A program made the position numbers and the translations under genes. A DNA stretch of 39,884 nucleotides from a virus, in IMG/VR virus record IMGVR_UViG_2166559006_000002, positions 1 to 39,884 of that record. One strand, given 5' to 3'. Below the pieces are notes generated by a model. It was given only the letters and a program-made list of their open reading frames with translations. It did not search any database and was not told the DNA's origin. This document shows, piece after piece, positions 1 to 39,884 of the stretch (within the stretch, counting starts at the first letter, position 1; each line of letters begins with the position of its first letter).

Positions 1-255
1 CCCAAGCTTCAGCATGTCTTTCAACGCACTCCTAGCACCCCGGATCGGTGCGAGCCGATCATAGAAACCCGGATCACACATCACCTGTTTGATAATCGCT
101 TTCTCTGCCGGTGTCCGTCCGAAGTTCAGATTGAACGTTGTCTGCTGGTGATGCCGCGGGATGCGCGCGGCATCATCCCCGAACCGGTCAAGAGCTTCCC
201 CGTAAGCGCGACCCCAGTCCGCGATCACACCGTCCTGATCCACAAGAATCCTCAT
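1..255 (-). CDS. 5'-nucleotidase-like HAD hydrolase (C-terminal part off the window)
   Basis: The frame encodes 85 residues from ATG at 255 and runs off base 1 without a stop. It opens MRILVDQDGVIADW, the DxDG nucleophile motif of HAD phosphatases. The following RIPRHHQQTTFNLNF cap-like segment resembles the NT5C-type 5'(3')-deoxyribonucleotidases common in phages, which would dephosphorylate deoxynucleoside monophosphates in pools altered by infection. Its ATG overlaps the stop of the upstream HNH gene (ATGA), so it is translationally coupled and the last visible gene of the early operon. Family assignment rests on the N-terminal motif only; the acid/base and phosphate-binding motifs lie outside the window. 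Confidence 0.75.
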   Translation of the reverse strand, partial: MRILVDQDGVIADWGRAYGEALDRFGDDAARIPRHHQQTTFNLNFGRTPAEKAIIKQVMCDPGFYDRLAPIRGARSALKDMLKLG

Positions 256-662
256 GATGCATCCAATTCGTCAAAAGTGATGATCCCCGCCAACACCCGC
301 AACTCATCCGCCACCGCATCAGTAAGCGGATCCCGTGAACCATCCGCATTCAACCGAAACCATCCACCCTCCACCCGATACCAGACCGGTATCTCACACA
401 ACGGAATCCGACAAAACCGGCGAACCTTCCACCCGTTCCACAACGCCACCTGTTGCATAGCGCCCTCAAACCCGGCATTGCAGAACGCGCACGCAGTCAA
501 CCCGTCCGAAGCGGTCAACACGGGAGCTTTCATCCCACGCCCACCCATCCCCGACGCAGCCCGATGCTGAAACGTCAATGGGGCGAGAACACCACACGAC
601 ACACACTGTTTGTTGTCACGCCGGTACACGATCTCGCGAAGCTTCTTCGACGGTGCAGTCAC
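252..662 (-). CDS. HNH-like zinc-finger nuclease domain protein
   Basis: The product is 136 residues. It shows CxxC at 20-23, a QHR element with His33, and a second CxxCN at 58-62, the spacing expected of a small HNH/treble-clef fold in which the Cys pairs bind zinc. Such stand-alone HNH-like proteins are frequent in actinophages; the exact target is unknown, and some family members may be recombination or packaging nucleases or DNA-binding only. The C-terminal half (WYRVEGGWFRLNADGSRDPL) is unassigned. Both ends overlap neighbours by ATGA, indicating one polycistronic message with the HTH gene upstream and the nucleotidase downstream. Confidence 0.7.
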   Translation of the reverse strand: MTAPSKKLREIVYRRDNKQCVSCGVLAPLTFQHRAASGMGGRGMKAPVLTASDGLTACAFCNAGFEGAMQQVALWNGWKVRRFCRIPLCEIPVWYRVEGGWFRLNADGSRDPLTDAVADELRVLAGIITFDELDAS

Positions 663-934
663 TTCGCCCCCCGTTTCCGCGCCCGATACCGGGACGCATA
701 CTCAACATCTGTTTCCATACGTTCCCTATGCCGTCTTTCTCTCTCGGCGGAAACATAATTGGTGAACCCACCCATGACGGTCTCATGCTGATGTCTGACC
801 GCGAGTTGGTATATCGTTTCCGGTTTCCGTCCCAGTTGTGCCGCCACAACCTCCGGGTGAACCCCGAACGACAGCAACCATTCCGCCTCGGACAGCACAT
901 ATTCTGTTTCGAGAATCTTTTTACGCGGCGTCAT
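659..934 (-). CDS. Small HTH DNA-binding protein
   Basis: The product is 91 residues starting MTPRKKILETEYV. ATG at 934 is chosen because GGAGGAAACGTC precedes it; the longer in-frame extension upstream lies over the WhiB-like gene in another frame. Residues about 20-45 (WLLSFGVHPEVVAAQLGRKP) read as a helix-turn-helix of the type found in replication or regulatory phage proteins, followed by an Arg-rich tail. The start overlaps the end of the WhiB-like frame by 14 bases and the stop overlaps the HNH start (ATGA). Precise role unknown. Confidence 0.7.
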   Translation of the reverse strand: MTPRKKILETEYVLSEAEWLLSFGVHPEVVAAQLGRKPETIYQLAVRHQHETVMGGFTNYVSAERERRHRERMETDVEYASRYRARKRGAK

Positions 935-1166
935 GACGTTTCCTCCGGTAATCCTCAATGCTGATGCCGCCCCAAATTCCGACACGTTCATGGTTTCGGT
1001 GCGCGAATTCCAGGCATTGGTTTCGGACTGTGCATAAGGCGCATACTTTTTTCGCTGCTTAGCCGGGTGAGCCTGGGACGGGGAAGAAAATTTCGGGGTT
1101 GACTTGTGTGCATGCTGCGTTGTCCATCCATTTTTCGGGTTCAACGTGTGTTGATATTGCGCTCAT
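921..1166 (-). pseudogene. WhiB-like iron-sulfur regulator with in-frame TAA at codon 36
   Basis: Reading from ATG at 1166 (preceded by AGAGGC) gives 82 codons with the complete WhiB signature: Cys19, then CALCTVRNQC giving Cys42, Cys45 and Cys51, then GIWGG at 63-67 and a basic tail. Wbl proteins hold a [4Fe-4S] cluster on these four cysteines and bind sigma factor RpoD; actinophage copies can modulate host WhiB2-controlled septation. Codon 36 (bases 1059-1061) is TAA, between Cys19 and Cys42, where a small residue such as Ser (TCA) would be normal. The downstream part is undamaged, so this is either a fresh nonsense mutation, a base-call error, or readthrough. Annotated as broken for that reason; the family identification is confident. 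Confidence 0.8.
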
Positions 1167-1197
1167 GCTGCTGCCTCTAGTCGGTCGTCACACACAT

Positions 1198-2352
1198 TCA
1201 CGACACACCACCCCCAAGGTCGAACGCTTCCTCAGCACCGGACCAGCCCGATGAACGAACCTCGTCATACGCCGGATACCACTTCGGCGTTTCGGCGACG
1301 TCATCGCTGAACAACGATTGCTGTAACGGTTTCGTGATGCGTTGCATGATCAGCGGCAGGTATGTGTCCTCGCGTTCGATGCCGATGACGTTGAACCCTT
1401 CGATCAGTGCTGCCTCGAGAGTTGTCCCGGATCCAGCGAACGGTTCGAGGACGGTGCCCCCTGTCGGTGTGACGAGGCGCACCAGCCATCGCATGAGGTC
1501 GAGCGGTTTCACGGTCGGGTGTTGGGTACCGTCAGCCACGGGACGCTCCGATCTTGGAGCTTTGGCCTCGTAGCGGAATGTGGGGAAGTATCGGGACGCG
1601 AATCCGGTATCTCCATACCCTGAATTGCGGACTCCGGCCTGCGCATCGAGCAAGTCGGCCGCGACTCCATCCAGGATTGCGTTCGTTGGCCAGCGACCGA
1701 GGTCATCGGACGGGTTAGACGCCCAGTGGGCGTCTGATGCTGCGCTAGATGCGATGCCGTCCATGCCCCACGTGCGGCCGTTCTGTGCTGCGACACGTGC
1801 CGCCGCCCTTAGTGCAGCGGACGTTGATGGCCCACCAAACCGGCACCCGTCGATGTTTAACGCTCCGACGTTGTGAGCCAGGACGGTTTCTGCCAGGGTG
1901 CCAGCAAGCGACTTCCGCGCCACCACGATCGGTTCGAACGACGGCCGGAGCTGAGCCGAGTACCCTCTCCACTTCGCCGCCTCGGCGCTGTCGCCTAGTT
2001 CGCTGATCAACCGGCCGACATTCGGCGACTTCGGCATGCCCTGGCCGTATAGCCATGCGATCGAGTCGCGAATCTCGAACCCGGCATCCTCGACGGCGAC
2101 CGTCAGACGGTGCCAGGTGCGCGTACCACCGAACGCGAGCATATGTCCGCCCGGTTTCAGGACACGGAGTGCCTCGGTAGCGAAGTCGAGACCTGGCGGG
2201 AGGTCGTCCCACGCCTTGCCCATAAACCCGAGACCGTACGGCGGATCGGTTACCACCGCGTGCACTGACGCATCGGGCATGGAACGCATGACTTCGATGC
2301 AATCGCCGTGGTAGACGGTCACGCCGTCGCCTTCGTAGTAGGGGGCGCTCAT
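1198..2352 (-). CDS. Beta-class DNA methyltransferase (N6-adenine or N4-cytosine)
   Basis: The product is 384 residues. The catalytic DPPYGLGF motif lies at 36-43 and the AdoMet-binding EPFAGSGTT motif near 303-311, an order (IV before I) typical of beta-class amino-methyltransferases; between them lies a target-recognition region. The enzyme would methylate phage DNA, probably to evade host restriction, since no cognate endonuclease is visible nearby. ATG at 2352 is preferred over the longer frame to 2451 because it overlaps the upstream stop by ATGA and the GDGVTVYHGDC N-terminus is the usual one for this family. Thirty-one bases separate it from the WhiB-like gene. Confidence 0.88.
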   Translation of the reverse strand: MSAPYYEGDGVTVYHGDCIEVMRSMPDASVHAVVTDPPYGLGFMGKAWDDLPPGLDFATEALRVLKPGGHMLAFGGTRTWHRLTVAVEDAGFEIRDSIAWLYGQGMPKSPNVGRLISELGDSAEAAKWRGYSAQLRPSFEPIVVARKSLAGTLAETVLAHNVGALNIDGCRFGGPSTSAALRAAARVAAQNGRTWGMDGIASSAASDAHWASNPSDDLGRWPTNAILDGVAADLLDAQAGVRNSGYGDTGFASRYFPTFRYEAKAPRSERPVADGTQHPTVKPLDLMRWLVRLVTPTGGTVLEPFAGSGTTLEAALIEGFNVIGIEREDTYLPLIMQRITKPLQQSLFSDDVAETPKWYPAYDEVRSSGWSGAEEAFDLGGGVS

Positions 2353-2648
2353 GAGCGCACCTCGAGTACCCGGTCGAAGCGGATCTTCCGTGTTCCGAAG
2401 TCGGCTGCGACTGTGATCGTCTTCTCGTTCAGGCGGACGACGCGCGACCACCCGTAGATGTCGCGCACCAGGCCGGCACCGGCGAGCTCGTCGCGGGTGA
2501 AACGTCGACGTGTCGCTTCTGCTTCACGGCGTGCGGCTTTCTGCGCCTCCCACGACGAGTGCTGTTCCGCTTTCACCTCGGCGACGGCGGCATCCACCAT
2601 GCGTTCCGTGGCAGCAGCGCGTCGCCGGTACGCCTGCATGCCGGTCAT
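2349..2648 (-). CDS. Conserved-looking small protein, unknown function
   Basis: The product is 99 residues, MTGMQAYRRRAAATERMVD at the N-terminus. The first 60 residues are charged, Ala/Arg/Glu-rich and probably helical; the rest (RDIYGWSRVVRLNEKTITV, then RKIRFDRVLEV) looks like a small beta domain. No motif that I recognise. The start is fixed by ATGA overlap with the preceding 55-codon gene, and the stop overlaps the methyltransferase start in the same way, so it is certainly part of the operon. Confidence 0.7.
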   Translation of the reverse strand: MTGMQAYRRRAAATERMVDAAVAEVKAEQHSSWEAQKAARREAEATRRRFTRDELAGAGLVRDIYGWSRVVRLNEKTITVAADFGTRKIRFDRVLEVRS

Positions 2649-2812
2649 GCGGTCACCTCGAGACCGCGAGCAAGATCCCGGTACGTCTCGTGCTTCATCC
2701 GCTGATCGGCGTCGCAACAACTATGTGCAACCCAGGCAGTCGTCTGAGCGCGTTGGTCGCCAACCTCCGGCAGTATCTGCGCACCAGTTGCCTTCTCGAG
2801 CACGGCGCTCAC
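2645..2812 (-). CDS. Small 55-residue protein with GTG start
   Basis: A short frame from GTG at 2812, which overlaps the RusA-like stop as GTGA, to a TGA that overlaps the next ATG. The product begins VSAVLEKATGAQILPEVGD and contains AHSCCDADQRMKHETYRDLA. It fills an otherwise unexplained gap exactly with coupling at both ends, which is strong evidence for a real gene. No family recognised; the CC pair and charged C-terminal helix are the only notable features. Confidence 0.6.
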   Translation of the reverse strand: MSAVLEKATGAQILPEVGDQRAQTTAWVAHSCCDADQRMKHETYRDLARGLEVTA

Positions 2813-3261
2813 GAGTCGCCCCCGAGATCTGTGATGGTGACTTCGAAGTGCGCGCGGGCGTCCTTCTCGTACCGGATGACGAGACGGGGCTTCAGCATGT
2901 ACTCGGGTGAGTCGTCCTCAACGAGACGCGCGGACACGCCCGTTGACGAGCCGATGCCGTCGTAGATGGCCTTGCAAAACGGGTCGGGGCCGTCCTCGTC
3001 GCGTTTGCGGTGATCCGCGACCACCCATGTCACTTGCACGCTGATCTTCTCGAGTGCGCCTAACCGCAGTGCACGGGTCTTGGCCATGACCTCGAGGCGC
3101 ACGTCAGCGGACGCGCCAGCTTTCGCCGCCCAATGGGTGCGGTCGTTCGCGGAGAGCCCTTTCGGGGGTCGCGGGTAGTCCAATATGAATTGCCATGCCC
3201 GTTCGGGTTGGAACGGTCCGGGCGCGGTTTGCACCTGCTCCGGGCTAGATTCGATATGCAT
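2809..3261 (-). CDS. RusA-like Holliday-junction resolvase
   Basis: The product is 150 residues. The PPKGLSANDRTHWAAKA segment near 33-49 and the acidic run DHRKRDEDGPDPFCKAIYDG near 102-121 match the layout of RusA-type endodeoxyribonucleases, where conserved Asp residues coordinate magnesium and cut four-way junctions as a dimer. It sits with the YqaJ exonuclease, RecT and the SMC-like ATPase, completing a recombination module that could resolve replication or annealing intermediates before packaging. AGAAGGA precedes the ATG by seven bases. Sequence similarity is by eye, so family membership is likely rather than proven. Confidence 0.7.
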   Translation of the reverse strand: MHIESSPEQVQTAPGPFQPERAWQFILDYPRPPKGLSANDRTHWAAKAGASADVRLEVMAKTRALRLGALEKISVQVTWVVADHRKRDEDGPDPFCKAIYDGIGSSTGVSARLVEDDSPEYMLKPRLVIRYEKDARAHFEVTITDLGGDS

Positions 3262-3302
3262 TCTGGTTTCCTTCTGGCAAGTCGGAGTTCGGGGGTGTGT
3301 GA

Positions 3303-3335
3303 GGGGACCCGAGTGTTGGTAGCGCCCGGGTCCCC
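3303..3335 (-). terminator. Intergenic GC-rich hairpin (possible attenuator)
   Basis: Arms GGGGACCCG (3303-3311) and CGGGTCCCC (3327-3335) form a perfect 9-bp stem with a 15-base loop in the short gap between two early genes, just after the stop at 3343. There is no T-run on either strand, so it may attenuate, pause or protect the message and not fully terminate. Confidence 0.4.
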
Positions 3336-3342
3336 GTTTCGG

Positions 3343-3708
3343 TCAGGTGGTCGCGGGCGAGTCGGCGTACAGCTGCGACTCGGCGCGTTCGGTCGACACT
3401 TCGGAGCGGAGCGCGTCGGCCATCGCTTGACACCAGCGGAGCCGGGCACGCATGCCCTCGATCGTCGCTTCGTTTCCGCGGAACTCGAGGTGCAGCATGT
3501 GCGCCTGCTCGTCGGCGTTCGCGAGCGTGTCAAGCCACGCGACGGACACCTTCTCGGTGCCGTTCTTCGCGGTCGTCTTGACGACGGCGACGCGGTACTC
3601 GTATTCCGCTTTCGACTTCCCGTACGCCTTCACCGCTTCGTCGTACCGGCTGATCAGGTTCGACCATTCGGACAGATGCTGGTTGAGGCGAATCTGCGCG
3701 GAGAGCAT
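3343..3708 (-). CDS. Small helical protein of the recombination cluster, unknown function
   Basis: The product is 121 residues (MLSAQIRLNQHLSEWSNLI). It looks largely alpha-helical and is rich in Ala, Glu and Arg, without a recognised motif. Its ATG overlaps the RecT stop by one base (TGATG), so it is translated with RecT. A protein directly coupled to a RecT-like annealer could be an accessory factor of strand annealing, but that is inference from position only. Confidence 0.65.
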   Translation of the reverse strand: MLSAQIRLNQHLSEWSNLISRYDEAVKAYGKSKAEYEYRVAVVKTTAKNGTEKVSVAWLDTLANADEQAHMLHLEFRGNEATIEGMRARLRWCQAMADALRSEVSTERAESQLYADSPATT

Positions 3709-4619
3709 CAGGCCTGCACCTCGCCGCGTTCGACGGCCGCCGCGTACTCTTCCGCCGCGACCCGCTCGTACTCGGTCTCGTCGTCGACGGGCTCAGCTTC
3801 CGTGACCTCGACAGCATCCTCGACAGCGAGCGGCTGTTCGCCGCGGCCGATCATGCCGTGACGGGTCAGCGCGGCCGTGCGCACAGTATCCGTCATCTGC
3901 CCGGCGTCGTCCGCACGGTCGAGGAGGTCCTCGATCGCCTCGTGCGTCTCACACACCTGAATCTCGGCAACCCAGTCGCGTCCGGACCGCCCGATCACCA
4001 CGACCTCCTCGCGCATCTCCTCAGCCGTGTAAAGCCCGGAGAGGTCTTGCGGGAACGCCTTACGGATCGCGAGCGCTTCCGCACATTTCGCCAACTGGCC
4101 GGCGCCCTGCTTCGCCCACATGGATGTGAGTTCGCCGTTCTTCTTGGTCTGCACGTACGCGCCCCACTCGGCGACACCGACAGACGGTCGCGGCCAATCC
4201 TTGCGGTACACCTTCACCCGCGCGGCCAGCGGGTTCGCACCGTGCAGCGACGGCACGAACGCGTCGACCCACTCGCCGCCGCCGGTGAGCCATTCGGCAC
4301 CGTCCTGCCCGTCGTACTTCTGCGACCGTTCGGCAACGAGGCGGAACCCATCAATGCCAGTCTGAATGGACCACTCCACCCGGCCTGCGGATAGACGACC
4401 GATGCAGTAGATCTGACGGGCGAGCGGGTCAAGCCCCGACCGGCGCGCCAACGACAGGAACTGCTCCACCACGGGACGCGGCGCGGCTTCACGCTGCCCC
4501 TGACGGTCGCCGTAACTGTGAACGAACACGAGGCCCGCAGCCTCGACGATCGCCTTTTCAGCGTCCGACCATGATGTGACGTCGCCGTTGCTTGGCAGTT
4601 GTGTGATCTCGGTGCTCAT
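3708..4619 (-). CDS. recT: RecT/Bet-family single-strand annealing protein
   Basis: The product is 303 residues. The core SGLDPLARQIYCIGRL followed by IQTGIDGFRLVAERS and KYDGQDGAEW is the characteristic Bet/RecT annealase signature, and KCAEALAIRKAFPQDLSGLY near 195 completes it. These proteins coat single strands made by the partner exonuclease and anneal them to complementary DNA. The neighbouring upstream gene encodes a YqaJ-type exonuclease whose stop overlaps this start (ATGA), the classic exo-plus-annealase pair. The last 100 residues are acidic and probably a host- or SSB-contacting tail. Confidence 0.9.
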   Translation of the reverse strand: MSTEITQLPSNGDVTSWSDAEKAIVEAAGLVFVHSYGDRQGQREAAPRPVVEQFLSLARRSGLDPLARQIYCIGRLSAGRVEWSIQTGIDGFRLVAERSQKYDGQDGAEWLTGGGEWVDAFVPSLHGANPLAARVKVYRKDWPRPSVGVAEWGAYVQTKKNGELTSMWAKQGAGQLAKCAEALAIRKAFPQDLSGLYTAEEMREEVVVIGRSGRDWVAEIQVCETHEAIEDLLDRADDAGQMTDTVRTAALTRHGMIGRGEQPLAVEDAVEVTEAEPVDDETEYERVAAEEYAAAVERGEVQA

Positions 4620-5287
4620 GCTGCTGTCCTTTCGTATGAGAGCGCGACGCGAAGCCGCGCGAGTAGATCGGTGGCGATCGGCAGCACCCGTTCGGTGGCG
4701 GCAACGATCATTGGGTGGTCGCGGCGCACCGTGAGATGCTTCGGTTCGCCGTGCAGGCCAGCCCGGATCTCACCGTCGATGAGTTCCACCCAGATGAACT
4801 CGATGACCTCGAACTCCGGCACGCAGATGAACTGACCGGCGAGTTGCCGCCACTCGGCCAACGACGGGCCGTCAACGACCCGGGCGTGCTTCACTTTGCA
4901 TTCACCGCCGCGCGCCTCGTCGGCCCCGTCGGGGGTCGCGGCGAAGCCTCTCTCGCCGGGCGAATGGATGAGCGCAACGTTGGGAGTGATGCCAGCCCAC
5001 GCGAGCATCATCGGCTCCCACCGGTGCCCCTGCTCCGTGTACTCGTTGCCGGTGAACGTGGCCGACGCGAGCTTCTCGGCAAGGTACTTGTCCACGGACT
5101 CAGGCTTGGCGAGCTTCGCGAAATCCGAAGCGCCGAGCACCGTCTGGCGAGCCGCCAACCACTGCTCGCGGTCGACACCGTCGTGCAGGATCCGGTCACG
5201 CCAGCTCATCGAGAGCCTCCTCCATGTCGCGTAATCGTCGGATGCTTTGTAGTCGCCTATCGGGTAGGCGAGGTCGTCGTCGTACAT
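4616..5287 (-). CDS. YqaJ/lambda-exonuclease-type recombinase nuclease
   Basis: The product is 223 residues. QGHRWEP (Glu91), TPDG (Asp120) and GECKVK (Glu129, Lys131) supply the metal-binding residues of the PD-(D/E)xK YqaJ fold. It would resect double-stranded ends 5' to 3' and hand single strands to the RecT protein encoded next. ATG at 5287 is selected because GGAGGGGCCGCTG lies just upstream and the start overlaps the stop of a small membrane-protein gene (TGATG). The frame stays open for a further 83 codons to 5536, but those residues are Arg-rich and lie over two other small frames. Confidence 0.88.
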   Translation of the reverse strand: MYDDDLAYPIGDYKASDDYATWRRLSMSWRDRILHDGVDREQWLAARQTVLGASDFAKLAKPESVDKYLAEKLASATFTGNEYTEQGHRWEPMMLAWAGITPNVALIHSPGERGFAATPDGADEARGGECKVKHARVVDGPSLAEWRQLAGQFICVPEFEVIEFIWVELIDGEIRAGLHGEPKHLTVRRDHPMIVAATERVLPIATDLLARLRVALSYERTAA

Positions 5288-5397
5288 CAGCGGCCCCTCC
5301 GGTAGCGGGGGCGGAACGCGACGAACATGGCCAGAGCGACGCTCGCGCACACGAGGCCGAACGCAGCGCCAGCCGCGGCGAGGATCAGCACGCCCAT
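5287..5397 (-). CDS. 36-residue single-span membrane protein
   Basis: ATG at 5397 to TGA at 5287 encodes MGVLILAAAGAAFGLVCASV plus ALAMFVAF and a basic PRYRRGR end: one transmembrane segment with a positive cytoplasmic tail. The TGATG overlap couples it to the exonuclease. Small membrane proteins embedded in early operons often affect host physiology or superinfection; no specific role can be read here. Confidence 0.65.
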   Translation of the reverse strand: MGVLILAAAGAAFGLVCASVALAMFVAFRPRYRRGR

Positions 5398-5465
5398 CAG
5401 AGGCCCAACCCTTCACGAATCGGCTCGTGATTGACGCGTCGATCGCAGCTATCCACTGCCAACAT
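5397..5465 (-). CDS. Possible 22-residue ORF
   Basis: A frame MLAVDSCDRRVNHEPIREGL plus GL ends with TGA overlapping the membrane-protein ATG (TGATG), the spacing used throughout this operon. It is very short and has no clear ribosome-binding site, so it may be real or incidental. The same bases are read in another frame as a possible HNH remnant. Confidence 0.25.
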   Translation of the reverse strand: MLAVDSCDRRVNHEPIREGLGL

Positions 5466-5513
5466 CCAGCGCTCGTGGTCTCGTACTTCGGATGGAACCG
5501 AGCAAGATCGGGT

Positions 5514-5705
5514 TCAGTTGTTAGGGCGAGCGACATGCGCGATCAACTCCTTCGACTGCTCGTTCGCAATGCGCTGCTGCTCCGTGAGGAGCGCGACCTG
5601 GTGCACGAGCGCCTGCGTGGCGAACGCCTGCGCAGCCTCCGGGGTGTGCGCGTGGTCGGCGCGCTCCAACAGTTCGTCGACGTCGCGGCTGTTGATCGCG
5701 CTCAT
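5514..5705 (-). CDS. Small helical protein after the SMC-like ATPase
   Basis: The product is 63 residues, MSAINSRDVDELLERADHAH onward, highly helical (QALVHQVALLTEQQRIANEQ). ATG at 5705 overlaps the ATPase stop as ATGA; the longer upstream extension in this frame is a shadow of the ATPase. A short coiled-coil partner of the ATPase is possible, but no family is recognised. Confidence 0.65.
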   Translation of the reverse strand: MSAINSRDVDELLERADHAHTPEAAQAFATQALVHQVALLTEQQRIANEQSKELIAHVARPNN

Positions 5706-6940
5706 GCCGCTACCGTCCCATCCTCGATAGTGATGCCGACGGTGCCGGTGGAGTCGACAACCTCGACCCACACCTGGTAGTCGTTCTCTGTCGCCATTTC
5801 CGCGATGATCCGTGTGGAGTCGTCGTCGAGCAGGGACCCGTCGAGGATGCGCAGCACCCGCAACGTCGGATTCGCGGCCATCGCCAGACCGACCGAAACG
5901 CGCAGCTGCTCAGCGGCGGACGCCTGCGACAACGGGAGTCCGTTGTAGGTGACACCGGAGTCGTCGAACGACAGGCCGGGGACGGGGAATTCGACGGCGG
6001 CGAGGGCTTCCGCTTTCCGCTTCTCGATGTTCCGCAGTTCGATCGTGAGCGCGGCGGCGTCGTTCTTCCGGTCCGCGAGTTCCGCGGCAACCGCTTTACG
6101 GTGCTGCTCCTGCCGGATGCGCGCGTTCGTCTGCTCGATGTTCGAGAGCCGCTCGCCGATCTCGGCGGTGCCGATCCGTTCCGGGAGTCGGTCGAGTTCG
6201 ATGCGGGCCAACGCGTACGCTTCCTTCGCCGCATCGAGCGCGGCCTCCGCGCGCCGCAAGTCTTCCTCAGCGCGTTCCACACCGCTCTCCGCGCGCTCCA
6301 GGCTCTCGATGGCGCGATCGATGCGCGCATTGTTCTCCCGCGCGGCCTCCGCCTCAGCGAGCAGATCAGCGGCGGAAACCTCCTCAGCAGGCAGCGACGC
6401 ATCCGGCAGCGGGTAGGCCTTGATCTGCCCCTCGAGCTTCGTGACGTCCCGGTTCACCTCCGTGCGACGGTCGAACACGCCCTTCCGTTCCCGCTCGAGC
6501 TCGTCCGGGTTGAACGGCAGATCGACCATGCTGATCAGTGCAGCAACCTGCTCACGCGCGGTCAGGCGGGTGAACGCGAGCGGGTCGAACGCGCGAGCGC
6601 CGATCACTTCATCGAGCAGCTTCTGCGGGCTGGAGTACTTCGCCCCGTCCGGTGCTTCGATCGTGAGCGTGCCCGAGTCGTTCTTCGTCCACCGGCGCGT
6701 GACGATGTAGTCGCCGAGGTCCAGGCGCACGACAGCGGTGTCCTGCCCCTCCCGGATCGGCTGCTGCGTCGCCCTGGATGCTTCACCGCCGGCGAGAGCC
6801 GCCCAGATCGCGTCGAGCACCGACGTCTTGCCCTGCGCGTTGCGGCCGCCGATGTAGACGACGTGCCCTTCCGGCGTGATCTCGACCGCGGACAGCCGCT
6901 TGTAGTTCTCGGCGGTCAGACGGTGGATGCGGAGGCTCAT
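5702..6940 (-). CDS. SMC/RecN-like ATPase with central coiled coil
   Basis: The product is 412 residues. A Walker A motif GGRNAQGKTS lies at 31-40 after MSLRIHRLTAENYKRLSAVE, a typical SMC/RecF/SbcC N-terminus. Residues about 190-310 are heptad-like, charged and helical (AESGVERAEEDLRRAEAALD). The C-terminal part has LPLSQASAAEQLRVSVGLAM, an ABC signature-like element, and LRILDGSLLDDDS as the Walker B region, although the usual DE pair is less standard. Such phage ATPases are tied to DNA ends or recombination. The start at 6940 overlaps the upstream stop by ATGA, while the longer frame to 7030 is an overlap shadow. Confidence 0.85.
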   Translation of the reverse strand: MSLRIHRLTAENYKRLSAVEITPEGHVVYIGGRNAQGKTSVLDAIWAALAGGEASRATQQPIREGQDTAVVRLDLGDYIVTRRWTKNDSGTLTIEAPDGAKYSSPQKLLDEVIGARAFDPLAFTRLTAREQVAALISMVDLPFNPDELERERKGVFDRRTEVNRDVTKLEGQIKAYPLPDASLPAEEVSAADLLAEAEAARENNARIDRAIESLERAESGVERAEEDLRRAEAALDAAKEAYALARIELDRLPERIGTAEIGERLSNIEQTNARIRQEQHRKAVAAELADRKNDAAALTIELRNIEKRKAEALAAVEFPVPGLSFDDSGVTYNGLPLSQASAAEQLRVSVGLAMAANPTLRVLRILDGSLLDDDSTRIIAEMATENDYQVWVEVVDSTGTVGITIEDGTVAA

Positions 6941-7437
6941 GCTGCGACCTCGCTTCCGGCCGCGGCGGCCACCCACCGAGCCACGGTCGCTTTCCCGAGC
7001 GCTTTCAACGCCTTGTACTGCGCAGTCCACAACTCGTGTTGGGCCTCATCACCGGACCAGTCCTGACGGCGACGTTTCACCTCAGCCATGAGCGTGCCGA
7101 GCGTGCCCGTCCAGCAACCCAAGACGAGTTGGTGCTCCCCGTTCTTCGTCCGGTACAGGGTTGCGGTGACGTTCTCGGACCCGATAGGGCCAACGATCAT
7201 GAAGTGCCATGATTTCTCGACCTGCGCGTTGCCGTACACCCGCGCGTTGCCGTACACCCACGCGTCGCCGGACACCCGCGCGTCGCCGCACGTCAATTCT
7301 GCTGACTCGATCCAGCCGCCGACATCACCCTTCTTCACGTGCGCGCCGGGAATGTCCTCCGTGGCCCGGATGCGGTGCAACGTGACCCCGTACATGTTCA
7401 CTTTCGTTTCACCGGTGAACTCGAACTTGTGGCTCAT
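6937..7437 (-). CDS. Left-handed beta-helix (hexapeptide repeat) protein
   Basis: The product is 166 residues. GDVGGWIESAELTCGDARVS followed by GDAWVYGNARVYGNAQV shows repeated six-residue turns of the [small]-x-A-x-V-x type that build a left-handed beta-helix, as in hexapeptide transferases and phage polymer-forming proteins. The N-terminal KFEFTGETKVNMYGVTLHRI is a common lead-in for these phage proteins; the C-terminal 60 residues are helical. There is no obvious catalytic site. Function in phage biology is unknown. Coupled by ATGA on both sides. Confidence 0.75.
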   Translation of the reverse strand: MSHKFEFTGETKVNMYGVTLHRIRATEDIPGAHVKKGDVGGWIESAELTCGDARVSGDAWVYGNARVYGNAQVEKSWHFMIVGPIGSENVTATLYRTKNGEHQLVLGCWTGTLGTLMAEVKRRRQDWSGDEAQHELWTAQYKALKALGKATVARWVAAAAGSEVAA

Positions 7438-7599
7438 TTCTTATCTGCTTTCTGCTGGGTTGCCCTGCCGACGAGTGCTGCGGCGAGAGCGAAGATGGCG
7501 GCGAGGAGTGTGAGCCCGTCAACGTGTCCGCGGACGATGGTGAGAGCTGTGCATGTGACCGCGAGGATCAGACGGGCGCCGGTACGTTGAACGCATCAT
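7434..7599 (-). pseudogene. Two-helix membrane protein paralogue with a frameshift near its start
   Basis: A frame ending at 7434 (TGA overlapping the next ATG) reads ARLILAVTCTALTIVRGHVD then GLTLLAAIFALAAALVGR, closely matching the intact paralogue at 8213-8362 (TAFIILTAACTALTIVRGRV). In that frame the only codons between an upstream stop and the conserved part contain no ATG, GTG or TTG. The expected ATG (7599 or 7596, overlapping the preceding stop) is one base out of frame, so removing a single base near 7575-7585 would restore MMRSTYR joined to ARLILAV. Frameshift mutation, base error or an unusual start are all possible. Confidence 0.55.
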
Positions 7600-8216
7600 G
7601 CGATCACCGCCGGGTTGATCATCACGCCGAGCAACGCGATCGCCGAGGTTTGCAACTGGTCGACGGTGGGTTTGAGAGCGTCCCTGGCAGCGTCCCCGGC
7701 AGCGTCCCTGGCAGCGTCCCTGGCAGCGACCCAGGCAGCCCTGGCCCTGGCAGCGTCCCCGGCAGCGTCCCAGGCAGCGTCCCAGGCAGCGTCCGACTTC
7801 TTCTGCGCGTTCCGCACCACAGGCCCCGCCGTCTGCGCGGCGACAAGATCAACGATCCGACGCAGCGACCGTAGCTCTTGTGCTTCCCTTGTCAGCCCGG
7901 CGAGGTCTAGGAAAGCGGGCGTGTAGGTCCGGATCAGCCAGTCCAACGCAAGGTAGGAGCGTGCTTCGTCCTGCCCATCCTCGGCGGTCCCGATGAGTTG
8001 CGGAACGTAGTCCTTCAACTCTTGACGCCGGTCGTGGGGGAGGGAATCGTTCAGGCTACGCCCGTACGCCCCGAGGACTGGTGACACGCATGCCGGATGA
8101 TCCGACCACGGCTCCCCCGCAATAAAGCTCGCGGCTTCCAGCAGGCATGCGCCTTCCTGAAAGCTGCCGTGGGCACCTTTGCCGAGTTCGATCGTGTCAA
8201 TGTCGATGGCGGTCAT
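7596..8216 (-). CDS. Protein with Ala-Asp-Trp/Arg repeat region, unknown function
   Basis: The product is 206 residues. The N-terminal 130 residues include [19 protein letters not shown] and a [13 protein letters not shown] segment seen in many actinophage early proteins of unknown role. Residues about 140-178 consist of irregular repeats of WDAA, GDAAR and ARDAA, coded by tandem GGCAGCGTCC-type units (on the plus strand, about 7678-7800). The repeat likely forms one long amphipathic Ala-rich helix and is prone to slippage. Overlaps its neighbours at both ends by ATGA. Confidence 0.7.
7678..7800. repeat. Imperfect tandem repeat inside a coding gene
   Basis: Units of about 12 bases such as GGCAGCGTCCCT, GGCAGCGTCCCC and GGCAGCGACCCA recur with small changes. 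The period is a multiple of three and the repeats encode the Ala/Asp-rich helix, so length change keeps the frame. There are no unique spacers, so this is not CRISPR. Confidence 0.8.
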
Positions 8217-8362
8217 CGTTCTGCTTTCTGTTTGCGCGGTGTCAAAGCCGCGAGGGTTGCGAACACGGCGGCGAGGACGGTGATCCCGTCAACACGGCCG
8301 CGGACGATGGTGAGTGCGGTGCATGCCGCGGTGAGGATGATGAACGCGGTCCGGGCGGTCAC
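8213..8362 (-). CDS. 49-residue two-helix membrane protein (intact paralogue)
   Basis: GTG at 8362 overlaps the upstream stop as GTGA, and TGA at the end overlaps the next ATG. The product TARTAFIILTAACTALTIV, a short RGRVDG turn, then ITVLAAVFATLAALTP and a basic tail indicates a small hairpin membrane protein. A paralogue lies about 630 bases downstream (7434-7599). Neither sits beside the lysis genes, so a holin role is unlikely; exclusion or host-membrane effects are possible. Confidence 0.65.
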   Translation of the reverse strand: MTARTAFIILTAACTALTIVRGRVDGITVLAAVFATLAALTPRKQKAER

Positions 8363-8502
8363 GGGGCACCGCCCTTCTCGAGGATCACGAGCGGCCGCCG
8401 GTAGTGACGGTGGTGCAGTGTCAGCCCGACACCGTCACCATCGCGCGCGAGACGCCAGTACGTCGTGCCGGTCATACCCGCGGTACTGAGCAGTGGACTC
8501 AT
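8359..8502 (-). CDS. 47-residue protein, unknown function
   Basis: ATG at 8502 overlaps the preceding stop (ATGA) and TGA overlaps the following GTG. The product starts MSPLLSTAGMTGTTYWRLAR and continues GDGVGLTLHHRHYRRPLVIL, a basic, beta-prone sequence. No recognised family. The long upstream extension in this frame is Arg/Pro-rich shadow. Confidence 0.6.
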   Translation of the reverse strand: MSPLLSTAGMTGTTYWRLARDGDGVGLTLHHRHYRRPLVILEKGGAP

Positions 8503-8810
8503 GACGCACCGTCCAGTTGTTCGCCGAGGTCGGCTTGGAGGACGAGGATCGCGTCGGCGATCTGAGCGAGCGTCTCGAAGTTGTGCCCCTCGATCGATGC
8601 GGCCAGGAGGACCAGGCCGGCGAGGTGGTCGCGGATTTGCCCGACCGTGAGCCACGACGATTCCGCCCGTTCCACCAGGGCCCGGTGCGCTTCCTCCGCC
8701 TGACAGATCGCGTCCACTGACGCTTGGATGACAGGCGGCAAGTTGAAATCGATACCCGCGATCATGACCGGGTTACGGTACTCGGGGAAGTCATCACCGA
8801 ACAGGCTCAT
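8499..8810 (-). CDS. 103-residue helical protein, unknown function
   Basis: The product is MSLFGDDFPEYRNPVMIAGI at its N-terminus, then a helical region (SVDAICQAEEAHRALVERAE) and an acidic C-terminus. No motif recognised. The start overlaps the upstream stop, the stop overlaps the next ATG, and the codon use is like its neighbours. Confidence 0.65.
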   Translation of the reverse strand: MSLFGDDFPEYRNPVMIAGIDFNLPPVIQASVDAICQAEEAHRALVERAESSWLTVGQIRDHLAGLVLLAASIEGHNFETLAQIADAILVLQADLGEQLDGAS

Positions 8811-8977
8811 TTCGTTTCCTCGACCAGTTCGTCAGGCACAAAATCCGGGCACACCAGATTCCATGCGTTATGCCGCCCATTACCATCCGCGAACTGCTGC
8901 ATCGGCACACCCTCACGGGCATACCCCTCCAACATGGCGTCAAAAATGCTGAGAACCGCAACACGCTTGCCGGTCAT
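8807..8977 (-). CDS. 56-residue protein, unknown function
   Basis: ATG at 8977 follows GAGGAAAAAACG and overlaps the DUF4258 stop as ATGA. The product, MTGKRVAVLSIFDAMLEGYA then MQQFADGNGRHNAWNLVCPD, has no family that I recognise. The frame extends upstream, but those codons lie over the DUF4258 gene. Confidence 0.6.
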   Translation of the reverse strand: MTGKRVAVLSIFDAMLEGYAREGVPMQQFADGNGRHNAWNLVCPDFVPDELVEETK

Positions 8978-9273
8978 CGTTTTTTCCTCGCTTTTTGTGC
9001 AGCCCGTGAAACGGTTTTGATCTGCTGTCTGGTGTCGTAGCCGCCGATTTCGTGGTCGGCCACCCAGTCGGATTGCCGCGCCCACATGATGGTCACAACA
9101 ACATCGCCGCGTGTGACAAGTGTGATGCGACCACGGGTGAGGTAGTCGGCACCGGTTGTCCCGGATTTGTGTGTGTCGCGGGGTTTGTTCCAGGCGTCCC
9201 GGATTTCTTCGGGGTCAACGGCCATGTCGAGTGCGCGTTGGATTGCGTGACGCGTGAGCGTGAACCCGGTCAT
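8974..9273 (-). CDS. DUF4258-like protein
   Basis: The product is 99 residues. FTLTRHAIQRALDMAVDPEE near the N-terminus, then ITLVTRGDVVVTIMWAR, matches the DUF4258 layout (xxxTxHAxxRxxxR followed by a beta-hairpin), a family with a RelE/HicA-like small fold sometimes found in toxins. The catalytic capacity here is unknown. ATG at 9273 overlaps the kinase stop. The basic tail (AAQKARKKR) could bind nucleic acid. Confidence 0.65.
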   Translation of the reverse strand: MTGFTLTRHAIQRALDMAVDPEEIRDAWNKPRDTHKSGTTGADYLTRGRITLVTRGDVVVTIMWARQSDWVADHEIGGYDTRQQIKTVSRAAQKARKKR

Positions 9274-9689
9274 GCGAGCACCCACGCCGGGTATTGGTGG
9301 GCGAAACGGCGGATCACATCAGAGCCGACCTTGCGGGTTCGACCAGTATCGCGGCGCAACGCTTCGCTGAGGGCGACGGGAAAGTTTAGGATGGTCACCG
9401 TTGCCGTGTACATGCGACCCAGGTTGCGGAGTTGCTGCACGTGCACATCGTTGAGATTGGTGTTGTCTACGACAATGGAGCGGCCCGCGTAGAGCAGCGC
9501 TTTGATCATGTCGTTTTGGAGGCAGGTGACGTGGAATTCGTCGTATCGGGGGAGTTCACCGAATACGGATTCTCGGATGTCGTCACGGTTGACTCGTGCA
9601 CGGTGTGTGGGGTCGCGGGCGACCCATTCGCGTGCCCAGGTGGTTTTCCCTGAGGCGGGGATGCCTCGGGTGAGGATGAGTTCCAGCAT
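9270..9689 (-). CDS. Polynucleotide kinase-like P-loop protein
   Basis: The product is 139 residues. Walker A GIPASGKTTW lies at 9-18, preceded by MLELILTR, and RVNRDDIRESVFG plus VVDNTNLNDVHVQQL match the T4 Pnk kinase-domain motifs (Asp-Arg near the P-loop; VDNTNL). It would phosphorylate 5'-OH ends of nucleic acid, but there is no phosphatase domain. AAGGGA lies eight bases before the ATG. It is the first gene of the early cluster after a 386-base gap and its leader contains a long hairpin. Confidence 0.82.
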   Translation of the reverse strand: MLELILTRGIPASGKTTWAREWVARDPTHRARVNRDDIRESVFGELPRYDEFHVTCLQNDMIKALLYAGRSIVVDNTNLNDVHVQQLRNLGRMYTATVTILNFPVALSEALRRDTGRTRKVGSDVIRRFAHQYPAWVLA

Positions 9690-9710
9690 AATGACAGTCC
9701 CTTCTGTGTG

Positions 9711-9765
9711 GACCGGCACGGTTGATCCATCAGGCCCGCAGATAGCAGGTTGATCCGTGCCGGTC
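9711..9765 (-). promoter_or_regulatory. Long inverted repeat in the kinase leader
   Basis: Arms GACCGGCACGG (9711-9721) and CCGTGCCGGTC (9755-9765) pair perfectly over 11 bp around a 33-base loop, and GTTGATCC occurs at both 9721-9728 and 9749-9756 as a direct repeat. On the minus-strand transcript the hairpin ends about 22 bases before the kinase ATG, in reach of translational control. No T-run follows, so simple termination is unlikely. Confidence 0.45.
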
Positions 9766-10041
9766 TCGTGCTGTCCCCGGGGTATGATCCCGGCACCGTA
9801 ATGAGCCAATAGTGGACAGCCGCCCCGTCGATGATGGGATCCCGCGCCACCAGGACGCCTCACCCGCTTACACACCCCATAAGGGCCGAAACTTTAGAAC
9901 CGGGAAAACGTCCACGCCCACCACGACGCACGCCACTCAACCGGTTCTCACTGTGTGGAATTGCTGACCGGCGAGTACGGGGCTCGGTGCCATCCGCCGG
10001 AAAGCTATGTCGATTCATGAAGTTGTTTCCGGGCATGCCGG

Positions 10042-10063
10042 ATAAACCCGACCAACAGTCGGG
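10042..10063 (-). terminator. Rho-independent terminator after the excisionase gene
   Basis: CCCGAC (10047-10052) and GTCGGG (10058-10063) make a 6-bp stem with a five-base loop; the minus transcript continues TTTAT. It lies 13 bases beyond the excisionase stop. Confidence 0.6.
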
Positions 10064-10075
10064 AAGAAGACGGGG

Positions 10076-10282
10076 TTACGTCACCCGTTTACGTGTGCGA
10101 GACCGTGCAGGTTGCAAAGATCGCGGAGCCGACAGAAACGCATCCACATCCGTCAGACGAAACCGGTACAAGCGGCCCATTGGGACGAACGGCAGGTCGC
10201 CAGCTTTCGCCCGTTTGATCACCGTCTCCGGTGTCACATCCAATAGGACAGCGACAGCGCGCGCGTCGACCAGCGCTTCCAT
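10076..10282 (-). CDS. xis: Excisionase-type MerR-like HTH protein
   Basis: The product is 68 residues. ALVDARAVAVLLDVTPETVI then FVPMGRLYRFRLTDVDAFLS is the winged-helix arrangement of the excisionase/BldC family, which bends DNA at attL/attR or attP and steers integrase. Its ATG overlaps the stop of the upstream Cro-like gene (TGATG), so both come from the leftward promoter of the immunity region, and a terminator follows. An independent transcriptional role is possible. Confidence 0.8.
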   Translation of the reverse strand: MEALVDARAVAVLLDVTPETVIKRAKAGDLPFVPMGRLYRFRLTDVDAFLSAPRSLQPARSRTRKRVT

Positions 10283-10476
10283 CAGCCGGCCACCAGATGC
10301 TCAAAGCGCACGTCGAGAACATGTGCGAGCTGGTCGACCTGCGCCAACGTCAGATCCCCGGTGGTCAGCGCATCTTCATCGATGCCGGTGATCCCGGAGA
10401 GGTGTTCGCGGGTGAAGTGTTTGGTGTGCGATGCCCGTAGGATCCGGTTCGCTAGGTTGTCTAGTGCGGCGCTCAT
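10282..10476 (-). CDS. Small HTH (Cro-like) protein, leaderless start
   Basis: The product is 64 residues (MSAALDNLANRILRASHTKH). FTREHLSGITGIDEDALTTG then LTLAQVDQLAHVLDVRFEHL resembles a compact XRE-type fold. ATG at 10476 has no Shine-Dalgarno sequence but lies six bases from a -10 element, so the message is probably leaderless. It is the first gene of the leftward lytic-side operon, the usual place of Cro, but the HTH is degenerate and the role is inferred from position. Confidence 0.65.
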   Translation of the reverse strand: MSAALDNLANRILRASHTKHFTREHLSGITGIDEDALTTGDLTLAQVDQLAHVLDVRFEHLVAG

Positions 10477-10482
10477 GTGGCA

Positions 10483-10511
10483 AACGTACACCGTTTTAGG
10501 TGGTTTGACAA
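10483..10511 (-). promoter_or_regulatory. Leftward leaderless promoter
   Basis: On the minus strand, -35 TTGTCA (10511-10506) and -10 TACGTT (10488-10483) are separated by exactly 17 bases; the ATG follows after six bases. Predicted transcription begins at or next to the start codon. Confidence 0.65.
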
Positions 10512-10541
10512 CCGTTTTCGTTGGTTCCCCCAAATTGGGGG
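10490..10541. promoter_or_regulatory. Putative immunity operators between divergent promoters
   Basis: ACCGTTTT occurs at 10490-10497 and 10511-10518, 21 bp apart (two helical turns), each followed by a related GGTGGTT/GTTGGTT segment. CCCCCAAATTGGGGG at 10527-10541 is an inverted repeat with 7-bp arms. These overlap the leftward promoter and lie upstream of the rightward one, so they are candidate repressor or Cro sites. Confidence 0.5.
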
Positions 10542-10562
10542 TTTATTCAACGTTTTTGTGCG

Positions 10563-10568
10563 TACAAT
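10563..10568 (+). promoter_or_regulatory. Rightward -10 element, probably leaderless
   Basis: TACAAT ends eight bases before ATG at 10576, placing transcription start at the codon. No good -35 is visible at 16-18 bases upstream, suggesting an activated or weak promoter. Confidence 0.45.
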
Positions 10569-10575
10569 ACGCCTT

Positions 10576-10824
10576 ATGAATAAACCTCAGAGAATGAGTA
10601 GGTCCGAGGCGGCCGTCGCTCAACTGAACGCCGAAATAAAAGGCGCAGGAATGACCGGCAAAGAAATGGCTACCAGACTCGGCATCCACCCGAACGTGTT
10701 CTACAGGTACACGGCCGGGATCACGGAAATGCCTATGCGTGTGCTGTACGCAGCAATCGAAGTGCTCGGGATTGATGAGGTTGAGTTTTTTCGTCGGGCT
10801 TACGAGTTGCGTAACCGCCGCTGA
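10576..10824 (+). CDS. XRE-like HTH regulator, leaderless start
   Basis: The product is 82 residues. Residues about 26-65 (MTGKEMATRLGIHPNVFYRY then TAGITEMPMRVLYAAIEVLG) form a typical XRE HTH with recognition helix NVFYRY. It diverges from the Cro-like gene across a region with repeated operator-like sequences, so it is a good candidate for a lysogeny repressor or co-regulator, though it is short for a full CI with a dimerisation domain. ATG at 10576 has no ribosome-binding site and sits next to TACAAT. Confidence 0.75.
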   Translation: MNKPQRMSRSEAAVAQLNAEIKGAGMTGKEMATRLGIHPNVFYRYTAGITEMPMRVLYAAIEVLGIDEVEFFRRAYELRNRR

Positions 10825-10894
10825 GCACCAGCAGCATGTCCAGCCCCATGTCTTCACACATTTTGTCGAACTCTTGAAGAGTCAATTCGCTCAT
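10733..10894 (-). CDS. 53-residue ORF antisense to the HTH regulator's 3' end
   Basis: ATG at 10894 is preceded by AAGGGG with a six-base gap. The product starts MSELTLQEFDKMCEDMGLDM then LLVLSGG; the first ~23 codons are outside the HTH gene and look protein-like, while the rest overlaps that gene antisense for 92 bp. It could be a small modulator that also produces antisense RNA against the regulator. Moderate to low confidence. Confidence 0.4.
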   Translation of the reverse strand: MSELTLQEFDKMCEDMGLDMLLVLSGGYATRKPDEKTQPHQSRALRLLRTAHA

Positions 10895-11059
10895 GATATC
10901 CCCTTACGTTTCGTTCCCCCCGCTGGGGACCGATCACGTTCGTAACGTAGCCCCTGCGCCGGTTGCCGGTGTGATGGTGGAACGGTTCGGACCCGTGCAA
11001 CCAGTGTTTGTCCCCCATGCTGGGGCGCGGTTTGGAACGCACCATGAAGGGGGGTTGCG

Positions 11060-11383
11060 GTGACCGTCAAGTTTGCGGCATGGGTCGCGGTCGCAACGGG
11101 TGGTGCGTCGGCGCGGCAGATCGGTTTGCGGGTGGGGAAATCTCACACCACCGTGCTGCGCTGGCTGAACGACGGCACCCCGCCGCGTGCGGCGATCCTG
11201 ATCGCTATCGCCTACCGTGCGGACCCGTTCGCCGCGCTGATCGCCGCCGACGTGATCGATGAGGGGGAGATTCCGGCGCTCGCATCGTTAACACCGTTGA
11301 ACCGTGTCCCGCAGGTTCGGTTGACTGCGGAACTGCATCGGCGTGCCCTCCAAAGTGTGGGCATGCCCACACGGGCCACCTGA
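11060..11383 (+). CDS. HTH DNA-binding protein, candidate immunity repressor
   Basis: The product is 107 residues from GTG at 11060, behind AAGGGG. TVKFAAWVAVATGGASARQI then GLRVGKSHTTVLRWLNDGTP is a clear HTH (ARQIGLRVGKSHTTVLRWL), followed by AAILIAIAYRADPFAALIAA. This layout is typical of small actinophage immunity repressors encoded beside attP and integrase. A perfect 18-bp palindrome lies inside its last codons. Whether this or the 10576 gene is the master repressor is unclear. Confidence 0.7.
   Translation: MTVKFAAWVAVATGGASARQIGLRVGKSHTTVLRWLNDGTPPRAAILIAIAYRADPFAALIAADVIDEGEIPALASLTPLNRVPQVRLTAELHRRALQSVGMPTRAT
11355..11372. promoter_or_regulatory. Perfect 18-bp palindrome at the repressor 3' end
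   Basis: GTGTGGGCATGCCCACAC is a perfect inverted repeat 11 bases before the end of the HTH gene. Its half-site GCCCACA recurs twice at about 11554-11572, just ahead of the next gene, suggesting a protein-binding site. No T-run follows, so it is not a standard terminator. Confidence 0.45.
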
Positions 11384-11592
11384 CAGCAACCATCCCAGTT
11401 GGTGTGAACACCGGTATCGTTTGCACCGTTTCAGTTGGAAATCGGCTCCGATCCCAGTAAAATCAACGGTTCCCACAAAACCTGTGTGACGGGTTCAAGC
11501 CCCGTCACTCACCCCAGTAAACATAAGGGATCCCAGGCCGCTAAACAGTCTGTGCCCACATTCCCGCCCACATTCGGTGTATCCTCACCCTC
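11384..11592. other. Noncoding attP region
   Basis: Between the HTH gene and the small gene before integrase. It contains a tRNA-3'-end-like core, ATCCCAG repeats at about 11391, 11451 and 11530, CCCAGTAAA at 11453-11461 and 11513-11521, and GCCCACATTC twice at 11554-11575. The repeats may be integrase arm sites. Confidence 0.6.
11481..11516 (+). other. attP core resembling the 3' end of a tRNA (probably tRNA-His)
   Basis: Bases 11489-11505 fold as a T-arm: ACGGG, loop TTCAAGC, CCCGT. They are followed by CACTCAC, C, CCA in the positions of the acceptor 3' strand, discriminator and CCA end. A C73 discriminator is characteristic of tRNA-His. There is no D-arm or anticodon arm upstream, so this is not a gene but the duplicated crossover segment by which many integrases insert in tRNA genes without destroying them. 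It lies about 245 bp upstream of the integrase start. Confidence 0.75.
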
Positions 11593-11760
11593 ATGAATGA
11601 TCAAACTCGTACCACCATTGACCGTTACGGCGACGACCTTTTGCGCCGGGCCGCAGACATGTTGGGGGGGTCGCGGGAGGCGGACAGTCTCTCCATGGAA
11701 ATCAGCATTCACCTGATCGCGAAGGCTGCGACGTTCGGGCTGCCGGTGATCGAGCAGTAA
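11593..11760 (+). CDS. 55-residue protein immediately upstream of integrase
   Basis: ATG at 11593 to TAA at 11758-11760; the integrase ATG follows directly. The product begins MNDQTRTTIDRYGDDLLRRA and ends SIHLIAKAATFGLPVIEQ, helical and without recognised motif. A TATCCT element lies eight bases before the ATG, so this may be another leaderless message. Abutment to integrase suggests co-regulation. Confidence 0.65.
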   Translation: MNDQTRTTIDRYGDDLLRRAADMLGGSREADSLSMEISIHLIAKAATFGLPVIEQ

Positions 11761-12906
11761 ATGGCGTCTGTCAGTTTCCGCACCAATAAGGACGGCACGG
11801 TCACATGGCGCGTTCGTTTCCGGCTCCGAGGTTCGGAACGTCAGGAATCGTTCTTCACCGAGGTGGATGCGACCCGGTTCAAGAAACGGGTGGAACGCGA
11901 CCCGCAGGCGGCGCTTGACACGTTGGCGCGCACGCAAGGGCAGGTTGCGGACACGCCCACGTTGACGGAGTGGACGGCCCGGTACTTGGACCCGGGGTCT
12001 GGGTTGTTGACGGGTGTTGAGGCTGGCACTCGTGACGGGTACCGGCGCATCGCGGAACGGTCTTTCCTGCCCATCCTCGGTGACCTGCCTGTTGACGTTG
12101 TGACACGTGAGGATGTGGGTAGGTGGGTTACCTGGCAGGAGGGGCAGGTTTCGGCCCGCACAGGGGCACCTGTGGCTGCTAAGACGGTTCGCAACTACTA
12201 TGCGCTGCTGTCGAATGTGTTCAAGGTGGCCACGGAGATACGACCCCCGTTACGGCCAGATAATCCGGCGCATAAAGTGCGGCTCACACGCGGCACGAAA
12301 CGTGAACCGGTGTTCTTATCCCGTGCCGAGTTCGCTGCCCTGTACGTGGAGATCCCCGACTATTACAAACCGTTGGTCGCGTTCCTCGTCGGTTCGCAAT
12401 GCCGGTGGTCTGAGGCGACCGCGGTCATGTGGGGTGACCTGAGCACGGATACGAACCCGCCGACTGTGCGGGTGAGTAAGGCGTGGAAACGGAACCCTGG
12501 TGGGAGGCCTGTCCTGTCGGTGCCGAAGACACGGCGCAGTGTGCGCACGATTGCGTTGTGGCCCGAGCTGGTTGCGCTGCTTGGTGACCGCGGTCCGGCG
12601 TCGGAGCTGATATTCCAAGGCAAACTGAACCGGGAGCGTGTCTGGTACGGGTCTTTTAATCATCGTGTGTGGCGTCCAGCCGTTGAACGGGCGTTGGAGA
12701 AACGGCCGAACATTCACGACCTCCGCCATACGGGCGCGTCATGGTTGATCGCGGACGGTGCACCGCTCCCCTTCATTCAAGCCCGGCTCGGGCACGAATC
12801 GATCACCACGACGGTGAACGTGTACGGGCATTTGCTGCCGGATGCGCACACAACGATGGCGGCGTCTTTACAACTCGCTATGTCAAACGTGCTACCAATA
12901 CGGTAG
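11761..12906 (+). CDS. int: Tyrosine integrase
   Basis: The product is 381 residues, normal for the family. The catalytic set is visible: Arg215 (SQCRWSEA), HDLRHT giving His319 and Arg322, LGH with His345, and nucleophile Tyr355 (TVNVYGHLLP). The N-terminus (MASVSFRTNKDGTVTWRVRF) is an arm-type-site domain and residues about 65-160 a SAM-like core-binding domain. It recombines attP, located 245 bp upstream, with a bacterial tRNA gene, directed by the excisionase encoded on the other side of the regulators. There is only a weak ribosome-binding site; translation may be coupled to the preceding gene. Confidence 0.95.
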   Translation: MASVSFRTNKDGTVTWRVRFRLRGSERQESFFTEVDATRFKKRVERDPQAALDTLARTQGQVADTPTLTEWTARYLDPGSGLLTGVEAGTRDGYRRIAERSFLPILGDLPVDVVTREDVGRWVTWQEGQVSARTGAPVAAKTVRNYYALLSNVFKVATEIRPPLRPDNPAHKVRLTRGTKREPVFLSRAEFAALYVEIPDYYKPLVAFLVGSQCRWSEATAVMWGDLSTDTNPPTVRVSKAWKRNPGGRPVLSVPKTRRSVRTIALWPELVALLGDRGPASELIFQGKLNRERVWYGSFNHRVWRPAVERALEKRPNIHDLRHTGASWLIADGAPLPFIQARLGHESITTTVNVYGHLLPDAHTTMAASLQLAMSNVLPIR

Positions 12907-12915
12907 GATGTGTCC

Positions 12916-13263
12916 ATGAGCGAAACTCAGCAATCCGCCCCCGCAGGCTGGTACAACGACGGCCTAGGGCATCAAAGATGGTGGGACGGAGCACAATGGG
13001 GCCCCTATTATGCGCCGCCAGCAACCTCTCCAACATCTGTTGTCTCGGTTGTCGGATTCATTCTGGCGCTCTTCGTCCTGCTCGGTAGCGGGATCGGATA
13101 CAGTGCGCTACTCGGTGGCGGAATTGCGTTGCTCCTGTCCGCTATGGGCATCCCGGACACCCGCGCAGGCATCAAATCTGGGCGCGGCTTAGCAATCGCA
13201 GGCGTCGTCATCGCATGCGCCGGCTGCGCAGCAGCCATAGGATATGGAATCTTGCGCGGCTGA
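12916..13263 (+). CDS. DUF2510 membrane protein (possible superinfection-related)
   Basis: The product is 115 residues. AGWYNDGLGHQRWWDGAQWG is the DUF2510 signature of actinobacterial membrane proteins. Hydrophobic stretches follow at about 42-80 (VVSVVGFILALFVLLGSGIG and ALLGGGIALLLSAMG) and at the C-terminus (AIAGVVIACAGCAAAIGYGI), giving three or so transmembrane helices. AGGA lies eight bases before the ATG. Expressed with integrase in the lysogeny module, it could alter the lysogen envelope or exclude other phages, which is inference from context. Confidence 0.7.
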   Translation: MSETQQSAPAGWYNDGLGHQRWWDGAQWGPYYAPPATSPTSVVSVVGFILALFVLLGSGIGYSALLGGGIALLLSAMGIPDTRAGIKSGRGLAIAGVVIACAGCAAAIGYGILRG

Positions 13264-13270
13264 AACACGA

Positions 13271-13324
13271 AAAGAAGCCCCCCAGGACGAACCCATAACA
13301 GGTTCGCCCCAGGGGGCTTTCTTT
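13271..13324. terminator. Bidirectional terminator between convergent operons
   Basis: AAAGAAGCCCCC pairs with GGGGGCTTTCTTT around an inner GAACC/GGTTC stem, with T-rich ends on both strands. It separates the rightward integrase operon from the leftward late genes. Confidence 0.85.
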
Positions 13325-13391
13325 ACTGACAGGACTCACACCAAAGATCATCCATCGGATCCGTTGGCACCTGATACTCCTCTTCACCCAT
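13323..13391 (-). CDS. 22-residue ORF at the end of the lysis cassette
   Basis: ATG at 13391 overlaps the holin-like stop (TGATG) and the frame ends TAA at 13323 inside the terminator. The product is acidic with a CxxC (MGEEEYQVPTDPMDDLWCES plus CQ). The coupling and codon use favour a real gene, but it is short. Confidence 0.4.
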   Translation of the reverse strand: MGEEEYQVPTDPMDDLWCESCQ

Positions 13392-13726
13392 CAGACGACA
13401 GGTGCAGGCTCAACCGGCACGGGCGCAGGTTCAACCGGGGCAGGCACAGGTTCCAAACCGGTCGCATCCGCAACCACATTCGGGACAACCGCAGACACGA
13501 TCCCGTCCTTCACCGTCGACTTCTTCACATACCCCGCAACCGTCGCCACCACCACTGCAATCGCAGACGCCAAACCCGCATTCACATGGAAACCCAAATA
13601 CCCGGCAACCTCAATCACAACCGACGCGGTAACACCCGTAGCCGCAAACGCGAGCACCTTCGGCTCCACATCCGACCAATCCCGCGCAATAACCGACTTC
13701 GTAACCGTCTGAATCGACGCCATCAT
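13391..13726 (-). CDS. Holin-like membrane protein
   Basis: The product is 111 residues. Two hydrophobic helices (VLAFAATGVTASVVIEVAGY and AGLASAIAVVVATVAGY) are separated by a short turn, then a basic KKS and a Pro/Val/Glu-rich tail (EPVPAPVEPAPVPVEPAPVV). This matches the two-helix holins of many actinophages, next to a GH25 endolysin. Start at 13726 or the adjacent Met at 13723; the former gives ATGA overlap with the upstream gene. It would form membrane lesions that time lysis. Confidence 0.75.
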   Translation of the reverse strand: MMASIQTVTKSVIARDWSDVEPKVLAFAATGVTASVVIEVAGYLGFHVNAGLASAIAVVVATVAGYVKKSTVKDGIVSAVVPNVVADATGLEPVPAPVEPAPVPVEPAPVV

Positions 13727-14106
13727 TCCTCTTTCTTGAAACGACCCTGAGGGTCGCGTGCCTGTAACTCGATAATCCTCGTATTGTCATTCGCCAACTT
13801 CGCCTGCACCGCGTTCAACGTGGCCTCCTGCCGGTCAATCGCGTCACGCAACGACTTCCCACTATTCGGGAAAACCTCATGCATGAGATCGTCAAGTTTC
13901 CGGTTCGTTTCCTCCCGGAACACCGCCTGACGTTCCAACTCGTCAGGGAGCACCTCAAGACTGTCAACCGTTTTCACGAACCGGCGCAACGCACCATGCA
14001 GGATGGGCACATATTTGACCGCCCCGCCCACGAACACGACCACAGCTGCGACAGCGAGCACCCATTGCAACCAAGGCCACGCTTGGGAGAAATCCAGCGA
14101 CGGCAC
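13723..14106 (-). CDS. Membrane-anchored coiled-coil protein of the lysis cassette
   Basis: The product is 127 residues from GTG at 14106, overlapping the endolysin stop (TAGTG). One transmembrane helix (WVLAVAAVVVFVGGAVKYV) is followed by a charged, coiled-coil-like domain (LERQAVFREETNRKLDDLMH). It resembles the DUF2746-type proteins found beside holins in actinophages and may be a second holin or a regulator of lysis timing. Assignment rests on topology and position. Confidence 0.65.
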   Translation of the reverse strand: MPSLDFSQAWPWLQWVLAVAAVVVFVGGAVKYVPILHGALRRFVKTVDSLEVLPDELERQAVFREETNRKLDDLMHEVFPNSGKSLRDAIDRQEATLNAVQAKLANDNTRIIELQARDPQGRFKKEE

Positions 14107-14939
14107 TACTGCACCCGGCCGGCTGCCGCTTTGATCGCACCGGCCATGGATTCGGTGGATTGGATGGACCCGTGCGTGTCGAGGACGGTGGAGAACCCGT
14201 TAGCAATGTTCGCCCCGGTTTCGGTCCATTCGACGAACCAGGAGGTTCCGGGTGTGAACAGGATGTGCACTAAAGCTTTGTCGGAGGCGCGGGTGTAATG
14301 CATTTGAACAGACTTCATGTTGTCGTCTTCTTCCTCCGCGGCAGGCGGTGTCAGTGATGTTGGTCCAGCAGTCAACTGTTGGAGAGGTGTTTTAGCTTTG
14401 TCGACGTCGACACCGTTGATGCCGTACTGCCAGATCGTCCAGTCATGCCACGCCCCGGTGCTGATCTGCGATTCGGGGCCTGGCCATGCGATCCACAACC
14501 AGCAGCCACGGGTTACGAGGCCTTGCCCGCCTGGACGGTTCACTGTGGACATGTCGCAGTAAATCCCGACCGCCGAAGTTGGGATGTGGAGGCGTGCAGC
14601 AACCTGGTCGACCCATTTTTCTGCGTCACCCCACGACCATGCCGGGATGGTGCCGGACCCGGACGATTCAACGTCGAGTGCGATGCCGTCGCCGGGGCGG
14701 TAGTCGTGGAGGTTTTCTGCGAAGAAGTTGGCCGCCGCTACCGGGTCTACGGCACCGTTGAAGAAGTAATGCCCAACCTCTTTCCCGGCACGGCGGGCGT
14801 TGTCGACCTGCTGGGCGTACGTGAACTGCACGAACAGTGAACCGCCGTCAGCGGAGGATGCGCCAACGAACACGAACGATTCGCTACCAGGCTGGTAGTC
14901 GCCTTGCGGCCACGACGTGTCAACACCGAAAACTGCCAT
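14106..14939 (-). CDS. Endolysin with GH25 muramidase domain
   Basis: The product is 277 residues. FGVDTSWPQG (Asp7) and ALDVES (Asp89, Glu91) supply the GH25 catalytic acids, and VGIYCD, WLWIAWP and TIWQYGING are the other barrel motifs. The enzyme cleaves the MurNAc-GlcNAc bond of peptidoglycan. Residues after about 210 form a separate domain (VQMHYTRASDKALVHILFTP) that is probably a cell-wall-binding module of unfamiliar type. AAGGGG precedes the ATG at 14939. No lysin B accompanies it, consistent with a non-mycolate host. Confidence 0.9.
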   Translation of the reverse strand: MAVFGVDTSWPQGDYQPGSESFVFVGASSADGGSLFVQFTYAQQVDNARRAGKEVGHYFFNGAVDPVAAANFFAENLHDYRPGDGIALDVESSGSGTIPAWSWGDAEKWVDQVAARLHIPTSAVGIYCDMSTVNRPGGQGLVTRGCWLWIAWPGPESQISTGAWHDWTIWQYGINGVDVDKAKTPLQQLTAGPTSLTPPAAEEEDDNMKSVQMHYTRASDKALVHILFTPGTSWFVEWTETGANIANGFSTVLDTHGSIQSTESMAGAIKAAAGRVQ

Positions 14940-14949
14940 CACACACCCC

Positions 14950-15582
14950 TTAGACGAGCAGCTCGGCGGAAACGGTGGTGATCGTGTTCGCGATTGCCTC
15001 AGCAGCGGTAGAAGACAGCAGAGTGAACACAACCGTGTCGCCTGCGTTCAATTGCAGGACAATGTTGCCGCCCGTATGGGACGCCGCACCCACCTGCCCA
15101 CTGTTCGACGAGAAATAGTTCAACGACCCACCGTTGACCTTGTAACCGAGACTCCGCGTATCGGTTGACGAGGATCCCACGTTGATGGCGAACTTATACG
15201 CCCCGGTGACGGGGGCAACAATCTGTGTTGTGTTCGACGTGTTGTAGAACCCGGCGTTATCGAACGGTGCCGCCGACGCGGACCATGAAATGTCCACCGT
15301 CCCCGCAACCGTGTTTTGGGAGATCGTTTTAACCAACGCCACCTTCGGGCCGCCTGACACTCTCGACCATGTGGCCGGGAGTGCAGTGCACACGAAAAGT
15401 GTGTTCGAGTCGAGTGTGAGAATACGTCTCCCCACCCAGTTACCCGACGACGGCAGTGCGGCACTGTTCGCCGCAGTCTCACCAAACAGGGGATCAAAAT
15501 GTTGGTACACGCCAGTGATCTGTGATGGTCCTTGCATCGGGTCCGTGTTCGCTATCGCCGTATAATCCGTGTTACCTGCCAC
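14950..15582 (-). CDS. Tail or receptor-binding protein with C1q-like jelly-roll
   Basis: The product is 210 residues. The N-terminal 85 residues (QITGVYQHFDPLFGETAANS) resemble tail-associated attachment segments. From about residue 90, VDISWSASAAPFDNAGFYNT, then APVTGAYKFAINVGSSSTDT and IVLQLNAGDTVVFTLLSS, follow the beta-strand pattern of C1q/TNF-like trimeric heads, often the host-contacting end of phage tail proteins. It is adjacent to the endolysin and downstream of other minor tail genes. Confidence 0.65.
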   Translation of the reverse strand: MAGNTDYTAIANTDPMQGPSQITGVYQHFDPLFGETAANSAALPSSGNWVGRRILTLDSNTLFVCTALPATWSRVSGGPKVALVKTISQNTVAGTVDISWSASAAPFDNAGFYNTSNTTQIVAPVTGAYKFAINVGSSSTDTRSLGYKVNGGSLNYFSSNSGQVGAASHTGGNIVLQLNAGDTVVFTLLSSTAAEAIANTITTVSAELLV

Positions 15583-15591
15583 AGGTTTCTC

Positions 15592-16494
15592 CTAAAGTTT
15601 TGCCGTGATGACCAGGGCACCCGAATTGCCGGTGCCTGCTGGTGCCCAAATGTGGTAGCCGCCATGCTCGGTGCATAGGCCGCGTTGCGACCCCGTTTTG
15701 AGGTAGTCCCCGAAACTGTTCGGCAACGTCTTCCACCCCGACCCGCCGGCAACACTGACCGCGGATGACACGGACACGTTCCCCGACTTCGACACCAAAG
15801 GGTGCAACCCGATGGACGGGTCGGACCCTGACGTTTGCAAAGCGTTGACGTACACTTTCACGGATGTGATGGTTGCCGTGTCTGGGATGGACCCGGCGAC
15901 GACGGTGCCGTAAAAGTAGGCACCCAAAGTGGTGTCGCCGCAATACACTTGGTTCGTGCCCCACGACCCGGAACCGGAAGACCCGGACCCGTTCTGCGTA
16001 CCCGAATCTGTTGGGTAAAACGTCCACGTCTTCGAGGTTGGTGCTGCTACCGGGTTAGGGGTCGCCACAAAGGATGTGCCCGTGTTCGGGTCCGCTTCCG
16101 GTAACGCAACAACCGTCCCACCGGAGGACCAATCAATCTGCACCCGTGTGCCTGCTGTGATCGACTGATCCGACGAATACGTCACCACATAGGCGACACC
16201 ATCGTCCCCCGTCACCGGGACAAGCCCGGCAGAAGGGACGTCGGTTGCTGTGCCGAATGCGGGCCGCGCCACCGGACCCAACACAATCGGTTGGAGCCCG
16301 AGGAACCCAACCCAACACAAGCCCCCGATGATCGGCGGTTGACCTACCATCGGCAATGACATGATCGAACCGGGCACGTTCACCGTGGCGACACCGTTCA
16401 CCCAGTCGATAGCAACACATGTTGCCTGCTGCAACCTTGACAACCCCTGCTGCAACTGTTGCAGGCGTGCGGCGTTCAACTGTTCAAGATTCAT
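15592..16494 (-). CDS. Minor tail protein
   Basis: The product is 300 residues from ATG at 16494, which overlaps the DUF5047-like stop (ATGA). The N-terminus is Gln/Leu-rich and helical (LNAARLQQLQQGLSRLQQAT), followed by a beta-rich domain (GVATVNVPGSIMSLPMVGQP) and a Gly/Ser-rich linker near 175-185 before a C-terminal beta domain. This is the build of baseplate or hub-associated proteins in siphoviruses of actinobacteria. No enzymatic motif seen. Confidence 0.65.
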   Translation of the reverse strand: MNLEQLNAARLQQLQQGLSRLQQATCVAIDWVNGVATVNVPGSIMSLPMVGQPPIIGGLCWVGFLGLQPIVLGPVARPAFGTATDVPSAGLVPVTGDDGVAYVVTYSSDQSITAGTRVQIDWSSGGTVVALPEADPNTGTSFVATPNPVAAPTSKTWTFYPTDSGTQNGSGSSGSGSWGTNQVYCGDTTLGAYFYGTVVAGSIPDTATITSVKVYVNALQTSGSDPSIGLHPLVSKSGNVSVSSAVSVAGGSGWKTLPNSFGDYLKTGSQRGLCTEHGGYHIWAPAGTGNSGALVITAKL

Positions 16495-17615
16495 TGCGTC
16501 TCCGCCACCGTCAAAGTAATCGACATGAGTTGTGTCGCGTCCAGGGAGAACGACATTTGCCGCACCTCCCCGAACCAATGCACTTGCGACCGTTCATCAA
16601 TGACCTCGATGTAATCCCCCAACTCAAGGTCGGGTCGGGGCAGACACGACACGGTGACAGTGCGGGAGTTCTGCGACGACAGTCGTGCAAGCATCGTGTT
16701 CGCCGCCGTCTGCGCCATAGCCTGTGTGGTCATCAACGGGTCGGACAAGGTTTGTGTGCGCCGCCCCAACGGGCCTGTCACACACAACGGGTTCGACGGT
16801 TCCGTGATCTCCGCTATCGCAAGAATTGATGCGTTGTTCGGATTCGTGACAACAACACTGTTTTTCAGGTTGTTCGACATTCCCCCCGCAACATCAACCA
16901 CCCCGTTCACCGTTGCAACAGTCGTCGTCGCGGTCAACCAGTTGTTACGCACCCGAGCCGTCAACGCGCCCTGCCGTGTCAGATGAGGTTCCCCACCAAT
17001 CACCGTGATGAGCTGCGCTATAGCATCCATCCGGGACTGGTACACCACACCCGCCGGGATCGACTGATCCGGCAACGACTGCACAACCGGGAGCGGTGAC
17101 AGTGCCTGGATTTCCTCCCACACCGTGTTACCCGGTGTGGGTTGCGTGGTGGCAAGAAAATTGTCTGCGTCGATAATGTCGAACAGGTCGCAGATTGTGA
17201 GCTGTGCGGACCAGCCCATAATCGTTGGGATGGTCGGCCACCCCTTCCACAGGTTGCGGGCGTCGGGAACATCCTGGATGCGGTAGATGCCGAGGGGCAC
17301 ATCCTGGTATGCGCCACCAGTGAACACACGCCGCACGATCTGTAACGTTTGCCCGTACGGGGCGAGCGGGTCCGTCATGTTCACCGGGACCAGGGTGGAT
17401 GCGTTGCCTTGCAGGTACAAGGATCCGTTGCCTTGGATGGTGGCGGATGCGTCGAATGTGATTTGCCCGGAACTGTTCACCGGCACCCGGTCGTATTCCG
17501 GGTATGCGGTGGAGGGGATTGTTTGCTCGGACCCGTAGAACGCGGTAACAACCCATTGCGACATGCCTGATTGTTCGAGTGCGGCTATCACGGACGGGTC
17601 GAGTGTGACAGCCAC
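16491..17615 (-). CDS. DUF5047-type minor tail protein
   Basis: The product is 374 residues. The start LDPSVIAALEQSGMSQWVVT, the VPVNSSGQITFDASATIQGN motif, and the C-terminal ARLSSQNSRTVTVSCLPRPD then LELGDYIEVIDE correspond to the DUF5047 tail-hub-like family encoded after tape-measure and tail-fibre genes in actinophages. It probably takes part in the tail tip. The gene is preceded by another minor tail gene with a gap of nine bases. Confidence 0.7.
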   Translation of the reverse strand: MAVTLDPSVIAALEQSGMSQWVVTAFYGSEQTIPSTAYPEYDRVPVNSSGQITFDASATIQGNGSLYLQGNASTLVPVNMTDPLAPYGQTLQIVRRVFTGGAYQDVPLGIYRIQDVPDARNLWKGWPTIPTIMGWSAQLTICDLFDIIDADNFLATTQPTPGNTVWEEIQALSPLPVVQSLPDQSIPAGVVYQSRMDAIAQLITVIGGEPHLTRQGALTARVRNNWLTATTTVATVNGVVDVAGGMSNNLKNSVVVTNPNNASILAIAEITEPSNPLCVTGPLGRRTQTLSDPLMTTQAMAQTAANTMLARLSSQNSRTVTVSCLPRPDLELGDYIEVIDERSQVHWFGEVRQMSFSLDATQLMSITLTVAETQ

Positions 17616-17624
17616 ATTGGCCTC

Positions 17625-18575
17625 CTAGACTGGGGGTGTTTTCATTGCGTCGAACCAGGTGGCGTATGCGGCTTCCATGTCCGCCCAGGTGGGGAAAGCG
17701 TCAATGTATGTTTGCCAGGACACGGACGACACGGATGTGGATGCGGTGGTTGGTGACACTTCGGTGACCGGGTTTGCCCATGCGATCTTCTCGACACCTT
17801 GCGTGAGCCGGAACTCGGAGGGGGTCATGCCGGGGCAGAAACAGTACAGGAGCCGGGGCACCATCATGGGGGGTGGGGTGCGCAGGAGGAGGAGCCCGTT
17901 CGCTTTCTTGACGAGGGCGAGCACGGTTTCCCTGTCCGCTGTGGTTTGCGTGTAAAACCCCATGTCAAGGTTGCTGATCAGGCCTGGCACACCCGCCAAA
18001 ACGATGGTGCGTAAACCAACCTGGTACACCTGCCCGGGGATAGGGCGTGACGGGGCTTGCCCAGCCTGACCGGCCATTGTCACCTTGACCGGGGATGTTT
18101 CGTCCAGAGGGTCCGATAACCATGCTGTCCCCACCGTGTCCGCTAGGATTGTCACCGCAACAGATGATGCTGTGGACCCGAGATCGGTTCCGACACTGTT
18201 GAAGCATTCCGCCCGGTAGGTGACCGGCACCCCGATCGGGGCCTCCCAGTCGTCCACGATTGCGCCGCCGACCGCGTACAGGTTGTACCCGTTCCGCACT
18301 GTCGTTTCCACCCCGTCAACAGTGCGGTACACGATAACAGTGTTCGTGTTAGCGGGGAGTTCGCCCGTATCCCAGGTGACAGCCACCATCGGCGGGGCGG
18401 TCTGCGACACCACGGAAGGGGTTGAGTACGGCAACGCCGTGAACTGGTAGCCGTCCCCTGACGGGTCTTTCACGAGACCGCCGGTCGTATACCCGTTCCC
18501 TGACGGGTCCGCTGTGACAGACGAATTCGTCAGATAGGTTCCGGTTATGAACTGGTATGCCTCGAACGCGGCCAT
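17625..18575 (-). CDS. Minor tail protein with fibronectin-like segment
   Basis: The product is 316 residues from ATG at 18575, which follows GGGAG by seven bases; a GTG one codon earlier is possible. Residues about 60-145 (PPMVAVTWDTGELPANTNTV, then VPVTYRAECFNSVGTDLGST) have the hydrophobic and Tyr/Trp spacing of a fibronectin type III or Ig-like domain. The rest is a beta-rich region with FCPGMTPSEFRLTQ. It lies between a beta-helix fibre gene and the DUF5047 gene, so a tail-tip part is likely. Confidence 0.65.
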   Translation of the reverse strand: MAAFEAYQFITGTYLTNSSVTADPSGNGYTTGGLVKDPSGDGYQFTALPYSTPSVVSQTAPPMVAVTWDTGELPANTNTVIVYRTVDGVETTVRNGYNLYAVGGAIVDDWEAPIGVPVTYRAECFNSVGTDLGSTASSVAVTILADTVGTAWLSDPLDETSPVKVTMAGQAGQAPSRPIPGQVYQVGLRTIVLAGVPGLISNLDMGFYTQTTADRETVLALVKKANGLLLLRTPPPMMVPRLLYCFCPGMTPSEFRLTQGVEKIAWANPVTEVSPTTASTSVSSVSWQTYIDAFPTWADMEAAYATWFDAMKTPPV

Positions 18576-18578
18576 CAC

Positions 18579-20471
18579 TCAACTCCCAAGCACAACAATC
18601 AACGGGGTCCGAGCAGTCGACCCAGACGACCCGGCGACAAGGGTCGACGGGATCGGGAATGCCGCCGATACCGTAGTCGACAGGGTGCTGCCGTCCAACG
18701 CAACATCCATCCCGGACACAGCCGTTGTCGCGCCCCTCAGCGTGCCGGTCCCATTGTCGGCGGCGAACACCAGCCGGTAGTCATGCCCAGCTCGCAGCAC
18801 CACTGCCGACGGGGTTTCCGTCACCACGCCGGCTACCGGCCACGCCGTAGACCCCTTGGACCACAGCGTGGTGTTCGTGGTGTCGTCGATGATGCCGATG
18901 TCGTAATTCCCGGACTGCGTAACGGACCACCACTTCAACCCGGACACCGTGATCGTCCGAGTAGGACGGATCCGTACTTGCAGTGCTGAGTTCGCCGCAC
19001 CAACTGTAGGGGTGCCGGCGATCAGCGTGTTCACCACCGGGTTCTCACCGAACGTTGACAGCGCACGGGCGGCACGTGAGCGCGTCAACCACTGCTCTGC
19101 ACCGGTGCCGCCGCTCGACGTGATGAACGAGTTCGTGCTCGACAGGGCTTGCAGTGTTGGGTCGTAGTCGATCACAACACCGGTCGACCCGCCGACGATG
19201 TTGACTCCGTAAGCGGAACCTGCAATGTCGGGCGAGTCGATGACCGTGTTGTTCGCTGTCGTCGGTGTGCCCGACCCGACACCGATCGCCGTGACATGCC
19301 CTGCACCCAGATCGCGGACCTGCGTGTCCCGGAACCGGTTCCGGGAACCGCGCACATTCACGTCCGTGATTGTCGACGCTGCACCAGAAGAATGATTCGA
19401 CTCGACCGCCACGTTATCGAACCGGCCATCATCGGAGATTGCCATGAACCCTTGCTCATCCACATTCGCGGCCAACCGGACGGTCACGTTACGCACGTTC
19501 GGGCGTTGCGAGTTCAGGTTGGTCATCTGCATTGTGAATGCACCCTGCCCAGAGTTCGCCAAAATTGACGATCCGGAAACCCCGTCAACATCCAGGTCGT
19601 GGCAGTCGATCAGGTTGAACAGGCCCGCGCAGTTGTACGCGGCATGCTCCCGCACCATGAACCGGTCCGAGTACTTGTTTTGGAACGCTTGCCCGTTCAG
19701 GTTGTTCTCCGCGTAGGCGCGACGAATCGTGACATTGGTGGACCGGAAAGTGGTCGTTGCGGACCCGTAATACAAATGATTCGGGTTCGTACCACCAGAA
19801 TCGTCAAGATTGCCATACCCGGAAATGTCATCAATGGTCAGATTGTTCTGCCCAACCCACAGCACGCCGAAGTTATAGCTTTCGACGTGCAGTCGCCCGA
19901 TCCGGTTGTTCAACCCATAACGGTCATATGTGGAAGTCCCGTTCCATGAGGAGAAGAACACCCCGCAAACCATGCCCGATGTGCGCAAATTGCGGACATG
20001 GATCCGGTCCCCATTAGCCCACACACCCGCAGTCGACACGTACTGTGCCGAACCACGCACCGAGGAACCCATGCTCCCACGTGTCCCCGTGAACTGGACC
20101 AGATCAATGTCGAGGGTCCAACCATTCGCACCCATCAGATCAAACCCTGGAGCACCCCACGTTGTCTGCTGGAACGTGGCACCCAATGCGGACACGATCA
20201 CATCATCCACAGCCGGTGCGGTCAGCGCCCCGGCGAGCACGTATGTGCCCGGCGCGAAAATGATCGTGGACCCAGCCGACAGACCGTTCATCACAGACTG
20301 GATCGCAGTCTGAGACATCGACGGGTCCACCGTGTGCACCCGACCTGTAGCCTCGAACACGGCGGCGCCCTCAACCTGGGTTATGTCGGCAAGGTTCGCC
20401 GCGATCACACTGCGCACCCCGGTAGGGAACTGCACCGACGCAGAATCGATCGATACCAGAAGATCAGTCAT
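18579..20471 (-). CDS. Tail spike/fibre with right-handed beta-helix (pectin-lyase-like fold)
   Basis: The product is 630 residues. AIQSVMNGLSAGSTIIFAPG then TYVLAGALTAP is the classic entry of pectate-lyase-like tail spikes. Residues about 150-420 show repeated Asn/Val/Asp ladders (NLTIDDISGYGNLDDSGGTN, STNVTIRRAYAENN, DVNVRGSRNRFRDTQV) expected of stacked coils. The C-terminus (VRIRPTRTITVSGLKWWSVT) is a separate jelly-roll-like domain. Such spikes bind or cleave surface polysaccharide; catalytic residues cannot be chosen by eye. It is the best candidate for the host-range determinant. Confidence 0.75.
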   Translation of the reverse strand: MTDLLVSIDSASVQFPTGVRSVIAANLADITQVEGAAVFEATGRVHTVDPSMSQTAIQSVMNGLSAGSTIIFAPGTYVLAGALTAPAVDDVIVSALGATFQQTTWGAPGFDLMGANGWTLDIDLVQFTGTRGSMGSSVRGSAQYVSTAGVWANGDRIHVRNLRTSGMVCGVFFSSWNGTSTYDRYGLNNRIGRLHVESYNFGVLWVGQNNLTIDDISGYGNLDDSGGTNPNHLYYGSATTTFRSTNVTIRRAYAENNLNGQAFQNKYSDRFMVREHAAYNCAGLFNLIDCHDLDVDGVSGSSILANSGQGAFTMQMTNLNSQRPNVRNVTVRLAANVDEQGFMAISDDGRFDNVAVESNHSSGAASTITDVNVRGSRNRFRDTQVRDLGAGHVTAIGVGSGTPTTANNTVIDSPDIAGSAYGVNIVGGSTGVVIDYDPTLQALSSTNSFITSSGGTGAEQWLTRSRAARALSTFGENPVVNTLIAGTPTVGAANSALQVRIRPTRTITVSGLKWWSVTQSGNYDIGIIDDTTNTTLWSKGSTAWPVAGVVTETPSAVVLRAGHDYRLVFAADNGTGTLRGATTAVSGMDVALDGSTLSTTVSAAFPIPSTLVAGSSGSTARTPLIVVLGS

Positions 20472-20480
20472 TGAGGTTCC

Positions 20481-22898
20481 TCACCTATTCACACCACGGA
20501 AACCGCGTTGCGCGGCCTGACTAGCTGTTTGCTGCTGCTGCTCAATACGCACGTCGACATACTGCAAAAGGTCGACACCACCCTTGGACTGCACGATCAC
20601 ATTGAACCGTGGTGCCGCGACGGACTGCAACGCTTTCTGCGGGTCATCGTTATACGCCCGAATGAACCCCGGGTTGTACGCCGCTGACGGCTCCTTGACC
20701 ACGAACTCGCCCGGCGTCAGCATCGCCGGAACCGTGTCCGTACCCTGAGGCCGAAACGGGTTCCCACCCGACGCCAGATATGCCGTCTCAACTGCACCAC
20801 CCGCAGCCCTATAGATCGGGCCACCACCAGATTTCAACGCGGTACGGTTCTGCTTCTGCGACGAACCAGCAGCCGCAGCAGTCGCATCCAACTGCGAATA
20901 CAGAGTCAACAGAGCATTCAGAGACGCCGTTGCCGCACTCGTGTACACGGTCACAGTCGAAGTCACCTTCGGCGGGATCAGCAGCTCGGCATCAACAATC
21001 GCCTGAACAGCTTTCGCATCCAACCCGGCCTGCACCGCATGCGCGATGATCGCAGCCTTCGACTTCGCCAACAAGGCGTTACCATCATTCGTGGCTCGCG
21101 CCTGCGACGCCCCAGTCTTGATATCCGCAGCCACCTTCGCCGCCGCAGCCGCCTGCGCATCCTGCACCTCGGTGAGAACCATCTGATGGTTCTGCGCACC
21201 ATACTGCGTGTTGATATCCAGGGATGTTGCCTGAGCTTTGCCAACTGCTTTGATGTTCGCCGCAATCGTGGACGCCGACGTCTGATACGACTGCGCCAAC
21301 GTAATATTGGCTTGCTCCACCGACTGGGTTACCCCGTTGAGTAGATCCTGCTCGGCTTGGAACTGTTTCGATGCTGCAGTTGCCGCATTCACGGCACTTG
21401 TCAACGACATGTAGGTGGTTGACGCTAACCCCATACTGTGAGCATCGTTAGCATTAGCTGCCGCCGCAGCATTCGCCGCCTGCGCTGCCGCTTCCTTCGC
21501 CGTTTTCAGCCCGTCAAGGGTAGCCTGCATCTTCCCCGCGCTGCCCTGCACAGCCGCCTGCTCAGCACCCCCGAAGAAGTCCAGGCCGTTAGCGTGAATC
21601 CACTTCGACGCGTCCATCATGAAACCCATGTAACCGCCCATAGAGGAGCGGATACCGGTCACTGCGTGCTGGATTTTATCGGCATTACGTTGCGTCGTAG
21701 CCGACCCGAGATCGCCAGACGCGACGGCGGAATCAACTTGCTTCATAGCCGCGGACATGCCGTCCATGTTGTTTACAGCGTTCGCGATAGCTTCGCCACC
21801 CATGATGCTCAACTGGTTGATGAAACTCACGAGTGCCGCGATTGGGAGTGCACCCCCGAAACTGGTTGCCGCGTTCGACAGGGAACCCATCGTACGTTTT
21901 AGCGCGCCAGCTTTTTTGTTCCCGGTAGAGAACGCGATTGCCAGCACACCGGTCGCAACGGCAAGTCCTTCGATGATCGGGGTCGGCAACAGGTCAAACA
22001 GTTTTATCAAAGACGAGGCCGCACCGATCACAGGTTGAATGGCCTGACTGACACCGATCAAAGAATCCGCGAGTTTCGTCACAAGATCAAAGACCGGTGC
22101 GCCGAGTGGGGCGAACGCGGAACCCAAAGCTACGACAAGATTCGTTAGCGAAGCGAGAGCGTCGGCAACCTTCGGGAACGTTTGCTGCGCGTATGACGCG
22201 AACGACTGCAAACCGCCGTTGGACGTCCACGAATCGAACGCTGCCGCAAGAGACTCCACATACTGCCCGGCCTGCATGAACAGCGGGTTCAGGATACGGA
22301 ACCCGTTGAGCACCCCCTGCAAGACGGAACCGCCAACAGTACCCAACTGGTTTGAGAACTGTCCAATCTCACCATTCAGCCCCGGCATCGCCTGATTGAT
22401 CTGGGCAACCGCCGTCTGGAACGCGGACAACACACCGGACGCGGCGGTCTGCTCCAACTGGTCAAGGTCGCCTTTCAACGCCTGCAACCCGGCCGAATAC
22501 GTTACCCCTACCGATGTGCCCTCAGCCATCGCATTCTTGATACCAAGAACAGCCAACACGCCGGCAGCGCCCATACCCGCAAGAGCACCAGACACGCCCA
22601 CGACATACCCGGTCAGGGACTGGGCCAATGGGATCGCCACAGCAATCGCACCCGCCACCAGAGCACCATAGCCGGCACCACCCGCAGATTTTGTTCCACC
22701 GCCAGCAGAATCCGCGGCAGCGTTCACCGCTTCGATCTTCGCCAACGCATCCGCAACATCCGCGTTCACACGAATCGTCGGATCAACACGCCCCAACTCG
22801 CGGGCACGCGCCTCAGCACGATCAAGTTTCAGATTCCAATCCGAATCATCAACCTTCAACCGGGCAACAATCGAACCTTCCTCAGTCGGTGTAGTCAC
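20481..22898 (-). CDS. Tape measure protein
   Basis: The product is 805 residues, the longest in the window, immediately after the tail chaperone genes. It opens SIVARLKVDDSDWNLKLDRA, usual for phage tape measures, then has several hydrophobic spans (ALVAGAIAVAIPLAQSLTGY, ALAGMGAAGVLAVLG, PIIEGLAVATGVLAIAF) and long Ala/Gln/Asn-rich helices. At about 1.5 angstrom per residue a tail near 120 nm is expected. It starts with GTG at 22898. The C-terminal part (LTPGEFVVKEPSAAYNPGFI) is a conserved tape-measure end seen in many siphoviruses of Gram-positives. Confidence 0.9.
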   Translation of the reverse strand: MTTPTEEGSIVARLKVDDSDWNLKLDRAEARARELGRVDPTIRVNADVADALAKIEAVNAAADSAGGGTKSAGGAGYGALVAGAIAVAIPLAQSLTGYVVGVSGALAGMGAAGVLAVLGIKNAMAEGTSVGVTYSAGLQALKGDLDQLEQTAASGVLSAFQTAVAQINQAMPGLNGEIGQFSNQLGTVGGSVLQGVLNGFRILNPLFMQAGQYVESLAAAFDSWTSNGGLQSFASYAQQTFPKVADALASLTNLVVALGSAFAPLGAPVFDLVTKLADSLIGVSQAIQPVIGAASSLIKLFDLLPTPIIEGLAVATGVLAIAFSTGNKKAGALKRTMGSLSNAATSFGGALPIAALVSFINQLSIMGGEAIANAVNNMDGMSAAMKQVDSAVASGDLGSATTQRNADKIQHAVTGIRSSMGGYMGFMMDASKWIHANGLDFFGGAEQAAVQGSAGKMQATLDGLKTAKEAAAQAANAAAAANANDAHSMGLASTTYMSLTSAVNAATAASKQFQAEQDLLNGVTQSVEQANITLAQSYQTSASTIAANIKAVGKAQATSLDINTQYGAQNHQMVLTEVQDAQAAAAAKVAADIKTGASQARATNDGNALLAKSKAAIIAHAVQAGLDAKAVQAIVDAELLIPPKVTSTVTVYTSAATASLNALLTLYSQLDATAAAAGSSQKQNRTALKSGGGPIYRAAGGAVETAYLASGGNPFRPQGTDTVPAMLTPGEFVVKEPSAAYNPGFIRAYNDDPQKALQSVAAPRFNVIVQSKGGVDLLQYVDVRIEQQQQTASQAAQRGFRGVNR

Positions 22899-22904
22899 TG
22901 GGAA

Positions 22905-23548
22905 TCACCCGCCCTCATGTTTTGGACCAAAAACCGTGTTGAGCGGGTTACCTGGAACCGCGATCAGATACGACACCCGCACCGCGAACCAACGCCACGA
23001 CCGGGTGTGCAACAGGTCAGACAAATCCAGTTGATACACATGCTGGAAAGCACCCTCAACGAGGGGCCACTCCTCCAACACGTCCGCCCACGACGGGGCT
23101 ACTTGCCGCTGCTGGACTTCTTCCGGGACGTCGTAGTAGTCCCAGAGGCCCGACTCGGGGTGGTACGTGCCGCGCCCGTAGTCGTCGAGGTTGAACGCCG
23201 CTGAGCGCGGTTCGTTACCGTCTTCACCCACGACTTCACCGCTTTTGGGTCGCCACCGGTCTCCCACATCACCTCAGCTGTGGCACGGTCCCGCTGCCAA
23301 CCCGCTAAAGCCGTCATCGTGGCACGGATGATCGCAGCCGGGGTCACATGGTCGGCGCGCATCTCATCCAACGCAACACCAAGGAGAATGCGAGTGAACT
23401 CCTCATCGGTGATCGTCACATCCGTGTCGGGGTTGAGCGCGTCCGTCAAACGCGCACCCCCGTCGATTGTGACGGGAGGGATCGTATACGGTTTCCCGTT
23501 GATCGGGAGCACCAATGGTTCCGCAACCTCGTTGTAATCCTTGAACAT
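22905..23548 (-). CDS. Tail assembly chaperone, frameshifted long form (GT-type)
   Basis: The long form shares 102 codons with the short chaperone, then slips -1 at CCCAAAA (23249-23243) and continues SGEVVGEDGNEPRSAAFNLD then YGRGTYHPESGLWDYYDVPE to TGA at 22905, for about 214 residues. In the overlap (23099-23243) the -1 frame has the balanced, acidic composition, whereas the zero frame becomes Thr/Ser/Arg-rich, showing which frame is selected. These fusions bind tape measure and major tail protein during tail assembly and are absent from virions. The order major tail, chaperones, tape measure is standard. Confidence 0.85.
23099..23548 (-). CDS. Tail assembly chaperone, short form (G-type)
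   Basis: The product is 149 residues from ATG at 23548, behind AAGGAAAACCC. It opens MFKDYNEVAEPLVLPINGKP, a typical small chaperone N-terminus, with ITDEEFTRILLGVALDEMRA and VTPAAIIRATMTALAGWQRD helices. After the slippery site the zero frame reads TNRAQRRSTSTTTGAARTTP, a low-complexity tail. It works with the frameshifted form to keep tape measure soluble and start tail polymerisation. Confidence 0.85.
   Translation of the reverse strand: MFKDYNEVAEPLVLPINGKPYTIPPVTIDGGARLTDALNPDTDVTITDEEFTRILLGVALDEMRADHVTPAAIIRATMTALAGWQRDRATAEVMWETGGDPKAVKSWVKTVTNRAQRRSTSTTTGAARTTPSRASGTTTTSRKKSSSGK
23243..23249 (-). promoter_or_regulatory. Programmed -1 ribosomal frameshift site
   Basis: On the minus strand the heptamer C_CCA_AAA is in the X_XXY_YYZ phase of the short chaperone. 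A -1 slip joins it to the open downstream frame. The site is ahead of a 145-base overlap of the two frames. Confidence 0.8.
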
Positions 23549-23587
23549 GGGTTTTCCTTCACTGGGAGCGCTGGGGTAAACATGAAC

Positions 23588-23621
23588 GGGCTGTGCCGGA
23601 TCCCAGCACCCGGCACAGCCC
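23588..23621 (-). terminator. Strong hairpin after the major tail gene
   Basis: GGGCTGTGCCGG (23588-23599) and CCGGCACAGCCC (23610-23621) form a perfect 12-bp stem with a ten-base loop, five bases after the major tail stop. The minus strand has no long T-run (GTTCATGTTTACC follows), so it may stabilise the abundant tail mRNA or reduce downstream expression. Confidence 0.65.
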
Positions 23622-23626
23622 AGCTA

Positions 23627-24334
23627 TCAACTCCGGGTGTAACCGAACCCGGCAGACGCACCCGTCGAGTTGGTTACCACAACAGTCGTCGCACCAGTAG
23701 CACCGGTCGGCATCGTTGCAACAATGACCGAATCGGACACAACAGTGAACGGGACAGCAGCAACACCGCCGACCTTCACACCAGTAGACGCAACAGTGGT
23801 CGTAAACGCGGAACCGTAAATAGTGATCTGCGCGGCCGCAGCAGCACCAGAAGGGGTAACCGAAGTGATCGTCGGAACCGGAGGCGTCACATCCACATTC
23901 GAAATCGACGACAGGACACCATCACCAGTCGCCGTGACCTGGATCTCCTCCAAATCCTTGTTCGACGTCTTCGACGGTGCCCATTCGATGATCGCCCGAC
24001 CAGACTGCGCCTCAGACCCATCCGCACGCTTGTACCAACGCAGATACGCGCGGGCCGCATCACCGAACTGACCACGGCATGCACGAAGAATCTCCTGCCC
24101 CGGATCGCTCACCCCCGCAGTCGCTTTCCGGTTCAGTTTGATAACGGTCTTCCAGTCCTGGAAGGTCGGCTCAGACGAACCCCACCCGTCAGTGTCATAG
24201 TCGGACGAATCAACCAAGTTCGGGGTCACAGTGTCGGAGAAATCATTCATCCCCACCAACGGAACCCAATTGATATTGTCCGTGGAAACATCCAGTTTCC
24301 AATCCCGTGCAAGACGGGTGATTGTGTCAGTCAT
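23627..24334 (-). CDS. Major tail protein with C-terminal IPT/TIG-like domain
   Basis: The product is 235 residues. The first 150 residues (ITRLARDWKLDVSTDNINWV then PLVGMNDFSDTVTPNLVDSS and YDTDGWGSSEPTFQDWKTVI) follow the tail-tube protein pattern, as does position before the chaperones. Residues about 153-235 (PTITSVTPSGAAAAAQITIY, VKVGGVAAVPFTVVSDSVIV, TTVVVTNSTGASAG) are an IPT/TIG Ig-like domain, commonly displayed outside the tail tube where it may bind carbohydrate. A strong hairpin follows the gene. Confidence 0.85.
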   Translation of the reverse strand: MTDTITRLARDWKLDVSTDNINWVPLVGMNDFSDTVTPNLVDSSDYDTDGWGSSEPTFQDWKTVIKLNRKATAGVSDPGQEILRACRGQFGDAARAYLRWYKRADGSEAQSGRAIIEWAPSKTSNKDLEEIQVTATGDGVLSSISNVDVTPPVPTITSVTPSGAAAAAQITIYGSAFTTTVASTGVKVGGVAAVPFTVVSDSVIVATMPTGATGATTVVVTNSTGASAGFGYTRS

Positions 24335-24360
24335 TGTGCCTCCTCAGGCGTTCAGGGCGT

Positions 24361-24378
24361 AAAAAAGGCCCGAAGGCC
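24361..24378 (-). terminator. Rho-independent terminator/attenuator
   Basis: On the minus strand GGCC, TTCG loop, GGCC is followed directly by six T. It lies between the tail terminator gene and the major tail gene, so either readthrough or a separate promoter feeds the tail gene. Confidence 0.75.
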
Positions 24379-24403
24379 GGTGGTGTGCTGGGAAACTTTT
24401 TGG

Positions 24404-24844
24404 TTATCCGGGACGGTTCACGGTCGGGTCCGTGTCCACGTTGATGAGGTAATGGTCGGCGCGTTCTTCCCGGTTCGACTCGTCCTCACCCATCGGCACC
24501 GATGAGCGGAACAGGATCTGCGAAGCCATCACCGACCCGAGCTGCTGACCGGCGGCACAGTCAAGAAGCGCCTGCACAGTGTCCGCGAGGTCGTCTACGT
24601 CGTTCCGGTCTCCGGCGACGCCACGGCACGCAACCTGCAAATTGATGACACCTTCCGGGTTCCGCGGGTCCGTGCTCATCGTCCACGCATTCAGCACAAC
24701 AACCCGATCCGGGTTTGCAGGCATGATCTTGAAAAACACGGCAGTGTCAGACGGCCCGTATGTGCCTGTCGGAGCATATTTCGCAACCCCATAATCCCCG
24801 ATCAGGGTTGCAACGCCTTGGAGAACATCACGGATAATAGACAT
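24404..24844 (-). CDS. Tail terminator protein
   Basis: The product is 146 residues (IIRDVLQGVATLIGDYGVAK). It contains VINLQVACRGVAGDRNDVDD then LADTVQALLDCAAGQ, a helix-beta pattern of the small tail terminator/minor-capsid-like proteins (gpU-like), and it lies between the HK97 gp10-like gene and the major tail gene, the expected position. The function is to cap the completed tail tube and join it to the head. Confidence 0.7.
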   Translation of the reverse strand: MSIIRDVLQGVATLIGDYGVAKYAPTGTYGPSDTAVFFKIMPANPDRVVVLNAWTMSTDPRNPEGVINLQVACRGVAGDRNDVDDLADTVQALLDCAAGQQLGSVMASQILFRSSVPMGEDESNREERADHYLINVDTDPTVNRPG

Positions 24845-24855
24845 GTATGCCCCCC

Positions 24856-25221
24856 TTAGAACACGTCGAACAGGTCGCGACGCAAAGACTCCATAGCGGC
24901 CGGTGCACCCAAATGGACCCCGGTTAGGAGGAAGAAAGACTGCCCGTGCGTGTGCAACAGTGGTGCGCCGAATTTTCCGTGCCGGTAATACACGCCGAAC
25001 TCCTGATATCGGGCGTACGGTCCCGGATACAGCAGTTCAGCCGTATGTCCCACAACGGTGACATCGCCAGACCCGGCAAGGTTCCCCGTTTCCACAGGAA
25101 CCAGCGGGGTCACTTCCGCTCTAACAATCTCCATCGCTTTGCCCGCGGCGAGAATAATCGCGCCTTCCATTTCAGCGCGGAGCCTGCCGAATCCGAGGTT
25201 GAACTCCCACTCGATCGACAT
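24856..25221 (-). CDS. HK97 gp10-like neck/tail-completion protein
   Basis: The product is 121 residues. VTPLVPVETGNLAGSGDV followed by ELLYPGPYARYQEFGVYYRH is the hallmark of HK97 gp10-like proteins. They sit at the head-tail junction. ATG at 25221 overlaps the stop of the previous gene (TGATG). Confidence 0.8.
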   Translation of the reverse strand: MSIEWEFNLGFGRLRAEMEGAIILAAGKAMEIVRAEVTPLVPVETGNLAGSGDVTVVGHTAELLYPGPYARYQEFGVYYRHGKFGAPLLHTHGQSFFLLTGVHLGAPAAMESLRRDLFDVF

Positions 25222-25571
25222 CAGGCGAGAGTCACAGCAACATGTTCAGGCAGCGACAGCGTGCCGGCGTCGTACGCGGTCACGCGGGTTACCAGTGCAG
25301 CCCTGGACGGGTCGAGTTCGTCCGTGTCAGCGTCGGAGAGGACCGTCACCCGCGTTCCCGGAGTGAATAGGGGCGCGTTCTCCAAGTACGTGTACAGGAT
25401 CGATTCGGAGATCACCTGCTCGCCATCCTTGTTCCGCACGAGCCGTCTGGCGTCGTCAGAGAAGCATGGGACGGTGACCGCTGCGGCGTACACGTTCCCT
25501 GACGCCCCAGCGCCTAGGAACGTTTCCACAACGAATGTATGAATGGTGAAGAAATCATCGAAAATGTTCAT
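25221..25571 (-). CDS. Head-to-tail stopper-like protein
   Basis: The product is 116 residues starting MNIFDDFFTIHTFVVETFLG. It is beta-rich (NVYAAAVTVPCFSDDARRLV, FTPGTRVTVLSDADTDELDP), as head-tail stoppers are, and lies between the connector adaptor and gp10-like genes. ATG at 25571 overlaps the upstream stop (ATGA). Confidence 0.65.
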   Translation of the reverse strand: MNIFDDFFTIHTFVVETFLGAGASGNVYAAAVTVPCFSDDARRLVRNKDGEQVISESILYTYLENAPLFTPGTRVTVLSDADTDELDPSRAALVTRVTAYDAGTLSLPEHVAVTLA

Positions 25572-26020
25572 CCGAACGTCCAAGGGTTCGGGATCAGCAA
25601 GTTTTGTAGTTCGAGGATGCGTTCCGCTTCCGGAACAAGCCTGGTCAACGCGTCAGCTCGTGCAGCAGCAGACAACGCCGCATCAGCGAACTGCACCGAC
25701 GCCGACCCGATCTTCTTCGATGTCGCAACAGACGGTGTGATCACACCACCCGTCAACGGGTCAAACCCGATAGCCGCCCACGCCGCCGCCTGCACAACAG
25801 TCGCCAAATTCAGTGCACCACTGATCTGCGCATCCGTCGCCAACCCGGTCGTCACATCAACGTCGTAATATGCTTGCCTGGTTTCCCGCAGCACCAAAGT
25901 GGTTGCCGACCGCAGAAGAGCGGTGGCGTTGGCCGGTGCCGCGCCCCCCGTGTATGTGGTCAAATCGGTTACCGTCGCGAACGACTCAGGGGTAACAAAG
26001 TCGCCATAATATGCTGGCAT
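25568..26020 (-). CDS. Head-tail connector (adaptor) protein
   Basis: The product is 150 residues. SFATVTDLTTYTGGAAPANA then TALLRSATTLVLRETRQAYY and ALNLATVVQAAAWAAIGFDP has the helical, gp6-like adaptor pattern, with the usual place after capsid genes. It would form the ring below the portal. Confidence 0.7.
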   Translation of the reverse strand: MPAYYGDFVTPESFATVTDLTTYTGGAAPANATALLRSATTLVLRETRQAYYDVDVTTGLATDAQISGALNLATVVQAAAWAAIGFDPLTGGVITPSVATSKKIGSASVQFADAALSAAARADALTRLVPEAERILELQNLLIPNPWTFG

Positions 26021-26028
26021 GATGCCCC

Positions 26029-26316
26029 CTACTGGACGCCGTAACGCTCGATCAGATCCTGTTTCGTCAACGCTTCAGCGTCATCCGGGGTTATCGGTAC
26101 CGTCTTCTGGGAGACGTGAACAGCCCAACCCACCCACTCCGTTTTTGATGCGTACGGGGCAGGTTTGGTCCGTCCAGTTTCCTTGTAAGGGGTACCGTCC
26201 GCGTTCACACGCTTCAGGTACCCCTTAGCAAGACGGTCCGCAATCGGTTCGGACAGGGGCAAATCCATTTGAAAAATGGAGCCACCCTCACCGAGAATGT
26301 GGACCGTTTTAGCCAT
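26029..26316 (-). CDS. Small head-region protein, unknown function
   Basis: The product is 95 residues (MAKTVHILGEGGSIFQMDLP). Its middle segment, LAKGYLKRVNADGTPYKETG, and the C-terminal LTKQDLIERYGVQ, which resembles a small SAP/HeH-like helix pair, are the only recognisable elements. ATG at 26316 overlaps the stop of the decoration-like gene. Confidence 0.6.
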   Translation of the reverse strand: MAKTVHILGEGGSIFQMDLPLSEPIADRLAKGYLKRVNADGTPYKETGRTKPAPYASKTEWVGWAVHVSQKTVPITPDDAEALTKQDLIERYGVQ

Positions 26317-26690
26317 CAGACGCGCCGACCATCCGACGTGAACGCCGTAACGGTCAGGACCGCGGACGTTTCGATGAGCAGGGAGCCGTCAGGCTGCTGC
26401 ACACGCGACGTGTCGAACGGGCCGATCCACTGTGTTGCCGCGTTCGCAACAGTCACCACGACCGGGCCGACACCCGAACTGATCGCGGACGGCTGCGAAC
26501 CGGCCAGGATGGTGATGGTTGCGGATGCGCCCGAAGCGTTCGAAGCGCGAAGGAACACTTCATGCTGCGGACGTGCGGACGCGGCGATGATGAAACCGTT
26601 ACCGGCACCCGCCACGGAGGCTGTACCGGCAGGATCAGCGATCCCACCGTTCGCCGTAAGAGCGTTAGGGACAAGAGCTACACGAGCCAT
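26316..26690 (-). CDS. Putative capsid decoration/head protein
   Basis: The product is 124 residues, almost all beta-prone and small residues: VALVPNALTANGGIADPAGT, then HEVFLRASNASGASATITIL and SSGVGPVVVTVANAATQWIG. Located directly after the major capsid gene with a short gap, it resembles head decoration or head fibre base proteins. No direct motif, so moderate confidence. Confidence 0.55.
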   Translation of the reverse strand: MARVALVPNALTANGGIADPAGTASVAGAGNGFIIAASARPQHEVFLRASNASGASATITILAGSQPSAISSGVGPVVVTVANAATQWIGPFDTSRVQQPDGSLLIETSAVLTVTAFTSDGRRV

Positions 26691-26707
26691 GATTTAGCCT
26701 TCCTTTC

Positions 26708-27559
26708 CTAGGAGACGGTCACGAGGGCAGTAGCCCACGAATCGGGGCGGACGAGCTTGCCGCCGAACAGGGTCAAACCCTTCACAGCGTCCTCGAACGA
26801 GGACTGCGGCCGGTACGCCTCAACCTTGCTGATCTGCTCAGCGAACGTGTAAGCCGCAGTCGTGCCAGCGATGATCGCATACTGGCTGCCAGCCGGGTTC
26901 GGGGCCACATTCGACACCACAACATTGAACCCGTACGCGGAACCGATCACACCACTGTTCAGAGCCGACTGGACGTTACCTGCCGCGTTCGACACAAAAC
27001 GTGCGTCAGACAGCAAGCACAGGTTGTAGAAATCGGGTGTGACAACAACGGTGCGCCCCTGCGAGGGAACGTTGGCCTTGTCCAGCGCGTTCTTCAACGG
27101 GCGGATCACCTTGTCGATCGCATCAGTCGGAGTCGTGGACGAGTTGATGGCTACCGCGCCCAGAGCGTTCGCGGCCTGCACCCCGGTGTACGCCGACGCA
27201 ATGTACCCGTCGATGACGGATGCCAAAGCAAACGCCGCCTCGTCCATGGCCTGCGGGATCACGTTCCCGCGAGCCTGACGCTGATCCACGTCGTCAACAC
27301 CGAACGCGAAATACTTCGCCTGATCCACTACAAGGGTTCGCTGCGAATCAGTGACCTGCTCCGGGGTGATGACGGTCGAGTTCGGGACGTACGTGTTGAC
27401 CGTCGGTCGACCAATCGACGTGATACGGACGGTATCGCCGGCCTGGTTGATCTCGCCCTCATAGTCACGGTTCACAAATGCGCCGTACTGGAGCTTCGGG
27501 CGCAACGCAACCAGAAGGTTGGCGCTCCAAATCTCCGGCCGGAAATTAGCAATACTCAT
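26708..27559 (-). CDS. Major capsid protein
   Basis: The product is 283 residues. SIANFRPEIWSANLLVALRP then YGAFVNRDYEGEINQAGDTV and RITSIGRPTVNTY match a large group of HK97-fold coat proteins of actinophages (P22 coat-like), as does FAFGVDDVDQRQARGNV and the FEDAVKGLTLFGGKLVRPDS end. AGGAGA precedes the ATG. The scaffold gene lies just upstream, so there is no N-terminal delta domain. Confidence 0.9.
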   Translation of the reverse strand: MSIANFRPEIWSANLLVALRPKLQYGAFVNRDYEGEINQAGDTVRITSIGRPTVNTYVPNSTVITPEQVTDSQRTLVVDQAKYFAFGVDDVDQRQARGNVIPQAMDEAAFALASVIDGYIASAYTGVQAANALGAVAINSSTTPTDAIDKVIRPLKNALDKANVPSQGRTVVVTPDFYNLCLLSDARFVSNAAGNVQSALNSGVIGSAYGFNVVVSNVAPNPAGSQYAIIAGTTAAYTFAEQISKVEAYRPQSSFEDAVKGLTLFGGKLVRPDSWATALVTVS

Positions 27560-27579
27560 TTTCTCCTACTTTCAGGTGG

Positions 27580-28166
27580 TTAGCCGCCGAGCAGATGCCG
27601 CAGAAGCCCCTTGTTTTGGGCTTCCACGATCTGTTCAGGGGACATTCGCGCGAGCTGCGCTTCGGTGATTTGGCCTTGCTCCCCGGACCCGCCGAGTTCT
27701 GTGCCGCTCGCTGCCGCCGCCTGGACCGCTTTGAGATTTGGGTTAGCTGCAAGAGCAGCCGTGATCGCCGCATTGACTGCGGCACCATCGGACGGATCCA
27801 GTCCGGCGATGGAAGCTAGGAAAGAATTGGAGTCGAGGAGGCGTGTCGGGTCGGCACCGGTTGTCGCAGCAGCTTTGAAGATGGCGAGTTCACGTTTCGC
27901 CGCCTGCGCCTCGGACGCGGACTGTTTCGCAACCTCTACCGGGTCGGGGTCATCCGTTTTGATGCCCGCAGCTTTGAGGATCGCGTTGACACGTTCCGTT
28001 TCCGCGTTCTTCGCGACCCTGTTCGCGGCCGCTTCCCGACGCACCTTCTCCAACTCGCTTTGGAGTGCTTCGACACTGAGTGTCGGGGCGGCAGGCTCAA
28101 CCGGGGCGGGGGGGTAGGAACGGGCGCAGAAACGGGTGCAACAGGTTCGGGGGTTACATCAGACAT
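27580..28166 (-). CDS. Scaffolding protein, frame change at a C7 run
   Basis: ATG at 28166, behind GGAGG, gives MSDVTPEPVAPVSAPVPTPP. The continuation is open only in the -1 frame: APVEPAAPTLSVEALQSELE, then KVRREAAANRVAKNAETERV, to the stop at 27580 (LLRHLLGG). The two frames meet at seven C (28114-28108), where a -1 slip on C_CCC_CCG or one missing C gives a 195-residue scaffold of normal type: Pro/Ala-rich head, coiled coil, and a short capsid-binding C-terminal helix. The position before the capsid gene supports the role. Without the shift the only start is TTG at 28053 with no ribosome-binding site. Confidence 0.7.
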
Positions 28167-28228
28167 GGTGATTGGGCCTCCTGGGCTCATATCGGTTTCA
28201 CCCGCACCTGGCGGGACTTTTGGGCATG

Positions 28229-28253
28229 AAAAAAGGCGCCCCACCGGGACGCC
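28229..28253 (-). terminator. Rho-independent terminator between head protein and scaffold genes
   Basis: On the minus strand GGCGTCCC, loop GGT, GGGGCGCC is followed by six T. It lies 17 bases after the MuF-like gene stop. Confidence 0.85.
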
Positions 28254-28270
28254 TTCCTTTACAAAAATGG

Positions 28271-30193
28271 TTAAGGTTTATTGCCAAGATTCAACTGTTC
28301 GCGGCGACTGTTACGCACACGACCCGTAGCATCAATGAACTGCCGCATCCGCGCCTGCGCCGCCCTCACAGACTGTTGCGCCGCACGCTTCGACTCCGGG
28401 TCAGGTGCCCCTGCGAGTTCACGTTTCGCCGCACGAATCTGACGTTCGATAGCGCGTTGACGCTGCGATTCGTCATACTTGGCTTGATCGTCCGCGTTCC
28501 ACACGTGCGGGGCGGGCAGCACGGTCACACCAGGGATGAAGCCCACCAAAACGTGGCGGCAGTTATGGTGAAATAGCCCTGCCGCGGTCGCATCCGCAAT
28601 CGTCGCCGCAGCAACACCATCCGGGACACCATCCGTCAACACGGCACCCTCCCACGGGGCGCAATTATGTGAGATAATTCCGTTAGAGGAATACCAATTT
28701 TGACGAGTCTGGATGTCCCAAACATGCCCCGAAAACTGACTGATCTCCAAGCTGACGATCTCGTCCGCCGCTACCTTGCTGGTGAAACCCAACGCGAGGT
28801 CGGTGCCGCCTTCGGCATCAGCAACGTAAGTGCGAGCGACTACATCCGTAGGGCCGGTGTCACTGCTCGCCCCCGTTGGCACGGTCTCAAGGCTGGACTC
28901 GATGCGGTGGACCCTCAAGTCCTTTCCGAATTGCACTCCGCCAATGCTCGCGCTCAATGGGCTGCTCGCACTCCCGAGGAGCGGCAGGCTATGGTCCGCG
29001 CGGCCCACGATGCTAGCCGTGGCGTCCCTCGCTCCGTCGAGACTAAGCGCAAGACCTCGCTCATTAAGGCAGGAAAGGCACTCTCCGACTCGCGGTATGA
29101 GGAGCAAGTCGCCGAATGGCTCCGCGAACGCCAGATCGCTTTCACTCAGCAACACTCGGTTGGGATCTACAACCTCGACTTCGCGGTAGACGATATTGAC
29201 GTCGAGTTCACCACTGGTTGGGCGCGCAAGAAGCAATGGCAGCCCCGGCTTGACGACATCTTCGATGCGGGTTGGCACCTGTACGTGATCTGGCATCGTG
29301 AGACTCGCCAGCAACTCTTGCCCGCCGTCGTGGATGACCTTGTCGCCTGGCGCGAGATCCTTCATTCGACGCCAACCGTTGGGTGTCAATACCGAATGGT
29401 CGGGCGTCGCGGTCAACTCATTGCCGAGGGCAGTGCGAATGGTGACGAGGTTGCCCGTGTATTCCGTACGTACAGCGCCTACGGGAGCCGGACCAGAAAC
29501 GACGGTCCCTGAGACGACGCACAACGGGCACGGGTGCCCATCATCCGTGACCGTGAAATAGTGGATCCCCAATGACAGCATCCGGTCCAAATGGGACACG
29601 TTGTAAGCCCGTTGCACCGCCGTCCTAACCGCCATCTCCACGTATGCGGACAACTCCCACTTACGGCCACGCGAATCCGTGAAACCGTCAACACCGCGCC
29701 GGGTCAAATCCCGGTACGCATGCGCTTGCGCGCGAGCTGGTGTCGACCCGAGCACCTGCTCCTGCGCCGCATCCGAAATTACAGCCTGGTAAGCGTCATC
29801 AGCGAACCGGAGAATCGGATAATTCAACTGGTTCAGTTTCCCGGCCAAGTCTTCACGGATCGCCCGCGCCGACCGTTCCGCATGCGACTCCCACGAATCC
29901 CCGAACAGTGAACCGCCGTCAGCGGGTGTCCCCGACCCACCCGCAGCGGCCCCAGACGCGGCAGCCTGCATCACAGCATGCTCCACCAGTGCAGGCACAC
30001 GGGCATCCAACTGTCCCGCCGTCCGACGTGCAGCTTTACGCATCCCAAACAACAACAGGCCGCCTGTCCCGTACCGGGCAATCAACGCCGCGAACCCGCC
30101 CAACAACGACAGTTGCGCTACCGCGAACAACCCGACAAGGGCCGCAGACACGGCAGCAACAACCGTCGCATGATCAGGTTGAGGGTCAGACAT
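28271..30193 (-). CDS. MuF-like minor head protein interrupted by an intein
   Basis: The precursor is 640 residues. The exteins (1-224 and 511-640) join to HPCPL plus CAPWEGAVLTDG, the conserved CxxC-PWEG of SPP1 gp7/Mu F head proteins, giving 354 residues after splicing. The N-terminus has hydrophobic stretches (VVAAVSAALVGLFAVAQLSL) and the region FTDSRGRKWELSAYVEMAVR is typical of the actinophage family. It acts with portal and capsid in head assembly or DNA ejection. The intein begins at Cys225 and ends with His-Asn510. The gene follows portal, as expected. Confidence 0.88.
   Translation of the reverse strand: MSDPQPDHATVVAAVSAALVGLFAVAQLSLLGGFAALIARYGTGGLLLFGMRKAARRTAGQLDARVPALVEHAVMQAAASGAAAGGSGTPADGGSLFGDSWESHAERSARAIREDLAGKLNQLNYPILRFADDAYQAVISDAAQEQVLGSTPARAQAHAYRDLTRRGVDGFTDSRGRKWELSAYVEMAVRTAVQRAYNVSHLDRMLSLGIHYFTVTDDGHPCPLCVVSGTVVSGPAPVGAVRTEYTGNLVTIRTALGNELTATPDHSVLTPNGWRRMKDLAPGDKVIHDGGQELLASLTMPDHVQVPTRIEDVVKPGLPLLLARPTSGELDVNIVYREVEVVDPNRVLLSESDLAFAEPFGDLLLIPRVGECLSCLNERGLALSLDGARDATASIVGRADHSLPLLGSASSPLSASIGGVQFGKDLRVHRIESSLETVPTGASSDTGPTDVVARTYVADAEGGTDLALGFTSKVAADEIVSLEISQFSGHVWDIQTRQNWYSSNGIISHNCAPWEGAVLTDGVPDGVAAATIADATAAGLFHHNCRHVLVGFIPGVTVLPAPHVWNADDQAKYDESQRQRAIERQIRAAKRELAGAPDPESKRAAQQSVRAAQARMRQFIDATGRVRNSRREQLNLGNKP
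28664..29521 (-). other. Intein (286 residues) in the MuF-like protein
   Basis: Block A starts CVVSGTVVSGP; block B is ELTATPDHSVLT, with the TxxH motif (T39, H42); APGDKVI follows; block F is HVWDIQTRQNWYSSNGII and block G is SHN before C+1. All splice residues (Cys1, His-Asn, Cys+1) are present, so it should be active. No LAGLIDADG or HNH nuclease is visible in the sense frame between residues 75 and 245, so in that frame it reads as a mini-intein with an unassigned insert. The insertion splits an invariant Cys of the host protein, a typical intein site. Confidence 0.9.
28700..29512 (+). CDS. Putative homing endonuclease encoded antisense within the intein
   Basis: The product is 270 residues from TTG at 28700, with AGAGGA nine bases upstream; ATG at 28724 is an alternative. 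Residues 13-52 (LTDLQADDLVRRYLAGETQR then EVGAAFGISNVSASDYIRRA) are an HTH. Residues about 128-215 (SDSRYEEQVAEWLRERQIAF, VGIYNLDFAVDDIDVEFTTG, LDDIFDAGWHLYVIWH) match the Vsr/DUF559-like PD-(D/E)xK fold, with Glu134, Asp160 and Glu169 as candidate metal ligands. It lies wholly inside the intein on the other strand, in codon register with it. Normal composition and two consecutive domains argue against a chance shadow, but the last ~60 residues, opposite the splicing domain, may be unselected. Confidence 0.65.
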   Translation: MTSLDVPNMPRKLTDLQADDLVRRYLAGETQREVGAAFGISNVSASDYIRRAGVTARPRWHGLKAGLDAVDPQVLSELHSANARAQWAARTPEERQAMVRAAHDASRGVPRSVETKRKTSLIKAGKALSDSRYEEQVAEWLRERQIAFTQQHSVGIYNLDFAVDDIDVEFTTGWARKKQWQPRLDDIFDAGWHLYVIWHRETRQQLLPAVVDDLVAWREILHSTPTVGCQYRMVGRRGQLIAEGSANGDEVARVFRTYSAYGSRTRNDGP

Positions 30194-30201
30194 TCGACCT
30201 C

Positions 30202-31890
30202 CTACGTAATCGCGTTAGCAGACTTCGGTGCACCAGGAACCGGGTTCACATCCCCCGGCGAAGGCGGCTTCTCAGCCGGCAACGAGAACGGGTCCGTGAC
30301 AGGCTCAGCGAACTCAGCCTTGATCTTCGCCACTTCCTCATCCCACATGTCGTCATTCCAGTCAGGGTGCAGAATCTTCACACGCTCATCCAAAGAAGCA
30401 GACTGCCCCGCGAACAAAGTTTGCGTTGTCTGCGCCAACCTCAGCATCGACTCCTGCACCGAATCCGGGAACTCCACCCAAATCGGGGCAACCACATTCG
30501 GAGTACCGAAAATAGCTTTATCAACAGCCAACAATTTTTGAAGAATCCTGGCCACATGCGGGGTTTGCGTCCGAATAAACCGGCCCCTCGTCAAGAACGT
30601 CAACCGTTCCCGAGCCTCAACCTCGGTCGCCGTCGACTCAATCGACCTCGACGTAGTCTGACCCAAACCAAACGTCTGCGTCGTGAACCCCGACATCGTC
30701 AGAATCTGCTCCGCCAACATTTCAGCAGTCTTCGCATACCCGGTCGGATCAAACTGCGGCTGCAACACCTGCATTTTGTCCGTCATCTTCACATTCGGAC
30801 CCTTAGCCGGATCCGACACACCCACATACGTTTCCTGATCCAGGTCAGCAATCGCACCATTACCCGGCCCAGGGTTACCCAGCAAAGACTTGTCATACCA
30901 GACGCGGGCTTTAGCGGCACGGCGGGCACGCATCCAATCGGACAACGTCTCCGCCAACTGGTCCATCAGATGCTCAACACCATCAAGCGACGAACGCCCC
31001 AAATGGCGGCCCACCACATCAGTACGCCACAACCGGGTTGGCCCCTGATTCGGCACATACTCGACGCACAAACCAGGCGACTGCGAATCAACCTGCCCAG
31101 CAACCGCGGAACCCTCAGTGAGAACAAACAGCGGCATCGTCTCAGGACGATCCGACAACGGAACCCGGTAACCGAGCCGCTCCTCCTCCCCCTCATACAG
31201 GCCATGCAGAATCACACCGACACCCAACGGGGACAGTTCATGCCGTTCCAGATGACGCCAAACCTTCACACCCTCACGCGCCACCACAGACCAAAAAGTC
31301 ACAGCAACAAGGTGACCCCACCGGAACTCCGGCAATGCCTGATCCGCATCCACAACATCCAGGAACGGCCGATCAGGGACAACGTTCTTATCCCACGCAA
31401 CCCGCAGAAAATGGCCGCCCAACGCTGCACCAACCTCAGCACCCCGCGCCAACATTGTGTACATGCCCGCATCAGCGAGCTCGTTCAAACGTTCCTGCGT
31501 CGGATTCGCCGTCTTAGCCGGAACCCCGGACCCATCATGATCCACATCGATACGGACCGTGAACGTCGGCGGATCCGCATACAACAAGTCGCCTACAGCC
31601 TGACAAATCAGGCCACCCATCGGGACAGGCAGTTTCGTGTTACGGTTCGCCCCCAACGGGCGTTGACCCACAAAAAACCTTTGCATCCGCTGACCGATGG
31701 TCGGTTTGAAACCGCCCGTGTCCGACGCGAAAAACCCTGTCGAATCTGCTGCAACCCCGCCACCGTACGCGGCCTGCAACTTTGATAGTTCGTTGGAATA
31801 CCACGCCGACCATTGGGCCATGTGAGCAAAAATGGCCTCCATGTTCTCCGGAGGCCATTGAGACTTCGTATCCGAAACGGGCAGCGGCAT
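30202..31890 (-). CDS. Portal protein
   Basis: The product is 562 residues from ATG at 31890, behind AAGGGG; an upstream in-frame ATG at 31917 lies in the terminator region. KLPVPMGGLICQAVGDLLYA, then TEVEARERLTFLTRGRFIRT and QILTMSGFTTQTFGLGQTTS, are typical of SPP1/HK97-like portals of actinophages. It forms the dodecameric DNA channel at one capsid vertex. Position between terL and the MuF-like gene is standard. Confidence 0.9.
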   Translation of the reverse strand: MPLPVSDTKSQWPPENMEAIFAHMAQWSAWYSNELSKLQAAYGGGVAADSTGFFASDTGGFKPTIGQRMQRFFVGQRPLGANRNTKLPVPMGGLICQAVGDLLYADPPTFTVRIDVDHDGSGVPAKTANPTQERLNELADAGMYTMLARGAEVGAALGGHFLRVAWDKNVVPDRPFLDVVDADQALPEFRWGHLVAVTFWSVVAREGVKVWRHLERHELSPLGVGVILHGLYEGEEERLGYRVPLSDRPETMPLFVLTEGSAVAGQVDSQSPGLCVEYVPNQGPTRLWRTDVVGRHLGRSSLDGVEHLMDQLAETLSDWMRARRAAKARVWYDKSLLGNPGPGNGAIADLDQETYVGVSDPAKGPNVKMTDKMQVLQPQFDPTGYAKTAEMLAEQILTMSGFTTQTFGLGQTTSRSIESTATEVEARERLTFLTRGRFIRTQTPHVARILQKLLAVDKAIFGTPNVVAPIWVEFPDSVQESMLRLAQTTQTLFAGQSASLDERVKILHPDWNDDMWDEEVAKIKAEFAEPVTDPFSLPAEKPPSPGDVNPVPGAPKSANAIT

Positions 31891-31918
31891 GAGCACCCCT
31901 TCCGGGTGTTTAAACACG

Positions 31919-31936
31919 AAAAGCCCCCGAAGGGGC
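31919..31936 (-). terminator. Rho-independent terminator upstream of portal
   Basis: On the minus strand GCCCC, TTCG loop, GGGGC is followed by TTTT. It lies after the 46-residue gene and 28 bases before the portal start, so it may set the terminase-to-portal expression ratio. Confidence 0.75.
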
Positions 31937-31960
31937 CGAACATTTTATGGGCTACCGGCC

Positions 31961-32101
31961 CTAAACGCGGATACCTAAGCGACAGATCGCATCGGCGTAC
32001 GCGCCCCACACTGCGGCACGCATCCGATGGCCTGCTGCGAGGTTGTCGTACCAGCGGACGTAAGCGAAATGCCAGATGCGGTAACTATTCTCGACTGCCA
32101 T
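31961..32101 (-). CDS. 46-residue protein between terminase and portal
   Basis: ATG at 32101 follows the terL TAA directly. The product, MAVENSYRIWHFAYVRWYDN then LAAGHRMRAAVWGAYADAIC, is aromatic and basic and ends at TAG 31961. No family recognised. Gapless position after terL and protein-like composition support a real gene. Confidence 0.6.
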   Translation of the reverse strand: MAVENSYRIWHFAYVRWYDNLAAGHRMRAAVWGAYADAICRLGIRV

Positions 32102-33592
32102 TTACCAGCCCTCACCAGCCTCGGAACCGCGCGGATACGCGAACGCGTCACGGTGAAACGACACCGGACGCGCCTTCACCGGCACCCGCACACCCGAACT
32201 TGTGCTAACGAACTCGCTATCAGCCGGCACCAACTGCGACTCACCAAACGGCATCCGACCGCGCACAGCCAAATCCAGGCGCACCGACGACACTGCCTGC
32301 ATAAAACTCATGGCAACATCGTCATGCCCCACCCGGTCCGGGACCGAGATCCGCAACGACCCGCCCGGCAACTGCTCAAACTCGAGCCCGCGCAACTGCT
32401 TCAGTAACTCGGGATCTCTGGGCAGCACGAGCCGCCTCGACTGCAACAGGCCCTTGATCATCCCGAAACCGGACTGCTTACGCTTCACATCCGTAACCAC
32501 CGGGGCCACAGCCGAATAAAACCCGGCCTCCGACATTTTGTCATCCAACATGGTTGTCGGATACTGGCCAACACCATTCGTCTCCGACGCAATCACCGGC
32601 AAATGATACCGACACGCCACCGAAACAACACGGTCAATGAAATCCGTGTACGCCCACCGATACTTGTACTCAAACCACGGAATAAACAGGGCCAGTTTGT
32701 CGCCCAAGATGCCACGGTTCGCACCAAAATCCTCCAACACCGACACCAACGTCAAAGCGTTCGCATCATGCGCGAAACCCCAGTCAACACCACCCGCAGC
32801 AGCAAACCTCTGATCCGTCCACCACTCCAAATCCTCCGGCGCACACAACTGGTAATCCGCAACCGCATCCATCAACTCGCGCTCAGAAAAATAGGTCCCC
32901 GAATCCTCAGTGAACTCGCCCAAAACCTCACGAGCAAACCACTCCGCAGTCCTCGACACCCGCAACTCATCCAACAGACCCTTATCAGCCAACGGTGAAT
33001 CATAAGACGACCACTGCCACGACCGATACAACTCATCCGGCGCATCCATGCCCCGGTTCCACAACTTCCGAAACCAATGCTCAGACGAACCCCACGGAGA
33101 CGACGCCACAACAACCCTCGACCCAGGCCGCGCAATAATCGCCGGCAACGCAGCATCCCAAATCTCGTTATCAATAAACCCGGCCTCATCAACAATCAAC
33201 AAATCGACAGGCCAACCACGAATCTGACGAATCGACGCCGGAACCGAACGAATCGTCGAACCATTCGTCAGAGTCAAAAGCGATTTCCCGTCATCAACAA
33301 TCGACCCACACAACAACTCCGACGCATTCGCCAAAGCCACACAATCCGCCAAAAGACGCTTCGCAGCCTCCTCACCAGCAGACACCACCAAAACCAGCAC
33401 ATTCGAACGTGTAGTCGCCTCATGCAACGACACCTTCGCCAACGTCCGCGACTTACCAACCTGCCGCCCCGCAGCCACCACCCGAAACCGTGCAGAAGAC
33501 CGCGCAAACTCCAACTGGTAACCCCACATGCACTCACCAAGCACACGATCCGCAAACACACCCGGATCAGACCGCAGGGTTGCAACATCCAC
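32102..33592 (-). CDS. terL: Terminase large subunit
   Basis: The product is 496 residues. Walker A AGRQVGKS lies at 41-48, Walker B LLIVDEA at 131-137, and the coupling motif VVASSPWGS near 161-169. The nuclease part starts GGVDWGFAHDANAL with Asp270; VIASETNGVGQYP and the distal DRVGHDDVAMSF supply further acidic residues. It translocates DNA into the prohead and cuts it. The gene follows tRNA-Asn and precedes portal. Confidence 0.95.
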   Translation of the reverse strand: MDVATLRSDPGVFADRVLGECMWGYQLEFARSSARFRVVAAGRQVGKSRTLAKVSLHEATTRSNVLVLVVSAGEEAAKRLLADCVALANASELLCGSIVDDGKSLLTLTNGSTIRSVPASIRQIRGWPVDLLIVDEAGFIDNEIWDAALPAIIARPGSRVVVASSPWGSSEHWFRKLWNRGMDAPDELYRSWQWSSYDSPLADKGLLDELRVSRTAEWFAREVLGEFTEDSGTYFSERELMDAVADYQLCAPEDLEWWTDQRFAAAGGVDWGFAHDANALTLVSVLEDFGANRGILGDKLALFIPWFEYKYRWAYTDFIDRVVSVACRYHLPVIASETNGVGQYPTTMLDDKMSEAGFYSAVAPVVTDVKRKQSGFGMIKGLLQSRRLVLPRDPELLKQLRGLEFEQLPGGSLRISVPDRVGHDDVAMSFMQAVSSVRLDLAVRGRMPFGESQLVPADSEFVSTSSGVRVPVKARPVSFHRDAFAYPRGSEAGEGW

Positions 33593-33608
33593 GATGACCC
33601 CCCAAACG

Positions 33609-33681
33609 CTGGCATGGCAGGAATCGAACCCGCGACACGGTGATTAACAGTCACCCGCTCTACCAACTGAGCTACACGCCA
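33609..33681 (-). tRNA. tRNA-Asn (anticodon GTT)
   Basis: The 73 bases fold completely: acceptor TGGCGTG/CATGCCA, D-arm GCTC/GAGC, anticodon stem GGTGA/TCACC with loop CTGTTAA (anticodon GTT), T-arm GCGGG-TTCGATT-CCTGC, and discriminator G, correct for Asn. CCA is not encoded. It lies between terS and terL in the same orientation and must be processed from the late transcript or its own. Phage tRNAs can supplement codons or replace host tRNAs cut by defence nucleases. Confidence 0.95.
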
Positions 33682-33911
33682 ATAAACACATATTCGACAG
33701 GAGCCGATCTAACGCGTTCAAACCCTCAAACATACAATCACCCAAGAACGACATGAAAACCCCGCAAACGGGCGCACAGCGCGTTACGGCAAACCACAAC
33801 CAAGGGGGAAAACCGACTTCGGAAAACCATCTGATATTTTTCGGGGCACATCCGACCGTACGCATGTTCGAATAGGGGGGGTGGGAGTGTCTGTCACTGT
33901 CGAATGTGTGT
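33682..33911. other. Noncoding gap between terS and tRNA-Asn
   Basis: A 230-base stretch without a convincing gene; the one open frame runs through the tRNA. It contains a terminator-like hairpin at 33756-33772 and a run of seven G near 33880. It may include packaging-related sequence. Confidence 0.5.
33756..33772 (-). terminator. Short hairpin with T-run after terS
   Basis: On the minus strand CCCG, TTTG loop, CGGG is followed by GTTTT. The 15-base core CCCGCAAACGGGCGC (plus strand 33761-33775) is repeated exactly on the other side of terS (34441-34455). Confidence 0.5.
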
Positions 33912-34373
33912 TCAGGGGGTGTCGTCGGCGCTGAGGATGCGTGCGAGGTCGTACTGGGTGCTGGCGACGTCTTTGCCTAACCGTGCTGCGGATGCTGGTG
34001 TGAAGCCGAGGTCGCGTGCGAGTGTGAGTGAGGTGGCCATCCATTTGCGTAGCAGTTCGAGGGGTGGTGTTTGTCCGCGTTGACTGTTTGCTGCCTGTTC
34101 GATGGTGAGGCTGTCGACCCATGCGCTGATCAACTCGACGCGGGCTTCTGCTACACCCCATTTCCAGAGTGCGGCATGGAATTTGGGTGCTGCCAGGTAG
34201 GAGGTGGTCGGGTCGGAGACGGCTTCTTCGATGATGCGTTGCGCGATCGGGTCGACACGGGTTGCGGAGAATGCGCCGTGTGTGACTGCGAGCTTGTTGC
34301 CTGGTGCAAATGGTGGTCGTTGCCCTGGGAACTCGGGTGTCCAACCGTCTGGTGTGGTGAGATGGCCGGCCAT
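33912..34373 (-). CDS. terS: Terminase small subunit
   Basis: The product is 153 residues. PPFAPGNKLAVTHGAFSATR is the signature opening of actinophage small terminases, followed by helical DPIAQRIIEEAVSD and ELLRKWMATSLTLARDLGFT then PASAARLGKDVAS. It recognises the packaging site and recruits TerL. GGAGGTGCCC precedes the ATG. First of the late structural genes. Confidence 0.85.
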   Translation of the reverse strand: MAGHLTTPDGWTPEFPGQRPPFAPGNKLAVTHGAFSATRVDPIAQRIIEEAVSDPTTSYLAAPKFHAALWKWGVAEARVELISAWVDSLTIEQAANSQRGQTPPLELLRKWMATSLTLARDLGFTPASAARLGKDVASTQYDLARILSADDTP

Positions 34374-34420
34374 TGGGCACCTCCGGTAAAATCAGGGTGT
34401 GAACGTGAGCTGACGGTGCG

Positions 34421-34429
34421 TTATCCACA
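34421..34429 (+). promoter_or_regulatory. DnaA-box sequence
   Basis: TTATCCACA exactly matches the bacterial DnaA box consensus. A second copy in the same orientation lies 88 bp further on. Confidence 0.6.
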
Positions 34430-34508
34430 GCCATGCTCTGCCCGCAAACGGGCGCCGATAATAACCGTTATGTCTATCTGGGTAGACGCGGGATGCCCGC
34501 TGTGCGAG

Positions 34509-34517
34509 TTATCCACA
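34509..34517 (+). promoter_or_regulatory. DnaA-box sequence
   Basis: Second exact TTATCCACA copy, followed within 20 bases by the TTTCTAC/GTAGAAA inverted repeat. Confidence 0.6.
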
Positions 34518-34711
34518 CGCTCTAACATCGCGGGGATTTCTACGCCATGTAGAAAAACATTGGCGCGACGAGCACGACTCGGTTATTGGTGTGCTGTTTG
34601 CGAGTTGAGGTAGTGGATGGCGGCTCTTGCTGACTAGTTCAGGTCGGTTTGTGTCCTCAGATCGGCTGCCGTGAATGTTTCCGTGGTGGTTCCTCGTCTG
34701 GGGTTGAGGTT

Positions 34712-34912
34712 CTACGTGTAGGAAAGTTTGACGGCTTTACCGGTCGCAGAATCGTTCTCGTATGGTTTGTCGCCGTCTTTGGTGACATCCACCACTTTCG
34801 CTCCCGCGATCCAGTCGTAGTCGAAGAATTCTCCGAACTCGGATACGACGGGCAGGTCTCCTGCGACGGTGCGGATCGTTTCGAGTGCTGTGATCAGCTC
34901 AGTGATTGTCAT
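34712..34912 (-). CDS. Small conserved-type phage protein, unknown function
   Basis: The product is 66 residues, MTITELITALETIRTVAGDL then PVVSEFGEFFDYDWIAGAKV. Short proteins with this N-terminal helix followed by a PV-S/E-F strand occur in many phages without known role. AAAGG lies six bases before the ATG. Isolated between a terminator and the DnaA-box region. Confidence 0.7.
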   Translation of the reverse strand: MTITELITALETIRTVAGDLPVVSEFGEFFDYDWIAGAKVVDVTKDGDKPYENDSATGKAVKLSYT

Positions 34913-34941
34913 CGGTCGCCTTTTCTGGGTTTGGGCGTGAG

Positions 34942-34966
34942 AAAAGCCCCGATGGTTAGTCGGGGC
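34942..34966 (-). terminator. Rho-independent terminator
   Basis: GCCCCGA and TCGGGGC arms (7 bp, seven-base loop); on the minus strand TTTTC follows. It ends leftward transcription before the 66-residue gene and insulates the plus-strand HTH gene's antisense side. Confidence 0.75.
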
Positions 34967-35067
34967 TTGTGCGGGTTATATACCGCACCTTTTGGGATGT
35001 TCTGGGCTGTCTGGCTTCCTGGTGGTTGCGTCTGCTCTTGAACTCCCGAAGAGTCTGCTCATATTTA

Positions 35068-35110
35068 TAGTGTAGCGCGCTAGACAGATAGTGTCTAGTC
35101 CCCTACACTA
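35068..35110. promoter_or_regulatory. Two-tier palindromic operator over the HTH gene promoter
   Basis: Outer arms TAGTGTAG (35068-35075) and CTACACTA (35103-35110), inner arms CTAGACA (35080-35086) and TGTCTAG (35092-35098), all perfect and sharing one centre, with four-base spacers each side. The dyad covers both promoter elements, so binding would block transcription. Confidence 0.7.
35081..35109 (+). promoter_or_regulatory. Leaderless promoter of the HTH gene
   Basis: -35 TAGACA (35081-35086) and -10 TACACT (35104-35109) are 17 bases apart. The ATG is six bases after the -10 with no ribosome-binding site, indicating a leaderless transcript. Confidence 0.7.
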
Positions 35111-35115
35111 AATTT

Positions 35116-35313
35116 ATGTTGAATGATGCTGACACCCACTACCTCGCCGGACTCGTCAAAGACGCCCGCACAGCCCATGACGCTGCCGACGCTGCCGAGC
35201 ATGACCGCGACGAGGCGATCCGCGCCTGCTTCGAGCTGGGCGCCGGCGCAACCGAACTCGCCCGACTCACGGGCCTGTCACGGGCACGCATCTACCAGAT
35301 CCGTCAATCATGA
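35116..35313 (+). CDS. Small HTH protein, probable autoregulator
   Basis: The product is 65 residues. A helical N-terminus (AGLVKDARTAHDAADAAEHD) precedes a C-terminal HTH, GATELARLTGLSRARIYQIR, of resolvase/sigma type. It is transcribed against the surrounding genes from a promoter buried in a large dyad, the usual plan of an autorepressor. A membrane-protein gene follows with ATGA overlap. It could control a lysogenic or accessory function. Confidence 0.75.
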   Translation: MLNDADTHYLAGLVKDARTAHDAADAAEHDRDEAIRACFELGAGATELARLTGLSRARIYQIRQS

Positions 35314-35441
35314 CCGAAACAGACGACAAACCCGAGGCGCTTCCGGCCGGGATCATCATCTTCGGTGCCTGCGTCATGCTCATCCTGGCCGGTGTCACCA
35401 CTCTTGTGATCCTCGCCGACCAGGGCATCATCCGCATCTGA
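35310..35441 (+). CDS. 43-residue single-span membrane protein
   Basis: ATG at 35310 overlaps the HTH gene stop. After an acidic TETDDKPEALPA head comes one transmembrane helix (GIIIFGACVMLILAGVTTLV) and a short ILADQGIIRI tail. Expressed only with the HTH protein, it may be an effector such as an exclusion or lysis-related peptide; the function is unknown. Confidence 0.65.
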   Translation: MTETDDKPEALPAGIIIFGACVMLILAGVTTLVILADQGIIRI

Positions 35442-35462
35442 TGGTGAACTCGTAAAACACGC

Positions 35463-35951
35463 TTACAGGATCAACTGGGCGAGCATCGCCGGATACACTG
35501 CAGACGGTTGGATCCCCGCAAACAACGGTATCCCCGCACTCTGGAACGCCGCATCCACCAACTCCGAACAAATCCACCGATCATCCGAAGACAGCTTCCG
35601 GTCCACCCACGTTGGCGTGTGCTCACCAGTCGCCAAAGCCAACGCGATCAGAGGCACATCCTCCCACGCATACTGCTTCCCCAACTGGGCGCGCGCAAAA
35701 TCACGAATCGCAGCCGCCTGCCTCGCCGTATGATCAAACGTCGACCACACAATATTCGCCGCATCATACTCATCCGCGTAAGCGATCCGCGCACCACCAG
35801 GCCACGCCTCAATGATCCGTTCACCATCAATAGCGATCACCGAATGCGTGTACTTCGCCAAATGTGCTGGCACCCGCAACGACTGAAACAAGCGGATCGC
35901 AGTCGCATACTTACCCGACGTGTGCACCACGCCGAACTGACCCGTACGCAT
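35463..35951 (-). CDS. Permuted NlpC/P60 (YiiX/YaeF-like) cysteine hydrolase
   Basis: The product is 162 residues from ATG at 35951 (TGATG overlap). AKYTHSVIAIDGERIIEAWP supplies the His-containing strand and SSDDRWICSELVDAAFQSAG supplies the Cys in the WICSELV context, the order of permuted papain-like NlpC/P60 enzymes. The family includes amidases and peptidases acting on peptidoglycan or lipids. It is far from the endolysin, so it may be a virion- or host-modifying enzyme and not the main lysin. Confidence 0.75.
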   Translation of the reverse strand: MRTGQFGVVHTSGKYATAIRLFQSLRVPAHLAKYTHSVIAIDGERIIEAWPGGARIAYADEYDAANIVWSTFDHTARQAAAIRDFARAQLGKQYAWEDVPLIALALATGEHTPTWVDRKLSSDDRWICSELVDAAFQSAGIPLFAGIQPSAVYPAMLAQLIL

Positions 35952-36100
35952 CAGCCGTGCGCCGCAGCGCATTCCTCTTCACACGCCAACATGGCCGAAA
36001 CGGAACTGTACTCAACCCCACAAAACTCGCACCCATGCCAACGCCACAACCGCGCCTCAACCCGGCCAGCAGCATCAGAAACAACCTCAACGTCACTCAT
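35951..36100 (-). CDS. 49-residue zinc-finger-like protein
   Basis: The product from ATG at 36100 contains WHGCEFCGVEYSSVSAMLAC then EEECAAAHG, with CxxC and a further Cys/His group that can bind zinc. It overlaps the previous gene by eight bases and its stop overlaps the next start. Role unknown; small zinc proteins are common in such clusters. Confidence 0.65.
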   Translation of the reverse strand: MSDVEVVSDAAGRVEARLWRWHGCEFCGVEYSSVSAMLACEEECAAAHG

Positions 36101-36236
36101 CACGCTCCCCATGAACCCGCAACAACTGCACCAACACATCATTCGCCCGCGCCGGCTGCTCCAACTGGTCAACCAACCAATCGAACAGACCACGCGACAC
36201 AGTCACCGACTCCGCAGACCTGAAAAAGTTGTTCAC
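36093..36236 (-). CDS. 47-residue helical protein with GTG start
   Basis: GTG at 36236 overlaps the upstream stop (GTGA). The product is NNFFRSAESVTVSRGLFDWL then VDQLEQPARANDVLVQLLRV, an amphipathic helical protein. It fills the gap with coupling at both ends, so it is likely real. No family recognised. Confidence 0.6.
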   Translation of the reverse strand: MNNFFRSAESVTVSRGLFDWLVDQLEQPARANDVLVQLLRVHGERDE

Positions 36237-36505
36237 GTCGTCTCCCCCAACGGGATGAACTCGAACATGTCAATCCGATGCACCGTCCCGCACCGGGAAC
36301 ACTTCATCACCGAACATGCACGCATGAACGCAACCCGTGACGCGCACTGCAAAACACTGTCGCCACCCTGCCTGCACCGAATCAGATACGCCGCCGACTC
36401 CTCAGGGTTATGCCCATACCGGGCCAAAGCGTGCGCCTCACCCTCGCACGGCGGCTCAAAATCCAGTTCATCAAGGATCTCAGTGTCAACCTGCTCCGCG
36501 ATCAT
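36233..36505 (-). CDS. Zinc-finger protein, unknown function
   Basis: The product is 90 residues with Cys-rich elements: FEPPCEGEAHALARYGH, LIRCRQGG, LQCAS and CSVMKCSRCGTVHRIDMFEF. The last CxxC and scattered cysteines suggest a zinc ribbon. The overlap with genes on both sides places it in one operon. Confidence 0.65.
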   Translation of the reverse strand: MIAEQVDTEILDELDFEPPCEGEAHALARYGHNPEESAAYLIRCRQGGDSVLQCASRVAFMRACSVMKCSRCGTVHRIDMFEFIPLGETT

Positions 36506-36708
36506 GCCGACGCATCCAATTTCACGTCAACACGCGACGACTCATCGAACAGCATCAACGCAACCTCACGCAGCCGCGCCTCATACTGGTGCCCATGATG
36601 GTTGCAGAACAGCAACTCGCCAGGCGTCAAAACAACGCGCACGTAAGCTCGAGCAGGGCAACCCTGCGCATCACACTTATCCGCCGCACTGAGGAAAAAG
36701 TCACCCAC
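36502..36708 (-). CDS. DUF7455-like zinc-binding protein
   Basis: The product is 68 residues from GTG at 36708. SAADKCDAQGCPARAYVRVV then LTPGELLFCNHHGHQYE matches the DUF7455 pattern (CDxxGxxA-YVRV and GELLFCxHH) found widely in actinobacteria and their phages. Cys and His residues likely bind one zinc. The start overlaps a 27-codon frame by eight bases. Confidence 0.75.
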   Translation of the reverse strand: MGDFFLSAADKCDAQGCPARAYVRVVLTPGELLFCNHHGHQYEARLREVALMLFDESSRVDVKLDASA

Positions 36709-36784
36709 GACGCACCCACTTCACGAACCGCCCAAGCATGGTTTTACGCTCCAACGCCAAATGATATTTGCGGTGAGTCCACAT
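36701..36784 (-). CDS. 27-residue basic ORF
   Basis: ATG at 36784 to TGA at 36701 encodes MWTHRKYHLALERKTMLGRF then VKWVRRG, strongly basic. It overlaps the next GTG by eight bases, which suggests coupling, but it is short and has only a weak AGGGA upstream. Confidence 0.4.
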   Translation of the reverse strand: MWTHRKYHLALERKTMLGRFVKWVRRG

Positions 36785-37113
36785 GATGCGCTCGAATCCC
36801 TAGTCGGTCTAGAAAAAGCCCCGTATGCGGCACCGGGACAACGTGCACCTATTCAGTTATCGGGGACTCTTCCGCGTTCTTCCACGGCCCCCACGCGGTC
36901 AATGAAACGGCCTCACACCGTCGCGCTACCCCGCCGCCATTGACGAGGGTTATCACCGACACAAGCCGTCGAAACGACCAGCCGGGAGAGTATCCGGGTT
37001 GCACACCTCACGATGCGCACGAGCGCTCACAGCGCCACCAAAAGTAGACCACCGGGGGCAACCCGAAACCTCACTTACAACCGTTAGGCGAGAAATACCA
37101 CCAACGGTTATAC
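36785..37113. other. Noncoding stretch with terminator and inverted repeat
   Basis: A 329-base gap. It has a terminator at 36813-36838, an AACCGTT/AACGGTT inverted repeat (37079-37109) just after the phosphoesterase stop, and no convincing frame. It probably holds the promoter of the small zinc-protein operon. Confidence 0.5.
36813..36838 (-). terminator. Terminator-like hairpin
   Basis: On the minus strand TCCCG and CGGGG pair over a ten-base loop, then C and five T. Confidence 0.5.
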
Positions 37114-38241
37114 CTACAAGATAGTCAACGACTGCAAATCGAAACCATCATCATTGACCTCAAAGACCAATAGTCCAGGGTCACTGTCGTCGCCCGATTT
37201 GTTTCTAAACCAGTCGCTGCCGTTATCGAGAGTAGGGCACTGCAACCACCACTTAGACTTCCCCGTCCGCTGCGACCTGCCCGTAGGCATAACACGCAGG
37301 TGGTGGTAATGACCAGTCAGGAGAATGTCCGCATCGGCTGTAGCCTGCGCACCATGCTGCTGACCAGCCCACCACTTCGGCATCTGATCACACGCCGACT
37401 GATGCCCGTGATGCACACCAAGCCTCGTACCCTGCACATCAACCGCAACCGATTCATCCCACTCGCCAGGGCGATGAAACTCAACCGGCAAACCGATCAG
37501 AGCAGCCTGAAACTCAAGCCGCGACTGGACCACCAGCCCCCAGTCATCACCAGGCCGCCCAAGAATCTGCTTCCCAGCACGCCAAGCACCATGATTCGAG
37601 GGAACCGAAAGCGCTTTCACCGGCCCATACCGGGCCATGAGCACTATCGTCTTCCACTCTTCGACCGCAGCACAATCGATCTGCTGAGGTAACGACAGGT
37701 CGTTGGTGAACATCTGAGAGGCAACATTCTCGAAACCCTCATTGGAGTCCCCAACGTCAACAAAAACGCTGCGCGTGATCTTCCGAGACTTCATGTGCGC
37801 TTCGAGCGCTACCCGCTTCTGTGCGAGCCTCACGAGCAGTTCCGGTGTGCCACCACGCGAACCAACCTTACCCAACTGCATATCCGCCCACGCCACAACC
37901 AACGTCGCAGCACCAACCTCATGTTTCACCGGACGATACGTAGTCCGCGCAACCTCCGCATACAACGCCGGCAAATCAATCTGCTCAACACGACGCCGAT
38001 ACCCGAAGAAAAACGACCGCAAAGTCCGACCATCAACAGTCTCCTTAGACCACTGATGCGCCTTCCCCTCAATCATCCACTCATCAGGATCCAGGCCCGC
38101 AATCGTCAACAGGTCACGCTCATCCGTGATCAGCTCATACACCGGACCAGTCGACGCTGTGCCCGTGTCGCCATCCGAAACAGAATGCTTCTGATACTCG
38201 GGAGGCACTTGCGCCTTCGATGCTCGCCCAATTAGCGACAT
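37114..38241 (-). CDS. Calcineurin-like metallophosphoesterase
   Basis: The product is 375 residues from ATG at 38241; GTG two codons earlier is possible. FVDVGDSNEGFEN (GD-x-x-E), SVPSNHGAWRAGK (GNH[DE]-like), GVHHGHQS and LLTGHYHHLRV are the metal-binding motifs of Mre11/SbcD-like phosphoesterases. Phage members may be DNA-repair nucleases or nucleotide phosphatases. The N-terminal 110 residues (ERDLLTIAGLDPDEWMIEGK) form an extra helical domain common in the actinophage group. Confidence 0.8.
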   Translation of the reverse strand: MSLIGRASKAQVPPEYQKHSVSDGDTGTASTGPVYELITDERDLLTIAGLDPDEWMIEGKAHQWSKETVDGRTLRSFFFGYRRRVEQIDLPALYAEVARTTYRPVKHEVGAATLVVAWADMQLGKVGSRGGTPELLVRLAQKRVALEAHMKSRKITRSVFVDVGDSNEGFENVASQMFTNDLSLPQQIDCAAVEEWKTIVLMARYGPVKALSVPSNHGAWRAGKQILGRPGDDWGLVVQSRLEFQAALIGLPVEFHRPGEWDESVAVDVQGTRLGVHHGHQSACDQMPKWWAGQQHGAQATADADILLTGHYHHLRVMPTGRSQRTGKSKWWLQCPTLDNGSDWFRNKSGDDSDPGLLVFEVNDDGFDLQSLTIL

Positions 38242-38462
38242 GAGCACAGCCCCCTACGATGACGAGAAACCACGCTCAAACCGCGCTGGAAACCCTCAGC
38301 CCTGAACGCCGCAGCAATATCAGTCGTGGGCCACCCCGGATCATCCAACATCCCATTCGCAGCAGCCCGCTCATCGGCGGGCAACATGCCGATCCAATCC
38401 TTGACCGAACATTTACGTCTCGAATCGACAGGCGGTTTAGTGAGAGCTTCTTTCAAAGACAT
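38232..38462 (-). CDS. Small protein with possible DNA-binding fold
   Basis: The product is 76 residues. RRKCSVKDWIGMLPADERAA then FRAEGFQRGLSVVSRHRRGL resembles short actinophage proteins with a HTH-like core placed before phosphoesterase genes. AAGGGG precedes the ATG. The function is unproven. Confidence 0.6.
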   Translation of the reverse strand: MSLKEALTKPPVDSRRKCSVKDWIGMLPADERAAANGMLDDPGWPTTDIAAAFRAEGFQRGLSVVSRHRRGLCSCR

Positions 38463-38484
38463 TCAGCACCCCTTCCAGGGCAGC

Positions 38485-38523
38485 AAAAAAGGCACCAGGC
38501 CCGAAAACGGGCGCATTGATGCC
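38485..38523 (-). terminator. Rho-independent terminator
   Basis: On the minus strand an outer GGCA/TGCC stem and inner GCCCG-TTTT-CGGGC stem precede six T. The inner part repeats the motif found on both sides of terS with one change. Confidence 0.75.
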
Positions 38524-38550
38524 TTGTGACTCGATTGTATCACAAACTAA

Positions 38551-39204
38551 TTACACTGCCGTAATTCCACCCTCAAGACATGCTGCGAGAAGGCTTAAAG
38601 TTTCCGGCTCCAACTCTTCCCCGCGCCGTTGCCTTTCGTCCACATTCGTGAAAAACACCAGTTCACGCAACCCAGACAGGCCCGACCAAAACCCGGTACA
38701 AGCACGGCACGTCGCCGTCATCGCAGTCACATTCCATTCGATCGCGAACACCTCCGCATCATCCACCACCAACCGGCGCACCCCACATTTAGGGCACGGT
38801 GTCTGCCACTCCCGCAACCGGGGCGGATCAAACTTCCGCTCAATCGCCGCAATCCACGCCCCCATCACACGAACCGCATACTCTTCACCGCCAACCGGGG
38901 CACGCCACCTCCTCAACGACCCCGGCACGTCATCCCGGTCGAAAAAGATGCCGGCGTTGAAACACCAACCCCGCACCCGATCTACGATCTGCGCCCACAT
39001 TTCCAACGCATCCGCATCAATCAGCAATGGCGTGTTAGCCGACTTCGGACCCTGACTTGTCCCCGTACCCTCCCTGAGAAGATCCAACAAAGAAGGGTGC
39101 TCAACAGTGTGAACGCCCAACCATTTGCCGTCATCGTCCTTGAACACGGTGGGCAAAAATCTTGGTTTAGTGAGCTTGTCCACCACATCCGTTAGAGCGG
39201 TCAT
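38551..39204 (-). CDS. DUF7341-like actinophage protein
   Basis: The product is 217 residues. LPTVFKDDDGKWLGVHTVEH then PSLLDLLREG, LLIDADALEMWAQIVDRVRG, and a zinc-ribbon PCPKCGVRR and ATCRACTGFW match a widespread actinophage family of unknown function. GGAGGAAGA precedes the ATG, which overlaps the stop of the small gene before it. Confidence 0.7.
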   Translation of the reverse strand: MTALTDVVDKLTKPRFLPTVFKDDDGKWLGVHTVEHPSLLDLLREGTGTSQGPKSANTPLLIDADALEMWAQIVDRVRGWCFNAGIFFDRDDVPGSLRRWRAPVGGEEYAVRVMGAWIAAIERKFDPPRLREWQTPCPKCGVRRLVVDDAEVFAIEWNVTAMTATCRACTGFWSGLSGLRELVFFTNVDERQRRGEELEPETLSLLAACLEGGITAV

Positions 39205-39308
39205 TCTTCCTCCGTATGAACTTCAAACCAGTGCTGCCGCGTGGCGGGAGCAGCAAGACCGCGCGGGGGGCAGCAGAATTCTTCTTCACAATCCGGGCAA
39301 CGGATCAA
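39201..39308 (-). CDS. 35-residue zinc-ribbon-like protein, TTG start
   Basis: From TTG at 39308 the product is MIRCPDCEEEFCCPPRGLAA then PATRQHWFEVHTEEE, with CPDC and CC. Its TGA overlaps the next ATG (ATGA). The same frame is separated from the upstream gene only by TGA and three codons, so fusion by readthrough is an alternative. No strong ribosome-binding site. Confidence 0.5.
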   Translation of the reverse strand: MIRCPDCEEEFCCPPRGLAAPATRQHWFEVHTEEE

Positions 39309-39317
39309 CGTAACCCA

Positions 39318-39524
39318 TCAGACGCCTTCTGACGTGTCCTGAGGCAACGTCGCGCCAGTCTGACCCGTGTGCGGCTCATAATCGATGCCTGCTCTGCGCG
39401 CGGCATCCCTGATCCTTGTCGCCGGCCGGTCGCTCTCCGGAACGCCAGCCGCCAGCGTCGTCCCGACCGTGATGCCCTGCGCGGCCATCTTCGCCATCAG
39501 ACGATCCAACTCGCTCGCTGCCAT
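39318..39524 (-). CDS. 68-residue protein, unknown function
   Basis: The product is MAASELDRLMAKMAAQGITV then RIRDAARRAGIDYEPHTGQT. ATG at 39524 overlaps the upstream TAA (TAATG). No recognised motif. Confidence 0.6.
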   Translation of the reverse strand: MAASELDRLMAKMAAQGITVGTTLAAGVPESDRPATRIRDAARRAGIDYEPHTGQTGATLPQDTSEGV

Positions 39525-39652
39525 TACTCAGCCCTCCCGGTATCCGCCGACTCACGCGCAATGTGCTCGCGCAGGTCTTCGGTCGCGATGACACGCTTGC
39601 CGAGTCGATGCCAGCGGCCACGGACCAGCTTGAACGTGGTCTCGAAGATCAT
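39524..39652 (-). CDS. 42-residue basic protein
   Basis: The product is MIFETTFKLVRGRWHRLGKR then VIATEDLREHIARESADTGR. TAATG coupling to the next gene supports it. The ribosome-binding site is weak. Unknown function. Confidence 0.5.
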   Translation of the reverse strand: MIFETTFKLVRGRWHRLGKRVIATEDLREHIARESADTGRAE

Positions 39653-39694
39653 GTAGCGTACCCAATCGGCACCATGACTCTCGTCGCCTTGGCA

Positions 39695-39884
39695 TTACGC
39701 CTTCACAACCTTTCCGCCTTGCAGCGTGTAGAACACGTCCGCTTTGACCTTCATCCCGTCGACATTCACCGCTTTGACACCGATGATTCGCCAGTTGACG
39801 CCTCGTTCGGTGAGGACGATCCAGGAGCCGAGGATGCCGCGTGCGCGACCGCTTCTGCCAGTGACGATGGCGATGGATTGGTCG
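39695..39884 (-). CDS. Unknown protein, 5' end off the window
   Basis: The last 62 codons of a minus-strand gene ending TAA at 39695. The sequence IAIVTGRSGRARGILGSWIV then VNWRIIGVKAVNVDGMKVKA and VFYTLQGGKVVKA is beta-rich with no recognised motif. The start lies outside. Confidence 0.6.
   Translation of the reverse strand, partial: DQSIAIVTGRSGRARGILGSWIVLTERGVNWRIIGVKAVNVDGMKVKADVFYTLQGGKVVKA

Follow-up and report, generated by a model that had tools for sequence, protein, structure and literature searches.

Can the splicing and mobility functions of an intein be encoded by complementary strands of the same DNA? The question is raised by a phage head gene in a viral record of 39,884 nucleotides (IMG/VR IMGVR_UViG_2166559006_000002, the whole of which is referred to here as the window). 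A sequence-only reading of this DNA had described a 286-residue intein with all splice motifs in a MuF-like protein and, opposite it on the plus strand, an open frame of 270 residues (28700-29512) with an HTH and a nuclease core, and had proposed that splicing and mobility are divided between the two strands. The features of the locus are collected in Table 1. We consider it highly probable that the best reading is a mobile intein with a separate homing endonuclease encoded by the complementary strand.

Table 1. Features of the intein and antisense nuclease locus (positions are those of the window).
Feature	Position	Strand	Basis or remark
MuF-type phage minor head protein gene, intein-interrupted, 640 aa precursor	28271..30193	-	Pfam Phage_min_cap2 E 9e-42; Pfam Intein_splicing E 2e-11; PHROG minor head protein E 1e-63
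Intein, 286 residues, Cys1 (at 29521) to Asn286 (at 28664)	28664..29521	-	Homologue invariants; pLDDT; Foldseek
Intein N-terminal splicing region including block B (TPDHSV); the nuclease C-terminus overlaps it	29384..29488	-	NCBIfam intein_Nterm, residues 12-46, above cut-off
Intein C-terminal splicing region, blocks F-G (HVWDIQTRQNWYSSNGIISHN)	28664..28726	-	Translation; high pLDDT
Predicted antisense nuclease gene, ATG start, 262 aa	28724..29512	+	Fold, homologues; open frame reaches TTG 28700 (270 aa)
Weak Shine-Dalgarno-like GGATGT ahead of ATG 28724	28711..28716	+	Homologues usually GGAGGT or GAGGT
Nuclease HTH DNA-binding domain, residues 7-43	28742..28852	+	AlphaFold helices 7-18, 23-29, 34-43; GcrA DNA-binding domain Z 7.9
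Vsr/EDxHD/DUF559-like catalytic domain, residues 121-215, with E126, D152 and E161	29084..29368	+	Fold matches; residue conservation
Active-site strand pair D152 to E161 (DFAVDDIDVE)	29177..29206	+	Nuclease alignment

The minus-strand element had been delimited correctly: its coordinates, splice junctions and blocks are all as first described. The junctions, read from the sequence, are CPL/C...HN/CAPWEG (slashes mark the splice points), and blocks A, B, F and G, Cys1, the block-B His, the C-terminal His-Asn and the +1 Cys are all present. In an alignment of 53 homologous inteins, C1, G23, T39, H42, G49 and N286 are invariant, and the window protein scores 44.4 bits against Pfam Intein_splicing (Pfam cut-off 35.8). 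AlphaFold modelled the splicing domain (residues 1-60 and 250-286) with a pLDDT of 93-98, and Foldseek found the Hint/intein fold, the best matches being the RecA mini-intein and many other inteins (probability 1.00). By its blocks and its fold, the splicing element is an intein and not a group I ribozyme. It is without the canonical same-frame endonuclease between the splicing blocks: the sense-frame middle gave no confident AlphaFold fold (residues 94-122, 143-158 and 166-233 have a pLDDT below 50) and no endonuclease family match in Pfam or NCBIfam, and the nuclease is on the opposite strand. We infer from these models that the minus strand encodes an intein inside the MuF head protein that is predicted to be splicing-competent.

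The intein and the nuclease lie codon opposite codon with the second position common to both, a register that had been claimed before and was confirmed directly, and the plus-strand frame ends with the TGA at 29512. The exclusion of TTA, CTA and TCA codons from the nuclease gene was likewise borne out by counting (0 of 262). The GC contents given earlier (73% at position 3, 67% at position 1 and 33% at position 2) apply to a 60-codon count in the core; over the whole nuclease ORF they are 69, 48 and 66% at positions 1, 2 and 3, respectively. The HTH and nuclease core were both recovered by AlphaFold, which, from a 55-sequence alignment, predicted an N-terminal HTH and a nuclease fold with a mean pLDDT of 87.3. 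The model matches Vsr (Z 9.8), I-Bth0305I (Z 9.4 over 89 residues) and the DUF559-type endonuclease 3hrl (Z 9.3), and the Foldseek match to the I-Bth0305I catalytic domain has an E-value of 1e-3 (probability 1.0). When a profile of the nuclease was run against solved chains with hmmsearch, the closest were 3hrl (E 7e-7) and 3r3p (E 6e-6). Among the 55 family members, 29 match MTES_1575 and nine match DUF559 at E ≤ 0.01; the window protein has no match above Pfam cut-offs (Sigma70_r4 on the HTH, with E 9e-4, is below its cut-off) and none with PADLOC, where marginal matches to a homing endonuclease model were found in relatives only. By fold, the protein is predicted to belong to the Vsr/EDxHD/DUF559 superfamily, and the same DNA gives a confident predicted fold from the plus strand where it gives none from the minus strand.

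D152 and E161 are invariant and E126 is kept in at least 90% of the 55 nuclease homologues. Of the EDxHD residues, the window protein has the conserved Glu (E126) and Asp (D152), and it also has a second, invariant Glu (E161). A His after the second catalytic strand occurs in approximately half of the family and is absent from the window protein. As this residue is missing and the Shine-Dalgarno (SD) sequence is weak, the window copy of the nuclease could be weakened. No promoter-like site was found in a scan of the plus strand near the gene. The complement of the DFAVDDIDVE stretch is a conserved DFHGD...EVE-type stretch of the intein (minus strand, intein-alignment consensus), a pairing of motifs that follows from the fixed codon register.

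An open antisense frame in a GC-rich window is, taken alone, weak evidence for a gene. None of the 56 sense Leu and Ser codons in the window intein is TTA, CTA or TCA, but with the codon usage of the window's other minus-strand genes this would occur by chance with P ~0.095. Another plus-strand open frame, of 681 aa (29740-31785), lies opposite the N-terminal part of the MuF gene and the portal gene; it looks like a meaningless GC-rich shadow and indicates that antisense open frames are cheap and common in this window. Openness by itself is thus not significant, and the excess over chance rests on comparative data.

A tblastn search with the plus-strand product identified 119 phage records, 102 of which cover at least 80% of the product, from phages of Salmonella, Pseudomonas, Gordonia, Klebsiella, Escherichia, Vibrio and other hosts; scans of IMG/VR and a genome collection added 89 loci. 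At 107 of the 109 loci analysed (the window and 106 others, those of Haemophilus phages among them), the nuclease lies antisense to an open frame in register 0, typically with recognisable intein blocks, which argues for the proposed coding of splicing and mobility by complementary strands. A stop inside the similarity match was found in eight of these 107 loci; at L023 it precedes the ATG and at the others it follows the last conserved motif, so that the catalytic core is never broken; the antisense frame is retained, and a plus-strand frame commonly broken in homologous inteins, which had been named as evidence that would count against the proposal, was looked for and not found. When the search was instead made from the sense strand, all 80 loci retrieved with blocks A-B (67 residues) had the antisense nuclease, although this retrieval is not independent because the stretch overlaps the nuclease C-terminus. 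Blocks F-G (40 residues) are mostly free of nuclease overlap, and retrieval with them, much less affected, gave the antisense nuclease at 79 of 80 loci, with the remaining one running off its contig; the two sets have some contigs in common and contain near-duplicates. Neither mini-inteins nor sense-frame members of the nuclease family were found among the loci fetched with either query. An antisense nuclease thus appears, from these comparisons, to be the rule in this intein family.

The two exceptions to this layout are free-standing nuclease genes. In Acinetobacter phage IME285 (L020:455-1348) and at L051:2818-3678, the nuclease lies tail-to-tail just 3' of an uninterrupted, intein-less MuF gene, and these genes may be precursors of the intein-embedded form or escapees from it. 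Rhodococcus phage REQ3 (L019) has a shortened nuclease without the HTH, and its intein apparently begins with Ala rather than Cys (HPN/AVLEG...). In the annotated records that were inspected, the full nuclease gene is absent from the gene lists, with a truncated call in one record, and none of Pfam, PHROGs and NCBIfam gave a family covering its full length; for these reasons, many such genes are probably hidden. The missing annotation is probably due to gene callers that reject overlapping genes on opposite strands.

Selection acts on both strands, as judged from codon use, position differences and recoding. Codons that would stop the nuclease (TTA, CTA or TCA in the sense frame) make up nine of 3372 sense Leu and Ser codons in the similarity-matched nuclease region, compared to 1008 of 5512 elsewhere in the same genes. 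Among 91 related pairs, differences at sense positions 1, 2 and 3 are 42, 22 and 35% in the overlap and 28, 22 and 50% in the exteins, and between two Gordonia phages the counts are 48, 11 and 33 in the overlap and 7, 5 and 93 in the exteins. Because sense position 1 is the wobble position of the nuclease, constraint is, overall, stronger on the nuclease frame. This varies along the intein: the ratio of position 1 to position 3 changes is 0.57-0.67 at block B, where the order is reversed and sense-frame selection dominates in the homologues, and 1.2-1.8 across most of the middle.

Synonymous recoding gave a similar picture. Similarity of the antisense products exceeds recoded nulls with a median z of 14, a value that is too high for close pairs, as the model takes no account of shared ancestry, and we therefore relied on distant pairs. 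Between the window and locus L001, the nuclease scores 2.54 (0.54 expected from the sense proteins), sense blocks A-B score 2.44 (0.52 expected from the nuclease; z 6.5) and the sense middle scores 0.92 (0.46 expected; z 2.6); for L030 and L037, the sense middle exceeds the nuclease shadow with a z of 1.7. The sense middle looks to be mostly a passenger translation of the nuclease gene. The earlier statement that each frame constrains the other consequently holds, but regionally: constraint is stronger on the nuclease frame in the middle and on the splicing frame at block B.

The start signal of the nuclease lies inside a splicing block. In approximately 50 related inteins, the nuclease starts with ATG (rarely GTG) opposite the block-F His, with an SD sequence upstream. 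In most members, HVYNLQ read backwards is CTGGAGGTT-ATA-NAC-ATG, with TGGAGGT or CGAGGT ahead of the ATG. Compared to recodings with each gene's own codon usage, an ATG is present at the start in 46 of 51 cases (19.3 expected, sd 3.0), and the mean SD match is 4.67 (2.18 expected; the top of 500 recodings was 3.06). The block-F His codon in the set retrieved with blocks F-G is CAT in 66 cases and CAC, giving a GTG start, in 12. Read from the other strand, the codons of intein block F (HVYNLQ) thus form the SD sequence and ATG of the nuclease far more often than codon usage alone would produce. Based on the start position in these relatives, the window nuclease probably begins at the ATG at 28724-28726 and not at the TTG at 28700, so that the 270-residue frame first described is open and contains the HTH and nuclease core but is probably longer than the protein.

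Comparison with empty alleles, as suggested earlier, was informative in relatives within the Guernseyvirinae, where both presence/absence alleles and transfer with divergent flanks were found. The MuF exteins of E. coli phage fEg-Eco19 are 97.5% identical to those of Snoke and contain no insert, with an exact, scarless junction. Snoke (E. coli, Kagunavirus) and VSe103 (Salmonella, Jerseyvirus) belong to two phage genera, and their inteins are 94-99% identical while flanking windows are mostly 60-80% identical, with a step of ~90% adjoining the intein, as expected from co-conversion. The empty allele and the shared intein with divergent flanks indicate, at the level of sequence comparison, mobility. 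For the window phage, the search for an intein-less allele gave none above ~38% extein identity, and its site could be compared with distant intein-less homologues only. In 60 of the 78 inteins with a readable junction, CRC follows the C-terminal junction (the MuF N/CRC motif); other insertion sites include CAPWEG in the window, CRARDG in Ec1-ASingh and CTIDGK in Sejanus. A second antisense-nuclease intein lies at STT/CRARDG in Escherichia phage Ec1-ASingh (L012) and vB-Eco-KMB36 (H266); the Ec1-ASingh MuF gene is very similar to that of Snoke, whose own intein is at HPN/CRSTT. At L099:2914-3765 (minus strand), an antisense-nuclease intein of the same kind interrupts a uracil-DNA glycosylase/DNA polymerase A fusion gene instead of a MuF gene.

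Could the plus-strand frame nevertheless be a meaningless shadow of a conserved intein? With the GC-rich codon usage of the window, such a frame would arise by chance approximately once in ten cases. However, the free-standing nucleases of L020 and L051 have no intein opposite, antisense similarity is far above the recoded nulls (even though the median is inflated by close pairs), the ATG and SD sequence are selected, nuclease wobble positions change fastest and the predicted nuclease fold is confident. We rejected this explanation, to which we attach almost no probability; the earlier remark that the HTH and nuclease domains are hard to explain as a shadow is upheld by the comparative data. 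It is also very unlikely that the sense intein no longer splices, with the minus frame open only to avoid truncation of the head gene and the element amounting to a nuclease gene inserted in reverse. The small conservation of the sense middle beyond the nuclease shadow in distant pairs (z 2.6 and 1.7) and the pLDDT below 50 over most of that middle would fit such an element, but Cys1, the block-B His, Asn286 and the +1 Cys have all been retained, similarity in blocks A-B exceeds what the nuclease shadow would give (window and L001, z 6.5), the sense frame is the constrained one at block B (ratio 0.57) and the splicing domain is predicted at a pLDDT of 93-98. Furthermore, an unspliced insert would usually occupy the conserved CRC motif of the head protein.

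A third explanation accepts an expressed antisense nuclease but gives it a main job other than homing, such as marker exclusion of competing phages or attack on host DNA, with the intein serving as a safe dock. Such a role is consistent with the existence of free-standing members and with HTH arms that could recognise other sites. Near-absolute linkage to the intein argues against it, as do the position of the free-standing members beside the same target gene, a presence/absence polymorphism and transfer footprint centred on the intein, and the similarity in fold to the homing endonuclease I-Bth0305I, and we judge it improbable. The architecture, conservation on two strands, start-site signature, predicted folds, transfer footprint and scarless empty site in relatives are computational observations; from them we infer that the nuclease is expressed and brings about homing by cleavage of the empty site, and that the intein is able to splice.

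If the element is such a mobile intein, the minus-strand product would excise itself from the MuF precursor to give the virion protein, while the plus strand would encode a separate, unfused homing endonuclease (an HTH arm and a Vsr-fold nuclease) translated from its own SD sequence and ATG embedded as the complement of block F. In co-infecting phages whose MuF allele lacks the intein, this enzyme would cleave the insertion site, and the element would spread as the break is repaired from the intein-bearing copy. Towards its two ends, the shared DNA would be selected for splicing, and in the middle mainly for the nuclease, with the sense translation of the middle a tolerated, probably unstructured insert. 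Expression of the nuclease early and of the head gene late may avoid antisense interference by temporal separation. Small plus-strand genes lie in runs that flank the minus-strand head genes at L013 and L018 and point towards the antisense nuclease, which suggests read-through transcription of the nuclease from these runs; a promoter scan of Snoke gave no convincing plus-strand site before the nuclease.

Canonical endonuclease-containing inteins such as PI-SceI carry a LAGLIDADG or HNH domain. Like the inteins described here, they begin and end with splicing blocks, have an endonuclease to which mobility is attributed and invade a conserved site in an essential gene. The endonuclease of inteins has, however, been described as an in-frame fusion with the intein (PMC3943268), while here it is a separate complementary-strand protein that overlaps the splicing blocks. 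The closest precedent comes from nuclear group I introns of Didymium with an antisense homing endonuclease gene, namely I-DsqI in D. squamulosum L2066 and the gene in D. iridis Dir.S956-2, for which expression from the antisense strand and cutting of the intron-less site were demonstrated experimentally (PMC9548176). Those introns are also self-splicing elements with a homing endonuclease gene on the opposite strand, but they are RNA ribozymes of eukaryotic rDNA with the gene in a peripheral insertion (P9.2), whereas in the phage inteins the same codons encode protein on both strands.

I-Bth0305I is an EDxHD homing endonuclease of a Bacillus phage and a group I intron enzyme. It shares with the window protein the nuclease core fold, the catalytic Glu/Asp region and the layout of nuclease and DNA-binding arm, and differs in its intron association and in the His after the second strand. 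The Vsr mismatch endonuclease and the DUF559/MTES_1575 nucleases, which have repair or uncharacterised roles, have the same catalytic fold but are not embedded in inteins. T4-type free-standing phage homing endonucleases sit next to their target gene, as do the nucleases of L020 and L051 beside MuF, but outside any splicing element. In a literature search restricted to open-licence papers, no intein with an antisense endonuclease was described, which is weak evidence of absence. As described inteins fuse the endonuclease in frame and the nearest antisense precedent is an RNA intron, we regard the element as a form of a known kind, the mobile intein, whose gene architecture is genuinely new.

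We think it likely that these loci represent a widespread phage intein lineage in which a splicing protein and a homing endonuclease occupy complementary strands of the same codons, block F is the complement of the ribosome binding site and start of the nuclease, and a large set of antisense genes has systematically escaped annotation. Phages of Actinobacteria, gamma-proteobacteria and Firmicutes have all retained the design, which is among the cleanest cases of two overlapping protein genes on opposite strands with regional, measurable selection on each. An intein motif (HVYNL of block F) doubles as a regulatory signal for the opposite-strand gene, and the laboratory phages Snoke and fEg-Eco19 make the evolution of an antisense gene directly testable. 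These inteins indicate that full antisense dual coding can serve as the basis of a mobile element.
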